From Rudanella lutea DSM 19387 (GTDB lineage Bacteria; Bacteroidota; Bacteroidia; Cytophagales; Spirosomataceae), in the NCBI RefSeq assembly GCF_000383955.1, contig NZ_KB913013.1, forward strand, positions 4,421,694 through 4,485,693: a DNA stretch of 64,000 nucleotides, in the 5' to 3' direction. The notes beneath the pieces were generated by a model. The model did no database searches, had not been told where the DNA came from, and saw nothing but the letters and a program-made list of their open reading frames with translations. The number at the start of each line of letters is the position of its first letter. Positions within the stretch are counted from its first letter, which is position 1. The position numbers were made by a program, and so were the translations under genes. Positions 1-64,000 of this stretch are shown here, one piece after another.

Positions 1-1163
1 AACCGATCCTGAATAAGCGATTGCGATACGGCAAAGCTCAGGCCCATCAGAAACGTAGGTACAAAGAGCAAAAATAGCGGCATGAGCCCGTAGGTGAAAA
101 CGGCAAAACCCGGCGACAGAACCGGCTCGCCACTTTTGAAATACTGCCACAGAAAATCGAGCGACGGTACCCGGCCAATGGCGTTGACAAACACCCCGAC
201 AGAGGCCGCCGTGTACACGTACAAAACGGTTTGCGCCCACAAAAACAGCCGCTCCCGCGAGGCCGGGGCCTTAAAACGAGCGTTGCGGCCCAGCCCCACG
301 CCAACCAGCGTGCCGAGGGCCATGGAGCCAAGGTACACCGCCAGTAACACCGAGAACGTGAGCGATACCGACTTAATGAGGGTTTCGAGAACCCGGAACC
401 AGATCAACTCCAGCGACAGGGCCGCCAGCCCCGATATAAGGTATTGCACCGACCAGACTGTGAGCGCGGGCGTAAAGCGCATCGGCTCGGTGGCTACGTC
501 TGTCTGAATGGTTGCTGTTTCGGTTTCGGTGCTCCAGCCTCCGCGACCCATCCCCCAGGCACCCACCACGCACAGACCGTTAAACAAAACACCCACCCAG
601 ATCGCCGATTCGTACCCCATCTGCCGAACCAGCACAAAGCCCGTGATAAACGCGCCCACGGCCGCACCAAGGGTATTGACAAAGTAGAGCAGGCTGATGT
701 AGCGTGCCTGGGCGGGGCCGTCGCTGAACCGAAATCCCCGCGAGAGAGCCGGCAGCGAAAACCCCATCAGAAACGTGGGCAGCAGCAGCACCAGAAATAC
801 CACCACATACATCACCACCGGGCTACTGCTATCAACCGGGTTGTTCACGTACAACACATCGTACAGGACCCATTTGCTCAGAGCGGCAAAGCCCATAATA
901 CCGGCTTCGGCCAGAAGAAAATACCGGAGGTTGCGGGCGGCCGAGGCCCGGTCGGACAGGCGGCCACCCACCAGATAGCCGAGACCCAGTCCCGTCATGA
1001 ACGCTGACACAATCAGGCTGATACTAACGGTGTCGGAGCCGGTGTAAAAAACAATGAGCCGCTGCCAGATAACCTGATAAAGCAGGGCCGCAAAACCGGA
1101 CAGGAAAAACAGGGCGTAAAGGAAAAATAAGGAGGAGCGAGACGGATGGGTAGAATTCTTCAT
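1..1163 (-). CDS. Polytopic membrane protein of the fused MFS/spermidine-synthase type, C-terminal part missing
   Basis: The reading frame runs off the left edge, so only the first ~387 residues are present. It starts at ATG 1163-1161 (MKNSTHPSRSSLFFLYALFF). About ten hydrophobic segments are visible. The motif SGFAALLYQVIWQR near residue 22, followed by a long run of glycine-rich helices, is characteristic of membrane proteins annotated as fused MFS/spermidine synthases. A second, related copy of the motif (LAALSLELIWFRVLET) marks an internal repeat about 220 residues later. In full-length relatives a cytosolic methyltransferase-like spermidine synthase domain follows; it would lie outside the window. 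The substrate is unknown and true spermidine synthesis is not implied. It is divergent from the SDR gene, with 109 bp between the starts. Confidence 0.8.
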   Translation of the reverse strand, partial: MKNSTHPSRSSLFFLYALFFLSGFAALLYQVIWQRLIVFYTGSDTVSISLIVSAFMTGLGLGYLVGGRLSDRASAARNLRYFLLAEAGIMGFAALSKWVLYDVLYVNNPVDSSSPVVMYVVVFLVLLLPTFLMGFSLPALSRGFRFSDGPAQARYISLLYFVNTLGAAVGAFITGFVLVRQMGYESAIWVGVLFNGLCVVGAWGMGRGGWSTETETATIQTDVATEPMRFTPALTVWSVQYLISGLAALSLELIWFRVLETLIKSVSLTFSVLLAVYLGSMALGTLVGVGLGRNARFKAPASRERLFLWAQTVLYVYTAASVGVFVNAIGRVPSLDFLWQYFKSGEPVLSPGFAVFTYGLMPLFLLFVPTFLMGLSFAVSQSLIQDR

Positions 1164-1272
1164 CCTGCAAGATATAGCGCGCACGGTAGGATGGCAAAAA
1201 CACGGGCTCGGCTTTCTGGTTTCATGGTCAGTAGGCCTCTGATTTGGCCTAATACCTACGCAACCGATTGGC

Positions 1273-2079
1273 ATGGCAGAACATAAATTAAGTGGGCAAA
1301 CAGCCCTTGTTACCGGAGCGAGTTCTGGAATTGGAGCTGGTGTGGCCCGGGCGCTCGGACAGGCGGGGGCCAATGTGGTGGTCAACTACGTCAGCAACGC
1401 CGATGAGGCTGAGGCCATTGTGGCCGAAATTAAGCAACAGGGCGTGGAGGCCATAGCTATCCGGGCCGATGTGTCGCAGGAACATCAGGTACAGGCCATG
1501 TTTCGGCAGGCCGTTGAGCAATTCGGGACGATTGATATTCTGGTGAATAATGCCGGGCTTCAGCGTGATGCTCCCTTTCATGACATGACCCTGCAACAGT
1601 GGCAAACCGTGATCGACGTGAACCTGACAGGGCAGTTTTTGTGCGCTCGTGAGGCTATCCGCGAGTTTTTGCGCCGAGGGCCGCGCCCGGAGGTGTCGCG
1701 GGCTACGGGTAAAATTATCTGCATGAGTTCGGTGCATGAACTAATTCCGTGGGCGGGCCACGTGAACTATGCCTCGTCGAAAGGGGCCATCAAAATGCTC
1801 ATGCAGTCGCTGGCGCAGGAGTACGGCGACCGGCAGATTCGGGTCAACAGCATTTGTCCCGGTGCCATTCAGACGCCTATCAATACGGCGGCCTGGAGCA
1901 CTCCGCAGGCGTTGAACAGCCTGATGACGCTCATCCCGTACAACCGCATCGGCCAACCCGACGACGTGGGAAAACTGGCCGTTTTTCTGGCTTCCGATGA
2001 TTCGGACTACATCACCGGGGCAAGCATCTTCATCGACGGTGGCATGACCGTGTTTGAGGGCTTTGCCACGGGCGGTTGA
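1273..2079 (+). CDS. SDR family oxidoreductase, glucose 1-dehydrogenase-like
   Basis: A 268-residue classical short-chain dehydrogenase, the usual size of the family. The NAD(P)-binding TGASSGIG lies at residues 14-21, NNAG at 92-95, the catalytic Ser at 152/153 and the YASSK active site has Tyr166 and Lys170. The C-terminal GASIFIDGGM is typical of glucose 1-dehydrogenase/3-oxoacyl-ACP reductase-like members. The substrate cannot be read from sequence. The next gene, a GH63-type glucosidase, starts 45 bp after the stop on the same strand, so co-transcription and a role in sugar oxidation are plausible but inferred. The start ATG at 1273 follows a short A/T-rich leader. Confidence 0.92.
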   Translation: MAEHKLSGQTALVTGASSGIGAGVARALGQAGANVVVNYVSNADEAEAIVAEIKQQGVEAIAIRADVSQEHQVQAMFRQAVEQFGTIDILVNNAGLQRDAPFHDMTLQQWQTVIDVNLTGQFLCAREAIREFLRRGPRPEVSRATGKIICMSSVHELIPWAGHVNYASSKGAIKMLMQSLAQEYGDRQIRVNSICPGAIQTPINTAAWSTPQALNSLMTLIPYNRIGQPDDVGKLAVFLASDDSDYITGASIFIDGGMTVFEGFATGG

Positions 2080-2123
2080 TAGGGAAAGTTGCAGGTCTGA
2101 TTTTCACTCTTTTTACCTACTCC

Positions 2124-4778
2124 ATGCCTACTTCTTCTCCCCAACCTGACGCCGAACGGCTGCGTGTTTTGGCCAACGATCAAAAGCCGGTGCCCCTCGA
2201 AAAATGGGGACCGTACCTGTCGGATCGGCAGTGGGGCACCGTCCGCGAAGATTACTCGGCCAATGGTGATGCCTGGAACTACTTCCCGCACGATCATGCC
2301 CGCGCGCGGGTGTACCGCTGGGGCGAAGATGGGCTACTGGGTATTTCGGACCGGCGGCAGCATGTGTGTTTCGGGCTCGCCCTCTGGAACCACTCCGACC
2401 GGATTCTGAAAGAACGCCTTTTTGGCCTGACCAATGGTGAGGGTAACCACGGCGAAGACGTGAAGGAGCTGTATTATTATCTCGACAACACGCCCACACA
2501 CTCGTACATGAATGCCCTCTACAAGTATCCGCAGGGCCCGTTTCCGTACGAACAACTGCTGACCGAAAACGCCCGCCGTTCGCGAAACGATACCGAGTTT
2601 GAACTGCTCGATACGGGGATTTTCGACGGGGGGCGTTACTTCGATGTGGTTGTTGAATATGCCAAAAATAACCCCGACGATGTGTGTATTCGTATCACGG
2701 TCACCAATCGGGGGCCGCAACCGGCCGACCTGACATTACTCCCCACTCTTTGGTGCCGCAACCGCTGGGCTTTCGAGCCGAATTACGAAAAACCGCTTAT
2801 CAACCGGCGGCCCGATATGCCCATGGGCGGAGTGGCCCACCTGAAACACCCCCGGCTGGGCGACTACTACTTTTACTACCAGCCAACCGACACCGCGTTG
2901 ATGACCGAAAACGAAACCAACACGAGTCGGTTATTCAACATGCCCAATGAGAATCCGTTTGTGAAAGATGCGTTTCATGGGGCCATTGCTGCTCAAAACG
3001 ATTACCTATGTACGCTGCTCCGCGAAAACCCGACGGGTACCAAGTTTGCGCCCGTGTACCGGCTTCGTATCCCGGCTGGAGATGCAAAAACGGTCTGTTT
3101 GCGGCTGTCGAAAGAGGCAAATACCCGGCCGTTTGACGAGGAATTTGGTGAGGTGTTTACCCGTCGAATAGCCGAGGCCGACCAATTCCATAACCGGCTG
3201 GTTCCGGCGCAGGCCACGGCCGAGCAGAAGCTGATTCAGCGGCAGGCACTGGCGGGGTTGCTCTGGTCGAAACAATATTATCACTACGACATACCGCGCT
3301 GGCTCCACGGCGACCCCGGCCACCTGCCTCCTCCGCCTGAGCGGGTGCTGGGCCGCAACAATCGTTGGGAACACCTCAACAATGAAGACGTCCTCTCGAT
3401 GCCCGACAAGTGGGAGTACCCGTGGTACGCGGCCTGGGATCTGGCGTTTCATTGTGTTCCGATGGCGATGGTCGATCCAGGCTTTGCCAAGCATCAGCTC
3501 ATTTTGCTCATGCGCGAGTGGTACATGAGCCCACAGGGGCAGATACCGGCTTACGAATGGAATTTTTCGGATGTAAACCCGCCTGTTCATGCCTGGGCGG
3601 CCCTGTCGGTGTACCGGATTGAGCGGGCCTTGCACGGCAACGCCGACGTGTCGTTTCTGAAACGGGTATTTCAGAAGCTGCTGATCAATTTTACGTGGTG
3701 GGCCAACCGGCAGGACGAAGAAGAAAACAACGTGTTTAGCGGTGGCTTTCTGGGGCTCGACAACATTGGGGTCATTAACCGGAGCCACCTGCCGCCGGGT
3801 ACGCTGCTCGAACAGGCCGATGCCACCGCCTGGATGGGCATGTACGCCCTCAACATGATGGACATTGCGCTGGAGATCACCCAATTCGATCCGACGTTTG
3901 AAGACGTGGCCACCAAGTTTTACGAACAGTACGTGCTCATTGCTGAGTCGCTGAACGGGGAGTTGTGGGACGATGACGAACACTTTTTCTACGACCTGCT
4001 GCACCCCAACACAGGCCCTTCGACCAAGCTACGGGTACGCTCGGTGGTGGGGCTCACGGTCTTGTTTGCCGTGTCGGTGATCAAGCACGAAAAGAGTCAG
4101 CCGCTGGCCGATTTTCTGAAGCGGATGCGGTTTTTCCAGAAATACCACCGCGAACTCGGTCGGCCCCTGCCCGAGCAGCGGGTCAATGCCGGGGGCGACA
4201 TTCTGCTGTCGATGATTTCGGAAGAGCGGCTGGTGAAACTGCTGGAGGTGATGCTTGATGAGTCGGAGTTTTTGTCGCCGGGGGGCGTCCGGGCTTTGTC
4301 GAAATACCACGAACAGCATCCGTACAGTGTGCAGATCGACGGTGAGCTTCATAGTATCCGGTACGTCCCCGGCGACTCCGACACGGGCATGTTTGGCGGT
4401 AACTCCAACTGGCGTGGGCCGGTCTGGATGCCGATCAATTACCTGCTCATCAAGGCGTTGAAAAAGTACCATCAGTTTTTCGGCGATACGCTGACGGTCG
4501 AGTTTCCAACGGGGTCGGGCAACCGGCTCACCCTGCGTGAGGTATCGGACCGGCTGGCCCGGCGGATGGTGTCTATTTTTGAGCGCGACGATACGGGCAA
4601 CCGGCCGGTTCACGGGCCGTACAACTCATTTTACAGTCGACCCGAAAACGTCGATCTGCTGTTGTTTTTCGAGTACTTCCACGGCGATACGGCGGCCGGC
4701 ATCGGGGCCAGTCACCAAACCGGCTGGACAGCCGTGGTGGCCGAACTCATCAACGACGATGCCTGGGAGTGGGAGTGA
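2124..4778 (+). CDS. Large glycoside hydrolase, GH63/MGH1-like glucosidase
   Basis: 884 residues from ATG 2124. The open frame extends back to a TTG at 2076 that overlaps the SDR stop, but ATG 2124 is a better start. The C-terminal half carries the (alpha/alpha)6-barrel signatures of GH63-like glucosidases: [49 protein letters not shown] and the terminal [14 protein letters not shown]. No signal peptide is seen, so it probably acts in the cytoplasm on alpha-glucosides or mannosylglycerate-type substrates (inference). The last 61-78 bp of the gene are repeated twice downstream. The gene ends in TGA, whereas both downstream copies of its end read TAG, suggesting that its present terminus was rebuilt by an insertion. 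Confidence 0.88.
4699..4776 (+). repeat. Gene-end repeat, copy A (inside the glucosidase 3' end)
   Basis: The last 78 bases of the glucosidase gene up to the T of its stop codon. Positions 4716-4776 are identical to 5463-5523 (61 bp). Positions 4699-4776 match 6298-6375 with one difference. The repeat encodes the conserved C-terminus starting [10 protein letters not shown]. It is followed here by GA, completing a TGA stop. Confidence 0.95.
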
Positions 4779-5180
4779 CTATGCCTGAATGATTCGCACG
4801 AAGGGCGAGTAAAGCGGGAAATGCTCATCGGCCGAAATAAGCGGAGTGCCTTCAACTAAAGCTGTGGCTAATAACAATCGGTCGAAAGGATCACGATGTT
4901 GGCCGTACAAAGGAATACGGTCGTAAGCGGTAATATGCTTACGGTCGATGGGTAAGAGGTGAAATCCGTCAGACTGTAGCTGATCGGCAAGGGCATCGGT
5001 CGACAGGGCCAAGCCTGGCAGCCGCCCTATTTTCTGTTTAATTGCAATTTCAAGCAAGCTAACCTCACTAACCAGAATGACATTTTCTTGCAAAATAGTT
5101 TGTACAGCAGGAATAATCATTGAAGGGTTAATGACACTCCAAATCACAATCTGCGTATCGGCCAGATACGATTGCTCCAT
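4779..5180 (-). CDS. vapC: VapC-type PIN-domain toxin
   Basis: A 133-residue PIN-domain protein, the usual VapC length. The acidic residues expected for the metal-dependent ribonuclease site are visible: Asp in LADTQIVIW near the N-terminus, Glu in SLLEIAIKQKIG, and Asp in HRDPFDRLLLATA near residue 100. VapC toxins cleave RNA, commonly tRNA or rRNA. The start chosen is ATG 5180-5178, which shares its A with the antitoxin stop (TGATG), a coupled arrangement. A GTG three bases upstream is an alternative. Its stop (complement of 4779-4781) lies directly against the glucosidase stop, so the cassette begins with essentially no spacer. Confidence 0.88.
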   Translation of the reverse strand: MEQSYLADTQIVIWSVINPSMIIPAVQTILQENVILVSEVSLLEIAIKQKIGRLPGLALSTDALADQLQSDGFHLLPIDRKHITAYDRIPLYGQHRDPFDRLLLATALVEGTPLISADEHFPLYSPFVRIIQA

Positions 5181-5401
5181 CACATATAGTCGTTTAAATC
5201 ATCTAAAGGCTCATTGAAATTATCAGGTATACTATACTGTCCTTCCAGGCTGCCTAATCGAACGCCTTTCCGCAGAGGTACAGAGTCTGTTGACGATTCG
5301 TCCAGAAACAACACAACAACTTTTGCTTTTCGAGTGGTAGGAGGACGTTCTGTCAACGTTAGCTGCCCGTTTTCGTAGATGCCATTAACCGCCGTATACA
5401 T
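5180..5401 (-). CDS. vapB: VapB-like antitoxin (DUF2281/AF2212-like)
   Basis: 73 residues. The N-terminal part (AVNGIYENGQLTLTERPP) resembles AF2212-like small antitoxins, and the C-terminal SIPDNFNEPLDDLNDYM resembles the DUF2281 tail found in antitoxins paired with PIN toxins. It precedes vapC and their stop and start codons share one base, the normal antitoxin-first order. It should bind and neutralise VapC and autoregulate the operon (family knowledge). ATG 5401 is the only sensible start. A TATCTTTG promoter box lies about 25 bp upstream. Confidence 0.82.
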   Translation of the reverse strand: MYTAVNGIYENGQLTLTERPPTTRKAKVVVLFLDESSTDSVPLRKGVRLGSLEGQYSIPDNFNEPLDDLNDYM

Positions 5402-5424
5402 AGTTTGGGCTTGTTTGTTTTTAC

Positions 5425-5432
5425 CAAAGATA
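5425..5432 (-). promoter_or_regulatory. Candidate -7 box of the vapBC promoter
   Basis: On the minus strand it reads TATCTTTG, matching the Bacteroidota -7 consensus TAnnTTTG, 24 bp upstream of the antitoxin start. No clear TTG -33 box is seen at the expected distance. Confidence 0.45.
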
Positions 5433-5462
5433 CGTTAAAACTCACTTGGTTTATACTAACAT

Positions 5463-5523
5463 CAAACCGGCTGGACAGCCGTGGTGGCCGAACTCATCAA
5501 CGACGATGCCTGGGAGTGGGAGT
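5463..5523 (+). repeat. Gene-end repeat, copy B
   Basis: 61 bp identical to 4716-4776. The match begins at CAAACCGG and ends at GGGAGT. The base before the match differs (T instead of C), and the following bases AG create a TAG stop in the original frame. It separates the vapBC and xisHI cassettes and has no start of its own. Confidence 0.95.
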
Positions 5524-5549
5524 AGGGAAATTTGTGTATTTTAGCTGAC

Positions 5550-5960
5550 ATGGCAAGAGATCTTTACCATGAAGCGGCTAAAAAAGCGCTTATTCAGGAT
5601 GGATGGACCATCACGCACGATCCGTTACGAATTGCTATTGGCCGTCGGCAGGCTTACATTGATTTAGGGGCTAAAGATTTGGTGGGGGCCGAACGCGACG
5701 GGAGAACCATCGCAGTAGAGATCAAAAGCTTTTTGAATCCGTCTTTGTTAGATGATCTATACCATGCTGTGGGGCAGTATCAGCTTTATCGACTCGCACT
5801 CGCAGAGCGTGAGCCAGGTACGGTGCTTTATTTAGCGTTGCCATCGACAGCCTGGCAGATTATTGACGAAGACCAAATTAGTGACTTCTTTAGTCGGCTG
5901 GCTATTCGAGTGCTGATTTTTGATCCGCTATCAAACCAAGTGACAAAATGGATAAACTAG
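5550..5960 (+). CDS. xisH: XisH family protein (fdxN-element excision controlling factor)
   Basis: 136 residues from ATG 5550. It matches the XisH family from start (MARDLYHEAAKKAL) to end. In the middle, YIDLGAKDL followed about 15 residues later by VEIKSF forms a D...ExK pattern of the PD-(D/E)XK nuclease superfamily. XisH was named for its requirement in excision of the Anabaena fdxN element, but most homologues lie outside such elements and their biochemical role is not settled. It overlaps xisI by 13 bp, so translation is probably coupled. Here it is the first gene of a small cassette bounded by copies of a gene end. Confidence 0.92.
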   Translation: MARDLYHEAAKKALIQDGWTITHDPLRIAIGRRQAYIDLGAKDLVGAERDGRTIAVEIKSFLNPSLLDDLYHAVGQYQLYRLALAEREPGTVLYLALPSTAWQIIDEDQISDFFSRLAIRVLIFDPLSNQVTKWIN

Positions 5961-6283
5961 ATAGATACCGCCAATTGATTCAACAACTATTGATTGAACA
6001 AACCAGCGTGCCGTATGCATACGGAGAGATAACTATTGAAACCATTTTTGATACAGCTAACGACCGGTATATGCTTGCCGATGTGGGCTGGGACCGTACG
6101 GGGCGCGTGTACGGTATCATTGCACATATTGATATTATCGGTGGCAAATTCTGGATACAACGCGACGGAACCGAAGAAAGTATTCCGGTCATGCTCTTGA
6201 ACAAAGGAGTTCCTCGAGAAGACATTGTTGTAGCGTATCGGACCCCAGCTGAGCGGGAACTAATGGGGTTTGCTGTTGCCTGA
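5948..6283 (+). CDS. xisI: XisI family protein
   Basis: 111 residues, the standard XisI length, starting MDKLDRYRQLIQQLL and ending with the family-typical GVPREDIVVAYRTPAERELM. XisI is nearly always encoded directly after xisH and probably forms a complex with it. It overlaps the end of xisH by 13 bp. Only about 14 bases separate its stop from the beginning of repeat copy C, so the cassette has almost no spare DNA. A toxin/antidote relation between XisH (nuclease-like) and XisI is an inference, prompted here by its position next to vapBC. Confidence 0.92.
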   Translation: MDKLDRYRQLIQQLLIEQTSVPYAYGEITIETIFDTANDRYMLADVGWDRTGRVYGIIAHIDIIGGKFWIQRDGTEESIPVMLLNKGVPREDIVVAYRTPAERELMGFAVA

Positions 6284-6297
6284 ACATAGCCAGTGGA

Positions 6298-6375
6298 GCA
6301 TCGGGGCTAGTCACCAAACCGGCTGGACAGCCGTGGTGGCCGAACTCATCAACGACGATGCCTGGGAGTGGGAGT
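6298..6375 (+). repeat. Gene-end repeat, copy C
   Basis: 78 bp matching 4699-4776 with a single C-to-T change at 6310. In the glucosidase frame the change is GCC to GCT, still Ala. The copy is followed by AG, giving a TAG stop. It is longer on its left side than copy B by 17 bp. Confidence 0.94.
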
Positions 6376-6398
6376 AGGCGGTTTGTCCTACTTCCCGA

Positions 6399-8837
6399 TT
6401 AGCTCTTTACCCGCTGTTGTTCGGTGTCTGACCCGCCGGTTTGCCGTTGTTTGAGCGTCTGACCATTGCTGAACCGGTACGAGAAAGAGACGGTTACCAC
6501 GCGGCTGTCCAGATAACTGTACCAGCGGGCGGTCGAATTGGCCAGCCCTTTGATGGTGCCCCCAACCTGATTGGTGTACAGCACATCGCTCAGAGCCAGC
6601 TTGGCCGTCCCCTTATTTTTCAGCACCTTCATCGAAACCGCTACCCGAACCTGGCCCACCGGAATCACCACAAACTGCCCGAAATAAGCGCGGGTCTGGT
6701 ACATCCCGCCCAGCTCGGCATTCCAGGTGGCACTCAGCCTGAACTGATTGGTAGGGGCTACGTGCCAGTACGTACCCGCATTGTCGAGCAACTGAGTGCC
6801 CAGTTGGGCGCGGAAACGGTTGTGCATCACCTCCGTGTAAAACTGGATTGTCCACCATTTGGCGGGCTGGTACGAGCCATTGATTGCCACGCCGTAGCTG
6901 ATCTGTTGGCCGATGTTGCCGGGGCGGCTGTAAAACACGGGGCTCCGCTGCTCAATTGTTTCGGTGATAACGTCTTTTACCCGGCTGTAACGCAGGGTTG
7001 TTGTGATGGTGCTGTTCCAGGTATGCGATATCTCCAGATTGCCCGAAAACGTAGGTCGCAAAAACGGGTTGCCACCGTAGAGCGTAAACCGATCGAGGGG
7101 GTAGGTGAAGGGATTCATGGCCTGATAGTCGGGCCGGTCGATTCGGCGGCTGAACGAGAGCCCAAGCTGATGTTTGCCGGCTGAGTCGAGCCGGTACGTG
7201 GCATAAACCGTCGGGAAAAGATTGTTGTATTGCCGCGTGAACGACGAGTCTTTTACTTCCGGGTTTCCTAACTGGTGGCCTTCAATGGCCGTGTTCTCAA
7301 ACCGAAGCCCCGTTTGTACCGACAGCCGCCCGCGTTCGACGTTGTAATTGAGGTACCCGGCCTGAATGCGCTCAGCGTAGTTGAACGCGTTCGAAAAGGT
7401 GTAGTTGGGCCGCGGCTGTCCGTCGATCACGTCGAAAAAGCTCGCTCGGTTGCCCGTCTGAATACGGCTTAGCTTGGCCCCGCCTGCCAGCTTACTTCCT
7501 TTTGCCAGCGGATGCACATAATCCAGCTTGGCCGTCAGAATATCAATGGAAGTGGGTAGCGACGAATCCAGTAGGGTGTTCTCGTTAGTCTGCCCGGTTG
7601 CGAATACCCGATTGGCGAGCGATTGGCTCAGGTCAGAACGGTACGTCAGATAGTCGACGTTGGTGGTGAGTTCGCGCCCGGTACTGTCGAACGAGTGGGT
7701 AAAATTCAGGTTCACGCTGCCGTTTCGGAGCACCTTATCGGCTCGGCTGAGGGCCTCAACGCGCGCGGTTAGTTTGTCGGTTGCATCACTCACGCGGGCG
7801 CTGTTGGTAATGGTGGCCAGAGTGGGGTTGCGGAAACCGCTTAAAACCACCCCGAACGTCGATTTTGGGGTGATGAGCCAGTCGAAACCGGCCTTGAGCG
7901 TGGCTCCGTTGAGCCGACGGCGGATGTATGAGTTTTGGGTGAACCGCGACTCCAGGTTGCCATTGGGCAGAAAATACTCGCGCCAGATGGTCAGGTCCTG
8001 GTACATGTTCACCGTGTTGAGGCTCGCATTTCCAAAGAAATTAAGGTTACCCGTTCGGTAATTGAGGTTCGCACTGTTGTTGCTCCGGTGGTAACGGCCC
8101 TGCCCATAGCTCAGGTTGAGTCCCCCGTTGAAACCACGGGCTTTCGTTTTTTTGAGCCGGATATTGATCACACCCGCGTTACCGGCCGCATCGTACCGGG
8201 CGGGTGGGTTGGTCATAATGTCGATGGCTTCGACCGAGCCGGCTGGTAGCGACCGGAGGTAATTGGCCAGGTCGGCGGCCGACAGATAGGTGGGCTTATC
8301 GTCGACGAATACGACCACTCCGCTCCGCCCCCGCAGGCTGATGTTGCCGTTGGCATCGACCTGCACACCCGGCGATTTTTCGAGCACATCGAGCGACGTG
8401 GTGCCCGCATTGCTGATGAGGGCGTCCGGATTAACCGTAACCCGGTCGATGCGCTGCTCCACAAAAGCTTTTCGGGCGGTTACCTGCACTTCGCCGAGCG
8501 TTTTTTCGGCCGGTACCAGCCGAATATCGGGAAGGGTGTGCGTAGACAGTCCGGCTTCAAACCCGAACGGGGCACTGAGGTAAGGCTGATAGCCCAGGTA
8601 ATTCACCGACACCCGAAACGATCCGGTTGGCAGGTTTACAACCAGAAACTGACCGCTTGCATCGGTCAGGGCTGCTTTGACAAAGGTTGAGTCGGCGGCT
8701 TTGACTACCGCTACCACGGCGCCCTCAATCGGTTTGCGGTCGGGATCGGTGATGAGGCCCTGAAGGGTGTGCGTTTGCGCGTGAGCAGCACCGAGAGCAA
8801 GCAGAAGAAAGAGCGAAGTAAAGAGAAAGAAACGCAT
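6399..8837 (-). CDS. Outer-membrane beta-barrel receptor with carboxypeptidase-regulatory-like N-domain (TonB-dependent type)
   Basis: 812 residues from ATG 8837, chosen because it begins the signal peptide MRFFLFTSLFLLLALGAAHA; the open frame extends further upstream without one. The order is: a carboxypeptidase-regulatory-like domain (TLQGLITDPDRKPIEGAV, about residues 24-105), a plug domain (NPDALISNAGTTSLDVLEKS, then GNISLRGRSGVVVFVDDKPT and IDIMTNPPARYDAAGNAG), and a long barrel with many aromatic beta-strands ending SYRFSNGQTLKQRQTGGSD. This is the outer membrane beta-barrel family common in Bacteroidota. The ligand is unknown and no SusD partner is adjacent. The gene is monocistronic. 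Confidence 0.88.
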   Translation of the reverse strand: MRFFLFTSLFLLLALGAAHAQTHTLQGLITDPDRKPIEGAVVAVVKAADSTFVKAALTDASGQFLVVNLPTGSFRVSVNYLGYQPYLSAPFGFEAGLSTHTLPDIRLVPAEKTLGEVQVTARKAFVEQRIDRVTVNPDALISNAGTTSLDVLEKSPGVQVDANGNISLRGRSGVVVFVDDKPTYLSAADLANYLRSLPAGSVEAIDIMTNPPARYDAAGNAGVINIRLKKTKARGFNGGLNLSYGQGRYHRSNNSANLNYRTGNLNFFGNASLNTVNMYQDLTIWREYFLPNGNLESRFTQNSYIRRRLNGATLKAGFDWLITPKSTFGVVLSGFRNPTLATITNSARVSDATDKLTARVEALSRADKVLRNGSVNLNFTHSFDSTGRELTTNVDYLTYRSDLSQSLANRVFATGQTNENTLLDSSLPTSIDILTAKLDYVHPLAKGSKLAGGAKLSRIQTGNRASFFDVIDGQPRPNYTFSNAFNYAERIQAGYLNYNVERGRLSVQTGLRFENTAIEGHQLGNPEVKDSSFTRQYNNLFPTVYATYRLDSAGKHQLGLSFSRRIDRPDYQAMNPFTYPLDRFTLYGGNPFLRPTFSGNLEISHTWNSTITTTLRYSRVKDVITETIEQRSPVFYSRPGNIGQQISYGVAINGSYQPAKWWTIQFYTEVMHNRFRAQLGTQLLDNAGTYWHVAPTNQFRLSATWNAELGGMYQTRAYFGQFVVIPVGQVRVAVSMKVLKNKGTAKLALSDVLYTNQVGGTIKGLANSTARWYSYLDSRVVTVSFSYRFSNGQTLKQRQTGGSDTEQQRVKS

Positions 8838-8965
8838 GACCGGGGTTGTTGACGGAAAACCAATGGCCAAAGTTGCCTCAGCCGGGAGCCTCCCAAAACG
8901 TGTCTTGTTGCGAACGGCAAAAAACGCGCCCTGAACTGTACGAAGCCCCGCTGTAATTGCGCGCA

Positions 8966-9008
8966 AATAAAAACCCGTACCAATTGCCAACCAGGCACTC
9001 GGTACGGG
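8966..9008 (-). terminator. Intrinsic terminator of leuS
   Basis: The inverted repeat CCCGTACC (8974-8981) / GGTACGGG (9001-9008), read on the minus strand, is followed by a T-rich tract (complement of 8966-8973). It lies 65 bp past the leuS stop. Confidence 0.8.
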
Positions 9009-9072
9009 CTATGAAACCTGGTTTGTCGCCTGGTGTTTAGTTACAACCCCAAAACGACAGACATAAAACCAA

Positions 9073-12006
9073 TTACAGCACCACGTTTACAATCCGCTTC
9101 GGCACAACCACCACTTTTTTGGGTGTTTTGCCATCGAGCCACTTCTGCACCACCTCGTCGGCCAGTACGGCCTGCTCAATATCGGCCGGGGCCCGGTCAA
9201 CGGCGAAGCTGATGGTTGTCCGCACTTTGCCGTTAATCTGAATAGGGTATTCGAAGCTGTCTTCGACTAGATACGCCGGGTTGAAGACCGGGAAGCTGGC
9301 CCGCGACACACTGCCGGGTTCGTTGCCGAGAGCCGCCCACAGTTCTTCGCAGATGTGAGGTGCGTAGGGCGACAGAATAAGCACCAGATCGGACAGGATT
9401 GCCCGCTTGTGGCAGTCGAGGGCCGTTAGTTCGTTCACGCACACCATAAAGGCCGAGACCGAGGTATTGAACGAATAGTTTTCGATGTCGTCCTGCACCT
9501 TTTTGATCGTCTTGTGCAAAACCTTCAGTTCGGCCGGGGTAGGAGCTGCATCGGTCACAATCCAGCGGCCTGTTTCGGGCTGACCATCGGCAGCGGGTGC
9601 ATCTTTGTAGAACAAACGCCAGAACTTACGCAGGAAGCGGAACGTACCGTCGATACCGTTGGTGTTCCAGGGTTTGGCCTGCTCAATAGGGCCCAGAAAC
9701 ATCTCGTACATCCGCAACGTATCGGCCCCGTACTTCTCCACAATGGTGTCGGGGTTCACGACGTTGAACTTTGACTTCGACATTTTCTCGACTTCAGCCC
9801 CGCATACATACGTGCCGTTGTCTTCGAGTTCAAACTGCGCGGGCAGGCCGTCGGGGCTTTGCGTGAAGTCGGGCCGCGATGCGCGGAAAGCCTCAACGTC
9901 GAGCACATCATTGTGGACAATATTCACGTCGACGTGCAGGGGCGTAACCTCGCGACCGGCAATTTTATTCAGCGACACAAAAACCGGCGCTACTCCTTCT
10001 GAGCCCGTGCCTTTGAGCCGGTACACAAAGTTGCTCCGGCCCTGAATCATGCCCTGATTGATGAGCTTTTTAAATGGCTCCTCCTGCGTTACGTAGCCCC
10101 GATCTTTAAGGAACTTGTTCCAGAAACGGCTGTAGAGCAGGTGGCCCGTTGCGTGCTCGGAGCCGCCCATGTACAGGTCGACACTTTCCCAATACTGAAT
10201 GGCTTCGGGGCCCGCAAAGGCGTCGGGGTTTTGCGGGTCCATGTACCGATACCAATACCACGACGACCCCGCCCAGCCGGGCATGGTGCTCAGTTCGTAC
10301 TCATATTCTCCCTGGTATTTCCAGTCTTCGGCGCGGCCGAGCGGGGGCTCACCCGTTTCGGTAGGGAGGTATTTATCTACGGCGGGTAGCCCAAGTGGCA
10401 GGTCGGCCTCGTCGATCAGGTACGGCAACTGACCTGTTGAACCGCCTTCTTTGAAATAAACGGGCACCGGCTCGCCCCAGTAGCGCTGGCGGCTAAACAC
10501 GGCGTCGCGCATCCGAAAATTCACTTTGCCACGGCCCAGACCACGCTCTTCGAGCCAGGCAATCAGGGTGGCCGTGGCCTCCTGGTAGGTCATGCCATTG
10601 ATAATACCCGAGTTGATGTACCGGCCTTCTTTGGTGTTGTCGGCCTGCTGATCGAGGTCTTTCTGGGCGTCGAGAACGGGGATAATAGGCAGGCCAAACT
10701 GCTTCGCAAAGCCATAGTCGCGCGCATCGCCCGAGGGTACGGCCATAACGGCTCCGGTACCGTATCCGGCCAGCACATAATCGGCCAGGAAGATGGGGAC
10801 TTTCTCGTTGTTCAGCGGATTAAGGCAGTAGCTGCCCGTAAATACACCCGAAACCGTTTTGGTATCGGCCATACGATCCCGCTCCGACCGCATTTTGGCG
10901 GCCTGCACATACGCGTCAACGGCCTCGCGCTGAGCGTCGGTGGTGAGGCTGGGTACCAGTTCGTGTTCGGGGGCCAGAACCATGAAGGTCACGCCGTAAA
11001 TCGTATCGACGCGGGTGGTGAACACTTCAATGAAGGAGTGAGGAGCGAGAAGTGAGGAGTGAGGAGTCGCTTGCGCCAGCCCTTTCTCCTCACTCCTCAC
11101 TTCTCGCTCCTCACTCCTTTCAATCTGAAACTTTACACTGGCCCCTACGCTCTTGCCGATCCAGTTGCGTTGCTGTTCTTTGAGCGACTCCGACCAGTCG
11201 ATGGTGTCGAGACCACTCAGGAGCCGGTCGGCATAGGCGGTAATGCGCATCATCCACTGGCGCATCAGCTTTTGCTCCACGGGGTAGCCGCCCCGCTCTG
11301 ATACGCCGTCTTTCACTTCGTCGTTGGCGAGTACCGTGCCGAGGGCCGGGCACCAGTTCACCACGGCATCGGCCAGGTAGGTGAGCCGGTATTTAAGCGT
11401 AATTTCGTAGGATTGCTCCTTCGACAGGGCGTTCCACTCGGCGGCCGTAAACTGGAGGGCCTGCGTTTCCTCGTCACAAACCGCGTTTACGTCGGTGGTG
11501 CCGTTGGTGGCAAACTTATGCAGCAGGGTTTCGATGGGCTCGGCCCGGTCGGTGTCTTTGTTGTACCAAGACCGGAACAACTCCATAAAAATCCACTGGG
11601 TCCATTTGTAGTAACCGGGGTCAGAGGTGCGTACCTCGCGGCTCCAGTCGTAGCTGAACCCAATTTGTTTTAGCTGCTCAATGTACGTGGCAATGTTTTG
11701 CTCGGTTGTGATGGCCGGGTGTTGCCCCGTCTGAATAGCATACTGTTCGGCGGGCAGACCAAACGAGTCGAAGCCCATTGGGTGCAGCACGTTGAAGCCC
11801 TGCAACCGCTTGTACCGCGACACAATGTCCGACGCGATGTACCCCAGCGGGTGACCGACGTGTAGCCCCGCCCCCGACGGGTATGGAAACATATCGAGGA
11901 CGTAGTACTTGGGTTTGGCGGGGTCAGTTTCGGTACGGTACGTCTGGTTTTCGTCCCAGAACTGCCGCCATTTTTGTTCGGTCTCGCGGTGGTTGTAATC
12001 GGCCAT
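9073..12006 (-). CDS. leuS: Leucyl-tRNA synthetase with an in-frame palindromic insertion
   Basis: 977 residues. It charges tRNA-Leu with leucine in the cytoplasm. The HIGH-type motif HVGH is at residues 49-52 after PYPSGAGL, and KMSKS is at 741-745. The CP1 editing domain is recognisable ([20 protein letters not shown]), followed by the anticodon-binding and C-terminal domains. Residues ~296-325 are encoded by a perfect 34-bp inverted repeat with a 19-bp loop (11033-11119). The inserted peptide is rich in Ser, Glu and Arg and sits between two strands at the entrance of the editing domain (between GASVKFQIE and FIEVFTTR). The frame is kept, so the enzyme is probably functional. A TATTTTTG box lies ~120 bp upstream. 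Confidence 0.97.
11033..11119. repeat. Heptad-built perfect inverted repeat inside leuS
   Basis: Left arm 11033-11066 and right arm 11086-11119 are exact reverse complements over 34 bp; the loop is 11067-11085. The right arm is a run of 7-bp units (CTCCTCA, CTCCTCA, CTTCTCG, CTCCTCA, CTCC). The arms plus loop total 87 bp (29 codons), so the leuS frame is preserved. Confidence 0.97.
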
Positions 12007-12125
12007 ATAAATAGGGGAGCAAAGGCGGAGGGCGAAGGGAGGAAAGGGGGTTGACCTTACCGGCTGTTTGGCTCTTCTAACCCTGAAACCTTATCTCGTT
12101 ACGTATGCAAAATCGTTTCGGGTTG

Positions 12126-12133
12126 CAAAAATA
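12126..12133 (-). promoter_or_regulatory. Candidate leuS -7 box
   Basis: On the minus strand it reads TATTTTTG, a match to TAnnTTTG, 120 bp upstream of leuS in the divergent intergenic region. No -33 box is evident. Confidence 0.35.
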
Positions 12134-12186
12134 GCCGATTCGGTGGACATTTGCCCCCTTCTGAGCAATGTCATCTGCCCGGAAAG

Positions 12187-13977
12187 ATGAGATCGCTACC
12201 CCATTCGGTCATGACCCACCTCCGTCGCCTTATACTTCCGATCTTGTTGGCTCTCTTGGTAGGGGGGCTGGCGGTTTGGCTCGTCGACGATTTTTCGGGG
12301 CCCTTGTCCGACGGGGGTGATACCGACTTTTACGAGTACGTAGGCTATTATGTGGCCCACAACCTCACCTTTTGGCCGGTTCCGCACCTCAATCTGCTGC
12401 ATAATCAGACGTTTTATCCGTACGGGGCCAACCATACCCTGCTCGACTGGGGCTGGGAGCGTGATTACTGGTACGCACTCTGCTACTGGCTGTTTGGCAA
12501 GGGTGAGCCGGGGCCGTACCTTCAGTATTACTACGTGTACAGTCTGCTCGTTACAGCCTTAGGGGCATTCTGGCTGCTGCGCGGGGTATTTGGCGACGGC
12601 CGGGCGTGGGTGGCCGGGCTGATTGTCTCGGTTTTTAATTTCTACTGCATCTGGAAATACCCCACTCACCTGAACGTGTGCGTGCTGCACTGGACAACCC
12701 TGTGTATGCTGGCTACGTACCGGCTCTTGTACGAGTGTGTACCGCGTTCGGCCCCAACACAGCCGTTGCCTCCCTTGCCGTGGTGGCTGCTTTGGGTGTG
12801 GCTGCATGTGCAGGTGTTGTCGCAGGAGTTGGGGTATGTGGCCGGGTTTGCCTTGACGTTTACGGTGCTTTGTGCGCCATTTTTGGCGTGGTCTCTCTGG
12901 CAGCGCCGGGTGGTTATCCCGGGATTGTTTCGGCCTGCGCCGGGGCATAAACCGTACATTTGGCTCCTGGTAAGCCTCATTGGCATCAGCACGTGGTTGT
13001 ATCTGCCGCCAACCATTCAGATTTTTTTGGGCGCTCAGGCCTATGCCGATTCCTCGGTGGAGATGCCGCCCTCCTGGTCGCACCCGCTCCGGTTGCTGAT
13101 TCCGTATCTGCCCGGTGTCGATGAGTTTTCGATTCGGTACGACCGTATTTTTCGGGATACCTACGAGAGCTACGGGCAAACCCGGCCGGGCTTGTATCTG
13201 ATTATTCTGGCGGTTGTAGGCTTCTGGGCTATTCGCCGGAAACCGCTTTTGTGGGGCCCGGTGGTACTTATGCTCGGCTTGTGTGTGGTGTACCACCCGG
13301 TGCTGTTGCCTACGCTCAAGGTATTTCCGTGGTTCAGTTTCAATCGGCATGGCGGGCGGGCGACCATGGTGTATCCGTTGCTGTTTGGACTGCTGGCGCT
13401 GTGGGCACCCCGGCCCCAAACCCGGGCGGGCTGGTTGGCGCTGACTCCCCTGCTCGTGCTGATGCTGGCCGAGTGGAGCTGGGGGTATCGGTACCCGCAT
13501 CTGTACAAGCCGCAGATTGTGTCGGAGTCGGTGAAAGCATATATGCAAACGGTGCGCACTACACCGGGTGAGGCTGTGCTCGACTTTCCGTTTTGTACTA
13601 TCGGGGCCGATGGGGTGGGGGCGGTCGAAGGGCTCTGCCCGTACTACCGCGAGCAAAACGCGGTGTTTACCTTCCGCCGGTTTCACCAGAAAAAAGTAGT
13701 AGGGCAATACTGGGGGCGCTTGTTGCCGGCCTACATTCAGCCTTTTCTGCGCGACCACTGGGACCGGCTGTTGCGACCGGGATACGTATTTACGCCCGCC
13801 GACTGGCAATTTCTCGACCGGTTTCTGCAACAGCACCGGTTTGCGGGCATCAACCTCTACCCCGATCTGCTGTCGGCAGAGCAACGGGCGGCTTTTTACG
13901 CGCACTATGGGCCACCCCGTGCCGAAACCCGTTTGCCAATGGCCGGGCGAGTGCAGTTTCTGGTGTTTCGGCGATAG
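12187..13977 (+). CDS. Polytopic membrane protein, GT-C glycosyltransferase-like, function unknown
   Basis: 596 residues from ATG 12187; ATG 12211 (MTHLRRLILPILLALLVGG) is an equally possible start. About ten to twelve transmembrane helices are visible. After the first helix comes an acidic periplasmic loop (GDTDFYEYVGYY), and the last ~130 residues form a soluble domain. This layout resembles GT-C lipid-linked sugar transferases and YfhO-type proteins, but no specific family motif is recognised. It is divergent from leuS and is followed by a 160-bp gap before the next gene. The substrate is unknown; a role in cell-surface glycan assembly is a guess from topology. Confidence 0.7.
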   Translation: MRSLPHSVMTHLRRLILPILLALLVGGLAVWLVDDFSGPLSDGGDTDFYEYVGYYVAHNLTFWPVPHLNLLHNQTFYPYGANHTLLDWGWERDYWYALCYWLFGKGEPGPYLQYYYVYSLLVTALGAFWLLRGVFGDGRAWVAGLIVSVFNFYCIWKYPTHLNVCVLHWTTLCMLATYRLLYECVPRSAPTQPLPPLPWWLLWVWLHVQVLSQELGYVAGFALTFTVLCAPFLAWSLWQRRVVIPGLFRPAPGHKPYIWLLVSLIGISTWLYLPPTIQIFLGAQAYADSSVEMPPSWSHPLRLLIPYLPGVDEFSIRYDRIFRDTYESYGQTRPGLYLIILAVVGFWAIRRKPLLWGPVVLMLGLCVVYHPVLLPTLKVFPWFSFNRHGGRATMVYPLLFGLLALWAPRPQTRAGWLALTPLLVLMLAEWSWGYRYPHLYKPQIVSESVKAYMQTVRTTPGEAVLDFPFCTIGADGVGAVEGLCPYYREQNAVFTFRRFHQKKVVGQYWGRLLPAYIQPFLRDHWDRLLRPGYVFTPADWQFLDRFLQQHRFAGINLYPDLLSAEQRAAFYAHYGPPRAETRLPMAGRVQFLVFRR

Positions 13978-14137
13978 GCTCAGTTTCTGAGCACATTCAC
14001 GTTCTGATTTCGTTTAAAAGAATGCGGTCAGCTGGTTTTGCCAACTGGCGGATGCGGGCTTTTGTCGGAGCCGAGATTAAACCGGTGGCGCTTTGGCCTG
14101 TCTAACACAGGATTAGTTCACCTAAAATAGCAATGTT

Positions 14138-14689
14138 ATGAAACGACTAACGCGTATTGCCGTATGGCAACTTATCTTCTTTTTTTCGCTTTCGGCTTTT
14201 GCTCAAACGGCTAACAGTCCGCTAATGGCCCCCATGCAGCAGGCGGCTTCGAAATTGAAATCGGTACAGGTGACCGGTGACCCTGACTATGACTATGTGT
14301 TTCGGATGCGTTTGCTAAGCCAGGGCGCCCTCGAAATGGCCAAAGTAGAGGCTCAGCAGGGGGCCGACCCGGCCGCGAAGCAGAAAGCACAGGCTTTTGT
14401 CGATGCCAAGCAGAAAGAATTGGCTGATCTGGAAGCTTTACAACGTCAGATGCGCCCAAGCCGCCCTAATCAGGCATATGTGCAGCAGCAGAGCCGTCAG
14501 ATTGAGGCCATTGTACTGAAAATGCAACCCGATGGCGTGGCCGCCAAACTGACCGGGAAGTTGGATGAAGACTTCAACACGCTCCTGACTGAGTACAACC
14601 GCGATGCCAGCGACCTCTCCAGGGCGTACCTGAGCTTCGGCAATAATGCGTCCGTAAAGGCAGTCGCGCAGAAAATGGTAGCACAGTGA
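14138..14689 (+). CDS. Secreted helical protein, DUF305/DUF4142-like
   Basis: 183 residues with the signal peptide MKRLTRIAVWQLIFFFSLSAFA. The mature part contains DYDYVFRMRLLSQGALEMAKVEA then KQKELADLEALQRQM, a spacing reminiscent of DUF305 (M..HH..A..MA...Q..E...m), but the characteristic histidine pair is absent. A second, weaker helical repeat follows (DEDFNTLLTEYNRDA). It probably forms a four-helix bundle in the periplasm; the function is unknown. Its stop codon lies in the first unit of a heptad inverted repeat that fills the space to the convergent BamA-like gene. Confidence 0.7.
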   Translation: MKRLTRIAVWQLIFFFSLSAFAQTANSPLMAPMQQAASKLKSVQVTGDPDYDYVFRMRLLSQGALEMAKVEAQQGADPAAKQKAQAFVDAKQKELADLEALQRQMRPSRPNQAYVQQQSRQIEAIVLKMQPDGVAAKLTGKLDEDFNTLLTEYNRDASDLSRAYLSFGNNASVKAVAQKMVAQ

Positions 14690-14826
14690 CAACGAACAAC
14701 CAACAGTGAACAGTAAACAACGAACAGTGAACAATTATCAGTAAGCGACGGATTACGAATTGTTCTAACCCTCATTCAATACTGGTTTTGAACTGTTCAC
14801 TGTTCGTTGTTCACTGCTCACTGTTA
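14684..14826. repeat. Heptad inverted repeat between convergent genes
   Basis: The left arm, about 14684-14733, is made of 7-bp units (CAGTGAC, CAACGAA, CAACCAA, CAGTGAA, CAGTAAA and similar). The right arm, about 14786-14826, has units CTGTTCA, CTGTTCG, TTGTTCA, CTGCTCA, CTGTTAA. The arms are imperfect reverse complements. The left arm includes the TGA of the upstream gene and the right arm ends on the stop of the convergent gene. Confidence 0.85.
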
Positions 14827-16308
14827 AAATTCTTGCGCGATGTTGAAATAAAAACCGCGCTGCCCCTGCCCGTTGACCGTTGCGCTGAACCGCCCGACCA
14901 CATTGTAAAACGTGACCACGTCGAGGCTCAGGCCGGTGCCTAGCAAAGGTCGGTTGGCGAGTCGGCTCTCGAAAGGGCGGGCTATCGTGCTCGACACATA
15001 ACCCGCATCGACGAAGCCAGTCAGGTAGGCGGCAATCGGGAAGGTGCTAAACTGCTTTACCTTCACCCAGCGGAGGTGCTTAACGGTATTGAAAAGATTG
15101 TACCGGAGGCTGTTTTTCCAGAGTCCGAAATGCTGTCCGTCGATGATGTACAGCTCGTAACCCCGCACCACCTCCTGCAAATAGCCCAGCCCGCGCAGAT
15201 CGTTGTAGGGTTGCGATTGGGGAAAAATAACCTGTCCCCGCACCCCCGAACTGGCGTACCAGCGGTTGTCGGGTTTGGGGCTCAGTGCCCAGAATCGGGC
15301 TGCCGAAGCCACCAGCTCCACCTGCCGCAGATCGTCGCGGGGTAAGAGACCGTTCCAGATCAGATCGCCCGTGATGAGCGAACCCCGCAGCGGGTAAGCC
15401 ACATTGTCGCGCCGGTCGAACCGGTAGCCGTAGCTGAGTTGCAGGTACCGTTGGCGGGTGCGGGCATCGCCGTAGTACGCCGGGTTGAGCCGCGCTACGG
15501 TATCGGCAATCTGATTGTCGACGTACCGCAGCCCCAGACCGTGAAACTGGTAAAATCCGTTGCGGTGTGTGAGCGATGCCCCCACGTACAGGCGTCGGCG
15601 CAGGAGTTCTTCAGAGCGCAAAAAAACCAGTTTATCAAATCGCGACCGGTAGGCAATCTCCTTGTTGGTCTGATACAGCGCATCGACCCGAAAGCCCAAC
15701 CGTTGCGCCCGGTCGATGTAGGGCCGCTGGTAGGTTACAAAAAAACGGCGCAGAAACCCAAACTCCGCAATCACACCCAGCCGGTCGTTGTTGCCCGTTA
15801 CGTTGCGGTAATCGAGCCGCCCCCCGTAAATCACCCGGCGCAGGCTTCGGCCCCGGTCGTACCACCACTCATTGAAGTTACGGTCGGCCAGATCAAACAC
15901 GGGATACGCCAGCGCGTACCAGCGCTCTTTCATGGTCACAAACACATCGACGGGAGTAGGGCCTGCCGGGCGGGCTCTGGCTGAGCGAACGGGCTCCGGC
16001 TGACCAATGCCCGTAGAGTCGGCAATACGGCTGGCGGTTACGCTCACCGTGATGAAGAGGTTGGTATTATTCAGTTTTCGGCTATCCCAGGCTAGTTTGC
16101 CGGGTAGGTCGGCCACCCGGATGGTGTCGCCCGGTTTTATTTCGAGTTCACGAAAAATGATGCGCTCTCGGGTACGCACATGCCCTGTGAGTACAATGTT
16201 GCGAACCACAACGCTCGAATCGAGCCGGGCCGACTGCCCCAACGAATGGGTTGGGGGCAACAAACCCACACACAACAAGCAAAAAAAGACGAACCTGACG
16301 ACGGGCAT
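14824..16308 (-). CDS. BamA/TamA-like outer-membrane protein with POTRA domain
   Basis: 494 residues with a signal peptide at the start (MPVVRFVFFCLLCVGLL). After it, VVVRNIVLTGHVRTRERIIF and IFRELEIKPGDTI form one POTRA-like domain. The rest is a 16-strand-type barrel rich in Tyr and Arg, ending GFYFNIAQEF with the terminal Phe expected for BAM substrates. It is shorter than BamA and has a single POTRA, so it belongs to the surface-antigen/D15-like group whose clients are unknown. It is divergent from the SLC45 transporter (163 bp). Confidence 0.82.
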   Translation of the reverse strand: MPVVRFVFFCLLCVGLLPPTHSLGQSARLDSSVVVRNIVLTGHVRTRERIIFRELEIKPGDTIRVADLPGKLAWDSRKLNNTNLFITVSVTASRIADSTGIGQPEPVRSARARPAGPTPVDVFVTMKERWYALAYPVFDLADRNFNEWWYDRGRSLRRVIYGGRLDYRNVTGNNDRLGVIAEFGFLRRFFVTYQRPYIDRAQRLGFRVDALYQTNKEIAYRSRFDKLVFLRSEELLRRRLYVGASLTHRNGFYQFHGLGLRYVDNQIADTVARLNPAYYGDARTRQRYLQLSYGYRFDRRDNVAYPLRGSLITGDLIWNGLLPRDDLRQVELVASAARFWALSPKPDNRWYASSGVRGQVIFPQSQPYNDLRGLGYLQEVVRGYELYIIDGQHFGLWKNSLRYNLFNTVKHLRWVKVKQFSTFPIAAYLTGFVDAGYVSSTIARPFESRLANRPLLGTGLSLDVVTFYNVVGRFSATVNGQGQRGFYFNIAQEF

Positions 16309-16471
16309 TATTGGGGTGTAAATCGAGGTAAAGATACGGTTTTGCAGCCCGTTGCGATTGATAGGCCACCGGCAGAAGCCTGCAAATGGGCCATACAGGC
16401 GAAATTTATGGTTCGCAAGCCCGATTCATAGCGTCTCCTTTCGTATCATTGTCTAATTTTCTTACGGCATA

Positions 16472-17983
16472 ATGCAAACGAAAGGTAAACCCAAACTAAG
16501 TTTTTGGCAGATCTGGAACATGAGTTTCGGATTTCTGGGTATCCAGTACGGCTTCGGCCTCCAGCAAGCCAACATGAGCCCGATCTACCGGTATCTGGGC
16601 GCCGACGAAGCATCCATTCCGGGCCTTTGGCTGGCCGGTCCGCTCACCGGTCTCCTTCTTCAACCTATCATTGGCGCGGTTTCAGACCGGAGTTGGTCGC
16701 CGACCTGGGGCCGTCGGAAACCGTTTATTCTGGCGGGTGCGCTGCTTGGTAGCATTGCTATGATCCTGATGCCCAACTCCCCCTATGTCTGGATGGCGGC
16801 CGGTCTGATGTGGATGCTCGATGCGGGCCTTAACTCAGCGATGGAGCCGTTTCGGGCGTTTGTGGGCGATATGCTCGACGATGAGCAGCGGCCAACGGGC
16901 TTTGCCGTTCAGTCGTTTATGGTGGGCTTTGGGCAAACCCTGGCCAACCTTATGCCGTACATTCTGCCGTTGCTCGGTATCTCAATGGTGATGTCCGACG
17001 AGCAACTGGCCAACGGCATTCCGAACTCAGTGCGGTACCCATTTTATATCGGTGGGGCTGCCATTGTGATTTCGGTGCTCTGGACAATCCGCACCACCAA
17101 GGAGCACCCGCCCGTTGATGATAGCTACAAACAGCCGCACGTGTTTACTGACGAGGAGAAAAAGTCGATCTCGTTCTGGCATCTGGCTTTGTCGGCCGGA
17201 GCCGCCATTCTGGCATTTTTCTTTGCCGCCCGGGTGGGTGGTGTGTCGGCTGGCCTGCTGTGGGGCGGGGGGATTCTGGCGGGTAGCTACCTGATTCTGA
17301 TGCTGCCGATTTTTAAAGAAATCCTGGCGTCGCTCTCGGCCATGCCCACGGTGATGCGTCAGCTTTGGTGGGTCAAGTTTTTCACCTGGTACGGTCTCCC
17401 GCTTATGTGGCAGTACCTGTCGCTGTCGGCGGCCCGGTATGCGTTCAATGCACCCGACGCGTTCTCCAACAAGGCGGGGTTTGAGGAGGGTACCAAATGG
17501 GGTGGCCTTTGCTTTGCTATGTTCAGCATCTCGTGCGCGGTCATTTCGATTTTTATTCCCCGGATTGCCCGGGCCATCGGGAGTGCCCGGCTGACCCATG
17601 CCGTGTTTCTCACCATTGGCGCTATGGGCTTCTTCCTGACGCTTACCTCCAATGATAAACTGGTGTACCTCATCGGCATGACCATCATTGGCCTGGCCTG
17701 GGGATCAATCATGTCAATGCCGTACCTGATGCTGGCGAGCGCCGTTCCGAAAGAGCGGATGGGCGTTTACATGGGTATCTTCAACGGGTTCATTTGCGTA
17801 CCGCAATTCATTGGTATGCTCACCGTACCGCTGTATTACAAGCCTATTCTGGGCGATGACCCGCGCAACGCGCTGGTGCTGGCGGGTGTGTGTTTGCTGC
17901 TGGCAGCTGGGTCTTGTTTCCTGGTGAAAGAAGTTAAACAAAGTCAGGATGCTGCTCTGCCCGTTGGTGCGGGAGGGCATTGA
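16472..17983 (+). CDS. SLC45-type MFS sugar transporter
   Basis: 503 residues with twelve hydrophobic helices. The N-terminal FWQIWNMSFGFLGIQYGFGL and the loop 2-3 motif DRSWSPTWGRRKPF match the SLC45/GPH-like sucrose/maltose proton symporters widely found in Bacteroidota. It should import an alpha-glucoside or sucrose with protons across the inner membrane (family knowledge; exact sugar unknown). A PfkB sugar kinase follows 90 bp downstream on the same strand, suggesting an uptake-and-phosphorylation pair. A hairpin lies between them. Confidence 0.88.
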   Translation: MQTKGKPKLSFWQIWNMSFGFLGIQYGFGLQQANMSPIYRYLGADEASIPGLWLAGPLTGLLLQPIIGAVSDRSWSPTWGRRKPFILAGALLGSIAMILMPNSPYVWMAAGLMWMLDAGLNSAMEPFRAFVGDMLDDEQRPTGFAVQSFMVGFGQTLANLMPYILPLLGISMVMSDEQLANGIPNSVRYPFYIGGAAIVISVLWTIRTTKEHPPVDDSYKQPHVFTDEEKKSISFWHLALSAGAAILAFFFAARVGGVSAGLLWGGGILAGSYLILMLPIFKEILASLSAMPTVMRQLWWVKFFTWYGLPLMWQYLSLSAARYAFNAPDAFSNKAGFEEGTKWGGLCFAMFSISCAVISIFIPRIARAIGSARLTHAVFLTIGAMGFFLTLTSNDKLVYLIGMTIIGLAWGSIMSMPYLMLASAVPKERMGVYMGIFNGFICVPQFIGMLTVPLYYKPILGDDPRNALVLAGVCLLLAAGSCFLVKEVKQSQDAALPVGAGGH

Positions 17984-18007
17984 TTTGCCTGACGAGTTAG
18001 GTGTACG

Positions 18008-18035
18008 AATGCCATATCGGAGTCGGTATGGCATT
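18008..18035 (+). terminator. Hairpin after the SLC45 gene
   Basis: A perfect 9-bp stem, AATGCCATA (18008-18016) / TATGGCATT (18027-18035), with a 10-nt loop, followed by TGCATTTTTC. It may be a terminator or attenuator ahead of the sugar kinase. Confidence 0.6.
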
Positions 18036-18073
18036 TGCATTTTTCCCGTTCCGGGTTTCTCTTTGTTGGTAGA

Positions 18074-18991
18074 ATGATGGAAAAGACAATTGATATTCTG
18101 GCCGTAGGTGAGTTGCTCGCTGACCTCATTGGGCAACAAATGCACGACAGCCTGCTCGATACGCCCACGTTTGAGCGGTTTCAGGGAGGCTCGCCCGCCA
18201 ATATGGCCGCCAACATGGCCCGGTTGGGCAACCGGGCGGCTCTGGTAGCCTGCGTAGGCAACGATAATCTGGGTCTGTATCTGGTCGATGAGGTTGGGCG
18301 CGCTGGCGTTGATACGGAGCATATTGCCCGCTCTACTCACGAACCTACGAGTATCGTGCTGGTGTCGCGGAGCAAAGGAACCCCCGACTTCATTGCGTAC
18401 CGGCAGGCCGACCGCCAACTGATGCCGTATCACCTGCCCGACACCTTGCTCACGCAGGCCCGGCTGTTTCATACCACCTGTTTTGCGCTGAGTCAGGAGC
18501 CCGCCCAAAGCACACTGGTCGATGCGGCCGCGCGGGCGGGGCGTGTAGGTTGTCAGGTGAGTATCGATTGCAATTACGCCCCGAGCATCTGGCCCGACCG
18601 CGAGCAGGCCTGGCAGGTCATTAAAGCCTATTGTTCGGCGGGGGCATTGGTGAAACTGAGCGAAGACGATGCCGCCCGGCTGTATGGTCAACCCGCTGGT
18701 ACAGATCAGATTATCGCTGATTTTCACGAGATGGGGGCCACGCTTGTATGCCTGACGCTGGGCGCCGAGGGCAGCCTGGTGTCGACCAATGGCGGGGCCG
18801 ACCGGGTGCAGCTCCCCGGCCGAAACATTGATGTTATCGACGTAACGGGTGCGGGCGATGCCTACTGGGCTGGTTTCCTGACGGCCTGGCTCGACGGTCG
18901 CAACCCGGCGGCCTGCGCCGAAGCCGGCGCCGATGTCGCCGTAATGAAGCTGACCCGCAAAGGGCCGTTACCAACGGGTATCAGCATATAG
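18074..18991 (+). CDS. PfkB family carbohydrate kinase, fructokinase-like
   Basis: 305 residues from ATG 18074 (a second ATG follows immediately); the open frame upstream of it is not conserved-looking. It contains the N-terminal signature FQGGSPANMAANMARLG and the catalytic DVTGAGDAYWAGF near residue 265, whose Asp is the base. The family transfers phosphate from ATP to a sugar or nucleoside; the closest type is fructokinase. It follows an SLC45 transporter, consistent with phosphorylation of the imported sugar in the cytoplasm. A strong terminator follows directly. Confidence 0.88.
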   Translation: MMEKTIDILAVGELLADLIGQQMHDSLLDTPTFERFQGGSPANMAANMARLGNRAALVACVGNDNLGLYLVDEVGRAGVDTEHIARSTHEPTSIVLVSRSKGTPDFIAYRQADRQLMPYHLPDTLLTQARLFHTTCFALSQEPAQSTLVDAAARAGRVGCQVSIDCNYAPSIWPDREQAWQVIKAYCSAGALVKLSEDDAARLYGQPAGTDQIIADFHEMGATLVCLTLGAEGSLVSTNGGADRVQLPGRNIDVIDVTGAGDAYWAGFLTAWLDGRNPAACAEAGADVAVMKLTRKGPLPTGISI

Positions 18992-19003
18992 TGTATTTGG
19001 CCT

Positions 19004-19055
19004 AAACGAAACCGGGTCGGGTGCTGACGTCAGCCCCCGACCCGGTTTCGTTTTT
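19004..19055 (+). terminator. Intrinsic terminator of the sugar kinase
   Basis: Left arm 19004-19020 and right arm 19037-19053 are a 17-bp inverted repeat starting AAACGAAACC, and the loop itself holds the palindrome GCTGACGTCAGC. It ends in a T-tract. Confidence 0.93.
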
Positions 19056-19065
19056 AAGCCTCCGA

Positions 19066-19674
19066 TTATTTCATGTCAGCCAGTTTGTCGAGGTCTACAT
19101 CCTCAAGGGTAGCTTTCAACTTCTCGGCTGATACGCCAGTTCCTTTGACCGTGACCACAAACCGGTTTTTCACCAAAACGGCAATTTCACCGTCCTTGTT
19201 GGCATTGTCGTATTTCTCATACGATTTGTAATCGCCAACTTTACCCGTGCGCTCGTATCCGTTTTCGGTTTCCTTATCCACGTCAATCATCGACCAGGCT
19301 GCCAGTCCCATCAGGGCGCCGGTGCCACCCGCATCCACAATGTCGAGGTCGATTTGTTCGGTGCCTTCGGCGTTGGCATACTCACCGCTAGCTGTCGAGA
19401 TCTTAAAGCCCATAGCGCCCGCTTTTTCGCCCGTAGCCTCTTTGCGGGGCAACCCATCGGCATCGGCGGGCAACAGTTCTTTGAGGGCCCGGAAATCAAC
19501 GGTTTCAACAGGGCCGTTTTTCTCGGCTTCTTCGGCCATTTGCTGCATGGAGTTGACAGCATCAGAAACCGAGGCTTTAGCTTCTTCGGCGGCTTTTTCT
19601 TCTTCACTTTTGCCGCCACAACCTGTTAGAAGCGCTACCGCAAGGCAGCCTACGCCTATGTAGTGTAATTTCAT
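19066..19674 (-). CDS. Lipoprotein of unknown function
   Basis: 202 residues from ATG 19674, chosen for the lipoprotein signal MKLHYIGVGCLAVALLTGCG, with lipobox LTGC. A charged helical stretch follows (KSEEEKAAEEAKASVSDA), then an alpha/beta domain with ATGEKAGAMGFKISTASGEY and a C-terminal ALMGLAAWSMIDVDKE. No family is recognised with certainty. Because of the transport signal it should be anchored in a membrane facing the periplasm. It is convergent with the kinase and downstream of the purF-like gene, from which a terminator separates it. Confidence 0.75.
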   Translation of the reverse strand: MKLHYIGVGCLAVALLTGCGGKSEEEKAAEEAKASVSDAVNSMQQMAEEAEKNGPVETVDFRALKELLPADADGLPRKEATGEKAGAMGFKISTASGEYANAEGTEQIDLDIVDAGGTGALMGLAAWSMIDVDKETENGYERTGKVGDYKSYEKYDNANKDGEIAVLVKNRFVVTVKGTGVSAEKLKATLEDVDLDKLADMK

Positions 19675-19752
19675 GATATAATGGTTTAGTACAGGGCTGT
19701 AAGGTAAAAATTTCTGGGTAACAGGTGGGTAAGTTTTGAGCCATCGACGCAT

Positions 19753-19787
19753 AAAAAAGGTGGTAAAGCCCGGAGCCATACCACCTT
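19753..19787 (-). terminator. Intrinsic terminator of the purF-like gene
   Basis: Read on the minus strand, AAGGTGGTA (complement of 19779-19787) pairs with TACCACCTT (complement of 19757-19765) and is followed by a TTTTTT tract (complement of 19753-19758). Confidence 0.85.
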
Positions 19788-19809
19788 AAATCGTACAGAA
19801 GACCAATGC

Positions 19810-21702
19810 TTAGTAAGCCCGCACCAGTTTGCCCTCCATAAAGTTTACAAAGGCCTTATTAACCACCTTGTTGCCACCGGGGGTAGGGTAATTGCCCGTG
19901 AAGTACCAGTCGCCCGAATGGTTAGGGCAGGCAACGTGCAGGTTTTCAACCGTTTGATATACTACTGCAACTTCGGCTTTCAGGTCGGGCGGGGTGATGA
20001 TCTCGGCCACTTTACGCGACAATTCCTCGTGGGTGAAAGGGTCGAAAAGGGCCTTCACGTAGTTGTCGGCATTGGCGTTGCCCGTTTCAATAGAAGCCAC
20101 GCATTGAGCGTACACTTCGTCGAGCAGATGCTCCAGACCACGGTCTTTCAGTAGCTCCAAAGCCGCCCGGAAGGCAACGAACTCCTTCGGCTTCGACATG
20201 TCGATACCGTAACAGTCGGGGAACCGAATCTGTGGAGCCGACGAGACAATCACGATTTTCTTCGGACCCAGCCGATCGAGCATCCGCAAGATGCTTTTCT
20301 CAAGCGTAGTTCCCCGGACAATCGAATCATCGACCACCACCACGTTGTCTTTGCCTTTTTTGATAACCTCGAACGTGGTATCGTAAACGTGCGAAACCAT
20401 ATCGTCGCGGTGAGCATCGTCGGTGATGAACGTCCGTAGTTTAACGTCTTTTGACACCAGCTTTTCGATGCGCGGCCGGAAGGTGAGCAGCCGTTCGAGG
20501 TCTTGCTCAAACAGAATGCCGTCCATAATGGCCTTCTTGCGTTGCTTGGCCAGGTAGTCTTCCAGGCCCTCGACCATGCCGAAGAAAGCCGTTTCGGCCG
20601 TATTTGGGATGTACGAGAAGACGGTGTTTTCGAGGTCGTAGTCGATCTCTTTCAAAATCTGCGGAATGAGCAGTTTGCCCAGTGTTTTCCGCTCGTTGTA
20701 AATGTCGGGGTCGGTAGCGCGGGAGAAATAGATGCGCTCAAAGCTGCATGATTTTTTCTCGACGGGCTTCCGAAACTCATACTCGCCGTACTCGCCGTAC
20801 TTGTCGATGATCAGCGCATGACCCGGCTGTACCTCCTGAATCTGATTGTACTCAACGTTGAAGGCCGTTTTGATTGCGGGCTTTTCGGAGGCCACTACCA
20901 CCACCTCATCGTCGGCGTAATAGTAAGCGGGCCGAATACCGGCCGGGTCGCGGGCCACAAACGAAGCGCCGTAGCCGGTCATACCGACCATCGCATAGCC
21001 ACCGTCGAAATCGCGGCACGAGCGGTGTAGAACCCGCTGAAGATCAAGGTTGTCTTCGATAATGTCGGAGAGGTCGGGGTTCTCGTAAATGCCTTTGAAC
21101 CGGTCGAATACGCGCTGGTTTTCTTCGTCGAGAAAGTGGCCAATTTTTTCCATGACCGTTACTGTATCGACATACTCTTTGGGGTGCTGACCGAGCGAAA
21201 CGAGCTTATCGAACAGCTCATCCACGTTGGTCATGTTGAAGTTGCCCGCTACTACCAGATTCCGGCTGCGCCAGTTGCTTTGACGGAGCATGGGATGGCA
21301 GTTTTCAATTTCGTTGGCCCCGTGCGTGCCGTACCGCAGGTGGCCCATCCAGACTTCGCCCGTAAAGGCTACGTTTTCCTGCAACCAATGGCCGTCGTTG
21401 GCAAACTCTTTGTGGCCTTTGAGCGCTTTCCGGACTTTCTTGTCGATTTTCTCGAAGATATCCGTCACGGGTTGCTGCTCCACCGAACGGTACCGGCTGA
21501 TGTAGCGGTGACCCGGCGGTACATCGAGCTTAATGTTGGCTACGCCAGCTCCATCTTGCCCCCGGTTTACCTGCTTGTTCATGAGCAGATACAGTTTGCG
21601 GGCTGCGTACAGGGGCGTTTTGTACTTGTCGATGTAATACTGATAGGGCTTGCGAAGGCGGATGAGGGCAATTCCGCACTCGTGTTTGATGGCGTCGCTC
21701 AT
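19810..21702 (-). CDS. purF: Amidophosphoribosyltransferase-like protein, long Bacteroidota form
   Basis: 630 residues, longer than the ~500 of canonical PurF. The glutamine amidotransferase nucleophile is probably Cys9 in MSDAIKHECGIA, implying removal of an 8-residue propeptide as in Bacillus-type enzymes. NRGQDGAGVAN replaces the canonical RGQESAGI, and GHLRYGTHG and GNFNMTN are present. The phosphoribosyltransferase domain carries the PRPP loop VVVVDDSIVRGTTLEKS. The family makes phosphoribosylamine from PRPP and glutamine, the first purine step. The extra length and altered motifs leave open that this is a paralogue beside a canonical purF elsewhere. It has its own terminator. Confidence 0.85.
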   Translation of the reverse strand: MSDAIKHECGIALIRLRKPYQYYIDKYKTPLYAARKLYLLMNKQVNRGQDGAGVANIKLDVPPGHRYISRYRSVEQQPVTDIFEKIDKKVRKALKGHKEFANDGHWLQENVAFTGEVWMGHLRYGTHGANEIENCHPMLRQSNWRSRNLVVAGNFNMTNVDELFDKLVSLGQHPKEYVDTVTVMEKIGHFLDEENQRVFDRFKGIYENPDLSDIIEDNLDLQRVLHRSCRDFDGGYAMVGMTGYGASFVARDPAGIRPAYYYADDEVVVVASEKPAIKTAFNVEYNQIQEVQPGHALIIDKYGEYGEYEFRKPVEKKSCSFERIYFSRATDPDIYNERKTLGKLLIPQILKEIDYDLENTVFSYIPNTAETAFFGMVEGLEDYLAKQRKKAIMDGILFEQDLERLLTFRPRIEKLVSKDVKLRTFITDDAHRDDMVSHVYDTTFEVIKKGKDNVVVVDDSIVRGTTLEKSILRMLDRLGPKKIVIVSSAPQIRFPDCYGIDMSKPKEFVAFRAALELLKDRGLEHLLDEVYAQCVASIETGNANADNYVKALFDPFTHEELSRKVAEIITPPDLKAEVAVVYQTVENLHVACPNHSGDWYFTGNYPTPGGNKVVNKAFVNFMEGKLVRAY

Positions 21703-21858
21703 AGCAGGTTAGCCGGGGCCAGACGTTGGTTGCTTGGTTGATGACTCGTATAGACCAAACGGCTTCACAATCGGAATCGTTCGGCGGCCACTTGTACAAA
21801 GTTAGGAAAAGTCTGCTGACGGTAGAGACTAAAACGCCAAAGAGATTACCCGTAGTTA

Positions 21859-21901
21859 TTGCCGAGATGACATCTTTCCAAACAAGATGTCATCTCGGCA
21901 A
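21859..21901. repeat. Perfect 18-bp hairpin
   Basis: The arms 21859-21876 and 21884-21901 are exact reverse complements (TTGCCGAGATGACATCTT) with a 7-nt loop. It lies between the stop of the barrel gene and the start of purF. No T-tract follows on either strand, so it is not a standard terminator. Confidence 0.9.
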
Positions 21902-21914
21902 CCTCATCAATTTA

Positions 21915-22568
21915 CTAATAAAACCGGTACACCAAACCTGCCGACAGTATGAGCGAGGGGCTGTTGTTCAGCTCGTTGTACTTGAAGAAAACGTGCTGGT
22001 ACTGCGCCTGAATATCGCCCCCAAGCCCCTTGCCTTGCCGCCCGAAGACTCTTAGCCCAACGGCGGGGGCAACGGCCGCGTTGATACCATTTTTTCGGTC
22101 GGCCAGCACACCGTAGAAATTGGTGTAATCGACGTAAGCACCGCCCGCGCCCAACTGCACGTATGGCCGAAAAGCGGCCCCGGCATTGGTAAAATTATAG
22201 GCCACAGTGGCCAGTGCCGGAATGGTTGTGAGGGTGCGGGTCTGTACGGCCGAAACGGTTTCGTCGCCAAACTGCGTCACACTACGCCCCAGTCGCTGTT
22301 GGTTGTACTGGTAGCCCGTCTGAATCCCGACCGAGAGTTTGCCGGGGAAATTCCACTGCCCCTCAAGCACCAAATTCGTAGGCGACACCTTGTCGATATA
22401 ATTGGCCTGACTACCCATGGGCAAGCTCACGCCGTACCTGGCCGAAACACTGTAGGTGACGCCCACACTGTAGGGCGAGTAAGGCCGGAGGTCGCTATCG
22501 TCGTATCCCTGCGCATGGGCCGCTCCGCCCAATGCCAGCAAGGCTATTGCTATCTGAAAGAGTTTCAT
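21915..22568 (-). CDS. Outer-membrane beta-barrel protein (OmpW/PorT-like size)
   Basis: 217 residues with the signal peptide MKLFQIAIALLALGGAAHAQ. The mature part alternates aromatic and polar residues as in an eight-stranded barrel (for example GKLSVGIQTGYQYNQQ, RPYVQLGAGGAYV, GGDIQAQYQHVFF) and ends in Phe-Tyr. This is typical of the small outer-membrane barrel proteins of Bacteroidota. It lies 30 bp after a DUF4136 lipoprotein gene on the same strand, so they are likely co-transcribed. The function is unknown. Confidence 0.82.
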   Translation of the reverse strand: MKLFQIAIALLALGGAAHAQGYDDSDLRPYSPYSVGVTYSVSARYGVSLPMGSQANYIDKVSPTNLVLEGQWNFPGKLSVGIQTGYQYNQQRLGRSVTQFGDETVSAVQTRTLTTIPALATVAYNFTNAGAAFRPYVQLGAGGAYVDYTNFYGVLADRKNGINAAVAPAVGLRVFGRQGKGLGGDIQAQYQHVFFKYNELNNSPSLILSAGLVYRFY

Positions 22569-22598
22569 GGTTGATGTGTGTCTGAATGAGCAAGCCGC

Positions 22599-23267
22599 TT
22601 ACCGACCGGCCTGTAAGAATGAAGATTGGGCAAAAATGGCTTCAACGGCCCGGTCAACAGCCTCGTTGTCGGTCAGGTTATCACCCCGGATGTCGGCCTG
22701 GAAAATAACCGGAAGTTGGTTCTGGCCGTTGCTGCCCGAACCGGGCTGAGCCCGTAGGTTCACAATCTGGATTTGCCAGAATTGCTCCTGTACGGTATAG
22801 AACTGGTAATAATTGGGGTAGTACGGGTAAAACGGGTCAAAGCCAAAACCGCCCCCGTACCAGTAGTTCGTATAGTAGCCAGCGTAGGGGTTAGTTGTTA
22901 CGCCGGTGTATCGGTTCGAAACCCGGATCACGGCCACGCCCATGTCGGCCGGTTGCCCGATATTGACCCGCTGGTACCCCCGGCTGGTGAGTGTTTCGGC
23001 CAGCCGGTCGATAAACCGGCCCTCAACGGGTGAAAGCGACGTACGAACCCGGTCGTTGGATTCAATCACGACGGAGTCGGGCAGGCTAAACGTACGGAAC
23101 TGACTGAAATTGGCTGACCGGTCGTAGTTGGTGATGTACACCCGGCTATCGTCGGGCGATAGATCGCGGAGGGCCTGATCGCGGCAGGAGACAAGTGTGG
23201 TGCTCAAAGCTGCCCAGAGCGCGAGGGCTACCCCCGCGCCAACGGATTTAAATTTACTCGTTCTCAT
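22599..23267 (-). CDS. DUF4136 lipoprotein
   Basis: 222 residues with a lipoprotein signal ending STTLVSC near residue 28. It contains DUF4136 hallmarks: YDRSANFSQFRTFSLPD, then RLAETLTSRGYQRV, then AVIRVSNRYTGV, and the C-terminal DNEAVDRAVEAIFAQ. A Tyr/Gly/Phe-rich insert (YYTNYWYGGGFGFDPFYPYY) is common in the family. DUF4136 proteins are small envelope lipoproteins of unknown role. The gene is followed by the barrel gene and together they form a two-gene envelope operon. Confidence 0.88.
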   Translation of the reverse strand: MRTSKFKSVGAGVALALWAALSTTLVSCRDQALRDLSPDDSRVYITNYDRSANFSQFRTFSLPDSVVIESNDRVRTSLSPVEGRFIDRLAETLTSRGYQRVNIGQPADMGVAVIRVSNRYTGVTTNPYAGYYTNYWYGGGFGFDPFYPYYPNYYQFYTVQEQFWQIQIVNLRAQPGSGSNGQNQLPVIFQADIRGDNLTDNEAVDRAVEAIFAQSSFLQAGR

Positions 23268-23594
23268 AGGTAGTTGGCGGTTTTTCTTTTCCCGTTTACA
23301 GATGTTTCGGCTGTGAAGCGGGTCTCTGTATGCGAGAAATTCAAAACCTGATCGTTGTTGTAAACTGTTATCTATAAAACGAATAGACTACGACTCCTGT
23401 TTGCTCGAAGCCCCATATTTTGCCTTTTTCGCCCGTATTTTCTGCGTCGGTGGTTTCCCTGAGGACTATGGCACCAACCAGGCTGGTGCGGCAAGAGTGA
23501 GCATCAGGCCCGTTCTGGAGCCGCTGTGGATTCGGGGCATTCTTACAACAGTTGTGCAACTACCACATACCTTTGTGCCATTCGTTTGACGCTC
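23268..23594. other. Divergent intergenic region (327 bp)
   Basis: Non-coding on both strands. The right part contains TACCTTTG (23568-23575), a -7 box for the gene at 23595, with a TTG at 23552-23554 that is closer than the usual spacing. No repeat or RNA gene is seen in the rest. Confidence 0.6.
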
Positions 23595-24158
23595 ATGAAA
23601 AAACACCTGTTACAAGTCTTGCTGGCAATGGCTCTGCTGAGTCAGGCATGCCAGAGTACCTCACAATCGGAGAAAACCAATCTGGATAGCACCCTGACGG
23701 CCGCCGGTACATCGGCCGTGCCGCCTGCTTCCGAGGCCGCTCTTTCGTCGCGGTTGCGCGATATTGGCCTAACCACCGATAGCGATTGGCGCGGCATCCG
23801 GCTGGGCGATGCCGCTGCTACTGTGAAGGAAAAAGAAAAGGCGACCCTGTTTGAAACGGACGCCAAACATCTGGGCTACACTGTCGAATTTGCCAATCTC
23901 GAATCCATCGATATGCTGTATCTGCTGGGTGCGAACCAAACCGTGAGTGGTATCGAGGTTGACCTGTACCTGAACGATGCCCAATCGGTAGATGCTTACC
24001 AAACCGACCTGAAGCGGTACTTTGATGCCCGCTACAAGGCTACTGCTACGGCTGGTATCTGGCAGGGCGACCGGGGGCAGACGATCACGCTTAAAAACGT
24101 ATCGAAGGGTAAAGATTATGGCCTTAAAGTCCGCATTGCGGGTAGTACGTCGGCCTGA
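23595..24158 (+). CDS. Putative lipoprotein of unknown function
   Basis: 187 residues from ATG 23595, selected because it begins the lipoprotein signal MKKHLLQVLLAMALLSQAC (lipobox LSQAC). The mature domain (DSDWRGIRLGDAAATVKEKE, LGYTVEFANLESIDMLYLLG, DLYLNDAQSVDAYQTDLK) has an alpha/beta layout with a repeated metabolic-enzyme-free look; no family is recognised. It is probably periplasmic or outer-membrane anchored. A Bacteroidota-type -7 box (TACCTTTG) lies 20 bp upstream. It is convergent with ilvE, and a shared hairpin separates the two. Confidence 0.75.
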   Translation: MKKHLLQVLLAMALLSQACQSTSQSEKTNLDSTLTAAGTSAVPPASEAALSSRLRDIGLTTDSDWRGIRLGDAAATVKEKEKATLFETDAKHLGYTVEFANLESIDMLYLLGANQTVSGIEVDLYLNDAQSVDAYQTDLKRYFDARYKATATAGIWQGDRGQTITLKNVSKGKDYGLKVRIAGSTSA

Positions 24159-24180
24159 GGCCCATCGTTGTAAAATCAAA

Positions 24181-24211
24181 AAGGCCCCGCAACTGAGCGT
24201 TTCGGGGCCTT
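24181..24211 (-). terminator. Terminator between convergent genes, mainly for ilvE
   Basis: AAGGCCCCG (24181-24189) and CGGGGCCTT (24203-24211) form a 9-bp stem. On the minus strand it runs into TTTTTGATTTT, giving a strong T-tract after ilvE; on the plus strand only a weak one follows. Confidence 0.88.
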
Positions 24212-24237
24212 CTTAGGTTGAGTTGTACGGGTAGCAA

Positions 24238-25308
24238 TTACACTTTGTACACCCAGCCGAATGTATCATCTACCTTACCGGTACGGATATCCGTGAGGTA
24301 ATTTTTGATGCGTACCGCAATTGACTTCTCGGCCGGATGCTCGGCCAGCATGTAGTCTTTACCCTGGTAGCCAATAACCGAGAAAGGCGAAACTACCACG
24401 GCTGTTCCGGCCCCGAAGGCTTCGGTCAGGCGGCCCGATTCGATGCCGCTGATGACCTCTTCGACCGATACCCGGCGCTCGTCGACCTCAATACCCAGCT
24501 GACGGGCAATCTGGAGAATGCTGTCGCGGGTGATGCCTTTCAGAATGGTATCCGAAACGGCGGGTGTTACCAGTTTGCCATCAATCACAAACATCACGTT
24601 CATAGTACCCGACTCCTCAAAGTACTTGTGTTCTTTAGCGTCGGTCCACAGAATCTGATCGTAACCAGCCTGTTGGGCCAGCATGGTTGGGTACATAGAA
24701 CCGGCGTAGTTGCCCGCACATTTGGCGTAACCCACACCACCGGCAGCCGCCCGGATGTACTCGGTTTCTACTTTTACCTTAGGCGGCTTAGCGTAATAGG
24801 TGCCTACCGGACAGGTGAAAATGCAGAACCGATATGTTTTAGAAGGAGCTACCCCCAAGAACGTGTCTGTAGCAAACAGGTACGGACGGATATACAGGGA
24901 GCTACCGGGTGTCGACGGAACCCAGTCGGCATCCACGCGGAGCAGAGCCTCCAAACCACCCATAAACACCTCTTCGGTGAGGGTGGCCATGCACATCCGC
25001 TTAGCCGATTCGTTCATCCGCTTGAAGTTGTCCAACGGACGGAACATGAGTACTTCGCCCTCTTCGTTTTTGTAGGCTTTCATACCTTCGAAGATCGACT
25101 GACCGTAGTGCAGCGACGAAAGGGCCGGGCTCAGCGTAAAATTATCGAACGGCAGAATTTGCCCATTCTGCCACTGTCCGTCCACAAAGTCGGCCACAAA
25201 CATGTGATCCGAGAAGTGTTTGCCGAACGGTAAGTTATTGAAGTCAACTTCCTGAATCCGGGAGCGCTCGGTCTTCCGAAATTCAATCTGCATCACGTCC
25301 GTTGTCAT
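24238..25308 (-). CDS. ilvE: Branched-chain amino acid aminotransferase
   Basis: 356 residues, fold type IV PLP enzyme of the eukaryote-like/long BCAT class. The PLP lysine is Lys196 in GVGYAKCAGNYAGS. SLHYGQSIFEGMKAY and the FEESGTMNVMFV segment are diagnostic. It exchanges amino groups between glutamate and the 2-oxo acids of leucine, isoleucine and valine in the cytoplasm. The start is ATG 25308; MTTDVMQIEFRKTERS is a typical N-terminus. The gene stands alone with its own terminator and is divergent from the next gene. Confidence 0.96.
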   Translation of the reverse strand: MTTDVMQIEFRKTERSRIQEVDFNNLPFGKHFSDHMFVADFVDGQWQNGQILPFDNFTLSPALSSLHYGQSIFEGMKAYKNEEGEVLMFRPLDNFKRMNESAKRMCMATLTEEVFMGGLEALLRVDADWVPSTPGSSLYIRPYLFATDTFLGVAPSKTYRFCIFTCPVGTYYAKPPKVKVETEYIRAAAGGVGYAKCAGNYAGSMYPTMLAQQAGYDQILWTDAKEHKYFEESGTMNVMFVIDGKLVTPAVSDTILKGITRDSILQIARQLGIEVDERRVSVEEVISGIESGRLTEAFGAGTAVVVSPFSVIGYQGKDYMLAEHPAEKSIAVRIKNYLTDIRTGKVDDTFGWVYKV

Positions 25309-25615
25309 AAATAATCAGGTTTTGTCCCTTTAATCAGTGGTTTTAAATTGTTTGCTCATGGTTTCTGAACACCCGGTAAGCGGGTTGTTATCAGTATCAG
25401 AGAGTTGCCAACAACCGGAGCTACGCTAAGTACGTTGCCAGAAACAATGAACAGTTTGTTGTGAAGTAGGCAAATGTAAGAATTTTGGCTGAAACGGCCG
25501 TTCTAACCCGTCAGAACGACATTAATATCGATTAGTCGATAGGCCCAAGTGGTATTGCCGTAACAACTCGGCCTTATCGGTAGTTGGTAGTTTAGTACCA
25601 CCACGATCACTTTGT
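25309..25615. other. Divergent intergenic region (307 bp)
   Basis: Non-coding. On the minus strand TACATTTG (complement of 25471-25478) is a possible -7 box for ilvE, which would leave a leader of about 155 nt. No leader peptide or riboswitch fold was recognised in it. Confidence 0.5.
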
Positions 25616-26722
25616 ATGTCTAATCAACCCCCGAACGATTCGTCCGGCCCACTCGACCATCTTTCCCTGCGTTATCTCCGCCGGGTGCTCGATGTGTCGC
25701 ACCCGACCGACGAGCCGTACGTCCTGAACGAGGTTGAAGCGTGGGTTATCCGACGGGTACGCCGTCGTACCATCGCGCTGGCGGCTGCGCTGGGTGCCCT
25801 GGCGGTTTTGCTGTTATATCTGCCTCAGTATTTCTGGCCTGCTTTTTTTCAGGAATTCACGTTTACGATTCTGGGCGAGAGCTACGATGTGCCGGTTATC
25901 TCGATTCTGTATGGCATGTTGCTCGTATACGTGGAAGTGTACGTGCTCATGTACGTCACTCTCAACGCTATTCGGACAATCATGGCTATCTGCCAGTTTC
26001 CCCGTGCCCATGATGCGCAGTACGACCGGCACTTGAAAGCGATTGCCAGTGTGGCCCTAAGCTGGAAATACGGCGGTATTTTTTCGTTGGGTTCCGATCC
26101 GCACTTCGGCCGACCCGGCTGGGGTCTCACGTCGTTTTTCTGGTTCAATACAGCTAAGGCGTTTGCCAGTGATCTGGTATTGCGCACGTTGATGTTCCGG
26201 TTTCTGGGTCGGTTTGCTTTCCGGCAGGTAACCGATCTGATCGGAATGCCCGTGTTTGCGTTCTGGAATGCCTTCGCTTCGTTTCAAATTTTACGTGAAG
26301 CACAGGTACGGGTCATGGCGCCGTTGACCATTCGTAGCTTCGTCGACGAGCTTCACGAAGAACTGGGGGGCGATGAAGCATTCTGCCAACTTATTCCGGA
26401 AGCCCTCCGGTGTATTGGGGTGCAACGCCGACAATACAATTACGCGCACCTGTTCCTGTTTGAGTCGATCGAAGACCGTTTCGGTATCAAACTGGACACT
26501 CCCTCAGGCGAATGGTTCAACCGGGTGCCTGGCTTGTCGGCTGAAGCACGTAGCGGGCTTGAGCGGTTGATTATTTTTGCCGCCCTTGTTGACGGACGTC
26601 TGTCATGGGCCGAAAAACAATGCCTTGAGCGTTTACACACCCAAGGCATTGTCTCTTATACCATTGCTGATATCCGGCAGATTGGCAAGCAGTACAACAA
26701 TGGCAAAGGGCTTTGGGTATAG
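25616..26722 (+). CDS. Membrane protein with TerB-like C-terminus, function unknown
   Basis: 368 residues. Two transmembrane helices near residues 50-75 and 95-120 are followed by a mostly hydrophobic middle (WGLTSFFWFNTAKAFASD, FRQVTDLIGMPVFAFWNAFASF). The last 60 residues (LERLIIFAALVDGRLSWAEKQCLERL) read like a TerB/acidic-tellurite helical module. It resembles uncharacterised membrane proteins known from Leptospira and Bacteroidota (the LBF_2804-type group), but I hold this only loosely. No operon partner: ilvE is divergent and the dioxygenase gene is convergent. Confidence 0.65.
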   Translation: MSNQPPNDSSGPLDHLSLRYLRRVLDVSHPTDEPYVLNEVEAWVIRRVRRRTIALAAALGALAVLLLYLPQYFWPAFFQEFTFTILGESYDVPVISILYGMLLVYVEVYVLMYVTLNAIRTIMAICQFPRAHDAQYDRHLKAIASVALSWKYGGIFSLGSDPHFGRPGWGLTSFFWFNTAKAFASDLVLRTLMFRFLGRFAFRQVTDLIGMPVFAFWNAFASFQILREAQVRVMAPLTIRSFVDELHEELGGDEAFCQLIPEALRCIGVQRRQYNYAHLFLFESIEDRFGIKLDTPSGEWFNRVPGLSAEARSGLERLIIFAALVDGRLSWAEKQCLERLHTQGIVSYTIADIRQIGKQYNNGKGLWV

Positions 26723-26764
26723 CCTCTTACCGAGTGCAGGGCTGCAACCCTGACGTATTCAATC

Positions 26765-27796
26765 TCAGTTCATTCCCCGACCTGTATCGAAAATATCCTC
26801 GTGATCCTGTAGTTTGGGATGAGCAAACACATCGGCCCCGTTGTAAGAATGTCGCACAGGTTCGGCATCCGGCTGTTGCCGGTGGTGCCGGTATGCATTA
26901 ACCGACGAGTAGTGGCTCACAAATGACTTGCGGGTTTGGTCAGGACTGGTAATGGCATCGCCACCGTGTGCCAGGGCGGCATGCCACAGGAGTACATCCC
27001 CTTTTTTTATGAGCAACGGCTTACGGGTTTGCCCGAGCCGTTCGCAATTGGCCTCAATAAAACGGGCAAAGTCGTTCGGGTCGTGGGTCGATTCGTGGTT
27101 GTAAAAAATCCCGTTGCCAAAATCAAACTTCTTGTTTACGTGTGAGCCGGGATAGTAATAGAGCGGCCCGGAGTCGGGCTGCACATCTTCGAGGGCTATC
27201 CACGATGCGGCCAGGTGACTGGGGTTTTCAGAAACCACATAGGCAAAGTCCTGATGAGTGGGCTGCTGGCTTCCGTATTTAAACAACAAACTCTGCATGG
27301 CCACAACCCGCTCACCGAAAACCGCTTCCAGAAACGCCACGATACTGTTGTGAAGCATAATCTTCTTGCCTATCACAGAGCTGTTGTGGAAGTCCATAAT
27401 CTTAATGTGCTTCCCGTTTATTACGTTTTTGGGCAGATCTTTGGCTTCCTGCACCTCGCGGCCCGCATACTCGGGTAAGTCCACCTGAACCTTCAGTCGA
27501 TATTTTTCATTGTGCTCGAATAATTCTTCGACCTCACTCCAAAGCTGATCGACCCAGGCGGCTGGGATGGCCTGCTCCAAAATCACGTAGCCGTTCTGTC
27601 GCCAGAATTCGAGTTTCTCGGTCAGGTCGTAGGGTAGGTTTTGCTGGCGATTATATTGCTTCACAAACCCGCCTATATCGGCCTGTTTCTTGTCGATCCA
27701 GGGCAGGGTGTTGTAGTCAAACTCGCGCATAGGTTTCGGCGCTGGGCGAAACACGCGTTTGACGGCTGATTTTAAACGGCTGGTAAACGTAGTCAT
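26765..27796 (-). CDS. Phytanoyl-CoA dioxygenase family protein
   Basis: 343 residues of a non-haem Fe(II)/2-oxoglutarate oxygenase. The iron facial triad is seen as His181 and Asp183 in PTHQDFAY and His277 in WHAALAHGG. RKSFVSHYS supplies the Arg expected to bind 2-oxoglutarate. Bacterial members hydroxylate diverse small molecules, so the substrate is not predictable. It has no signal peptide and is cytoplasmic. It occupies the place downstream of gldE where gldD is usually found in Bacteroidota, 84 bp after its own start to the gldE stop. Confidence 0.88.
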   Translation of the reverse strand: MTTFTSRLKSAVKRVFRPAPKPMREFDYNTLPWIDKKQADIGGFVKQYNRQQNLPYDLTEKLEFWRQNGYVILEQAIPAAWVDQLWSEVEELFEHNEKYRLKVQVDLPEYAGREVQEAKDLPKNVINGKHIKIMDFHNSSVIGKKIMLHNSIVAFLEAVFGERVVAMQSLLFKYGSQQPTHQDFAYVVSENPSHLAASWIALEDVQPDSGPLYYYPGSHVNKKFDFGNGIFYNHESTHDPNDFARFIEANCERLGQTRKPLLIKKGDVLLWHAALAHGGDAITSPDQTRKSFVSHYSSVNAYRHHRQQPDAEPVRHSYNGADVFAHPKLQDHEDIFDTGRGMN

Positions 27797-27880
27797 GTAG
27801 ACAAATTAAGTTAGTCAGGTGATAAAACTAACTTAATTGACCATAAGTATCAAACCGTTAACTAAATCGTATTTGTTACG

Positions 27881-29218
27881 TTACTGAAGCGATAAGGGTG
27901 TTTCGGTAATTCGCACCTCGTTAATGCGTTTGTTGTCAGCTGATAAGATATGGAAACGAAACTGTTCGTACTGTACCTCTTCCCCGGGCTGTGGTAACCG
28001 ACTAAACAGTTCGAGCAACAAGCCTCCCAGCGATTCGCTATCTCCCCGAACGTCATCAAACGTTGTGGCATCTACGTCGAGAACCCGGCATACGTCCGTC
28101 AGAGGCAATTTCCCTTCTACCACGACTGTATGGTCATCAATACGCCGAAACCCGGCTGGGGTATCGTCGTCAAATTCGTCGTTGATGTCTCCGAAAATCT
28201 CTTCAATAATGTCTTCAAGCGTAACCAGCCCGCGGGTGCCACCGTACTCATCAACTACAATAGCCATGTGCACCCGTCGACGCTGAAAGTCCTGCATCAG
28301 ATCGTCTACTTTCTTCGTCTCTGGGATGAAAAAAGCGGGTCGCAGCAGCGTTTGCCACGCAAAAGAATCATCGCTGTGGAGGTGGGGCAGCAAATCTTTG
28401 AGGTAGAGAATTCCTTCAATCTGATCGATGGTTTCTTTGAATACCGGTACCCGTGAGTAGCCCGACGCATTGATCCGGCTCATGAGTTCGGAGAAAGTCA
28501 GATCGTCTTCAAAAGCCGTAATATCCATGCGTGAGCGCATCACCTGCCGTGCGGTCAGATTGCTAAAGTTGACGATTCCTTTCAGAATCTCGCGCTCCTC
28601 GACGGTGGTTTCGGCCCCGGTCATTTCAACCGCCTGATTCAGTTCTTCTACGGATAACTTGTAGCCTTGCTTGGGGAGTCGTTTGTCAATTTGTGTACTC
28701 AAGTTGACCAGCATCGACGAAAGCGGCCGAAACACCAGCAGTGCCATACGGGCCAGTGGAGTAGTTCGGCGGGCTACGGCCAGGCTGTTTTCGCTGGCAA
28801 ATACTTTGGGAATAATCTCTCCAAAGAGTACAATGACGAGGGTAAGTACAAACGTGATACCCGATAAAACAACCGCCGACGCGTGAGCCAGTTGCGACAG
28901 CTCCCAGGTCAGATACGTTGCCATAACCACAATGGCAATGTTGAGCAGATTATTGAAAATCACGAGTGAGGCCAGCAACCGACGCGGACGGTCAAGAAGC
29001 ATGGCAATGCGCCGGTCGGCCGGGGCGGCACTTTCCCGGCACGAAGACCGGTCGTCCGCAGAGAGGGTAAAAAAAGCAACTTCTGTTGCCGACACCAGCG
29101 AGGCCAGCGTCACTAACAGAAGGATGAGGGCAGCCACAGGGCCGTATGAAGTAAAATAGGTGCTCCAGACGTCGTCCGTCGGGAGCACCTGTCGAGGAAG
29201 TGGATCACCAGGGTCCAT
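27881..29218 (-). CDS. gldE: Gliding motility-associated protein GldE (CNNM/CBS/CorC type)
   Basis: 445 residues. The N-terminal half is a CNNM transmembrane domain (AALILLLVTLASLVSATEVAFF, VLFGEIIPKVFASENS). A tandem CBS pair follows (ARQVMRSRMDITAFEDDLTF and MAIVVDEYGGTRGLVTLEDII), and then a C-terminal CorC/HlyC domain (FRRIDDHTVVVEGKLPL). In Flavobacterium GldE is needed for, or supports, gliding and type IX secretion and partners GldD. It follows ssb by 32 bp in the conserved mutY-ssb-gldE order, which supports the GldE assignment over a generic CorC-like transporter. Confidence 0.9.
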   Translation of the reverse strand: MDPGDPLPRQVLPTDDVWSTYFTSYGPVAALILLLVTLASLVSATEVAFFTLSADDRSSCRESAAPADRRIAMLLDRPRRLLASLVIFNNLLNIAIVVMATYLTWELSQLAHASAVVLSGITFVLTLVIVLFGEIIPKVFASENSLAVARRTTPLARMALLVFRPLSSMLVNLSTQIDKRLPKQGYKLSVEELNQAVEMTGAETTVEEREILKGIVNFSNLTARQVMRSRMDITAFEDDLTFSELMSRINASGYSRVPVFKETIDQIEGILYLKDLLPHLHSDDSFAWQTLLRPAFFIPETKKVDDLMQDFQRRRVHMAIVVDEYGGTRGLVTLEDIIEEIFGDINDEFDDDTPAGFRRIDDHTVVVEGKLPLTDVCRVLDVDATTFDDVRGDSESLGGLLLELFSRLPQPGEEVQYEQFRFHILSADNKRINEVRITETPLSLQ

Positions 29219-29250
29219 TCAGGTCAAATTAAGTGGGACAATAACAGGGG

Positions 29251-29760
29251 TTAGAACGGCAAATCGTCGTCACCACTGTTTCCATCAAAGGGGGTTGGTT
29301 CGGGCTGACGGGCCTGCCGCTGTGGAGCGGGTGCCGAGGGTGCCGGTGCCGCTTGTTGCTGACGTGGTGCCGGTGCTGCCTGCTGCTGACGTGGAGCCTC
29401 GTATCCACCTTCGTTTTGGTCGCGCTCGCCGGGCGATCCCAGCAATTGCATGGTATTGGCCCGCACCCGAAGCGAGAATCGTTCTTTTCCTTCTTTATCT
29501 ACCCAGGTTTCGGTCCGCAGACGGCCCTCAATGTAAACTGGGTTACCTTTTTTCAAATATTTCTCAGCGATCTTGGCCTGATCGTTCCATAACTCGACCC
29601 GAAACCACTCGGTTTGCTCAACCTTCTCACCATTACGGTTGGTGTACTTTTCCGTAGTGGCCACGTTAAACTGGGCAACTACGGCTCCACCGTCGAGGTA
29701 GCGGACTTCAGGATCTGCCCCCAAATTGCCAATCAACGTGACTTTGTTCAGACTTGCCAT
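29251..29760 (-). CDS. ssb: Single-stranded DNA-binding protein
   Basis: 169 residues. The N-terminal OB-fold (MASLNKVTLIGNLGADPEV, FNVATTEKYTNRNGEKVEQT) is followed by a flexible Gln/Pro/Ala-rich linker with two QQQAAPAPR-type repeats, and the acidic tip DDDLPF that recruits partner proteins. It coats single-stranded DNA in replication and repair. It lies between mutY (68 bp upstream) and gldE (32 bp downstream) on the same strand, a conserved Bacteroidota arrangement. Confidence 0.97.
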   Translation of the reverse strand: MASLNKVTLIGNLGADPEVRYLDGGAVVAQFNVATTEKYTNRNGEKVEQTEWFRVELWNDQAKIAEKYLKKGNPVYIEGRLRTETWVDKEGKERFSLRVRANTMQLLGSPGERDQNEGGYEAPRQQQAAPAPRQQQAAPAPSAPAPQRQARQPEPTPFDGNSGDDDLPF

Positions 29761-29828
29761 GCTTGGTTTTGCTGGTTAAATGTAAAACCCACTGTGGGTT
29801 TAAGCGTACTAAAGTTACTCAGTCAGGC

Positions 29829-30923
29829 TCACTTTTCCAAGTGAGTTTTCAAATAATTTACGATCAAAAGAGGCTTCGGTAAAGCGGCTACCTGATCGAC
29901 CGAAAACCAGCTTAAACCATCGAATAAGTCGTCGGTCAGGCGATCAGGGACGACAAATTCATAAAATGTGGCCCGTATTCGCTGGTGCGAAAGCAACTGC
30001 GTGGCCTTGGTCGGTGCGGCAGTTTGCGTACTGTAAAGCACCAGTTGTTCGAGTTTTTTTTCCAACTCCAGTTGGCGAAACCCCGTTTTGGGTTTGTCGG
30101 TTTCCACAAGGGCAAAATCGTACAGGTTTTGCCAGATGTCGCGCTCTGTTCGTTCGCGAAGAGCCAGCCGGTCCCCGTTCCGAAAAACGAAATAGTGGAA
30201 AAATCGCTCCCTGACAGCCGCTTTTTTTGCCTTCACGGGCAGCACCTGTTGTCGGCCGGTCTGGAAGGCAACACACTGTTGCTGTAAGGGGCACAACAGG
30301 CAGTCGGGCGATGTTGGCGTGCACTGAATGGCACCGAACTCCATGATGGCCTGATTGAAGGTGGCCGGGTCGTCGGCGTGGGCAATCAGCCGGGTTGCCA
30401 GCGCGGCAAAACGCTTCTTCGCCGACGTAGTTGTAATGTCGTCTTCGATGCCAAAAACACGGGCCAGCACCCGGTACACATTGCCGTCGACTACGGCCAC
30501 CCGTTCACCAAAAGCAAAGGAAGCAATGGCGGCTGCTGTGTAGGTGCCAATGCCTTTGAGGGTCAAAAGTTTATGGTATGTGCCCGGAAATAGACCTGCA
30601 TGTTCGTTAGCAACCAGTTTGGCGGTCTGATGAAGGTTGCGAGCCCGCGAATAATAGCCCAACCCCTGCCAAAGTCGGAGTACGTCACGCTCATCAGCCT
30701 CGGCCATGTGGGTTACGGTTGGGTAGGCTTCGACGAACCGTTTATAGTACGGCATTCCCTGCGCAACGCGGGTCTGTTGAAGGATGATTTCGGACAGCCA
30801 GATGCGGTAAGGATCGCGCGTATGCCGCCAGGGAAGGTCACGTTTGTGATGCTCATACCAATGGGCTAAAACGGGGGCAAAATTGGACTCTTCCGGTTGA
30901 TTAAAGTCTGATTGTGAAGGCAA
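29829..30923 (-). CDS. mutY: A/G-specific adenine glycosylase MutY
   Basis: 364 residues. It removes adenine mispaired with 8-oxoguanine. Visible are the DLPWR start of the catalytic domain, SEIILQQTRV with the catalytic Glu, the helix-hairpin-helix LKGIGTYTAAAIASFAFG with Asp in VDGNVYRV, and a 4Fe-4S cluster with spacing C-x6-C-x2-C-x5-C (CTPTSPDCLLCPLQQQC). The C-terminal NUDIX-like domain recognises 8-oxoG. No ATG precedes the catalytic domain in frame. The best start is TTG at 30923-30921, immediately downstream of an A/T-rich stretch. It heads the mutY-ssb-gldE operon, divergent from the HU gene. Confidence 0.94.
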   Translation of the reverse strand: MPSQSDFNQPEESNFAPVLAHWYEHHKRDLPWRHTRDPYRIWLSEIILQQTRVAQGMPYYKRFVEAYPTVTHMAEADERDVLRLWQGLGYYSRARNLHQTAKLVANEHAGLFPGTYHKLLTLKGIGTYTAAAIASFAFGERVAVVDGNVYRVLARVFGIEDDITTTSAKKRFAALATRLIAHADDPATFNQAIMEFGAIQCTPTSPDCLLCPLQQQCVAFQTGRQQVLPVKAKKAAVRERFFHYFVFRNGDRLALRERTERDIWQNLYDFALVETDKPKTGFRQLELEKKLEQLVLYSTQTAAPTKATQLLSHQRIRATFYEFVVPDRLTDDLFDGLSWFSVDQVAALPKPLLIVNYLKTHLEK

Positions 30924-30972
30924 AATATTAAGAGCAATAAGACGTTAGGTGGAAAAACAGTGAGCAGTACTT

Positions 30973-31002
30973 TTTGATTTTGGGCGGAAAGCTCTACCTT
31001 TG
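30973..31002 (+). promoter_or_regulatory. Promoter of the HU gene
   Basis: TTTG (30973-30976), 18 bp spacing, TACCTTTG (30995-31002): a full match to the Bacteroidota housekeeping promoter. The predicted transcript starts about 55-60 bp upstream of the GTG start. Confidence 0.82.
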
Positions 31003-31064
31003 TACTCCCATTTTTGACACCTGAATTTTCAACAACTCAGTAAACGTTAAAGTTTTAATAAGTC

Positions 31065-31364
31065 GTGACGAAAGCAGACGTAATCGCAGAAATCTCCGAG
31101 AAAACCGGGATCGACAAGGCGGAAGTAACGCACACGTTAGAGACCTTTTTCACGGTGGTGAAGGAGTCGCTGGCCAAAGAGGAGCCGATTTACGTGAGAG
31201 GGTTTGGCAGCTTCATCAATAAGAAGAGAGCTAAGAAGGTCGCCCGGAACATTTCCAAAAATACGGCCATGGTAATCGACGAACATTTTATCCCCAGCTT
31301 CAAGCCGGCTAAAATTTTTGTTGAGCAGGTAAAATCAAGCGTGAAAAACGCCACGGTTGAGTAA
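31065..31364 (+). CDS. HU/IHF family DNA-binding protein
   Basis: 99 residues starting at GTG 31065 (TKADVIAEISEKTGIDKAEV). The helix pair and beta-arm region match HU/IHF: VKESLAKEEPIYVRGFGSFI, then the DNA-binding arm KVARNISKNTAMVIDEHF and FKPAKIFVEQVK. It is a nucleoid protein that bends DNA as a dimer. A well-formed promoter lies upstream and a strong terminator directly downstream, so it is a single-gene unit. HU next to mutY is a conserved Bacteroidota arrangement. Confidence 0.95.
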   Translation: MTKADVIAEISEKTGIDKAEVTHTLETFFTVVKESLAKEEPIYVRGFGSFINKKRAKKVARNISKNTAMVIDEHFIPSFKPAKIFVEQVKSSVKNATVE

Positions 31365-31374
31365 TCAACCGCAT

Positions 31375-31419
31375 CGTTTCATCCGGCGGACGAATTAATC
31401 CGCCGGATGAAACGTTTTT
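31375..31419 (+). terminator. Intrinsic terminator of the HU gene
   Basis: A perfect 16-bp stem, 31375-31390 (CGTTTCATCC...) with 31399-31414, has an 8-nt loop and is followed by TTTTTA. Confidence 0.93.
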
Positions 31420-31486
31420 AATGGAAACGTCAGAATAGCGATGTTTTTTTGCCAAACGAACATCCATCGTTAGACAATTTCCACCT

Positions 31487-32326
31487 ATGAACAAACCAAT
31501 TCTGCTTGTTGTCGGTCTTGCTTCGCTACTCACGGTTGGCTTGTACAGTCTGCCGAAAGGGGTTGTGCAAAACACCAATAAGCAGTTGAGTGCACAAGAG
31601 GGTGGTGGGCGAACCACTACCGCCAAAGCCGAAAATGCTTCGGCAGCCGGCTCGGCCATGGAGCACAATGCTCCGTTATCGCCTGAGCAGGAAAAGAAGC
31701 GTTCGGCTTTGCTGACGGCTTATGCCTCGGCAACAGATAAGGGCAAGGCTACCGAAACACTTGTCGAGTTTTTTCGCTCGGTAAGCCGCTTTGATAGTGC
31801 AGCGTATTACGCTGGTCAGCTCGCTACGGCGCAGCCGACGGAGCCCAACCTGTTGCGTGCGGGCGATTTGTATTTTGAAGCATACGGCTTTGCCGTAGAC
31901 GATAAAAAATCGGCCGACCTGGGGCAGAAGACGAGAGATTTTTACCAGAAAGCTCTTGACAAAAACCCTGACCTGCTGCTGGCGAAAGCTAACATGGCCA
32001 TGACGTATGTGAGTACGCAGACGCCAATGCAGGGTATTATGCTGTTGCGCGAGGTACTGCAACAAGACCCAACCAATGAGGTTGCCTTGTTTAATCTCGG
32101 TCTGCTTTCAATGCGTTCGAATCAGTACGACCGGGCAATTGAGCGGTTCCGGCAGATTCTGACCGTGAATCCGAACAGCCGCAAGGCTCGTTTCTATTTG
32201 GGCGTTAGCCTGGTAGAAAAAGGAGAGAAAGCGGAAGCGCAGAAAATTCTTGCCGAGGTGAAAGCCACGGAGAGAGATCCGCAGATTCTGGCTGCTGTGA
32301 AAGAGCTGGAAGAGCGGATGAAGTAA
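31487..32326 (+). CDS. TPR-repeat protein with N-terminal signal anchor
   Basis: 279 residues. The N-terminus MNKPILLVVGLASLLTVGLY is an uncleaved anchor or signal. From about residue 70 there are at least four tetratricopeptide units, including EPNLLRAGDLYFEAYGFA, NPDLLLAKANMAMTYVS, NEVALFNLGLLSMRSNQYDR and RKARFYLGVSLVEKGEKAEA. It probably faces the periplasm as a protein-interaction scaffold. It is encoded between HU and rng in a block conserved in Bacteroidota; no specific role is established. Heptad repeat arms start 3 bp after its stop. Confidence 0.85.
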   Translation: MNKPILLVVGLASLLTVGLYSLPKGVVQNTNKQLSAQEGGGRTTTAKAENASAAGSAMEHNAPLSPEQEKKRSALLTAYASATDKGKATETLVEFFRSVSRFDSAAYYAGQLATAQPTEPNLLRAGDLYFEAYGFAVDDKKSADLGQKTRDFYQKALDKNPDLLLAKANMAMTYVSTQTPMQGIMLLREVLQQDPTNEVALFNLGLLSMRSNQYDRAIERFRQILTVNPNSRKARFYLGVSLVEKGEKAEAQKILAEVKATERDPQILAAVKELEERMK

Positions 32327-32328
32327 CA

Positions 32329-32426
32329 TTGTAGTTTGCAGTTTACGGTTTGTAGTTGTTGAAGAAGAACGTGAACCCGTTTCATGGACTAATTGAAAAC
32401 AGTGAACTTAAAACTGAAAACATAAA
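32329..32426. repeat. Degenerate heptad inverted repeat after the TPR gene
   Basis: The left arm 32329-32361 has units TTGTAGT, TTGCAGT, TTACGGT, TTGTAGT. The right arm 32391-32426 has units ACAGTGA, ACTTAAA, ACTGAAA, ACATAAA. The arms are only partly complementary, but the 7-bp period is clear in both. The left arm begins 3 bases after the TAA stop. Confidence 0.6.
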
Positions 32427-32482
32427 TAGGGCGCCCGGGTGGGTGGCCGACAAATCAGATAACCATTAAACACGTTTTTACT

Positions 32483-32572
32483 ATGCCTTGCGGTAAAAAA
32501 AGAAAACGCCATAAGATCGCTACCCACAAGCGGAAGAAGCGTCTCCGGAAGAATCGGCACAAGAAAAAGTAG
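32483..32572 (+). CDS. Small basic COX24/AURKAIP1-type (mS38-like) ribosomal protein
   Basis: 29 residues, MPCGKKRKRHKIATHKRKKR and then LRKNRHKKK. Nearly half the residues are Lys or Arg. The sequence matches the COX24/AURKAIP1 domain, whose mitochondrial member is ribosomal protein mS38. In Bacteroidota the small protein is conserved, and it is usually missed by gene finders because of its length. It probably binds the small ribosomal subunit (family knowledge). It lies between the TPR gene and rng, and heptad inverted repeats flank it on both sides. Confidence 0.9.
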   Translation: MPCGKKRKRHKIATHKRKKRLRKNRHKKK

Positions 32573-32670
32573 TTTACAGTGAACAGTGTGCAACGAGCAA
32601 CTAACAGTGAACAGATTTACCTGCTTACTGTTGGTTGCTCGCTGTTCACTGTTCGTTGTTTACTGTTTAT
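32573..32670. repeat. Heptad inverted repeat between the COX24-type gene and rng
   Basis: The left arm, about 32576-32614, has units CAGTGAA, CAGTGTG, CAACGAG, CAACTAA, CAGTGAA. The right arm, about 32622-32670, has units CTTACTG, TTGGTTG, CTCGCTG, TTCACTG, TTCGTTG, TTTACTG. It begins directly after the stop codon of the small gene. The mismatches between arms are mainly transitions, which still allow G-U pairing. Confidence 0.85.
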
Positions 32671-32703
32671 CTCCATCGCCATCTCTAACCGTGTCTTCAT
32701 CTG

Positions 32704-34266
32704 GTGAGTAATGAATTAGTTATCAGTTCGACTCAGAAAGGTGATCGGATTGCCCTCTTGCAGGACAAGAGGTTGCTCGAATATCACATCGAAGAGTCCG
32801 ACAGCAGCTTTACGGTTGGCGATTTGTACTTAGGCACAATAAAGAAGCTATCATCGGGTCTGAATGCCGCGTTTGTGGATGTAGGACACGAAAAAGATGG
32901 GTTTCTGCATTACCAGGATTTAGGGCCGAACATTAATTCGTTCCTCAAATTTACTAAGGATGCTATCGCCAAACGGGTTGATACCGGCCGGCTCAATGGT
33001 TTCAAAATGGAGCCGGAGATCGATAAAATCGGCAAAATCGATAAGGTATTAACGAAGGGTGCGCCGATCTTGGTGCAAGTTGTAAAAGAGCCTATTTCAA
33101 CAAAAGGTCCGCGGTTATCGTGCGATATTTCGATTGCCGGCCGGTACTTGGTACTGGTGCCTTTTGCCAACGGAGTCAATATTTCCAAAAAAATCACCGA
33201 CCGGGCCGAACGTTCGCGGTTGCTCCGGTTGATGTCGTCGCTGAAGCCCCAAAACTTCGGCGTGATTGTCCGGACGGTAGCGGCCGGGCGTGAAGTGGAA
33301 GAACTGGATCGTGATCTGCAAACGTCCCTCGAAAAGTGGGATACTGCCATCAAGACCCTCCGCGATGCCAAACCCCGTGACCGGGTGTTGGGCGAAATGA
33401 ACCGGGCTTCGTCTATTCTTCGCGATATGCTGAACGAATCGTTCGACAGCATTACGGTCGATACCCGCGAAGCATTCGACGACATTAAGCACTTTATTCA
33501 CACGATTGCTCCCGAAAAAGAACGCATTGTTAAGCTTCATGCGGGAAAAAACAAAGTCTTTGAGGCCCTTGGGTTAGAAAAGCAGTTAAAGTCGCTGTTT
33601 GGGCGGTCGGTAAGTTTGCCGGGTGGGGGATACCTCATTATTGAGCATACCGAAGCGCTGCACGTGATTGACGTCAACAGCGGCAACAAGTCTAACTCCG
33701 AAGAGGATCAGGAAGCAACGGCCGTGAGCGTAAACCGCGAGGCCGCTAAAGAAATTGCCCGCCAACTCCGGTTGCGCGATATGGGCGGAATTATTGTGGT
33801 GGACTTCATTGATATGAAGCGCGCCGAGAATAAGAAGTTGGTGTATGACCTGATGCGCGACGAAATGCGCACCGACCGGTCGAAATACACAATTTTGCCG
33901 CTGACCAAGTTTGGTCTGATGCAGATTACCCGGCAGCGAGTCCGGCCCGAAATGAACGTGGCAACCCGCGAGGTGTGCCCCACCTGCAACGGTACCGGTA
34001 CCATTCAGGCGAGCGTATTGGTGACTGACGTGATCGAGAATAATCTTGATTACATCCTGACCAAGCAAAACGAGCGCGGCATTAGTATCGTATTGCACCC
34101 GTTCCTGCATGCGTACTTCAGCAAAGGGATTTTTTCGCGGCAGTGGCAGTGGTACATGAAATACAAAACCTGGGTGAAACTGGTGAAAGACAGCTCGTTT
34201 GGGATCATGGATTTCCGGTTCCTGACCAAGTCAGGCGAAGAGATTGAAATTACAGCCGGGAGCTAA
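32704..34266 (+). CDS. rng: Ribonuclease G/E family endoribonuclease
   Basis: 520 residues from GTG 32704 (SNELVISSTQKGDRIALLQD, the usual Bacteroidota N-terminus). An S1 domain lies at about 38-130 (VGDLYLGTIKKLSSGLNAAF). The catalytic core has the two metal-binding aspartates in HVIDVNSGNK and IVVDFIDMKR, and the zinc-link pair is in CPTCNGTGTI. It makes single-strand cuts in mRNA and rRNA precursors. The C-terminal degradosome scaffold of RNase E is lacking, so RNase G is the better name. A perfect bidirectional terminator follows. Confidence 0.95.
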   Translation: MSNELVISSTQKGDRIALLQDKRLLEYHIEESDSSFTVGDLYLGTIKKLSSGLNAAFVDVGHEKDGFLHYQDLGPNINSFLKFTKDAIAKRVDTGRLNGFKMEPEIDKIGKIDKVLTKGAPILVQVVKEPISTKGPRLSCDISIAGRYLVLVPFANGVNISKKITDRAERSRLLRLMSSLKPQNFGVIVRTVAAGREVEELDRDLQTSLEKWDTAIKTLRDAKPRDRVLGEMNRASSILRDMLNESFDSITVDTREAFDDIKHFIHTIAPEKERIVKLHAGKNKVFEALGLEKQLKSLFGRSVSLPGGGYLIIEHTEALHVIDVNSGNKSNSEEDQEATAVSVNREAAKEIARQLRLRDMGGIIVVDFIDMKRAENKKLVYDLMRDEMRTDRSKYTILPLTKFGLMQITRQRVRPEMNVATREVCPTCNGTGTIQASVLVTDVIENNLDYILTKQNERGISIVLHPFLHAYFSKGIFSRQWQWYMKYKTWVKLVKDSSFGIMDFRFLTKSGEEIEITAGS

Positions 34267-34279
34267 CAGGCATACAGGC

Positions 34280-34319
34280 AACGAAAAAAGGCAACCCATC
34301 GGGGTTGCCTTTTTTCGTT
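34280..34319. terminator. Bidirectional terminator between rng and dnaG
   Basis: A perfect 18-bp stem, 34280-34297 with 34302-34319 (AACGAAAAAAGGCAACCC), has a 4-nt loop. The A and T runs inside the stem make it function on both strands. Confidence 0.94.
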
Positions 34320-34366
34320 AAGTGCGCTCAATATGTAGAGAGGAATTAAGTAAGGCCATTTAGGCA

Positions 34367-36454
34367 TCACCCCGAAATGACCGTCCCCAGTAGTTTGGCA
34401 ATTTCTACGTCGACCCGTTTGTAGTGCATGTATTCGGCCATCAGGCGGTCGCTTTCATCAGGGTCTGATGTTTCGACAATACCCCGCCGGATTTCGAGCA
34501 TTTTTTGCTCGGCCAGCAGTTTCTTAATGCGTAAAATGTTGCCGTAAGCGGCATCGGCCAGAATAGACACGTCTTCTTCCGATGGAACAATGATCTCGTG
34601 CTTAAGCCAACCATCGCTGATTTCGTGACGGGGCGTAGTCAGGTTGATGGCTTCACGGTGGGTTTCAATCTGTTCGGGCTTTCGCAGAAAATCATCGGCG
34701 GTCAGAATATCGCCGTGCAGGTAGGCCTCCCGAAACAGGGTGAGCATCAGGTTGTAGGGAGACGTTTGAAACTCAATGCTATCCAGCTCCGACAAGACGT
34801 ACTGGCATAGCGTAATGCCCGGCTCCAGTTCGCGCGTGCCGTAATTGACCAGGAGCCGGATGCACTCTTCTTCCTGAAACGACAGGCCCGAACGCTCCGG
34901 TTTGGGAGCCGTGCGAGCTTCTGGTGTGGGTGCAGGAGGAGCAATACCCGCCGGGATGTCGTCCAGGAAAAAGTCGTCGGGTGGCCCGTCGATACCGGCC
35001 TCCGAGAGCAGGGCGTTGATGTCGGCAAGCGACGCATCAGGCGCTGAACCCCGGTTGATCGGGCCATTTTGGGGGCGGTTCTGTTCGCGGTCGCGCTGCC
35101 GTTGCTGATCGCGGCTTTGTTGCTCCTGCTGTTTGCGCATCAGGCGGTTGCCCTCGCTGATGAGCGTTTGCTCATCAACCCGCAGTTGAGCGGCCGTTGT
35201 TCGGAAGAAAACCTGCCGTTGCAGGGCGTCGGGAATTCGAATAATACTGCTGACTACCTCGCCGATGACCTCGGCCCGCTTAAACGGATTGTCGCCCGCG
35301 TCGCGTAGCAACACATCGGTTTTGAACCGGATGAAGTCGCTTGTATGACTTTTGATGTAGGCTTTGAACGCTTCGGCCCCTACGCGCCGGACGTAGCTGT
35401 CGGGGTCTTCGCCATCCGGAAACGTCACAATACTCACGTTGAGGCCCTCTTCGAGCACCATGTCGAGTCCACGCAGGGCAGCCTTGATGCCGGCCGCGTC
35501 GCCATCGTACAGGATAGTCACGTTTTGGGTAAACCGCCCGATGAGCCGAATCTGCTCGATGGTAAGCGACGTACCCGACGAAGCTACTACGTTTTTGATG
35601 CCTGCCTGATGCAGTGAGATGACGTCTGTATAGCCCTCCGTCAGGTAACAGACGTCCTCCTGTCGAATGGTTTGCTTGGCCTGATAAATGCCGTACAGAA
35701 CCGCACTTTTGTGGTAAACCTCGGTCTCAGGCGAGTTGAGGTACTTGGGCTGGTTCTTATCGTTGACCAGAATACGGGCTCCAAACGCAATAACCCGCCC
35801 TGATACGTTGTGGATCGGGAACATGACCCGCCCCCGAAAGCGGTCGAAAACCCGGTCGCGTTTAGACCCACCGTCATCGGTTTTGTTCAGAATCAGGCCC
35901 GCCTTTTCGAGCAGGTCGCGGCTGTACCCCCGCCGTTCGGCTTCCTGTAACAAACCGTCCCAACTATTAAGGCTGTAGCCGAGTTCAAAAGCCTGAATAG
36001 TAGGTGTGGTAAAACCCCGTTCGCGGAAGTAGCTCAGGCCGATACTTTGGCCTTCATCGTGGTTGGCAAGCAGCTCGGCAAAGTAGGTTTTGGCAAAGTT
36101 GAGTACGATGAACAAACTTTCACGTTCGTTTTGCTTGAGCAGGTCTTCGGGCGTGGGAGCCTGTTCCTCAATTTCGATGCCATATTTTTTGGCTAAAAAA
36201 CGTAGCGCTTCCCCATAGCCGACGTTCTCAATATCCATTACAAATCGCACGGGATCACCGGCTTTGCCACAACCAAAGCACTTGTAGATCTGCCGGGCCG
36301 GGTTGACGTTGAACGACGGCGTTTTTTCGTTGTGGAAGGGGCAACAGGCGATATAATTGCTCCCCCGTTTTTTGAGCGAGACAAAATCGCCGACAACTTC
36401 TACAATGTCGGCGGCTTGTTTGATTCGTTCAATGGTCTCGTCGGGGATGCGCAT
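34367..36454 (-). CDS. dnaG: DNA primase
   Basis: 695 residues. The N-terminal CHC2 zinc finger is C38-x2-H41 then C59-x2-C62 (CPFHNEKTPSF, YKCFGCGKAGDPVRF). The TOPRIM core follows, with EGYTDVISLHQAG and ILYDGDAAGIKAALRG. A Gln/Arg-rich linker (about residues 440-470) leads to the C-terminal helicase-interaction domain. It makes RNA primers at the replication fork. A TATCTTTG promoter box lies 29 bp upstream of the ATG at 36454. It is convergent with rng and monocistronic. Confidence 0.96.
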   Translation of the reverse strand: MRIPDETIERIKQAADIVEVVGDFVSLKKRGSNYIACCPFHNEKTPSFNVNPARQIYKCFGCGKAGDPVRFVMDIENVGYGEALRFLAKKYGIEIEEQAPTPEDLLKQNERESLFIVLNFAKTYFAELLANHDEGQSIGLSYFRERGFTTPTIQAFELGYSLNSWDGLLQEAERRGYSRDLLEKAGLILNKTDDGGSKRDRVFDRFRGRVMFPIHNVSGRVIAFGARILVNDKNQPKYLNSPETEVYHKSAVLYGIYQAKQTIRQEDVCYLTEGYTDVISLHQAGIKNVVASSGTSLTIEQIRLIGRFTQNVTILYDGDAAGIKAALRGLDMVLEEGLNVSIVTFPDGEDPDSYVRRVGAEAFKAYIKSHTSDFIRFKTDVLLRDAGDNPFKRAEVIGEVVSSIIRIPDALQRQVFFRTTAAQLRVDEQTLISEGNRLMRKQQEQQSRDQQRQRDREQNRPQNGPINRGSAPDASLADINALLSEAGIDGPPDDFFLDDIPAGIAPPAPTPEARTAPKPERSGLSFQEEECIRLLVNYGTRELEPGITLCQYVLSELDSIEFQTSPYNLMLTLFREAYLHGDILTADDFLRKPEQIETHREAINLTTPRHEISDGWLKHEIIVPSEEDVSILADAAYGNILRIKKLLAEQKMLEIRRGIVETSDPDESDRLMAEYMHYKRVDVEIAKLLGTVISG

Positions 36455-36482
36455 GGTGATGAAAGCAGAGTCAATCGGTAGT

Positions 36483-36490
36483 CAAAGATA
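36483..36490 (-). promoter_or_regulatory. Candidate -7 box of dnaG
   Basis: On the minus strand it reads TATCTTTG (TAnnTTTG consensus), 28 bp before the dnaG start. No clear -33 TTG. Confidence 0.5.
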
Positions 36491-36569
36491 CGACAAGAAT
36501 CAGCTTTGGAGATGACACTTATCCGGCCCTTCGCCGTCATAGGTACAGGTGCTTGTAGTTGGCACTACT

Positions 36570-36599
36570 TTTGCTCTAGCCGTGATGAGGCTAAATTTG
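36570..36599 (+). promoter_or_regulatory. Promoter of the haloperoxidase-like gene
   Basis: TTTG ending at 36573, 18 bp spacing, TAAATTTG (36592-36599). A second TAnnTTTG (TACTTTTG, 36566-36573) overlaps the -33 box. Confidence 0.65.
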
Positions 36600-36622
36600 T
36601 GTAACTGTGCTTAGTTACATGT

Positions 36623-38044
36623 ATGCGCATGGAAAAAAATATACAAACCATAGTATCGACACCAAAGGCTGGGGTCATCGCTAAATTCCGGGATAGGTCG
36701 TCTTTTCTTTTCCTGTTGGTTGCCATCCTGTTTCTGGAATCGTGCCGACAGCAAACGGAAGAAAATAACGTAACTCCGCAACCTAATAGCAATACAGCCG
36801 ACCAGATTGATAACACAGTGGCACTGACCTGGTCGGATATGACGCTCCGGCTTGTTCGGAATAGCCCAGGTTTTTCGCCCCCGGTGGCGGCCCGGGCCAT
36901 TGGCTATGCCGGGGTAACCATGTATGAATCGGTGGTTGCAGGCATCCCGACGAAGCGGTCGCTGGTATGGCAGTTGCAGGGGCTTACCACCCTGCCTACC
37001 GTTGAAGCCAACAAAGCCTACAATTGGGCTCTGTCGGCCAATGCCGCGCAGGCTGTGGTTCTGAAAGGCTTGTTTGCCAACACCAGCGACGCCTACAAAG
37101 CCAAAATTGACTCGGTCGAAACGGCACTGCTCAACCAATACAAATCAGGTGATGTGGCTGTGAACGAGCGCTCGATAGCGTACGGCAAAAGCATTGGGCA
37201 GGCCATTTTTGAGTGGTCGAAAACCGATGGCGGACACGAAGGGTACACGCGCAATTTCCCAGCCGACTATAAAGTGCAAACGGGTGCTGGATTCTGGGAG
37301 CCCACCGACGCCCGCAAAGTTCCTCTACAACCCTACTGGGGGCAGGTTCGGACTATGTTGGCCCGCAACGCAGCGTTGCCGGTACCGTCTATCATTCCCT
37401 ATTCAACCCAGATTACTTCATCGTTTTTTGCGCAGAATCTGGAAGTGTACACCAAAGGGAAGTCATTAACGCAGGAGGAAAAAGAAATTGCTGTTTGGTG
37501 GGCCGATGACCCAAGCGATACCTTTACCCCCCCCGGCCACTCGTACAACCTGGCCCGGATTGCCATCCGAACGGCCAAGGCAGATTTAGCAAAGTCGGCC
37601 GAAGCGCTCGCGCGGGTAGGAATTGCGGTCAATGATGCGTTTATCTGCTGCTGGAAGTGCAAGTTTACTTATAACAATATTCGTCCGCAGAGCTACGTAC
37701 GGTACTTTATTGATCCGAACTGGATGCCGTTACTGTCTACTCCGCCTTTCCCCGGCTTTATGTCAGGACATGCCACTCAGTCGGGGGCTGCGGCCATTGT
37801 ACTGTCTGAAGTATTTGGCAGCAATTTCTCCTTTACTGATGATTCGCACGTAAATCGCGTCCGGGACACCAAGCGGAACGCTGATTTTAAAGCACGCTCC
37901 TTTAAGTCGTTCTGGGAAACGGCCGAGGAGTCGTCGTATTCTCGTTTCCTGGGCGGTATCCATACCCGTCAGGATAATGATACTGGTCTGCGCGAAGGCC
38001 GCAAGGTAGGGCAGAACATTAATGCCTTAGCCTGGAATAAGTAA
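36623..38044 (+). CDS. Vanadium-dependent haloperoxidase/PAP2-type lipoprotein
   Basis: 473 residues. A long N-terminus ends in the lipobox LFLESC (Cys about 47). The PAP2/haloperoxidase core shows KCKFTYNNIRPQSYVRYF (first phosphate/vanadate-binding Lys-Arg segment), PPFPGFMSGHATQSGAAA (the SGH motif with catalytic His) and a late RFLGGIHTRQDN with Arg and His. The family oxidises halides with hydrogen peroxide or acts as an acid phosphatase; sequence alone does not decide. It is probably attached to a membrane facing outward. The gene is monocistronic, with its own promoter and terminator. Confidence 0.9.
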   Translation: MRMEKNIQTIVSTPKAGVIAKFRDRSSFLFLLVAILFLESCRQQTEENNVTPQPNSNTADQIDNTVALTWSDMTLRLVRNSPGFSPPVAARAIGYAGVTMYESVVAGIPTKRSLVWQLQGLTTLPTVEANKAYNWALSANAAQAVVLKGLFANTSDAYKAKIDSVETALLNQYKSGDVAVNERSIAYGKSIGQAIFEWSKTDGGHEGYTRNFPADYKVQTGAGFWEPTDARKVPLQPYWGQVRTMLARNAALPVPSIIPYSTQITSSFFAQNLEVYTKGKSLTQEEKEIAVWWADDPSDTFTPPGHSYNLARIAIRTAKADLAKSAEALARVGIAVNDAFICCWKCKFTYNNIRPQSYVRYFIDPNWMPLLSTPPFPGFMSGHATQSGAAAIVLSEVFGSNFSFTDDSHVNRVRDTKRNADFKARSFKSFWETAEESSYSRFLGGIHTRQDNDTGLREGRKVGQNINALAWNK

Positions 38045-38059
38045 GCATTAAAGGATAAA

Positions 38060-38117
38060 GCCGAAAGGGAGAAGGGAAACGGACAAAACCGTCTTCCTTC
38101 TCCCTTTCGGCATTTTT
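38060..38117 (+). terminator. Intrinsic terminator of the haloperoxidase-like gene
   Basis: A perfect 16-bp stem, 38060-38075 (GCCGAAAGGGAGAAGG) with 38096-38111, is followed by ATTTTTG. Confidence 0.92.
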
Positions 38118-38122
38118 GCCTG

Positions 38123-38818
38123 TTACAACAACCCTTCGTCGGCAAAGCTGAGGTACGCCCGATCGGTAAAGATCAGATGGTCGAGTATGGGAATATCCAG
38201 AAGTTTGCCACCTTCCCGTAGTTTGCGGGTGAGGTCTTTGTCTGCCTGCGAGGGTGTGAGGTTTTCCGAAGGATGGTTGTGCACCAGAATGATCGAACTG
38301 GCCAGATTCTCGACCGCCTGTTTGAAAATCAGCTTTGGGTCGGCAACCGTCCCCGAAACACCACCGGCGCTGATCTGAACAGGGCGCAGCACCTCGTTGG
38401 CCCGGTTAAGGAGTAAAATCCAGAACTCTTCGTGCGGTTTATCGAGCAGATGCGGCCTGATTTCCTCGTAGGCATCCCGTGAGCAGGTGATGCGGGTGCG
38501 TTGGGGCCGGTCCTGTTCGCGCCGACGCCGACCCAGCTCGAGGGCGGCTACAATGCTAATGCCTTTGGCCTCGCCGATACCTCTGAACTTCGATAAGTCT
38601 TTAACGCTCAACTTGGCCAGCTCGTTTAGGTTATTCCCCACGCTCTGCAAGATGATCTTGGACACATCAACGGCGGTAAGGTCGGTAGTGCCCGACCCGA
38701 TCAGAATGGCGATCAGCTCGGCGTCGGAGAGGGCAGCCCGTCCTTTGAGCATTAGTTTCTCACGGGGGCGGTCTTCCTCGGCCCAGCTAAGAATTTTACG
38801 GGGGTTATCGTAGTTCAT
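38123..38818 (-). CDS. radC: RadC/JAB-domain protein
   Basis: 231 residues. The N-terminal helix-hairpin-helix (SKFRGIGEAKGISIVAALEL) is followed by a JAB1/MPN metal-protease-like domain with His180, His182 and Asp193 in LVHNHPSENLTPSQAD and a Glu near residue 131 (PHEEFWILLLN). RadC was once linked to DNA repair, but its true role is uncertain. It is downstream of rpsT, with a terminator between the two, and is not in a mobile context here. ATG 38818 is the start. Confidence 0.92.
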   Translation of the reverse strand: MNYDNPRKILSWAEEDRPREKLMLKGRAALSDAELIAILIGSGTTDLTAVDVSKIILQSVGNNLNELAKLSVKDLSKFRGIGEAKGISIVAALELGRRRREQDRPQRTRITCSRDAYEEIRPHLLDKPHEEFWILLLNRANEVLRPVQISAGGVSGTVADPKLIFKQAVENLASSIILVHNHPSENLTPSQADKDLTRKLREGGKLLDIPILDHLIFTDRAYLSFADEGLL

Positions 38819-38829
38819 GACGGTGGGGC

Positions 38830-38863
38830 ATAAAAAAACCTCACACGGGTACGTGTAAGGTTT
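38830..38863 (-). terminator. Intrinsic terminator of rpsT
   Basis: On the minus strand ACCTTACACG, a short TACC loop and CGTGTGAGGT (one G-U pair) are followed by TTTTTT. Confidence 0.88.
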
Positions 38864-38917
38864 TCATAAATCGTTGGTAGGTAATGGCTGATCGGGATCA
38901 GCAAATCACAACAACAA

Positions 38918-39184
38918 TTAGGCAGCTGCCTGAGCCAGCTTGTTGACAAAACGAGCCAGCTTTGACTTGTTGTTTGAGGCTTTATTCTTGTGAATAACAT
39001 TGCGTTTCGCCAGTTTGTCGAGCGCAGATGCTACTTTCTTATACAGTTCAACAGCCATTGCGTGATCGTGTGTCTCACGGAGAGACTTGACCAAATTCCG
39101 GGTTGTTTTGTGCTGGTAACGGTTCAGTAAACGCTTCTTGGCACTCGACCGGATGGCTTTCTTCGCAGATTTGTGATTTGCCAT
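38918..39184 (-). CDS. rpsT: 30S ribosomal protein S20
   Basis: 88 residues from ATG 39184 (MANHKSAKKAIRSSAKKRLL), the standard S20 length and N-terminus; the open frame continues 14 residues upstream but is not used. It binds 16S rRNA in the small subunit. The single gene is flanked by a full promoter (TTG-N20-TACTTTTG) and an intrinsic terminator. Confidence 0.97.
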   Translation of the reverse strand: MANHKSAKKAIRSSAKKRLLNRYQHKTTRNLVKSLRETHDHAMAVELYKKVASALDKLAKRNVIHKNKASNNKSKLARFVNKLAQAAA

Positions 39185-39223
39185 TTTGTATGTAAACGAA
39201 TTTCTTGTTTCGCAAAAGAGTTG

Positions 39224-39254
39224 CAAAAGTACGGCTTCTTTCTCAGAACATCAA
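39224..39254 (-). promoter_or_regulatory. Promoter of rpsT
   Basis: On the minus strand TTG (complement of 39252-39254), 20 bp spacing and TACTTTTG (complement of 39224-39231). The leader is about 35 nt. Confidence 0.75.
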
Positions 39255-39352
39255 CACTTTGTGCTGAAATTTAAGAAGTTGCCCTGTATGCACTCAATGG
39301 CCAACCTATAGAACGGCACCACTCGTTTCCGCGCCGTTGGTGGCAGGTTGTT

Positions 39353-39751
39353 TTACTGTTGAATATCGGCGTTGATAACCAGAATATTTTCCCAGGCGGC
39401 TTCGTTCTCGGCCTTGAAGGTTTTGAAGGGGGCACTCTGCTGAAAATTTTTCATGTCGTCTTCGGTTTGAAACGTCAGATAGTGCACAACATCGTATGAA
39501 CCCGACCGGCCTGCGGGCTCAATTGTCCGGCCTGCACTGTAATTTACGATGGCTTTCGTTTCACGCTTTAGCGCAGCAAATGCATGCATATGGCGCTCAA
39601 CAGCTTCTTTCTCAGTGCTGTTTTTGAACTTCACACAAAAAATTTGCTGTTTTAGTGCTTTTCTTGCAGGAGAGTAAGCTCCGTAGATGAAAAGCCCGAA
39701 AGCACAGAATACAGCGACAATTAGCAGATAACCCTTTGATTTACGATTCAT
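39353..39751 (-). CDS. Membrane-anchored Dabb-like (ferredoxin-fold) protein
   Basis: 132 residues. One N-terminal transmembrane segment (GYLLIVAVFCAFGLFIYGAY) is followed by a domain that reads like the stress-responsive dimeric alpha/beta barrel (Dabb): VKFKNSTEKEAVERHMHAF, then YDVVHYLTFQTEDDMKNFQ and SAPFKTFKAENEAAW. Such domains dimerise and some act on small metabolites; the function here is unknown. It probably projects into the periplasm. It is divergent from the phospholipase-like gene, 88 bp between starts. Confidence 0.75.
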   Translation of the reverse strand: MNRKSKGYLLIVAVFCAFGLFIYGAYSPARKALKQQIFCVKFKNSTEKEAVERHMHAFAALKRETKAIVNYSAGRTIEPAGRSGSYDVVHYLTFQTEDDMKNFQQSAPFKTFKAENEAAWENILVINADIQQ

Positions 39752-39839
39752 TGTTATGTTTTCTTGCGGTTAAGCAAAATTTTGTTCTGTTAAAATGGTT
39801 CCTTGCTTTAAAAGTTTAACATTTTCTTTGCAAAGTGCT

Positions 39840-40847
39840 ATGTTCGTTCAAAGGTATGTTTTTTTGCTCTGGTTGTATGCGTTCTGCCTACTTTTTATTG
39901 CGTCAGAAACACGGGCTAAGGCCCCAGTAAATCGACCAAGCTGGGGCTTCTATTCGCATCGCCAAATCAATCGGCTGGCGGTTTTTACGCTACCTGCCGA
40001 GATGATGCCTTTTTTTAAACGCCATATCGATTACCTAACTGATAATGCCGTTAATCCGGACCGTCGGCGGGTGGCAGTGGTGGGTGAGGCTCCCCGGCAC
40101 TTTATTGATCTCGACGACTATCCCGATACGACAACGGCTACGTTGCCCCGTTACTACAAGGATGCCGTTAGCCGATATGGAGAGGATACGCTGGCGGCTC
40201 ATGGCATTGTGCCCTGGCATATTCAACTGGCCAAATATCAATTGACCGAGGCAATCCGAACGCGTAACGTTCGTCAGATTCTCCGATTAGCTGCTGATTT
40301 GGGGCATTATATTGCCGATGCCAACGTGCCTCTGCATACTACCCGGAACTACAACGGCCAACTGACCAATCAGCAGGGAATTCACGGGTTTTGGGAATCG
40401 CGGTTACCGGAGTTGTTTAGTCATCAGTTCGATTTTGTGGTGGGCCCCGCCGATTACGTCCAATCGCCCCAGAAAGCAGCCTGGCGGGCAGTTTTCCGGG
40501 CTCATGCTGCCCTCGATTCTGTATTGCGTACCGAGCAGGAACTCACTGCTCAGGTAGGTGATACCCGTAAGTTTGGATTTGAGGAGCGTAATGGGGTAAC
40601 CACGAAGGTTTACTCCGAAGTGTTTTCGGCGCAGTACCACGAGCGCCTGAAAGGGCAGGTAGAGCGGCAGATGCGCGCGTCGGTAAAAATGGTGGGCGAT
40701 TTCTGGTATACCTGCTGGGTAGATGCGGGGCAGCCAGATTTACGCGAACTGGCTCGGCAGGAGCTAACCGAAGCAGATAAAAACGAAGAAGCCGCCGAGC
40801 AAAAAAGTTGGCTCAGGCGGCTTTTTATGGTTCGGTCAGAAAATTAG
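39840..40847 (+). CDS. S1/P1 nuclease / zinc phospholipase C-like secreted enzyme
   Basis: 335 residues from ATG 39840, which begins the signal peptide MFVQRYVFLLWLYAFCLLF. The mature N-terminus WGFYSHRQINRLAV supplies Trp and His zinc ligands. RHFIDLDDYPD, and later DLGHYIADANVPLHTTRN (His-x3-Asp-x4-His), complete a trinuclear zinc site as in S1/P1 nucleases and zinc phospholipase C. It cleaves phosphodiesters in nucleic acid or lipid; which one is not evident. Its TAG stop sits inside the first arm of a heptad inverted repeat. Confidence 0.85.
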   Translation: MFVQRYVFLLWLYAFCLLFIASETRAKAPVNRPSWGFYSHRQINRLAVFTLPAEMMPFFKRHIDYLTDNAVNPDRRRVAVVGEAPRHFIDLDDYPDTTTATLPRYYKDAVSRYGEDTLAAHGIVPWHIQLAKYQLTEAIRTRNVRQILRLAADLGHYIADANVPLHTTRNYNGQLTNQQGIHGFWESRLPELFSHQFDFVVGPADYVQSPQKAAWRAVFRAHAALDSVLRTEQELTAQVGDTRKFGFEERNGVTTKVYSEVFSAQYHERLKGQVERQMRASVKMVGDFWYTCWVDAGQPDLRELARQELTEADKNEEAAEQKSWLRRLFMVRSEN

Positions 40848-40930
40848 TGGCAGTGGGCAGTAGCAGTAGGCTGTTTCTTACATCAACCTCGCTTCTCTGA
40901 ACGACTGCCACTGCTTACTGCTACTAATTG
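40843..40930. repeat. Inverted repeat carrying both convergent stop codons
   Basis: The left arm starts at ATTAGTGGCAGTGGGCAGTA (40843) and the right arm ends ...CTGCTACTAAT (40929). Units of 6-7 bp, GTGGCAG, TGGGCAG, TAGCAG on the left; CTGCCA, CTGCTTA, CTGCTA on the right. Differences between the arms are transitions only. The TAG of the plus gene and the TAG of the minus gene occupy the same position in the two arms. Confidence 0.85.
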
Positions 40931-41997
40931 ACACGTAGCTTTTGCCCCGGCCGAATTTTGGTACGCTGCGACATGTGATTTTTCCGGGCCAGTGTAGAGG
41001 CCGACATCCCATAGCGGCCGGCAATCGACGAGAGGGTCTCGCCTGAGCGTACCCGATGAAGTACGGTCCGCTTGAACTTGGGCTTAAAGCTCAGATCTGA
41101 GCCCGAACTGGCGTTGCGACCTCCGCGTAGGTAATCCCACACCTTACTGGTCAGCAGAAAGTGGTCGGAGGTGACCACGTTTTCGGGGAAAGCGTAAATA
41201 TTGAGCGGGCTGAAAGGGTTGCCTTCGTAGCGGGTTTCGTAATGGAGGTGCGCGCCATAACTCCGGCCTGTGTTGCCACCGAGCCCGATTTGATCACCGG
41301 CTTTCACTAATTGACCTGACTCTACGAGTTGTTTTGACATGTGGCCGTAGAGTGTTTCGAGACCGTTGTAGTGCCGAATCAGCACATACCGCCCGTATCC
41401 GTTTCCATCCCAGCCAACTACCCGCACGATACCATCGAAAGCCGCGTAAACTGGGTCGCCGGTTTCGCAGTCGAGGTCGGCACCGGTATGCCAGCGCCCC
41501 CAGCGGTAGCCGAAGTTTGAGGTGAGTTTGCCTTGTTGGAGTGGGGCCGACCAGAACCGGTTGGCCGGTGGATCGTACAGCTTAATATCGATTACCTCAT
41601 CGAAGTCAAGCGGGTTAATGTTGTAAGGGTCAATATGGCGGGAGTCCCAAACGGCGTAGTAATCCGCAATTTTTACCCACTCGTCGCCCACCTGAACCGA
41701 GTCGATTACTTCTACCACGCTCGTTTCACCCTGGTCGATCATGCTGGTATCTTCAGCCACGACTGGGTTTACTTCCTTTTTCGGCTCAAATTGATTGTTG
41801 AAACGCAGGCTGGTTGTTTCCTGCTCGAACACATCGGCTTGTTTCTTTTCTTCGGCCGCCGGGAAGTTGGGGTTGTAGGTAGTTTTGGGCTTGATGCGCG
41901 AGTTTTTGAATAAGCCCCGCTCCTGAGCCTGCGCATGTAGCGTGCTCAGGCCTATGCATCCGAAGGCGATTAGCCAGGCAATCCGGTTTTTTATCAT
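40924..41997 (-). CDS. M23 family metallopeptidase with C-terminal LysM
   Basis: 357 residues with the signal peptide IAWLIAFGCIGLSTLHAQAQ. The M23 (lysostaphin-type) domain begins LTSNFGYRWGRWHTGADLD with zinc ligands His and Asp, followed by GLETLYGHMSKQLVESG and the HLH ligand pair in YGAHLHYETR. A LysM module for peptidoglycan binding ends the protein (HRVRSGETLSSIAGRYGMSA). It hydrolyses peptidoglycan cross-links or regulates such hydrolysis in the periplasm. Its stop codon lies in the right arm of the heptad repeat shared with the convergent gene. Confidence 0.92.
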   Translation of the reverse strand: MIKNRIAWLIAFGCIGLSTLHAQAQERGLFKNSRIKPKTTYNPNFPAAEEKKQADVFEQETTSLRFNNQFEPKKEVNPVVAEDTSMIDQGETSVVEVIDSVQVGDEWVKIADYYAVWDSRHIDPYNINPLDFDEVIDIKLYDPPANRFWSAPLQQGKLTSNFGYRWGRWHTGADLDCETGDPVYAAFDGIVRVVGWDGNGYGRYVLIRHYNGLETLYGHMSKQLVESGQLVKAGDQIGLGGNTGRSYGAHLHYETRYEGNPFSPLNIYAFPENVVTSDHFLLTSKVWDYLRGGRNASSGSDLSFKPKFKRTVLHRVRSGETLSSIAGRYGMSASTLARKNHMSQRTKIRPGQKLRVN

Positions 41998-42182
41998 CGG
42001 TTCGTTCCAGTAGGCAGTTGGTCAATGATGGGCAGCCCGGAACGAATAATGAACTATGATGGGCAGTTGGCTTCGGCGAGGGAGGCCAGCTGCTCATCAG
42101 TAGCTGTTCATGAAGTGTCGTTCGGCAGGCGGGCGATCAGGATCAACCACCAGAGTTAAGTTAAGTACTGTGATATACCCGA

Positions 42183-42218
42183 TTTCAGGCCAGCCAAGCG
42201 AACTCGTCTGGCCTGAAA
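42183..42218 (-). terminator. Hairpin downstream of trxB
   Basis: TTTCAGGCCAG (42183-42193) and CTGGCCTGAAA (42208-42218) form a perfect 11-bp stem 15 bp past the trxB stop. The T-tract is weak, so termination is likely but not certain. Confidence 0.65.
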
Positions 42219-42233
42219 TGTAAAATCCGTAAA

Positions 42234-43202
42234 CTAAGCGACCAGATGCTCCTGCATTTCGAGTGTTACCAGATAACGCTCGGCGTCGAGAGCAGCCATA
42301 CACCCGGTGCCAGCCGCCGTGATGGCTTGCCGGTACACATTGTCTTGGGCATCACCGCAGGCAAATACGCCGGGGATGTTGGTCCGTGTGCTACCTTTCT
42401 CGGTCAGAATGTAGCCATTGCTGTCCATGTCGAGGTAGTTTTTGAAAATATCGGTATTGGGTTTGTGGCCAATAGCTACGAAAAAGCCGGTCACGTCGAG
42501 GGTGCGTTGTTCGCCCGTTACGGTATCCTGAATCAGAATGCCGTTTACCTCCTCGTCACCCAGGACTTCGAGGGTCTCGGTGTTCCAGAGCACTTCAATG
42601 TTGTCTTTCGACAGAACCCGCTGCTGCATGAACCGCGAGGCCCGCATCTGATCGCGCCGAACCAGCATATACACTTTACGGCAGATGTTGGAGAGGTAGC
42701 TGGCTTCTTCGGCCGCGGTGTCGCCCGCGCCTACAATGGCTACGTCCTGATTGCGGAAGAAGAACCCGTCACAAACAGCACACGCTGAAACACCCCGACC
42801 GTTCAGGCGCATCTCGGAGGGAAGGCCCAGCCATTTGGCCGAAGCACCGGTCGAAATAATAATACTGTCGGCCGTGATTTCGTGTTTCTCGTCGACAACC
42901 GCCCGGTGCGGACGTCCGGGGCCGGGGTTGGCTTCAAACTGGACGGAGGTCACCACGCCGTAGCGCACGTCGGAGCCAAACCGGCGAGCTTGTGCTTCGA
43001 GGTCCTGCATCATCTGCGGGCCATTGACACCCTGTGGGTAGCCGGGGAAATTATCGACTTCAGTTGTGATGGTTAATTGGCCACCCGGTTGGGCACCCTG
43101 ATACAATACGGGTTGCATATTGGCCCGTGCGGCATAAATAGCTGCTGTATATCCGGCGGGTCCGGAGCCAATAATAAGGCACTTTACATGTTCGGGAGTC
43201 AT
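42234..43202 (-). CDS. trxB: Thioredoxin-disulfide reductase
   Basis: 322 residues from ATG 43202; a GTG two codons upstream is also possible. The FAD-binding GSGPAG is at residues 12-17, the redox-active CAVC has Cys141 and Cys144, and the NADPH-binding GAGDTAAEEA is near residue 160. The C-terminal GVFACGDAQDNVYRQA is diagnostic. It passes electrons from NADPH to thioredoxin in the cytoplasm. It is encoded alone, with 232 bp of untranslated sequence in front. Confidence 0.96.
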   Translation of the reverse strand: MTPEHVKCLIIGSGPAGYTAAIYAARANMQPVLYQGAQPGGQLTITTEVDNFPGYPQGVNGPQMMQDLEAQARRFGSDVRYGVVTSVQFEANPGPGRPHRAVVDEKHEITADSIIISTGASAKWLGLPSEMRLNGRGVSACAVCDGFFFRNQDVAIVGAGDTAAEEASYLSNICRKVYMLVRRDQMRASRFMQQRVLSKDNIEVLWNTETLEVLGDEEVNGILIQDTVTGEQRTLDVTGFFVAIGHKPNTDIFKNYLDMDSNGYILTEKGSTRTNIPGVFACGDAQDNVYRQAITAAGTGCMAALDAERYLVTLEMQEHLVA

Positions 43203-43441
43203 CGTCACTCAGAAAAGAATGTTGTCAGAATGGATCAGAACAGCCGCTTTTAGTACAAGGCAATGGGTGCCACAAGCTACCGTTCGTAACGACAACATTG
43301 GCAAAGTTCAAAAAAATTCCTCGTGAAACCAAGCAGATTAGTAGAGCAAACCAATCCTTTTATCCTATTTCAGCCTCAGTATCGGGGAGTTAGGGCCGAT
43401 AACCGGGAGAGGATACTCATCCGAGACCGGCTCAAAATCAG

Positions 43442-45436
43442 CTACAGAATACGCCACTCGATCCGGCGGTTCTGGCGTCGGTTTTCGTCGCTGGTATTGG
43501 GTACTAATGGTCGAGTTTTGCCAAATCCGGCCGATTTGATCCGGGTGGGTGCAATGCCAGCTTCGGTCAGGTAGGTGACCACGGTCTGAGCCCGTTTTTT
43601 CGATAAGGTCAGATTGGCCGTAGCATCGCCCTGATCATCGGTATGGCCCGATACTTCGATGGTTACCGTCGGGTTCAGCTTCAGAAAATCCGCCAACCGG
43701 TTTAGCTCCGTTCGTGACTTATCGGCCAGATCGTACCGGCCCGACTCAAAAAACAGGTTGTTGAGTGTCTCCTTGCCTGTAGGGCTGATGGGTTCGAGGG
43801 CTACCGGAAGGGCTACACCACTGCTGGTTTCCTTCGTCTTTTGGGTAAAATCGAACGAAAGACTTTTGAATAGGTAACCGGGGCTGCTCACGTACAGGGC
43901 ATACTCGCCCTCGGTCGGGAGTACAATAGCGTACTGGCCGGTTTGGGCGTCGGACTTGACCCGCGAAATAGTCTGGTTGGTAGCCAGGTCGATCAGCTCA
44001 ACGGTGGCCGTAACCGGTTTCTGGTTTTTGCTGTTGGCCACCACGCCTTTGAGGTAGCTAACCGGTTTTACCCGCTCGCGCAGCGACTCGGGCATGTCGA
44101 ACACGTAAATCCGCGACCGTTGCGAAATGCCCTCTTTCTGTTCCTCGAATGAATAATAAGCCCGTGCTCCGTTGGCCGACACAAACAGCGAAGCCTGATC
44201 CTCAGCCGTATTGATAGGATACCCCAGATTGCCGGGTTGGCTCCAACGCACCGAGGCCGTGGTGACCAGACTGTCGCTCACAAAAAGGTCATAGCCGCCC
44301 ATACCAATGTGCCCTTCCGACGCAAAAAACAGGGTTTGTCCGTTGGCGTGAATAAACGGTGATGCTTCGTTGAAGGTCGTGTTAATGGGTGTGCCCATGT
44401 TGACGGGAGCCAACCAGTTGCCCTGCTCGTCGGCGTCGGTACGCCAGATGTCGCGTTTGCCCTGACCACCGGGCCGGTCTGATACAAAATACAGCCGCCG
44501 ACCATCGGCCGATAAAGCGGGTTGTGATTCGTAATAGCGGCTGTTTACCGTTGGGCCGAGGTTCTGGGGTTCAGACCATTCGTTGCCGGTTCGCCGGGTA
44601 ATGTACAGGTCGCAGCTACCCATCCCTTTACGACCCTGGCAGGCGGCAAACACCAGGGTGCGCCCATCGGCCGAAAGGCTGGGAGTCCCTTCATTGTCGA
44701 CCGTATTGATATTGGGAGATAGCGATACGGGGGGCTGCCAGGTTTCACCGTTGAAGGTGGTCGTAAACAGGTCTTCGTCACCTTCGGGTTTTAAAACCGT
44801 AAACACGAGGGTCTGCTCGTCGGCGGTGAGCACCGGAAAATATTGCGAGGGGGTAGTTTGCAAAGCCGACGAAAGTGGGCGGGGCGTTACGGCCTGTGGG
44901 CGTTGGGTAGCTTCCTGCCCGAAGCGGGCGGTGGCCAACAGCCGCTCTACGCGCAGGGCCTGTGCCGACTGCGGGGCAAACAAGGTCGCATATTTTTCTA
45001 AATAGGGAATCGCTTCGGCGTATCGGCCGAGCCGGAGCAGCAGGTTACTCAACGATTGGTAGGCCGGTGCCGTAGTGGGGGCATCGGGCTGAAGCCGCAC
45101 TGCTTCGCGGTAGGCCAGCAGGGCGGGCTCTACTCGTTTGGTAAACTCGTACAGTTGCCCCAGCTTCAGGTGCGCATCGGCAAAGGAAGGTTCGCGCTTA
45201 ATTGCTTCCTCCATGAACGCAATGGCTTCGGTGGCTTTACGTTCGCCAAAAAGCTTCATCGATTGTTCATAAAGCTGCTTAGTTTTGGGAGCCTGTGCCT
45301 GACAATCAACCGAGACCAACGAACCGATAATGACAATCAGGCACCAGTAAACCCTGATGAATGAGTGACCAGGGGTAACTATCTGGTAAAACCGATCAAC
45401 TGTTCGCTGTTTGCTGTCAGTTGGTCGTTGCCTCAT
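43442..45436 (-). CDS. OmpA-family protein with TPR and WD40-like (PD40) domains
   Basis: 664 residues from ATG 45436. The start overlaps the queE stop as ATGA. A hydrophobic signal (RVYWCLIVIIGSLVSVDCQA) lies about 30 residues in. The order is: TPR repeats (about 45-150), PD40 beta-propeller repeats (NTVDNEGTPSLSADGRTLVF, YYESQPALSADGRRLYFVSD, TFNEASPFIHANGQTLFFAS), a carboxypeptidase-like domain and a C-terminal OmpA domain (TVEVSGHTDDQGDA-like, SKKRAQTVVTYLTEAG, RRIEWRIL). It anchors to peptidoglycan, as T9SS-associated PorE-type proteins do. The first ~18 residues (MRQRPTDSKQRTVDRFYQ) are encoded by 7-bp repeat units, so the original start may have been further downstream. Confidence 0.88.
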   Translation of the reverse strand: MRQRPTDSKQRTVDRFYQIVTPGHSFIRVYWCLIVIIGSLVSVDCQAQAPKTKQLYEQSMKLFGERKATEAIAFMEEAIKREPSFADAHLKLGQLYEFTKRVEPALLAYREAVRLQPDAPTTAPAYQSLSNLLLRLGRYAEAIPYLEKYATLFAPQSAQALRVERLLATARFGQEATQRPQAVTPRPLSSALQTTPSQYFPVLTADEQTLVFTVLKPEGDEDLFTTTFNGETWQPPVSLSPNINTVDNEGTPSLSADGRTLVFAACQGRKGMGSCDLYITRRTGNEWSEPQNLGPTVNSRYYESQPALSADGRRLYFVSDRPGGQGKRDIWRTDADEQGNWLAPVNMGTPINTTFNEASPFIHANGQTLFFASEGHIGMGGYDLFVSDSLVTTASVRWSQPGNLGYPINTAEDQASLFVSANGARAYYSFEEQKEGISQRSRIYVFDMPESLRERVKPVSYLKGVVANSKNQKPVTATVELIDLATNQTISRVKSDAQTGQYAIVLPTEGEYALYVSSPGYLFKSLSFDFTQKTKETSSGVALPVALEPISPTGKETLNNLFFESGRYDLADKSRTELNRLADFLKLNPTVTIEVSGHTDDQGDATANLTLSKKRAQTVVTYLTEAGIAPTRIKSAGFGKTRPLVPNTSDENRRQNRRIEWRIL
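45397..45436. repeat. Solitary heptad repeat arm at an operon junction
   Basis: On the minus strand the units are CAACGAC, CAACTGA, CAGCAAA, CAGCGAA, CAGTTGA, the same consensus as the arms at 14684 and 32576. It begins right after the queE stop and encodes the N-terminus of the OmpA/PD40 protein. No partner arm is found nearby. Confidence 0.65.
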
Positions 45437-46068
45437 GGAATATCCATGTACTTGTGGGTTTGCAACGATACCTGCCATTGCGGATTACTTTTTACGTACT
45501 CAACGATGAGCGGCAGCATTTCTTTTGTTCGGCTCCATTCGGTTTGCAAAAACAGCCGACAATCGGGGCGGAGGTAGGGTACAAACGACTCCGCAAAGGC
45601 AAAATCCGACTGGTTATAGATAATCACTTTTAATTCGTCGGCTTGCTCATAAATGGCGGGATTGGGCTTTTTGAACTTCTTCGGTGAGAAGCAAATCCAG
45701 TCCCAGCTACCGGTTACGGCCTCGCACACCCCCGAAGTTTCGATGTTCGTTTTGAACCCGGCCGCCTGCAAGGCCAGCGTAAGGTCGGTAAGATCGTGCA
45801 TGAGGGGTTCGCCACCCGTGATAACGGCCATACGGCCGGGGTGGGCAGCCGCTTCGGCCACAATCTGATGGATAGACTGATGTGGGTGGGCGTTTACATC
45901 CCACGACTCTTTCACGTCGCACCAGTGGCAACCCACATCGCAGCCCCCCAGTCGGATAAAGTATGCCGCCCGGCCGCTGTGTGCTCCTTCGCCCTGTAGG
46001 GTGTAAAAAGCTTCCATTACGGGTAGGGTGGTGGTTGATATAATTGGTTGATTGAGTGTCGTATTCAT
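45433..46068 (-). CDS. queE: 7-carboxy-7-deazaguanine synthase (radical SAM)
   Basis: 211 residues from ATG 46068. The radical SAM cluster motif is in CDVGCHWC (C-x3-C-x2-C), with the N-terminal EAFYTLQGEGAHSGRAAYFI and the GGEPL motif (TGGEPLMHD) following. It makes CDG from carboxytetrahydropterin in the queuosine/7-deazaguanine pathway. It overlaps the OmpA-family gene by 4 bp (ATGA), so translational coupling is likely although the functions are unrelated. A TATCTTTG box lies just upstream. Confidence 0.94.
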   Translation of the reverse strand: MNTTLNQPIISTTTLPVMEAFYTLQGEGAHSGRAAYFIRLGGCDVGCHWCDVKESWDVNAHPHQSIHQIVAEAAAHPGRMAVITGGEPLMHDLTDLTLALQAAGFKTNIETSGVCEAVTGSWDWICFSPKKFKKPNPAIYEQADELKVIIYNQSDFAFAESFVPYLRPDCRLFLQTEWSRTKEMLPLIVEYVKSNPQWQVSLQTHKYMDIP

Positions 46069-46072
46069 CGGG

Positions 46073-46080
46073 CAAAGATA
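46073..46080 (-). promoter_or_regulatory. Candidate -7 box of queE
   Basis: On the minus strand TATCTTTG, only 4 bp from the queE start codon, so the transcript would be nearly leaderless. No -33 TTG is visible. Confidence 0.4.
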
Positions 46081-46163
46081 CGGATTATGGGCGAGCCGGT
46101 TGAGGTAGACCGGCAAGGTAAACACACTTCAGACGGTTTTTCAGACCATCTATCCAATTCCGG

Positions 46164-46194
46164 TTGACTATCTGGACTAGCCTCTTTAGCTTTG
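46164..46194 (+). promoter_or_regulatory. Promoter of the lipoprotein gene at 46243
   Basis: TTG (46164-46166), 20 bp spacing, TAGCTTTG (46187-46194). Confidence 0.6.
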
Positions 46195-46242
46195 GTAAGT
46201 ACAACTAATAGAAGTGAACCAATAGCAACAACAAATACGGTC

Positions 46243-47031
46243 ATGAAACGAAATGCCTGGGTACTATACGCGGCTCTGGGAGTGGTCAGTGCGCTGGGAC
46301 TAAGTGGATGCGCATCGAGCAAATACCTGCAACTTACCCCCGTGACAGGCGATGTGGCGCATGTTGAAGGGCGTATGGTGACAAAGGCCGAGGTGGATAG
46401 CCTGGTTGTGGTGGCTTCGTTTGAACGCGAAGACATGGAATACCTGGCTATGGATATTGAAATCAAAAACAAATCGAGCCGGCCGGTGCGTGTTGACCCG
46501 GTCAACTTTAGGTACGTAGCCCTTACCGCGAGCGAAGATACCCTCCGCGAGTCGCACAACCCGGCATTGGCGGTGGCCCGCACAGCCGCCGATCCAACGG
46601 TTGAGGGAGAGCGGGTAAAGAGTAAAGTAGCCCGCGAAGAACGACGCCTGAAAACGGCCCGTATCATCAATACGGTGTTGCTGGTGGCGACTGTAGCCAG
46701 TGATATCTCGTCATCGACGCGCCGACAGTCGGTCGAGAGTAGATTTCAAAACCGCGTGGCTCACAACAATGCGTACCAACTAATTCAGGCCAAGCGGGTG
46801 ATTGATCACGGGGTATTTGCCGACCGGATGCAGCAATACGGTTTTGAAACCTACCGCTGGAGCGAATTGGCCCTGCAACGGACGTACATTGAACCGGGCG
46901 AATCGGTACGTGGATTCGTCTATCTGCCCAAAGCAAATGCAGCCCAGTTTATTCGGCTAAACTACCCGGTTTCGGAGCAGAGTCATGTTTCGCTCGTGTT
47001 CAGCCAGGAAATGGTGAGCCGAAAACGATAA
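46243..47031 (+). CDS. Lipoprotein of unknown function
   Basis: 262 residues from ATG 46243, chosen for the lipoprotein signal MKRNAWVLYAALGVVSALGL ending in SGCASS. A beta-rich domain (VVVASFEREDMEYLAMDIEI, KSSRPVRVDPVNFRYVAL) reads like an Ig-like or NEAT-like sandwich. It is followed by a helical segment (RRLKTARIINTVLLVATVAS) and a second beta domain (EPGESVRGFVYLPKANAA) typical of DUF-type envelope proteins. I do not recognise the family. It is divergent from queE. Confidence 0.75.
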   Translation: MKRNAWVLYAALGVVSALGLSGCASSKYLQLTPVTGDVAHVEGRMVTKAEVDSLVVVASFEREDMEYLAMDIEIKNKSSRPVRVDPVNFRYVALTASEDTLRESHNPALAVARTAADPTVEGERVKSKVAREERRLKTARIINTVLLVATVASDISSSTRRQSVESRFQNRVAHNNAYQLIQAKRVIDHGVFADRMQQYGFETYRWSELALQRTYIEPGESVRGFVYLPKANAAQFIRLNYPVSEQSHVSLVFSQEMVSRKR

Positions 47032-47040
47032 CCGAGGGTA

Positions 47041-47137
47041 TAAGTGAATGAACAATGTAAAATGAATGCCTGAATTACCCACTCACAGCCAGTCCTTTAA
47101 TCATACATTTCACATTGTTCATTATACATTAATTCAG
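47041..47137. repeat. Heptad inverted repeat upstream of a true terminator
   Basis: Left arm, about 47043-47078, with units AATGAAC, AATGTAA, AATGAAT. Right arm, about 47100-47137, with units CATACAT, TTCACAT, TGTTCAT, TATACAT. The core AATGAACAATGT pairs with ACATTGTTCATT. It begins about 12 bp after the stop codon. Confidence 0.75.
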
Positions 47138-47152
47138 TCTAAGCACTTAAAG

Positions 47153-47199
47153 ACAGCGGGCGCGTCGGTGGTTATGTACCGACGCGCCCGCTGTTTTTG
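47153..47199 (+). terminator. Intrinsic terminator of the lipoprotein gene
   Basis: A perfect 17-bp G/C-rich stem, 47153-47169 with 47178-47194, has an 8-nt loop and TTTTTG after it. Confidence 0.94.
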
Positions 47200-47212
47200 C
47201 GGTATTGTGTAC

Positions 47213-48871
47213 TTAAAATACGCGCTCACCACCTACCCAGGTCTGTAGCACCTTGGTTTGGCGCAATTCGGGAGCAGGGGCTTTCATGATGTCTTTGTTG
47301 AGTACCACAAAGTCGGCTTGCTTACCGGGGGCGATGCTACCGCGCATCTGGTCTTCAAAGTTGGCGTAGGCCGCCCAGCGAGTCATAGCCAGCAGAGCCG
47401 ATTGGCGGTCAACTGCGTTTTCGGGCTGGTAGCCACCCGCCGGGAAATTTTTGGCATCCTGCCGGGCCGTGGCCGAGTGGAAGCCAAACAAAGGGTTGAC
47501 TGCCTCGACCGGGAAATCGCTGCCAAATGCAATTACATTGTTTTGTTTCATCAGATCTTTGAAGGCATAGGCGCCTTTTACCCGCACCGGCCCGAGCCGT
47601 TCGGCGGCCCAATACATATCGGAGGTAGCATGGGTGGGTTGTACCGACGGAATCACCGAGTACCGATTGAATTTCCAGACATCTTCGGGCGATACCACCT
47701 GTGCGTGCTCGATGCGCCAGCGACGGTCGTTTTTGGTTTTCAGGAGTTTGCCGTACAGGTCCAGAATAAGGTGGTTGGCCGAGTCGCCGATACAGTGCGT
47801 GTTGGCCTGAAACCCGCTACCCGCCAGCTGAGTCAGAATCCGCTCCAGCTCGGCGGGGCTAAGGAGCAGAAAGCCGGTGGTTTCGGGCCGGTCGCTGTAG
47901 GGCTTGCGCAGGCAGGCACCACGTGAGCCGAGGGCCCCGTCGGCGTACAGCTTAAACGACCGAACGGTGAGCCGGTCGGTTTGGTACGGTCCTTTTTTGA
48001 GGTAATAATCGATGTTGGGCAGGCCGAGCGAGATCATGGCGTAATCGCGGATCTTCAGTTTGCCTTCTTTCTGCAACCGCTCAATCAATTCAATGTCGTT
48101 ACGGTTCAGGCCCGCATCCGACACCGACGTAAGGCCGTACGAGAAACACATTTTCTGAGCCGCCAGCAGCATTCGCTCTTTGTCCTGATCGTCGGGTTGC
48201 GGAATTACCCGCCGAACCATCTGCATGGCGTTATCGACCAAAACACCCGTGGGCTGCCCCTGGGCATCGAGCACCACTTCGCCCCCGGCGAGTTTGCTGC
48301 CGCCCGTAATCTGGGCCAGTCGGAGGGCCTTGCTGTTGACGAGCAGGGCGTGCCCATCAACCCGGGTCAGGGCCACCGGGATGTTCGGGAAAGCGGCATC
48401 GAGCAGGGCCTTTGTGGGGAAACCCCGCACGGGGGAGTCGGTAGCGGGCCAGTCGTTCTGATCCCACCCCCGACCAATGATCCACATGGCCTGCGGGTTT
48501 TTCTCGCCAAACGCTTTCAGCCGCTGTACTACTTCGGCGTATGACCCGGCCCCGACCAGATCGGCCTGATCGAGCATTTGGCCCAGGCCCATAAAGTGCG
48601 AATGCGGGTCGAAGAAACCCGGATACACCGGTTGACCGCCCAGATCGGCAGTGCTGTCGGCGGTGTATTGTTTGGCCAGTTCGTCGGCAGACCCAACCGC
48701 CAGAAATTTCCCGTCTTTAACGACAAAGGCGTTGGCGGTCGAAAAGGCCGAGTCGGCGGTGTAAATGGTGGCATTTGTTACCAGTAAATCGGCTGATTGC
48801 CGTTGCTGACAGCCGACCAGCAAGAGGCCGGCAAACGCAGATGCGAGAGATACGGAAGAGCGTACGCGCAT
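47213..48871 (-). CDS. Amidohydrolase-family lipoprotein (YtcJ-like)
   Basis: 552 residues from ATG 48871, chosen for the lipoprotein signal SVSLASAFAGLLLVGC. The metal-dependent amidohydrolase fold shows GFFDPHSHFMG (His-x-His), VDGHALLVNS, RIEHAQVVSPEDV and FGSDFPVEAVNPLFGFHSA (catalytic Asp in GSD). This subgroup resembles YtcJ-type N-acyl or deformylase-like amidohydrolases; the substrate is unknown. The signal places it outside the cytoplasm. It is divergent from the tolC gene. Confidence 0.9.
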   Translation of the reverse strand: MRVRSSVSLASAFAGLLLVGCQQRQSADLLVTNATIYTADSAFSTANAFVVKDGKFLAVGSADELAKQYTADSTADLGGQPVYPGFFDPHSHFMGLGQMLDQADLVGAGSYAEVVQRLKAFGEKNPQAMWIIGRGWDQNDWPATDSPVRGFPTKALLDAAFPNIPVALTRVDGHALLVNSKALRLAQITGGSKLAGGEVVLDAQGQPTGVLVDNAMQMVRRVIPQPDDQDKERMLLAAQKMCFSYGLTSVSDAGLNRNDIELIERLQKEGKLKIRDYAMISLGLPNIDYYLKKGPYQTDRLTVRSFKLYADGALGSRGACLRKPYSDRPETTGFLLLSPAELERILTQLAGSGFQANTHCIGDSANHLILDLYGKLLKTKNDRRWRIEHAQVVSPEDVWKFNRYSVIPSVQPTHATSDMYWAAERLGPVRVKGAYAFKDLMKQNNVIAFGSDFPVEAVNPLFGFHSATARQDAKNFPAGGYQPENAVDRQSALLAMTRWAAYANFEDQMRGSIAPGKQADFVVLNKDIMKAPAPELRQTKVLQTWVGGERVF

Positions 48872-49024
48872 GATGTTGATTAAGTAGGTCGCAATTATAC
48901 GGCACTTTTCGACAACGGAGCGACTTATAGTCGTTAGGTTTGTGAATCTTGCTTTCGTCGGTGTATTAAGGCAGTTTGTCGATTGGTATCTATACGCAAT
49001 AGAGGAGTAAACCTGTCTAAACAC

Positions 49025-49032
49025 TAATTTTG
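49025..49032 (+). promoter_or_regulatory. Candidate -7 box of the TolC gene
   Basis: TAATTTTG (TAnnTTTG) 28 bp before the ATG at 49060. No -33 TTG is seen at the right distance. Confidence 0.45.
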
Positions 49033-49059
49033 ACTTTCATACGCGCATTTCCCCATTTT

Positions 49060-50478
49060 ATGAGATACTGCTCTTTTCTGGTTTGTTTTTTCCTCTCGTT
49101 CCAGGTACTTGCCCAGCAGCCCACCCGCCCCACGACAACCACACAACCGCAAACCGATACGCCCACTTCGCCCGTTCAGCGGGCCCTACAACGCACGGTA
49201 ACGCTGGCCAATTTACCCCAGAAAGGTAGTTTGCTTTCATTGTCGGAAGTGGTGTCGTCTGCCGTTGCCAACAACTATCAAATTCGGGTGAACCGCTCAC
49301 AGGAGCTGATTGCCCAAAATAACAATACAAAAGGTTTTGCCGGGTTTTATCCTACGGTGAATTTTACGTTTCAGAACAACCTGCTGGTGCAGAATCTGCG
49401 GCAGGATTTCTTTAACTTCAATGTTCCTCCACAACGGCTCTATGGTGTTGTTAACCGAAATGCCACCGTTGGGCCTGCGGCTACGTACACTGTGTTCAAT
49501 GGATTTGGCCGCGAAGCTACCCTTGCCCGGCTCGGCCAGCTGGTACGGGTGGCCGAAGTAAATACCCGCGCCAATATTGAGCTGACCATTGCCGACGCCA
49601 CTACGGCTTACTACGACGTAGTGCGGCAGCTTCAGCGTTTGATTGCGTTCCAGCAGGCGTTGGATATCTCCCGCGAACGACTCGAACTCGCACGGGCCAC
49701 CTACGAGGTCGGGACGCGGTCGAAGGTTGATTTTCTGAGTGCACAGGTCGACTACAATGCTGATAGTGCCGCCTTGATGACGCAGCAACTGAATCTGCGC
49801 AACGCTAAAGTGGTGTTGAATACGTTGCTGGTACGCGAATTAGATACGGAATTTGCCGTACGGGATACCATTCTGGTACGCTCTGATCTGTCGTTGCCCG
49901 ACCTGCGCGAGTCGCTCAAACAGCAGAATCCACAATTGGCAGCTGCCGTACTGAATCAGCGTCTGGCAGCTATTGATGTACGTTTGGCCCGAGCCCAGCA
50001 GTATCCTCAGGTTGATTTGCTGGGCGGATATAGTTTTTTGCCTACTGACAACCAGGCTGGCTTCGGAACGCGCCGAGGCCGCAACGAAACGTATTCGTTG
50101 GGAATTCGGATGGTGTTGCCGTTGTACAATGGCGGAAACCTGAAACGTCAGCTTGCCAATGCCCGGATCAACGAACAGATCACCGCCGATCAGACCGCTA
50201 ACCAGCAATTACAGCTCATGTCGGCGCTTGAGCAGTCGTATCAGCAATACCGCAACAGCCTCGCTCAACTCCAACTGGAAGTGCAGAATTATCAGATTGC
50301 TCTTCAGAACGTTGATATCGCCTACGACCGCTACCGGATTGGGAACTCTACGTTTGTCGAGTTTCGGGATGTACAGCGCAATGCACTCACGGCCCAGACG
50401 CGCCTAATTGATGCCTCCTTCAACGCTAAGTCGGCCGAGATAGAACTGCTCCGTCTGAGCAGCACCATAACCAAGTAA
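49060..50478 (+). CDS. TolC family outer-membrane efflux protein
   Basis: 472 residues from ATG 49060, which begins the signal peptide MRYCSFLVCFFLSFQVLAQ. The body is two OEP-type repeats: SLSEVVSSAVANNYQIRVNRS and the FAGFYPTVNFTF strand, and in the second half LRESLKQQNPQLAAAVLNQR and ARAQQYPQVDLLGGYSFL. Long coiled helices follow. It forms a trimeric channel for a tripartite pump or a type I secretion system. No inner-membrane pump or periplasmic adaptor is adjacent. A long hairpin terminator follows. Confidence 0.92.
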   Translation: MRYCSFLVCFFLSFQVLAQQPTRPTTTTQPQTDTPTSPVQRALQRTVTLANLPQKGSLLSLSEVVSSAVANNYQIRVNRSQELIAQNNNTKGFAGFYPTVNFTFQNNLLVQNLRQDFFNFNVPPQRLYGVVNRNATVGPAATYTVFNGFGREATLARLGQLVRVAEVNTRANIELTIADATTAYYDVVRQLQRLIAFQQALDISRERLELARATYEVGTRSKVDFLSAQVDYNADSAALMTQQLNLRNAKVVLNTLLVRELDTEFAVRDTILVRSDLSLPDLRESLKQQNPQLAAAVLNQRLAAIDVRLARAQQYPQVDLLGGYSFLPTDNQAGFGTRRGRNETYSLGIRMVLPLYNGGNLKRQLANARINEQITADQTANQQLQLMSALEQSYQQYRNSLAQLQLEVQNYQIALQNVDIAYDRYRIGNSTFVEFRDVQRNALTAQTRLIDASFNAKSAEIELLRLSSTITK

Positions 50479-50494
50479 TCGTTTCTGCGTTTAT

Positions 50495-50583
50495 AAAATC
50501 GTAACCAGACTAAGGGAGCGGAGGGGCTGCGAAGCCACAATGTCCGATTTCTTCAGTCCGGTTACGATTTTTTCGTTTACCCC
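50495..50583 (+). terminator. Terminator of the TolC gene
   Basis: AAAATCGTAACC (50495-50506) pairs with GGTTACGATTTT (50570-50581), separated by about 63 nt, and runs on as TT. The bend is longer than usual for a terminator. Confidence 0.7.
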
Positions 50584-50613
50584 GTAGGCCGGTGCTAACC
50601 TATCGCAGATACC

Positions 50614-51306
50614 ATGAAAGAGCCTGTACAACCCTTCGACTGGCAACGGATTCTTATCCATGATTTTCCGTGGATGTACCTGGGTGAGGTGGCTCTGCGT
50701 ACGGCCATTATGTTTACGGTGGTGTTGCTAGCCCTGACCATATCGGGTAAGCGATCGGTGAAACAATTATCGGTCTATGAACTGGTATTGCTCATTGGGT
50801 TAGGCTCAGCCGCGGGCGATCCTATGTTTTACGACGACGTTCCGTTGAGTACGCCTATTGTTGTGTTTGTGGTCATGATGGGCTGCTACAAAATCATTAC
50901 CCGCCTGAGCGATAAGAACCGGCGGCTCCGCGAAAGTCTTGAAGGCAAACCCGTGTACGTGATTCAGAACGGATGTATCGAAACCCGCAACTTCGATGAA
51001 GAAGATCTCGGGCAAGACGAACTCTTTTCCGAACTGCGGCAGGGCGGTATTGAGCATTTGGGGCAGGTTCGGCTGGCAATTCTGGAGCCAAATGGTCAAT
51101 TAAGCGTTTTCCGGTCGACGGATGATGCGTGCAGGCCAGGGCTGCCCATTTTACCTCATCTGCTACGGCTCGCAACAGATACGCTTGTGGTACCGGGCCA
51201 GTATGCCTGCACAACGTGTGGGCATGTACAGCCGTTTGAAGGGACTGAAAGGCAACCCGCCTGCCAACAGTGTGGCCGGCACCACTGGGTAAAAGCTATG
51301 GGCTGA
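50614..51306 (+). CDS. DUF421/YetF-like membrane protein with C-terminal zinc ribbon
   Basis: 230 residues. Three N-terminal helices (TAIMFTVVLLALTISGKRSV, YELVLLIGLGSAAGDPM, IVVFVVMMGCYKII) are followed by the DUF421 domain with DLGQDELFSELRQGGIEHLG and RLAILEPNGQLSVF. The last 35 residues add a C-x2-C-x14-C-x2-C pattern (CTTCGHVQ ... CQQCGRHH), a rubredoxin/zinc-ribbon-like finger not found in ordinary YetF proteins. The function is unknown. Its 3' end overlaps the convergent topoisomerase gene by 11 bp. Confidence 0.9.
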   Translation: MKEPVQPFDWQRILIHDFPWMYLGEVALRTAIMFTVVLLALTISGKRSVKQLSVYELVLLIGLGSAAGDPMFYDDVPLSTPIVVFVVMMGCYKIITRLSDKNRRLRESLEGKPVYVIQNGCIETRNFDEEDLGQDELFSELRQGGIEHLGQVRLAILEPNGQLSVFRSTDDACRPGLPILPHLLRLATDTLVVPGQYACTTCGHVQPFEGTERQPACQQCGRHHWVKAMG

Positions 51307-52426
51307 CGGTACTGGGTCGGGTGCGGGTTGTGGGGGCTACCGAACGCTTATTGGTTTGCTTGACAATCGTTTTGGCTTGATCGGTCAGGAATTTCAACAG
51401 AAGTTTTTCGACGCCATCCAGCCCGTATGGGCTCGTTTGCCGAAACCGGTTTCGGTGTTCGATGTACGGGTTAAGGTCCTGGCACTCGTAGGCTTCCAGA
51501 ATCTGCGGATGTACGTAATGTTTCCGGCAAACGGTGCGGGTGTTGCCCAGCCGGTGCGACACTTCATCGAGCACGGTGTTTACATTCTTTTTGGCTTCCT
51601 TTTCCGTTGTGCAGGGCTCCAGCTCCACCAACAGCCGAAGGGCATTGACGGTACCGGCCCAGGTACGAAAATCCTTCGCTGAAAAGCTATCGCCCATTAC
51701 CTGCTGTAGGTACTCGTTGACCATACCCGAATCAATACTGCGTCGTTCGCCGGTTTCGTCGAAGTACTGAAAAAGCTCTTTACCGGGAATATCACGGCAG
51801 GCTTTCACCAACCGCGACAGCCGTCGGTCGTGCAGCGTAATGTCGTGGTAAATTCCTTTTTTGCCTTTGAAACTGAAACGGAGTTCGGCTCCCTGCATTT
51901 TCACATGCCGGTCTTTCAGGGTTGTGAGTCCGTACGAACCGTATTCTTTCTCGTAAGCCGCGTTGCCGATTCGGATCAGGGTATGCTCCATTACGCTCAG
52001 GGCAATGGCAATGACTTTATCGCGCGGAAGCCCCGTTTTTTTCAGGTCCTGCTCAATTTGCTGGCGTAGCAGCGGCAGTTTCTGGCCGAATGAAATCATC
52101 CGAAAAAACTTGGTTTCGCTCCGAATGGCGTTCCAGTTGGCGTGGTAGCGGTACTGTTTCCGATTTTTTGTATCGATTCCCGTTGCCTGTAAATGGCCGT
52201 TGGGTTTAGCGCAGATCCATACGTTTTGCCAGGCTGGGGGTAACGCCATTTTGGTAATTCGGGCGAGCGTAGCCTCATCATCGACGGGTTGGCCATCGGG
52301 AGCCAGGTACGTAAACCGGTCGCCTTTCCGTTGCCGCGAAATGCCCGGCATGGTATCGGAGGTGTACTGAAGTTTGGCGGCTTTGGCTGCTTTGACCGGG
52401 TCTTCGGCCAGTTCCAGTAAATTCAT
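51296..52426 (-). CDS. DNA topoisomerase IB (poxvirus-like)
   Basis: 376 residues. After an N-terminal domain (SRQRKGDRFTYLAPDGQPVD), the catalytic domain shows FRTWAGTVNALRLL and RKHYVHPQILEAY, whose Tyr is the nucleophile that forms the 3'-phosphotyrosyl link; Arg and Lys of the pentad (RIGNAAYEKEYGSYG, FSFKGKKGIYHD) are also present. It relaxes supercoils without ATP. This type IB enzyme is sporadic in bacteria and common in Bacteroidota. Its stop overlaps the end of the DUF421 gene by 11 bp. Confidence 0.93.
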   Translation of the reverse strand: MNLLELAEDPVKAAKAAKLQYTSDTMPGISRQRKGDRFTYLAPDGQPVDDEATLARITKMALPPAWQNVWICAKPNGHLQATGIDTKNRKQYRYHANWNAIRSETKFFRMISFGQKLPLLRQQIEQDLKKTGLPRDKVIAIALSVMEHTLIRIGNAAYEKEYGSYGLTTLKDRHVKMQGAELRFSFKGKKGIYHDITLHDRRLSRLVKACRDIPGKELFQYFDETGERRSIDSGMVNEYLQQVMGDSFSAKDFRTWAGTVNALRLLVELEPCTTEKEAKKNVNTVLDEVSHRLGNTRTVCRKHYVHPQILEAYECQDLNPYIEHRNRFRQTSPYGLDGVEKLLLKFLTDQAKTIVKQTNKRSVAPTTRTRPSTVSP

Positions 52427-52530
52427 TCGCGTGTAGTTGTTGAGTGTACCAACTAAACCCCCGCAAGGCAGTGACGGTTTATTTGACCGAGATGTTTCGG
52501 GGGCAGGGCATCAGACCTCAACCGCAATAC

Positions 52531-53106
52531 CTACTTCTGCACGGCCTTACCGAACCCCAGTAGCGACAGCGCCAGCATGTAATGATAAAAATCGGTAGGG
52601 TGCATCAGTTGCGAAAACGACTCGGCCTTGGTGGCAATAGCCGCCAGCATGACGGCAATCACAATCCAGAGCGCGTTGGGTACCCGGCGCATCAGGCCAA
52701 ATACACCAAGGAGCATAACCAGTAAAATACCGAGCGATGAAGATACCGGCCGAAATACGCGCACATCGGGCAAGAGCAGCACTACAAACAGGAAAAGGCC
52801 CAGTACGAGGGTCATCACAAACGGAATAAGCTTTACCGTTCGGCGCATCACCAGAGCCCAGGTGGCCATCACGACACAAACAATCCCGAGCGTACTGGCC
52901 AGCGTTTGCAGGGATTCGTGCAGAGCTTCCAGATTTTCGACACCGGCAAATCGGGCCGTGCCGGCAATGGCTGCCAGCGAAATGGTCAGCAGAAAAAAGC
53001 CCCAGAGCAACCGATTGTAAAAAGGCAGGTGACCAAAAAAATGCCAGAAAACACCAACGCCCGTGATGGCCAAAGCCGCGTCGGAAATGACGTGCGAAAG
53101 AATCAT
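52531..53106 (-). CDS. Small polytopic membrane protein of unknown function
   Basis: 191 residues with six likely helices (for example VISDAALAITGVGVFWHFFG, LLWGFFLLTISLAAIAGTAR, ITMVLGLFLFVVLLLPDVR-like and NALWIVIAVMLAAIATKA). Histidine and aspartate residues near both ends (FWHFFGHLP, HPTDFYHYML) might bind a metal or cofactor. I do not recognise the family. It sits between the topoisomerase and sucD, transcribed divergently from sucD, whose promoter is in the intervening 128 bp. Confidence 0.6.
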   Translation of the reverse strand: MILSHVISDAALAITGVGVFWHFFGHLPFYNRLLWGFFLLTISLAAIAGTARFAGVENLEALHESLQTLASTLGIVCVVMATWALVMRRTVKLIPFVMTLVLGLFLFVVLLLPDVRVFRPVSSSLGILLVMLLGVFGLMRRVPNALWIVIAVMLAAIATKAESFSQLMHPTDFYHYMLALSLLGFGKAVQK

Positions 53107-53130
53107 GCCGAAATGTACAGAAAATAGTCA

Positions 53131-53160
53131 TTGGTCTTTCCGGCTTTCCCTCTACTTTTG
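53131..53160 (+). promoter_or_regulatory. Promoter of sucD
   Basis: TTG (53131-53133), 19 bp spacing and TACTTTTG (53153-53160), an exact fit to the Bacteroidota consensus. The leader is about 68 nt. Confidence 0.8.
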
Positions 53161-53234
53161 CGAGGCTTTTTATTGGTGCTGTTTGAGGTTACGGTCAACG
53201 ATTCGGCATCTAAAATCAACGATTTACGAGCAAC

Positions 53235-54113
53235 ATGAGCGTATTAGTCAACAAGAACTCAAAAGTTATCGTCCAGGGCTTTACTGGTTCGGAGGGTAGT
53301 TTCCATGCCCAGCAGATGATGGAATACGGCACCAACGTGGTTGGCGGTGTCACACCCGGCAAAGGAGGACAAACGCACCTCGACCGCCCGGTGTTCAATA
53401 CCGTACGGGATGCTGTTGAGCAGACCGGCGCCGATGTGTCGATCATTTTTGTGCCCCCCGCTTTCGCGGCCGACGCCATCATGGAGGCTGCCGATGCCGG
53501 TATTCAGGTGATTGTATGTATCACCGAGGGCATTCCGACCGAAGATATGGTGATGGCCAAAAATTATCTGGCTGGCAAAACCTGCCGTCTGATCGGGCCA
53601 AACTGCCCCGGTGTGATGACGGCCGAAGAGTGCAAGGTTGGGATTATGCCCGGCTTCATTTTCAAGAAAGGTACGGTTGGTATCGTTTCGAAGTCAGGTA
53701 CACTTACCTACGAAGCCGTTGACCAACTGACCAAAGCGGGTCTGGGCCAAACAACGGCTATTGGTATCGGTGGTGACCCAATTATTGGCACTACGACCAA
53801 AGAAGCCGTTGAACTCCTGATGAACGACCCCGAAACAGAAGCCATCGTGATGATTGGTGAAATCGGTGGCGGTATGGAAGCCGAAGCGGCCCGTTGGATT
53901 AAGGCTGATGGCAACCGGAAGCCGGTAGTTGGCTTTATTGCTGGCCAAACCGCGCCTAAAGGCCGCCGTATGGGCCACGCTGGTGCTATTGTCGGTGGTG
54001 CTGATGATACGGCAGCTGCCAAAATGGCTATCATGCGTGAGTGCGGTATTCACGTAGTGGAGTCACCGGCCCTTATCGGCGAAACCATGCTGAAGGCCCT
54101 CGGTAAAAATTAA
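53235..54113 (+). CDS. sucD: Succinyl-CoA synthetase alpha subunit
   Basis: 292 residues, standard SucD size. N-terminal CoA-binding Rossmann domain ([20 protein letters not shown]), [20 protein letters not shown], and the phosphohistidine loop [13 protein letters not shown], whose His is phosphorylated during catalysis. With SucC it makes succinate, CoA and ATP/GTP from succinyl-CoA in the TCA cycle. sucC is not adjacent, which is normal in Bacteroidota. The next gene begins 80 bp further, past an octad inverted repeat. Confidence 0.96.
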
Positions 54114-54250
54114 TGAACGAGTGAAAGAGAGAAAGAGCGATGGCCCAATGGGCCGCAAGGTGAAAGAGCAAACACAGAAGACGAACGGATGGATGCGACG
54201 TGGTCTTGCTGTACTCGCTCTTTCACTCCTTCACTCCTTCGCTCTTTCGC
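54114..54250. repeat. Octad inverted repeat overlapping a signal-peptide coding sequence
   Basis: The right arm, about 54213-54250, has 8-bp units CTCTTTCA, CTCCTTCA, CTCCTTCG, CTCTTTCG. The purine-rich left arm, about 54114-54172, has GTGAAAGA, GAGAAAGA and further GTGAAAGAGC and contains the palindrome GGCCCAATGGGCC. The arms are imperfectly complementary, with an 11-bp core (GAGTGAAAGAG). It follows the sucD stop immediately. Confidence 0.75.
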
Positions 54251-55365
54251 TTTTTGCGCAAACCACCCGCAATGGCGTTGGCCCTGAGCAACGCTACTAT
54301 GCCGTACACAGCTTTGCCGACGATTGGCTTGTGTACGATGAGGCTGCCAAGGCCTATGTGCCTTACCTCCCCGAAATTCATGCCGATGCCCCCGCGGTGA
54401 GCGCTTCCATTGATCTGGAAAGCAACCGGCATTATCAGCTCCTGCTATATACCGATACCGATTCCTACGTGTTTATCAATGCTGCCCTGAAAAAACAGTT
54501 GTTGGGTGGCCGTTGGTACACGTTTTCGATCGACAGTTTGTACAATGCGTACCGGCAACCTCGGGTGCTGCTCTCCATTTATGGGTCGGCCGGCGTGGCT
54601 GGCAAGCAGATGATTATGGGGTACCCCAAATCGATTTTGCAGAAGCCGGTGGTACTGAGCGACGACAATCTGAGCGTACGGCCCCGGACTTTTTCGGTCT
54701 ATCAAAATTTTTTCGGGCTTGGTTTGCTCTTCCTACTGGCTATTCATGCCTTGTTGTTTAGCCTGTACCGGCGGGCGTTTCTGGTGCTGTACGATCCCCG
54801 CGATTTATTTGCTCTGCGGGTTCGGGATGAGTCGTTCCTGATTAACCGCCCCCTTAGCCGTACGGTACTCCTGTTTTTGATCAGCCTCAGTTTTGTAATG
54901 GGCTATTTGTTTCTGTTTGTACAGAGCCGCAACGTCAACGTGTTCTCGTCGCGTACCTTACTGCTTGATCAACAGAATTTTGGGGCTCTGCTACTGTATT
55001 ACCTGTTGGTCAGCGTGCTGGTATTTCTGTCCTTTCTGGGCAAATATTTGATGTTGCAGGTGGTTGGGAGCCTGTACCGGTTCGAGAGTGTGGTCAATAT
55101 CCACTTCTTCAAAGTAGTCCAGTCATCACTACTGTTCTTCACGGCCATTGGCTTTCTGGCGGCTATTGTCATTTTCAACGGCCCTGCCATCGAAAACCTC
55201 ACGAATTACCTGCTAATCCCGTTTACGGTCTTCTACCTGGTGCGGTTAGTACTTTTGTATTTGGTTATACGAGCTCAGGCACCTATCAAAAGTCTTTATT
55301 TAATTTCGTACCTTTGCATCGTTGAATTAGTGCCCTTGCTAATTGGTGTGCGGTTTGCACTGTAA
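54193..55365 (+). CDS. DUF4271 membrane protein
   Basis: 390 residues from ATG 54193, the start of a signal peptide (MRRGLAVLALSLLHSFALSL) that is itself encoded by 8-bp repeat units; GTG 54121 is an alternative start inside the left repeat arm. A beta-rich extracytoplasmic region (about 30-200) precedes six helices of the DUF4271 domain (YQNFFGLGLLFLLAIHALLF, VFLSFLGKYLMLQVVGSLYR, FFTAIGFLAAIVIFNGPAIE). DUF4271 is regularly found next to hemD upstream of the gld operon in Bacteroidota; its role is unknown. The 3' end contains the hemD promoter box. Confidence 0.85.
   Translation: MRRGLAVLALSLLHSFALSLFAQTTRNGVGPEQRYYAVHSFADDWLVYDEAAKAYVPYLPEIHADAPAVSASIDLESNRHYQLLLYTDTDSYVFINAALKKQLLGGRWYTFSIDSLYNAYRQPRVLLSIYGSAGVAGKQMIMGYPKSILQKPVVLSDDNLSVRPRTFSVYQNFFGLGLLFLLAIHALLFSLYRRAFLVLYDPRDLFALRVRDESFLINRPLSRTVLLFLISLSFVMGYLFLFVQSRNVNVFSSRTLLLDQQNFGALLLYYLLVSVLVFLSFLGKYLMLQVVGSLYRFESVVNIHFFKVVQSSLLFFTAIGFLAAIVIFNGPAIENLTNYLLIPFTVFYLVRLVLLYLVIRAQAPIKSLYLISYLCIVELVPLLIGVRFAL
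55309..55316 (+). promoter_or_regulatory. Candidate -7 box of hemD inside the DUF4271 gene
   Basis: TACCTTTG matches TAnnTTTG and lies 137 bp before the hemD ATG, in the last coding codons of the previous gene. No -33 TTG. Confidence 0.5.
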
Positions 55366-55452
55366 GGTTTTCCTTCTTTTATCAAGTCAACCGCAATGCA
55401 TCAGGAGGCTTGCTGGCATCTAAGCTTCGAATCGTATAACGAGGTTTATTCA

Positions 55453-56235
55453 ATGAACGAAACAAGCACCCAGCAATCAGAAAATCGGTTAACGAAGGTT
55501 TCGAGCGTCTTAGTTACTCAATCCAGACCTGACGAAAAATCTCCTTATTTCGACTTAGCCAGCAAGTACAACCTTACCATAGACTTCCGACCATTTATCC
55601 AAATCCAGGGCGTATCGTACAAAGATTTCCGTAAACAAAAGATCAATATTCTCGATCACACGGCCATTATTTTCACGAGCCGTAACGCGATTGATCACTT
55701 TTTCCGTATCTGCCAGGAAGGACGGGTTGAGGTACCTGCCGACATGAAGTACTTCTGTATTTCGGAGCAGACGGCCAACTACCTCCAGAAGTATATTGTG
55801 ATTCGGAAGCGGAAAATCTTCACCGGTACCAAAACGGCGGCCGAACTGATGGAAATTATCAAGAAGCATAAAACAGAGAAGTTTTTGTTTCCGTGTTCCA
55901 ATATTCGCCGAAACGATATTCCGGAGTTTATGGATACAAGTGCGCTGCACTTTACCGAAGCGGTCATGTACGAAACGGTACCCACTGACCTGTCGGACCT
56001 GGATATTAAGTCGTTTGACATTATCGCTTTCTTCAGCCCGTCGGGGGTAACTTCGCTGTTTAGCAATTTCCCTGATTTCCAGCAGAATGGAACCCGGATG
56101 GCGGCTTTTGGCCCCACAACGGCCAAAGCAATCAAAGAAGCGGGCCTGACGCTCGACATCGAAGCTCCGCTACCCAACGCACCCTCGATGAACGGTGCTC
56201 TGGAATTGTATATCAAAAAAGCCAACAATCTGTAG
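55453..56235 (+). CDS. hemD: Uroporphyrinogen-III synthase
   Basis: 260 residues from ATG 55453; the open frame upstream to 55396 shows no conserved sequence. The HemD two-domain fold is visible: VSSVLVTQSRPDEKSPYFD, TAIIFTSRNAIDHFF, FCISEQTANYLQKY, and in the second half IAFFSPSGVTSLFSNFP and MAAFGPTTAKAIKEAGL. It closes and inverts ring D of hydroxymethylbilane to form uroporphyrinogen III. This HemD-like protein next to DUF4271 and porP/gldKLMN is a conserved Bacteroidota arrangement. A strong terminator follows. Confidence 0.9.
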   Translation: MNETSTQQSENRLTKVSSVLVTQSRPDEKSPYFDLASKYNLTIDFRPFIQIQGVSYKDFRKQKINILDHTAIIFTSRNAIDHFFRICQEGRVEVPADMKYFCISEQTANYLQKYIVIRKRKIFTGTKTAAELMEIIKKHKTEKFLFPCSNIRRNDIPEFMDTSALHFTEAVMYETVPTDLSDLDIKSFDIIAFFSPSGVTSLFSNFPDFQQNGTRMAAFGPTTAKAIKEAGLTLDIEAPLPNAPSMNGALELYIKKANNL

Positions 56236-56254
56236 GCTCGGTAAGTTAGCATAG

Positions 56255-56286
56255 GAGGTCAGGCGTTTGCGTCTGACCTCTTTTTT
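56255..56286 (+). terminator. Intrinsic terminator of hemD
   Basis: GAGGTCAGGCG (56255-56265) with CGTCTGACCTC (56270-56280) is an 11-bp stem with one G-U pair and a TTTG loop, followed by TTTTTT. Confidence 0.93.
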
Positions 56287-56432
56287 GTTTCAATATTTTC
56301 TGTCTATACTGCGTTTAGATTAAAAGTCATTTATTGACAACGGCTCGTAGCTGAGGGGCAGAACCTGCCAGTTGCGGGCAACCGGGAATAACCAGTGATC
56401 AATTGACCTAGAAACTTTACACGGCCAGCTTT

Positions 56433-57395
56433 ATGGGGCGCATTGTTTACGCATTACTATCACTGCTTTTGTTGGGCACAAGCGGGTTTGTGCACGCCCA
56501 AAATGACCCTCAGTTTAGCATGTATATGTTCAACCCGCTGTATTATAACCCGGCGGGGGCAGGGTCGGAGGGAGTGCCGCGTTTTCAGTTGGTGCACCGT
56601 ACCCAGTGGGCCGGTTATCAGCCAACCATTACCGACAATGGCGGAGGGCCAAGCACCCAACTGTTCTCGTTTAACATGCCTCTGGATAAAATTAAAGGAG
56701 GAGTTGGCATTTACGCAATGAACGACCGGCTTGGGCCGGCTATCAATCAGGCTGTACAGGTTTCATACGCGTACCGGATGGCCTTAAAAAATGGCACATT
56801 GGCGGTAGGGGTACAGGCAGGCTTGTATAACCGAGGTTTTGATTTTGGTCAGTTTCGCCCCAACGAGCCCGATCCGTTACTTCAGCAGGGCCGTATTACG
56901 CAGGCCCGGCCCGACCTGGGCGCTGGCGTTTATTACAATACGGTCGATTATTGGGTGGGCGTAAGTGTTCTGCATATTAACCAACCGGCATTTCGGCTCG
57001 GTACCGACCGTCTGGTAGTGCCTCAGGAGCGGACTGCGTATTTGACGGCCGGTTATCGGCTTGGTTTTGGCTATGATCTTGATCTTCAGCCGTCGGTTTT
57101 AGTAGCTATGGCTACACCAACGACTAAGACGGCCATTTCTGCCAATATTCTGGCTACCTATCAGCAACGGTACTGGGCTGGCCTGGGCTACCGCGTTGGT
57201 GATGCGCTAATGGCCACGGTAGGCGTAAGTTTGCTTCGGAACAATGCCCTACGCTTTGGGTATGCGTTTGACTTTACCACTAATACCTACGCAAACAAAG
57301 CTCCTACCTCCCACGAAATTTTGCTTAGTTACTCATTACCTCCAATCGATGCCCGTAAAAAGCCTATTATTCGTACCCCGCGTTTCCGGTATTGA
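56433..57395 (+). CDS. porP: PorP/SprF family type IX secretion outer-membrane protein
   Basis: 320 residues with the signal peptide MGRIVYALLSLLLLGTSGFV. DPQFSMYMFNPLYYNPAGAG is the invariant start of PorP/SprF proteins, and the HRTQWAGYQ and FSFNMPLDKIKGGVG strands are also typical. The rest is a 14-stranded barrel ending GIRTPRFRY-like. PorP/SprF proteins sit in the outer membrane and act with the T9SS and its substrates. Its position directly upstream of gldK (262 bp) fits a dedicated role with this operon. Confidence 0.93.
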   Translation: MGRIVYALLSLLLLGTSGFVHAQNDPQFSMYMFNPLYYNPAGAGSEGVPRFQLVHRTQWAGYQPTITDNGGGPSTQLFSFNMPLDKIKGGVGIYAMNDRLGPAINQAVQVSYAYRMALKNGTLAVGVQAGLYNRGFDFGQFRPNEPDPLLQQGRITQARPDLGAGVYYNTVDYWVGVSVLHINQPAFRLGTDRLVVPQERTAYLTAGYRLGFGYDLDLQPSVLVAMATPTTKTAISANILATYQQRYWAGLGYRVGDALMATVGVSLLRNNALRFGYAFDFTTNTYANKAPTSHEILLSYSLPPIDARKKPIIRTPRFRY

Positions 57396-57657
57396 AAATA
57401 CGGCTAATAGGTAAGTAGACTTGCTTAAATCGGCTCAGATAGACAAATTGGCCCTATTATTGTTAGGCTGTTTGCAGGGAGGATAGTAATTTTGAGGGAT
57501 TGACCCTTGATAATGACCTTGTTTTTATCTGTTTTTAATTGGTAAATAGTACCCGAAGTCTAATTTTTTCGCCTGTACGGCATAACAATACAATAACCGA
57601 ACGGATTTTCGTTTTTAGTTCGGTCTTGCACAAGAAGAAAATAAGTACGCTACTGAC

Positions 57658-58836
57658 ATGAAGTACACCTGGTTTACAGTAAACGCAACCCGAGGGGCAA
57701 TGGTCGCGGCTGTGGTTCTGCTAATGCAGAGTTGCGGTTTTGTTAAGTCTAAATTTGGCGGAAGAGGGGGTAAAGACGGTGGTGACGTTGGTGTAATCAA
57801 TGGTGAGATTACTGCTGACAAAGGCCGTAAAGGTTGGAAGCAAACTACGCCCTACGGCATGGTGCTCGTTCCCTCAGGCTCGTTCATTATGGGTCAGGCC
57901 GACGAAGACGTGGCCGCTACCCAGATTAACATGAACCGTCGGGTAACGATCAGCTCGTTCTATATGGACGATACCGAGGTTACCAACCACGAGTACCGCC
58001 AGTACGTCAACGCACTCCTGACCGATTCGGTATCGACCATCGGCGAGGAGGAAATCATGGCAAAATTTTATCCGGATACGGCCGTTTGGAAAAACGACTT
58101 CACGTATCACAACGGCGACCCGATGCTGGAATACTATTATGGTCACCCAGCCTTTGACACCTACCCGGTGGTGGGTGTAAGCTGGCAGGCGGCTCAACAT
58201 TTCTGCTCGTGGCGCACCAACGTGTACAACGACTTCCGGACTAAAGAAGGTCAGTTTGTGTCGCCCCGTTTCCGGTTGCCTTCTGAGGCCGAGTGGGAGT
58301 GGGCTGCACGGGGCGGTAAGCAAGGAGCCAAATACCCCTGGGGTAACCCATATGTGGCAAACGGCAAGGGTTGCTACTTGGCTAACTTTAAGCCTCAGCG
58401 CGGCAACTTCGATGCAGACGGCTATCCGTACACAGCCCCGGCAAATGCCTACAACGCCAATGATTACGGTCTGTACAACATGGCCGGTAACGTAGCTGAG
58501 TGGTGCCGCGATGCATACGCTGATAACTCAAACGCCATTGTTTGGGATATGAACCCGGACAACCAGAATGCCGACGAGCCGCGTAAAGTAGTTCGGGGTG
58601 GTTCATGGAAAGATATTGCCTACTATCTGGAAACCGGTACGCGGTACTACGAGTACGAGAACGCCAAGCGGTCGTATATCGGATTCCGTTGCGTAATGGA
58701 CAACCTCGAAGGGCGGACCGCATCGATGCGGGGTGGCCGGAGCGGTGGCTCACGCAGCAAAGCAACCAAAGCCAGCAGCAGCAGCCGGGGGAGCAAAAGC
58801 AGCCGGGGTGGCCGTGGCAACAACAGCAAAGCTTAA
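57658..58836 (+). CDS. gldK: Gliding motility/T9SS lipoprotein GldK
   Basis: 392 residues. A lipoprotein signal with lipobox LLMQSC leads to an FGE-sulfatase-type domain: MVLVPSGSFIMGQADEDVAA, WMYDDTEVTNHEYRQYV-like, VVGVSWQAAQHFCSW, PSEAEWEWAARGG, NMAGNVAEWCRDAY, VVRGGSWKDIAYYLE and GFRCVMD. GldK forms an outer-membrane-associated ring with GldN in the T9SS. The last ~30 residues are a Ser/Gly/Arg-rich tail (MRGGRSGGSRSKATKASSSS onward) that is longer than usual. It heads gldKLMN, 48 bp before gldL. Confidence 0.95.
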   Translation: MKYTWFTVNATRGAMVAAVVLLMQSCGFVKSKFGGRGGKDGGDVGVINGEITADKGRKGWKQTTPYGMVLVPSGSFIMGQADEDVAATQINMNRRVTISSFYMDDTEVTNHEYRQYVNALLTDSVSTIGEEEIMAKFYPDTAVWKNDFTYHNGDPMLEYYYGHPAFDTYPVVGVSWQAAQHFCSWRTNVYNDFRTKEGQFVSPRFRLPSEAEWEWAARGGKQGAKYPWGNPYVANGKGCYLANFKPQRGNFDADGYPYTAPANAYNANDYGLYNMAGNVAEWCRDAYADNSNAIVWDMNPDNQNADEPRKVVRGGSWKDIAYYLETGTRYYEYENAKRSYIGFRCVMDNLEGRTASMRGGRSGGSRSKATKASSSSRGSKSSRGGRGNNSKA

Positions 58837-58884
58837 TTCGTAATCACAAAAACAGTTCACCATACGCTTTAATTAGCCCATCTT

Positions 58885-59706
58885 ATGGCAGCAGGAAAGA
58901 GAGTCAATTTTTTCTGGGATCGTCTCGTACCAACCATTTATAGTGCCGGAGCCGCAGTCGTAGTACTTGGGGCCATGGCTAAGATTCAACACATTACGTC
59001 GCTGGGCTGGCTTCTGACGGCCGGTCTGATTATCGAGGCTGTTATCTTCGCTTTGTATGCTATGCAGAGCTTCCTGTTCCCTGCCGCTGGTGTCGACTAT
59101 GAGTGGGAGCGGGTTTATCCTGAGCTGGCCGACGACTACAAAGGTGAACCTCGTAAGGCCGCCGTTGCTGTTCCGCAGGCCAATGGTCTGACGGCCAACA
59201 TGGATCAAATGTTGGCACAGGCTAAGGTAACGCCAGATATTTTTGAAAAACTGGGCACGGGCTTCCGCACGCTGTCTGATTCAGTGTCAAAAATGAAGGA
59301 TCTGACGGATGCTACCGTAGCGACCAACGAGTACGCCCGGAACGTGAAAACAGCCTCGCAGTCGATCGGTGAAATGAACAAGTCGTACGGTACAGCTATC
59401 ACAGCTATGAACTCGATGGCTGATGCAACCACCGACGCCAAAGACTACCGCGATCAGTTCCAGAAGGTAACCAAAAATATGGGTGCCCTGAATGCGGTGT
59501 ACGAACTGGAGTTGCAGGATACAAACAAACACCTGAAGGCAATGAACGCCTTCTATGGCAGCCTGACCTCCGCTATGGAGAATATGGCCGACGCCAGCCG
59601 CGATACGCAGCAGTTCAAAAACGAGCTGGCCAAACTGACGGGCAACCTGTCGTCACTGAACAATGTGTACGGCAGCATGCTCACAGCTATGCGCGGTAAT
59701 CAATAA
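58885..59706 (+). CDS. gldL: T9SS motor protein GldL
   Basis: 273 residues. Two transmembrane helices at about 14-31 and 40-60 carry Glu51 (LIIEAVIFAL), the protonated glutamate that couples proton flow to rotation. The remainder is a cytoplasmic coiled-coil-rich region (LGTGFRTLSDSVSKMKDL, YRDQFQKVTKNMGALNAVY) with repeated heptad-like elements. GldL pentamers surround GldM dimers in the inner-membrane motor. It starts 48 bp after gldK. Confidence 0.96.
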   Translation: MAAGKRVNFFWDRLVPTIYSAGAAVVVLGAMAKIQHITSLGWLLTAGLIIEAVIFALYAMQSFLFPAAGVDYEWERVYPELADDYKGEPRKAAVAVPQANGLTANMDQMLAQAKVTPDIFEKLGTGFRTLSDSVSKMKDLTDATVATNEYARNVKTASQSIGEMNKSYGTAITAMNSMADATTDAKDYRDQFQKVTKNMGALNAVYELELQDTNKHLKAMNAFYGSLTSAMENMADASRDTQQFKNELAKLTGNLSSLNNVYGSMLTAMRGNQ

Positions 59707-59717
59707 AAGGATGCATG

Positions 59718-59772
59718 TGTCAGGTTGGGGTGTTGGCACGGTCGCAGATCGGTGCAACTCGCCAACCTGACA
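59718..59772 (+). promoter_or_regulatory. Hairpin in the gldL-gldM gap
   Basis: TGTCAGGTTGG (59718-59728) with CCAACCTGACA (59762-59772) forms a perfect 11-bp stem and a 33-nt loop. No T-tract follows. It may be an RNA-processing or stability element tuning expression of the downstream genes. Confidence 0.6.
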
Positions 59773-59826
59773 ACACGGCAACTTTGTACTAACTCTACAA
59801 CTCTTTAATTATCACTACCCCACATT

Positions 59827-61419
59827 ATGGCAGGTGGCAAAGAAACACCCCGTCAGAAGATGATCGGGATGATGTACCTGGTTTTGACCGCGTTGCTTGC
59901 CCTGCAGGTGACATCGGCCATTCTGGAGAAATTCATCCTGATCAATAACAGTCTGGAGCAATCGACGGGGGCTATAAATCAGGTTAACGACGCTACAATC
60001 AAAAATATCCGGGCTACGGTTGAGAAGTCTGGAAATCGCCCCGCCGATGTAGCGGTCATCCGGCAGGCCGAAGAAGTCCGTAAGATGGCATCAGAAATGA
60101 TCAGCCAGATTGACGGTCTGAAACAACGTCTGATTGAAGAAGCAGGCGGTGGTCTTGATGAAACGGGCAATATCAAAAACGCCAGTGAAGAAGAAAAAGT
60201 AGCTCAGATCATGGTGGGCCCTAACCGCAATGGTGAAGCCTATGCCCTGAAAAACCAGCTGAACGGCTTTGTTACGAATCTGAGCAAGTACACCAATGCG
60301 AAGTTTGCGCCCCTGGCGGTTGATGGTAAAGATGATGCCATTGCCAGCCGGTCAGCCGAACAGCGTCGGAAAGATTTTGCTGAACTAAACTTCGCCCAGA
60401 CGCCCGTACCGGCCGCTTTGGCCGTTTTGAGCCAGAAACAGTCGGAGGTACGTCGTATTGAAGGCGAAACACTGGAAGTACTGGCTTCGAAAGTGGGTGC
60501 AGCCGACGTGAAGTTCGATAAGATCATGGCCATGCTGAGCATGGAATCGAAGGTGGTGGTTGCGGGTACGAAGTTCAAAGGTGAGATGTTCCTGGCGGCT
60601 TCATCGTCGGGTATTCAACCCCGGATGAGTCTCAGCGGTGCACCTGTCCGGATGGACAATGGCCGCGGGGTTATCGAGTTTACGGCCCAGGGTGGTGCTT
60701 ACGATAAAAATGGTTTGGCCCGCCGGGTCCTGACAGGTTCGATCTCGTACAATGCACCCGATGGCACCTCGAAAACAGTGCCGCTGCAAGCTGAGTACTT
60801 TGTAGCCAAGCCAACGTATCAGGTTGAGACAGGTACGCTGCCTCCGCTCTATCTGGGTTGTGCCAATAAACTGAGCATTCAGAGCCCGCAGTTGGGCGCC
60901 CTCTGGAACCCCAGCATTACGGCTTCGGGTGCCGATGTGATCAACAGTGGTGAGAAAGGTAAAGTAACGGTGGTGCCAAGCGCACAAAGTGTAGCCATCA
61001 ACATCAGCAACGGGGGTAACCTGTTGGGTACTGAGAAATTCCGGGTAAACCGGGTTCCCAAACCGACGCTGGAATACTATGTCGGTGGTTCGAAAGTCGA
61101 TGAGCGCCGAGGTATGTCGGCTTCCGCTGTGCGGAGTATCCGGGTAGTGGCTGTACCAGACGAAAGCTTCAAAAACTTCAACCCCGAAGATGCCGTCTTC
61201 CGGGTAACGGGCTTCACGGTGAACCTGGCCCGCGGTAATCGCCGGGTAGGTGCTGTTACGTTAGGGCCCGGTGGTGGGTCAATTGGTAGCCTGGCTGCTG
61301 AAGCGCAACCCGGTGACCGTTACGTGATAGAGGTAGAAGGCGTGCAGCGGCAGAACTTCCGGGGCCAAGTAAGCGATGTAAACATGGGTCGTCCGATTTA
61401 CAACATTCCGTTGAACTAA
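59827..61419 (+). CDS. gldM: T9SS motor protein GldM
   Basis: 530 residues. The short cytoplasmic N-terminus (MAGGKETPRQKMIGMMYLVL) and the single transmembrane helix (about 14-34) match GldM. Four periplasmic domains of Ig-like type follow, including GVIEFTAQGGAYDKNGLARR and KPTLEYYVGGSKVDERRG. GldM dimers run through the GldL ring and reach GldK/GldN in the periplasm, transmitting force. The gap to gldL is 120 bp and contains a hairpin. Confidence 0.96.
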   Translation: MAGGKETPRQKMIGMMYLVLTALLALQVTSAILEKFILINNSLEQSTGAINQVNDATIKNIRATVEKSGNRPADVAVIRQAEEVRKMASEMISQIDGLKQRLIEEAGGGLDETGNIKNASEEEKVAQIMVGPNRNGEAYALKNQLNGFVTNLSKYTNAKFAPLAVDGKDDAIASRSAEQRRKDFAELNFAQTPVPAALAVLSQKQSEVRRIEGETLEVLASKVGAADVKFDKIMAMLSMESKVVVAGTKFKGEMFLAASSSGIQPRMSLSGAPVRMDNGRGVIEFTAQGGAYDKNGLARRVLTGSISYNAPDGTSKTVPLQAEYFVAKPTYQVETGTLPPLYLGCANKLSIQSPQLGALWNPSITASGADVINSGEKGKVTVVPSAQSVAINISNGGNLLGTEKFRVNRVPKPTLEYYVGGSKVDERRGMSASAVRSIRVVAVPDESFKNFNPEDAVFRVTGFTVNLARGNRRVGAVTLGPGGGSIGSLAAEAQPGDRYVIEVEGVQRQNFRGQVSDVNMGRPIYNIPLN

Positions 61420-61460
61420 ATAATCTGGCCCGTTAAGCGTTATATAGTTAGAATAAGCCG

Positions 61461-61505
61461 ATAATGGCACGGTTTTGTTAGTCAGACAGATAGCCGTGCC
61501 ATTAT
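61461..61505 (+). promoter_or_regulatory. Hairpin in the gldM-gldN gap
   Basis: ATAATGGCACGG (61461-61472) with CCGTGCCATTAT (61494-61505) is a perfect 12-bp stem with a 21-nt loop and no T-tract, inside the gldKLMN operon. Confidence 0.6.
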
Positions 61506-61532
61506 TGTGAAAAGTAAACCTTAGAAGCAGAC

Positions 61533-62606
61533 ATGAATCAACCGAAAAACATGCGGTTCGGCGTGGGCGCAGTAGCCATCTTGCTGCTGGCTGGTGGGAG
61601 TGCGGTAGCGCAGGAGAAGGCCAGTACGGGCGCGAATCCAATGTCGGTTCGACCCATCAACGACAATGACATCATGATGAAGAAAACCCTTTGGCGTCGG
61701 ATCGACCTGAAGGAGAAGCAGAATCAATCGATGTTTTCGAAGAATAACGAGATTTCTAAGTACCTGATGGAAGCCGTTAAGTCGGGTCTGCTGGTGGCTT
61801 ATGAAAACGATTCGACGCGTACGCCCATGACACCCGATAAGTTTCAGCAGAAGATTCTGATGCCGAACTCCGGGGGCGGATTGTCGAAAGAAGAAATTGA
61901 GGCCGGTTTCGGTCAGGAGGGTGCCGCCAATGCGAATGACGGTTGGGGCGCACCCGCTAAAAAAGATGCGCCGAAGGCAGCTGCCAAAACAACTGACGAT
62001 GGCTGGGGGGCTCCGGCACCCAAAAAGAAAGCAGAACCTGTTGATGATGGCTGGGGGGCTCCCGCTCCCAAGAAGAAGGCAGTAGCCTCGTCGAAAAAAG
62101 GAGCAAAAGGTAAAGCAACCAAACCGGCTCCGGCTACGGTGGTGGCTGCGGCTCCGGTTGATACGGTAAAAGCAGCGCCGGCTTTTCAAGGCGATGAGTA
62201 CTTTGCTCGTGACCTGAACATTCTGGAGATCAAAGAAGACTGGATTTTCGATCGCAAGCGTTCACGGTTGTACTACGATATCCAAACGGTGACACTTTAC
62301 CTGCCTGCCGACAAGAACCCGGCCGGTCTGGAAGTACCTGTAGCGTCGTTCAAATATGCTGATCTGGACAAACTGTTCCGTTCGGATCCGAAGAAATTTG
62401 TGTGGTACAACCCGCAAAATCAGGCCCAGCATAAAAACCTGGCCGACGCATTTGATCTTCGTTTGTTCTACGGCCGTATTACCAAAGTATCGAACCCCGA
62501 AGACAAAGATCTTGTGGGCGTTTACGGTGATCGTGAAGGCTTGTTGAAGTCAATTCAGACCGAGCACGAGCTGATGGAGATGGAACACGGTTTGTGGGAA
62601 TACTAA
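61533..62606 (+). CDS. gldN: T9SS protein GldN with internal repeat region
   Basis: 357 residues with the signal MNQPKNMRFGVGAVAILLLA near the start. The GldN/PorN core is recognisable in DIMMKKTLWRRIDLKEKQN and ISKYLMEAVKSGLLVAYEND early on, and in AFQGDEYFARDLNILEIKED, DWIFDRKRSRLYYDIQTV and ADAFDLRLFYGRITKVSNPE later. Between them, residues ~135-185 hold three copies of a DDGWGAPA-Lys-rich unit. GldN forms a ring with GldK under the outer membrane. It is the last gene of the operon and has its own terminator. Confidence 0.95.
   Translation: MNQPKNMRFGVGAVAILLLAGGSAVAQEKASTGANPMSVRPINDNDIMMKKTLWRRIDLKEKQNQSMFSKNNEISKYLMEAVKSGLLVAYENDSTRTPMTPDKFQQKILMPNSGGGLSKEEIEAGFGQEGAANANDGWGAPAKKDAPKAAAKTTDDGWGAPAPKKKAEPVDDGWGAPAPKKKAVASSKKGAKGKATKPAPATVVAAAPVDTVKAAPAFQGDEYFARDLNILEIKEDWIFDRKRSRLYYDIQTVTLYLPADKNPAGLEVPVASFKYADLDKLFRSDPKKFVWYNPQNQAQHKNLADAFDLRLFYGRITKVSNPEDKDLVGVYGDREGLLKSIQTEHELMEMEHGLWEY
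61935..62081 (+). repeat. Tandem coding repeats in gldN
   Basis: Three units: 61935-61970 (NDGWGAPAKKDA), 61995-62033 and 62043-62081 (both DDGWGAPAPKKKA). They are separated by short Ala/Lys/Glu-rich linkers and are nearly identical in DNA in the last two copies. Confidence 0.9.
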
Positions 62607-62619
62607 GCCAAACAGACTT

Positions 62620-62661
62620 AAACAGAAAAAGCCCGGTCGAAAGGCCGGGCTTTTTCTGTTT
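62620..62661. terminator. Bidirectional terminator between gldN and uvrC
   Basis: A perfect 17-bp stem, 62620-62636 (AAACAGAAAAAGCCCGG) with 62645-62661, has an 8-nt loop and A and T runs on the two sides. Confidence 0.94.
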
Positions 62662-62683
62662 GATGATGAACTCCGTATTGGCG

Positions 62684-64000
62684 CTATGTATTTTCGATTC
62701 CTTCAAAATACTCCTTTACCTTCCTGGCTTTGTCGGCCCCAACGACTTCGGCAATTTGCTCAATGGGAGCCTCCCGAATCTTTTTGACGCCTTTGAAGTA
62801 AGTCAGTAAGCGGGCGGCTGTTTTCTTGCCGATACCCTCGATATTTTCCAATTCGCTGATCAGGCTATTCCGACTCCGTTTGTCACGATGGTATGTGATG
62901 GCAAACCGGTGCGCTTCGTCGCGGATGCGTTGAATTAGCTTGAGCGATTCGGACTTTTTATCGATGTAGAGCGGTAGGCTGTCTTCTGGAAAATAGATCT
63001 CTTCGAGCCGCTTGGCAATGCCAATAATCGGTACTTTGCCGTACAAGTCAAGCGCTTTGAGAGCATCGCAGGCGGCACTAAGCTGCCCTTTGCCACCGTC
63101 AATCACAATCAGGTCGGGTAGGCCTGTTTGCTCATCCAGCACACGGCTATACCGGCGGGTTACCACCTCGTGCATACTGGCAAAGTCGTTGGGTCCCACC
63201 ACGGTTTTGATCGAAAAGTGGCGGTACTCCTTATTGGCTGGTTTACCATCTATGAAACAAACCATAGCCGAGACCGGGTTTGTACCCTGAATGTTAGAGT
63301 TATCGAAACACTCGATACGCCGGGGTAGCGACTTTAGCTGAAGATCCTGTTTCAGTTTGATCAGAACCCGATCTTTCTTACTCGCGCTCGCCGTGGCTTC
63401 GGCCGCTGCCCGGTCCTGACGCTCGCGCCGGAAATAGAGCACGTTTTTGAGCGACATATCGAGCAGTTTCTTCTTATCACCGATCTGCGGAATCGTGATT
63501 TCAGCTTTGAGATCTACATCGAGCGGAATATTGGTCATTATTTCCTTGGCCGTGCTGCCGTACTGCCCGCGGAACTCCACAATCATCATGGCCAGAATGT
63601 CGGCATCGGTTTCATCGAGTTTCTTCTTCACCTCCACCGTATGGGTCTGGATAATAGTCCCATTGACGACCTTCATAAAGTTGACGTACGCACAGTTTTC
63701 GTCGGAGGCAATGGTAAACACGTCGGCGTCGGCAATTTTGGGGTTCACCACCGTCGATTTGCTCTGGAAACGCTGCAATACATCCATCTTGTCTTTGTAT
63801 TGCTGGGCCTGCTCAAACGCCAGGGTTTCGGCTGCTTCAACCATCCGGTTGCGGAAATACTCCTGTGCGGGTTTTAGCTGCCCTTTCAGAATCGAGTGTA
63901 CCTGCTCAATGTCGCGGTCATAATCGGGCTCTGACTGTTTGCCTTCGCAGGGGCCTTTGCAGTTGCCGATGTGGTACTCCAGGCAGACTTTGAACTTGCC
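62684..64000 (-). CDS. uvrC: Excinuclease ABC subunit C, N-terminal part missing
   Basis: The frame enters the window at 64000 without a start, so only the last ~438 residues are present. Near the edge, CLEYHIGNCKGPCEG is the conserved cysteine patch of UvrC. A UvrB-binding region (FRNRMVEAAETLAFEQAQQY), the catalytic RNase H-like half (RIECFDNSNIQGTNPVSAMV, LIVIDGGKGQLSAACDAL) and a C-terminal helix-hairpin-helix (LENIEGIGKKTAARLLTYFK) follow. UvrC makes the dual incisions in nucleotide excision repair with UvrAB. It is convergent with gldN and shares a bidirectional terminator. Confidence 0.95.
   Translation of the reverse strand, partial: GKFKVCLEYHIGNCKGPCEGKQSEPDYDRDIEQVHSILKGQLKPAQEYFRNRMVEAAETLAFEQAQQYKDKMDVLQRFQSKSTVVNPKIADADVFTIASDENCAYVNFMKVVNGTIIQTHTVEVKKKLDETDADILAMMIVEFRGQYGSTAKEIMTNIPLDVDLKAEITIPQIGDKKKLLDMSLKNVLYFRRERQDRAAAEATASASKKDRVLIKLKQDLQLKSLPRRIECFDNSNIQGTNPVSAMVCFIDGKPANKEYRHFSIKTVVGPNDFASMHEVVTRRYSRVLDEQTGLPDLIVIDGGKGQLSAACDALKALDLYGKVPIIGIAKRLEEIYFPEDSLPLYIDKKSESLKLIQRIRDEAHRFAITYHRDKRSRNSLISELENIEGIGKKTAARLLTYFKGVKKIREAPIEQIAEVVGADKARKVKEYFEGIENT

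Follow-up and report, generated by a model that had tools for sequence, protein, structure and literature searches.

The 64,000-nucleotide stretch of Rudanella lutea DSM 19387 DNA analysed here (the window) raises the question of how the 3′ end of one glucosidase gene came to stand three times in a row, with a small gene pair in each of the two gaps. The gene, a predicted GH63-like/MGH1-like glycoside hydrolase on the forward strand (2124..4778; Pfam PF22422, 78.1 bits; PF03200, 38.4 bits), lies in an open reading frame that opens with TTG at 2076, has its likely start at ATG 2124 and ends with the stop TGA at 4776-4778. Repeat comparison placed the working copy of its end (copy 1) at 4699..4776, copy 2 at 5463..5523, followed by the stop TAG at 5523-5525, and copy 3 at 6298..6375, all on the forward strand. 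Copies 1 and 3, both 78 bp, are identical at 77 of 78 positions; copy 2 is completely identical to copy 1 over 5463-5523 and 98.5% identical to copy 3 over 67 bp (5460-5526); and each copy extends as far as the first base of a stop codon, the T of TGA in copy 1 or of TAG in copies 2 and 3. Because copies 1 and 3 differ at only one site, donor and host sequence are indistinguishable in the window. The direct-repeat pairs (78, 67 and 64 bp) are long and variable in length; the number of exact 61-mer repeats expected in 64 kb is about 5e-28 on an independent-base estimate, and a whole-genome search with the glucosidase-end repeat matched the three window copies and nothing else. Copy 3 adjoins the native downstream flank, which matches the empty site of a congener (G001), and we read this copy as the original glucosidase end, displaced; the downstream neighbour on the reverse strand (6399..8990) is an outer-membrane beta-barrel/TonB-dependent receptor gene (PF14905, 336.5 bits).

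The first gap holds two genes on the reverse strand, a predicted vapC-like PIN-domain toxin gene (4779..5183; PF01850, 49.7 bits, over cut-off) and a predicted vapB-like antitoxin gene (5180..5401), whose product found no match in a Pfam search and scored 35.5 bits against NF050009, a model with a cut-off of 60. This pair is likely a toxin-antitoxin pair, and the 61-nt spacer 5′ of vapB (5402..5462) is presumably its promoter. The second gap holds, on the forward strand, the adjacent genes xisH, of the PD-(D/E)XK nuclease family (5550..5960; PF08814, 140 bits; reading frame opening at TTG 5532), and xisI (5948..6283; PF08869, 126.9 bits), both over the cut-offs of their Pfam models. The vapC stop directly abuts the glucosidase stop (0 nt), and 61 nt separate the vapB start from copy 2, 24 nt the copy 2 stop from the xisH ATG at 5550, and 14 nt xisI from copy 3. 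The remaining open reading frames of at least 50 amino acids listed in the insert are short and overlap the four cassette genes; neither this list nor the Pfam search yielded a recognised recombinase or transposase gene, and none of the four proteins had a PADLOC match. The original prediction had described a 61-78-bp gene end in triplicate, one vapBC and one xisHI pair between the copies, almost no spare DNA and no recombinase, and the repeat comparison, model matches and measured spacers bear this anatomy out, the VapB-like frame being below its cut-off.

What follows the same gene in relatives indicates how the site was built. In G001 the glucosidase gene is joined directly to the downstream-neighbour sequence with the cassettes absent, an empty site, and in a second congener (G002) xisHI stands directly behind the same glucosidase stop codon, so that xisHI was probably the earlier arrival in the window. 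The window genome contains a second case, a DUF4160/DUF2442 pair behind hisD (a gene identity that rests on a family search), flanked by repeats that are 100% identical. This cassette is absent from all three congeners (G001, G002 and G003), and the two hisD end copies, identical to each other, differ from the G001 sequence.

Comparable brackets recur elsewhere. In a uniform direct-repeat test, 29 of 174 XisH loci were bracketed, along with 4 of 29 VapC, 1 of 30 DUF4160 and 0 of 30 glyoxalase loci; the VapC count became 5 of 33 with four more regions added, and placing VapC by tblastn recovered the same four loci plus L275, which is among the added regions. In the first XisH set 24 of 158 loci were bracketed, with repeats of 28-138 bp, against 15 of 1,660 shifted windows (the 15 coming from 8 loci), and 6 of 16 further XisH loci were bracketed as well. 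The 158 loci comprised 60 fetched from the listed matches (a few fragments included, further listed fragments left out), the window, the G002 site, the 80 best named contigs out of at least 559, and 16 loci at order level. Nine loci at that level (L201, L202, L204, L206 and L208-L212) were excluded as repeats or fragments, and the named contigs L159, L164 and L176 seem to duplicate the family loci L079, L078 and L087. The window was counted in the XisH set and not in the VapC set, and in the VapC, DUF4160 and glyoxalase sets the gene position was set to 1501 through length minus 1500, which is off for a few contig-end loci. Since most XisH loci (145 of 174) showed no detectable repeat, bracketing is either not obligatory or decays. 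The single bracketed DUF4160 locus is the window genome's own hisD case, and DUF4160 as general cargo was rejected. Of 30 tightly bracketed XisH loci, 8 have a working copy whose end lies no more than 2 nt from the stop codon, and at two loci (L264 and L266) the repeat spans the beginning of the following gene instead of a 3′ end. When gene-end relics were sought by translated search, they turned up at 9 of the 91 loci whose upstream gene is co-directional, compared with 19 of 8,190 mismatched pairs, several of these being the same gene.

We wondered whether particular cassettes keep to particular genes. From their protein ends we take the targets to be cysS, gpmI, polA, acrB, uvrB, trpD, RelA/SpoT, a heptosyltransferase and an epimerase. 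Several XisHI clades are tied to one target gene: in the tree, the gpmI, acrB and polA cassettes fall into one XisHI clade each, behind cysS the XisHI of L106 belongs to a different clade, and L087, whose neighbour differs, falls within the heptosyltransferase clade as well. For polA, in four genomes, the conflict runs both ways, each of the two trees being rejected from the other side (p-AU 0.0029 and 0.0142); for gpmI it runs one way, with rejection on the cassette side (p-AU 0.0125) and none on the gene side (0.103). These p-values are nominal, as the groups were named after the trees were seen. The L273 polA cassette is nearest that of L263, yet both L273 gene-end copies look by eye like the host's own type, so that the sequence of a donor arm is not seen there.

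From the observed anatomy, its recurrence, the empty sites, the clades tied to target genes and the one two-sided tree conflict, we infer a history to which we give about an even chance of being right: insertion with long target duplication would extend to XisHI and toxin-antitoxin pairs, which would spread via recombination through the gene end. Each self-maintaining pair, vapBC-like or xisHI, would have inserted at a gene end by a first event that duplicated a long target, so that the protein stays complete through the copy beside the gene body, and the second copy is the displaced end; at the glucosidase gene, vapBC probably came later than xisHI to the same end. The repeats would stay recombinationally active, appearing to convert each other and presumably able to excise the cassette and restore the empty site, an idea of circles and repeat recombination that comes from what is described of flanking repeats in Arabidopsis (PMC2869330). 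Lying between two conserved gene-end copies, a cassette would carry its own short homology arms, which could let it recombine homologously into that gene in other strains and genera, and addiction may then retain it. The tie between clade and gene end would make for a simple vehicle, a homology arm taken from a gene common to all recipients. The idea of a foreign gene-end patch as a general rule was dropped, given the identical hisD copies, the host-like polA copies of L273 and the gene-start repeats of L264 and L266.

The original prediction knew of no described system with this form, but insertion with long target duplication is in print for restriction-modification genes (PMC1643837, PMC3031569, PMC3874152), where citing papers credit it to Nobusato 2000 and Furuta 2010. 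Those cases have long variable target repeats on the order of 100 bp, no known mobile element linked to them and a single-copy site in a related genome. The present loci share the long variable target repeats flanking the unit, the insert-free relative with one copy and the lack of a transposase or recombinase; they differ in their cargo of XisHI, VapBC-like and DUF4160/DUF2442 pairs, in the stacking of two cassettes at one gene end and in the tie of several cassette clades to particular target genes. XisHI or toxin-antitoxin cargo, stacking and the lineage-target tie did not turn up in searches of an open-licence library. What is printed for restriction-modification genes would here be extended to toxin-antitoxin-like pairs and XisHI; because the repeats mark the points of cassette entry, the movement of small addiction-type modules that lack a transposase can be put to the test. 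Homology-facilitated illegitimate recombination has been proposed for Vibrio cholerae T6SS effector-immunity modules (PMC5361080); there a conserved stretch likewise serves as an anchor for incoming DNA, and the older sequence, once displaced, is left downstream. Here, unlike there, the anchor gene is whole and the cassette pair is unrelated to it. The cyanobacterial fdxN element, which is large and has the XisF recombinase, shares the XisH and XisI protein families, whereas the pair here is free-standing, in a unit that contains neither a large element nor XisF. Homing endonuclease genes are nuclease-bearing units tied to a gene, and fungal mtDNA elements duplicate the C-terminal end of a gene, the gene end being replaced and the old end displaced; the XisHI cassettes resemble both, with XisH as predicted nuclease, but here the same behaviour is seen in pairs that have no recognised DNA nuclease.

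A rival reading makes XisH itself the candidate agent. Its nuclease would cut the cassette-free cognate gene end, XisI would protect the carrier, and break repair would copy in the cassette; as the downstream flank is non-homologous, the homology would be one-sided and leave the duplicated end. In the XisH alignment D, E and K are invariant and Q is near-invariant, and the predicted fold is nuclease-like, with matches to 2okf and 2inb and then to weaker nuclease hits, those beyond XisH itself being weak; XisH is already listed as PD-(D/E)XK in print (PMC1189080), and the function of XisHI outside heterocyst-forming cyanobacteria is stated to be unknown in another paper (PMC2674450). As such homing would have it, several clades of cassettes follow their target genes, and one is in conflict with the gene tree. 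The vapBC-like and DUF4160/DUF2442 pairs, however, leave the same footprint with no recognised DNA nuclease, and unrelated XisHI stands behind one gene, cysS; we consider XisH homing unlikely. Its fullest form, in which XisHI would be a widespread target-gene-specific selfish pair, each lineage recognising and cutting one gene end (cysS, gpmI, polA or acrB) and crossing genera, the duplication a scar of one-sided repair and XisI an immunity protein, seems to us doubtful to the same degree. A long target duplication of another kind, through staggered breaks or replicative repair, with selection for whole flanking genes, mostly vertical inheritance and many losses, would account for hisD copies that are identical and differ from G001, for repeats at a gene start and for a footprint shared with restriction-modification systems; it sits poorly with working copies ending within 2 nt of a stop codon at 8 of 30 tightly bracketed XisH loci and with the polA tree conflict, and we think it, too, rather improbable.

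The original prediction had likened the footprint to integration at tRNA genes, with the elements mobilised in trans by a recombinase from elsewhere. A restored gene end and congeners with empty sites are what such site-specific integration would produce, but the cassettes carry no recognised recombinase, the repeats range in length from 28 to 138 bp, and the repeats of L264 and L266 are gene starts. In shared-word tests for an att core, no word was common to more than 5 of 23 loci, which makes a site-specific recombinase unlikely; the three words that arose in 4-9 of 200 shuffles were GCGATCG (4 loci), presumably a common cyanobacterial word, and AAACGC (5 loci) and AATAAAAA (3 loci), which we read as short or low-complexity words. 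We regard this comparison as not supported and the mechanism as very improbable. A plain tandem duplication of the gene end, with the cassettes already in residence, had been named as the refuting alternative and would explain the near-identity of copies 1-3; it was rejected because of the empty sites in congeners, G001 joining the neighbours with no cassette and three congeners lacking the hisD cassette, and is the least probable of all. Cassette insertion with the gene end rebuilt, as predicted, is supported by the empty and one-cassette congeners and by recurrence above the levels of the shifted-window and glyoxalase controls.

The preferred reading, of duplicated gene ends that go on recombining, can be compared with differences between the copies. 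L258 and L261 have the same junctions, and within each genome the two copies are identical; between the two genomes, 3 of 74 sites differ, and they do so in both copies, a pattern that points to conversion of one copy by the other; the shared junctions might also reflect two insertions at a single place. Across 12 gene-3′-end loci (L285 contributing none), 43 copy differences are synonymous against 23 that are not, an excess with P 0.008 even at a neutral synonymous share of 0.33, fading to P 0.06 over all 12 loci at a share of 0.38, and with P 0.08 in the four higher-divergence loci alone. Such a synonymous excess would be expected of recombining gene-end alleles.

The three copies of the glucosidase gene end at window positions 4699-6377, the vapBC-like pair between the first two and the xisHI pair between the second and third all lie where the original prediction had placed them. 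Of 78 bases, copies 1 and 3 share all but one, and copies 1 and 2 are identical across 61; all three end at the T of the stop codon. The whole-genome repeat search proposed along with that prediction returned these three copies and no further ones.

Our genus sample comprised four genomes. Congener G001, whose glucosidase shares 97% protein identity with that of the window, is an empty site: immediately after the gene comes sequence that matches the window's outer-membrane receptor gene, the cassette having been either lost or never present. In congener G002, xisHI comes directly after the glucosidase stop, with a short leader before xisH similar to that of the window, and then comes leuS; behind xisHI no further copy of the gene end was found. 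The contig of the third congener, G003, stops three bases past the glucosidase stop codon and is uninformative for cassette presence. On a plain reading, xisHI would have been resident first at the glucosidase and vapBC would have arrived later.

A scan of 864 kb of the window's genome, window included, for repeats spaced 200-5000 bp apart revealed repeats that end at a gene stop and enclose two small genes at two places, the glucosidase and hisD. At hisD, 44 bp of the 3' end are duplicated with 100% identity around a DUF4160/DUF2442 pair (L285:2525-3174); because this pair is absent behind hisD of G001, G002 and G003, the cassette is best read as an insertion within the window's own lineage. 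Other repeat pairs were either internal to repetitive genes or enclosed different inserts or stretches of intergenic DNA (L283, L289, L290, L308, L309, L313 and L317).

Within the bacterial family, 47 of 222 genomes carry XisH. A direct repeat tightly flanks both sides of the xisHI pair at 24 of the 158 XisH loci examined, compared with 15 of 1660 shifted control windows within those loci, coming from 8 loci; 16 additional XisH loci gave 6 more. Under a single criterion, 29/174 XisH loci, 4/29 VapC relatives (5/33 after four regions were added), 1/30 DUF4160 loci and 0/30 loci of glyoxalase, the sole non-toxin family tested, were bracketed; thus, the footprint is not limited to XisHI, and the majority of loci in every set are without it. 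A 171-bp repeat (81%) flanks another VapC relative, in genome G005 (L275). Behind the acrB-like gene of genome G020 lies a decayed xisHI remnant, with no right-hand gene-end copy seen at this locus (L249). Apparently nested insertions, with repeats of up to 386 bp, occur close to the 5' end of a gene that we take to encode an ATPase (L058:2775-6277).

At 8 of 30 tightly bracketed XisH loci (L069, L075, L082, L093, L095, L157, L273 and the window), the working copy, that is, the one joined to the gene body, ends no more than 2 nt from the stop codon; we take the targets to include cysS, uvrB, an RND transporter gene, a RelA/SpoT gene and polA. The repeat sits at the 3' end of an opposite-strand gene at L258, L261 and L262. 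At L264 and L266, with repeats near 2896-2972 and 3754-3817 (oriented), it extends over the region around the downstream gene's start codon, which indicates that gene starts also serve as insertion places. Further bracketed XisH loci have their repeat in DNA without an assignable gene end. Where the upstream gene is co-directional, xisH lies within 30 nt of its stop at 31 of 91 loci, a few of them bracketed.

The repeats appear to be active, that is, recombining. L258 and L261 agree in their junctions, and their copies are identical over 74 bp within each genome while 3 sites differ between genomes; the simplest reading is conversion between copies, the other being two insertions at one place. 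Across 12 gene-3'-end loci, 11 of them with differences, copy-to-copy changes were synonymous in 43 cases and not in 23, a synonymous excess over the expectation for a freely drifting displaced copy (P 0.008 at a neutral synonymous share of 0.33, fading to P 0.06 at 0.38). Seven low-divergence loci (23 to 3) supply most of this excess; the four diverged loci alone gave 20 to 20 (P 0.08). L082 and L095 look like one and the same insertion, and the result was alike without L082. At L273:2999-3404 (oriented), xisH is apparently frame-shifted, with both polA end copies still there.

In an XisHI tree of 71 rows, from which L273 was left out as too gappy, cassettes formed one clade each by target for gpmI (5/5), acrB (2/2), polA (3/3), glucosidase (2/2) and trpD (2/2), groups that were named after the trees had been seen; members from more than one genus occur only in the gpmI, acrB and cysS groups. 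The clade of the heptosyltransferase pair also holds L087, whose neighbour gene differs. The cysS cassettes are not one clade, L106 belonging to another; two distant XisHI clades stand behind this gene, L106 versus L082, L095, L102 and L269. The cysS gene tree pairs L269 with L106, a pairing that the cassettes reject (p-AU 3.6e-26), a conflict that means only that L106 acquired a different cassette. For polA, L273 is paired with L267 in the gene tree but with L263 in the cassette tree, and each rejects the other (p-AU 0.0029 and 0.0142). The gpmI cassettes of L103 and L083 group together though they come from two genera; the cassettes reject one clade of the four from the other genus (p-AU 0.0125), and the gpmI gene alone does not reject that clade (p-AU 0.103).

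Insertion with long target duplication has been described for restriction-modification systems, and the anatomy of the present cassettes is the same as far as those accounts describe it (PMC1643837, PMC3031569, PMC3874152). A gene pair that has a copy of a conserved gene end on either side would carry its own homology arms, could enter the same gene elsewhere through ordinary recombination and, once inserted, would be retained by addiction; both the arms as vehicle and addiction are what we infer. Homing driven by XisH would explain the tie between lineage and target more directly than homology arms, but leaves the vapBC-like and DUF4160/DUF2442 pairs unexplained.

XisH has already been placed in the PD-(D/E)XK superfamily (PMC1189080). 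D (57/57), E (58/58) and K (59/59) are invariant in our alignment, and 57 of 59 rows have a Q. With a mean pLDDT of 89.6, the predicted model best matched the two solved XisH structures, followed, with weak E-values, by AF2093 and restriction enzymes including PaqCI, MspJI and FokI; a run of KRAS entries with high rmsd was taken as spurious.

Other repeats were seen in the window as well. Within leuS, 11033-11119 holds two perfect 34-nt inverted arms, in frame, whose 16-nt core word had no other occurrence in 864 kb of the window's genome; G001 carries a shorter version of this insert and G002 a different sequence at that place. At 61994-62082, two 41-bp copies, 88% identical, are spaced 48 bp from start to start.
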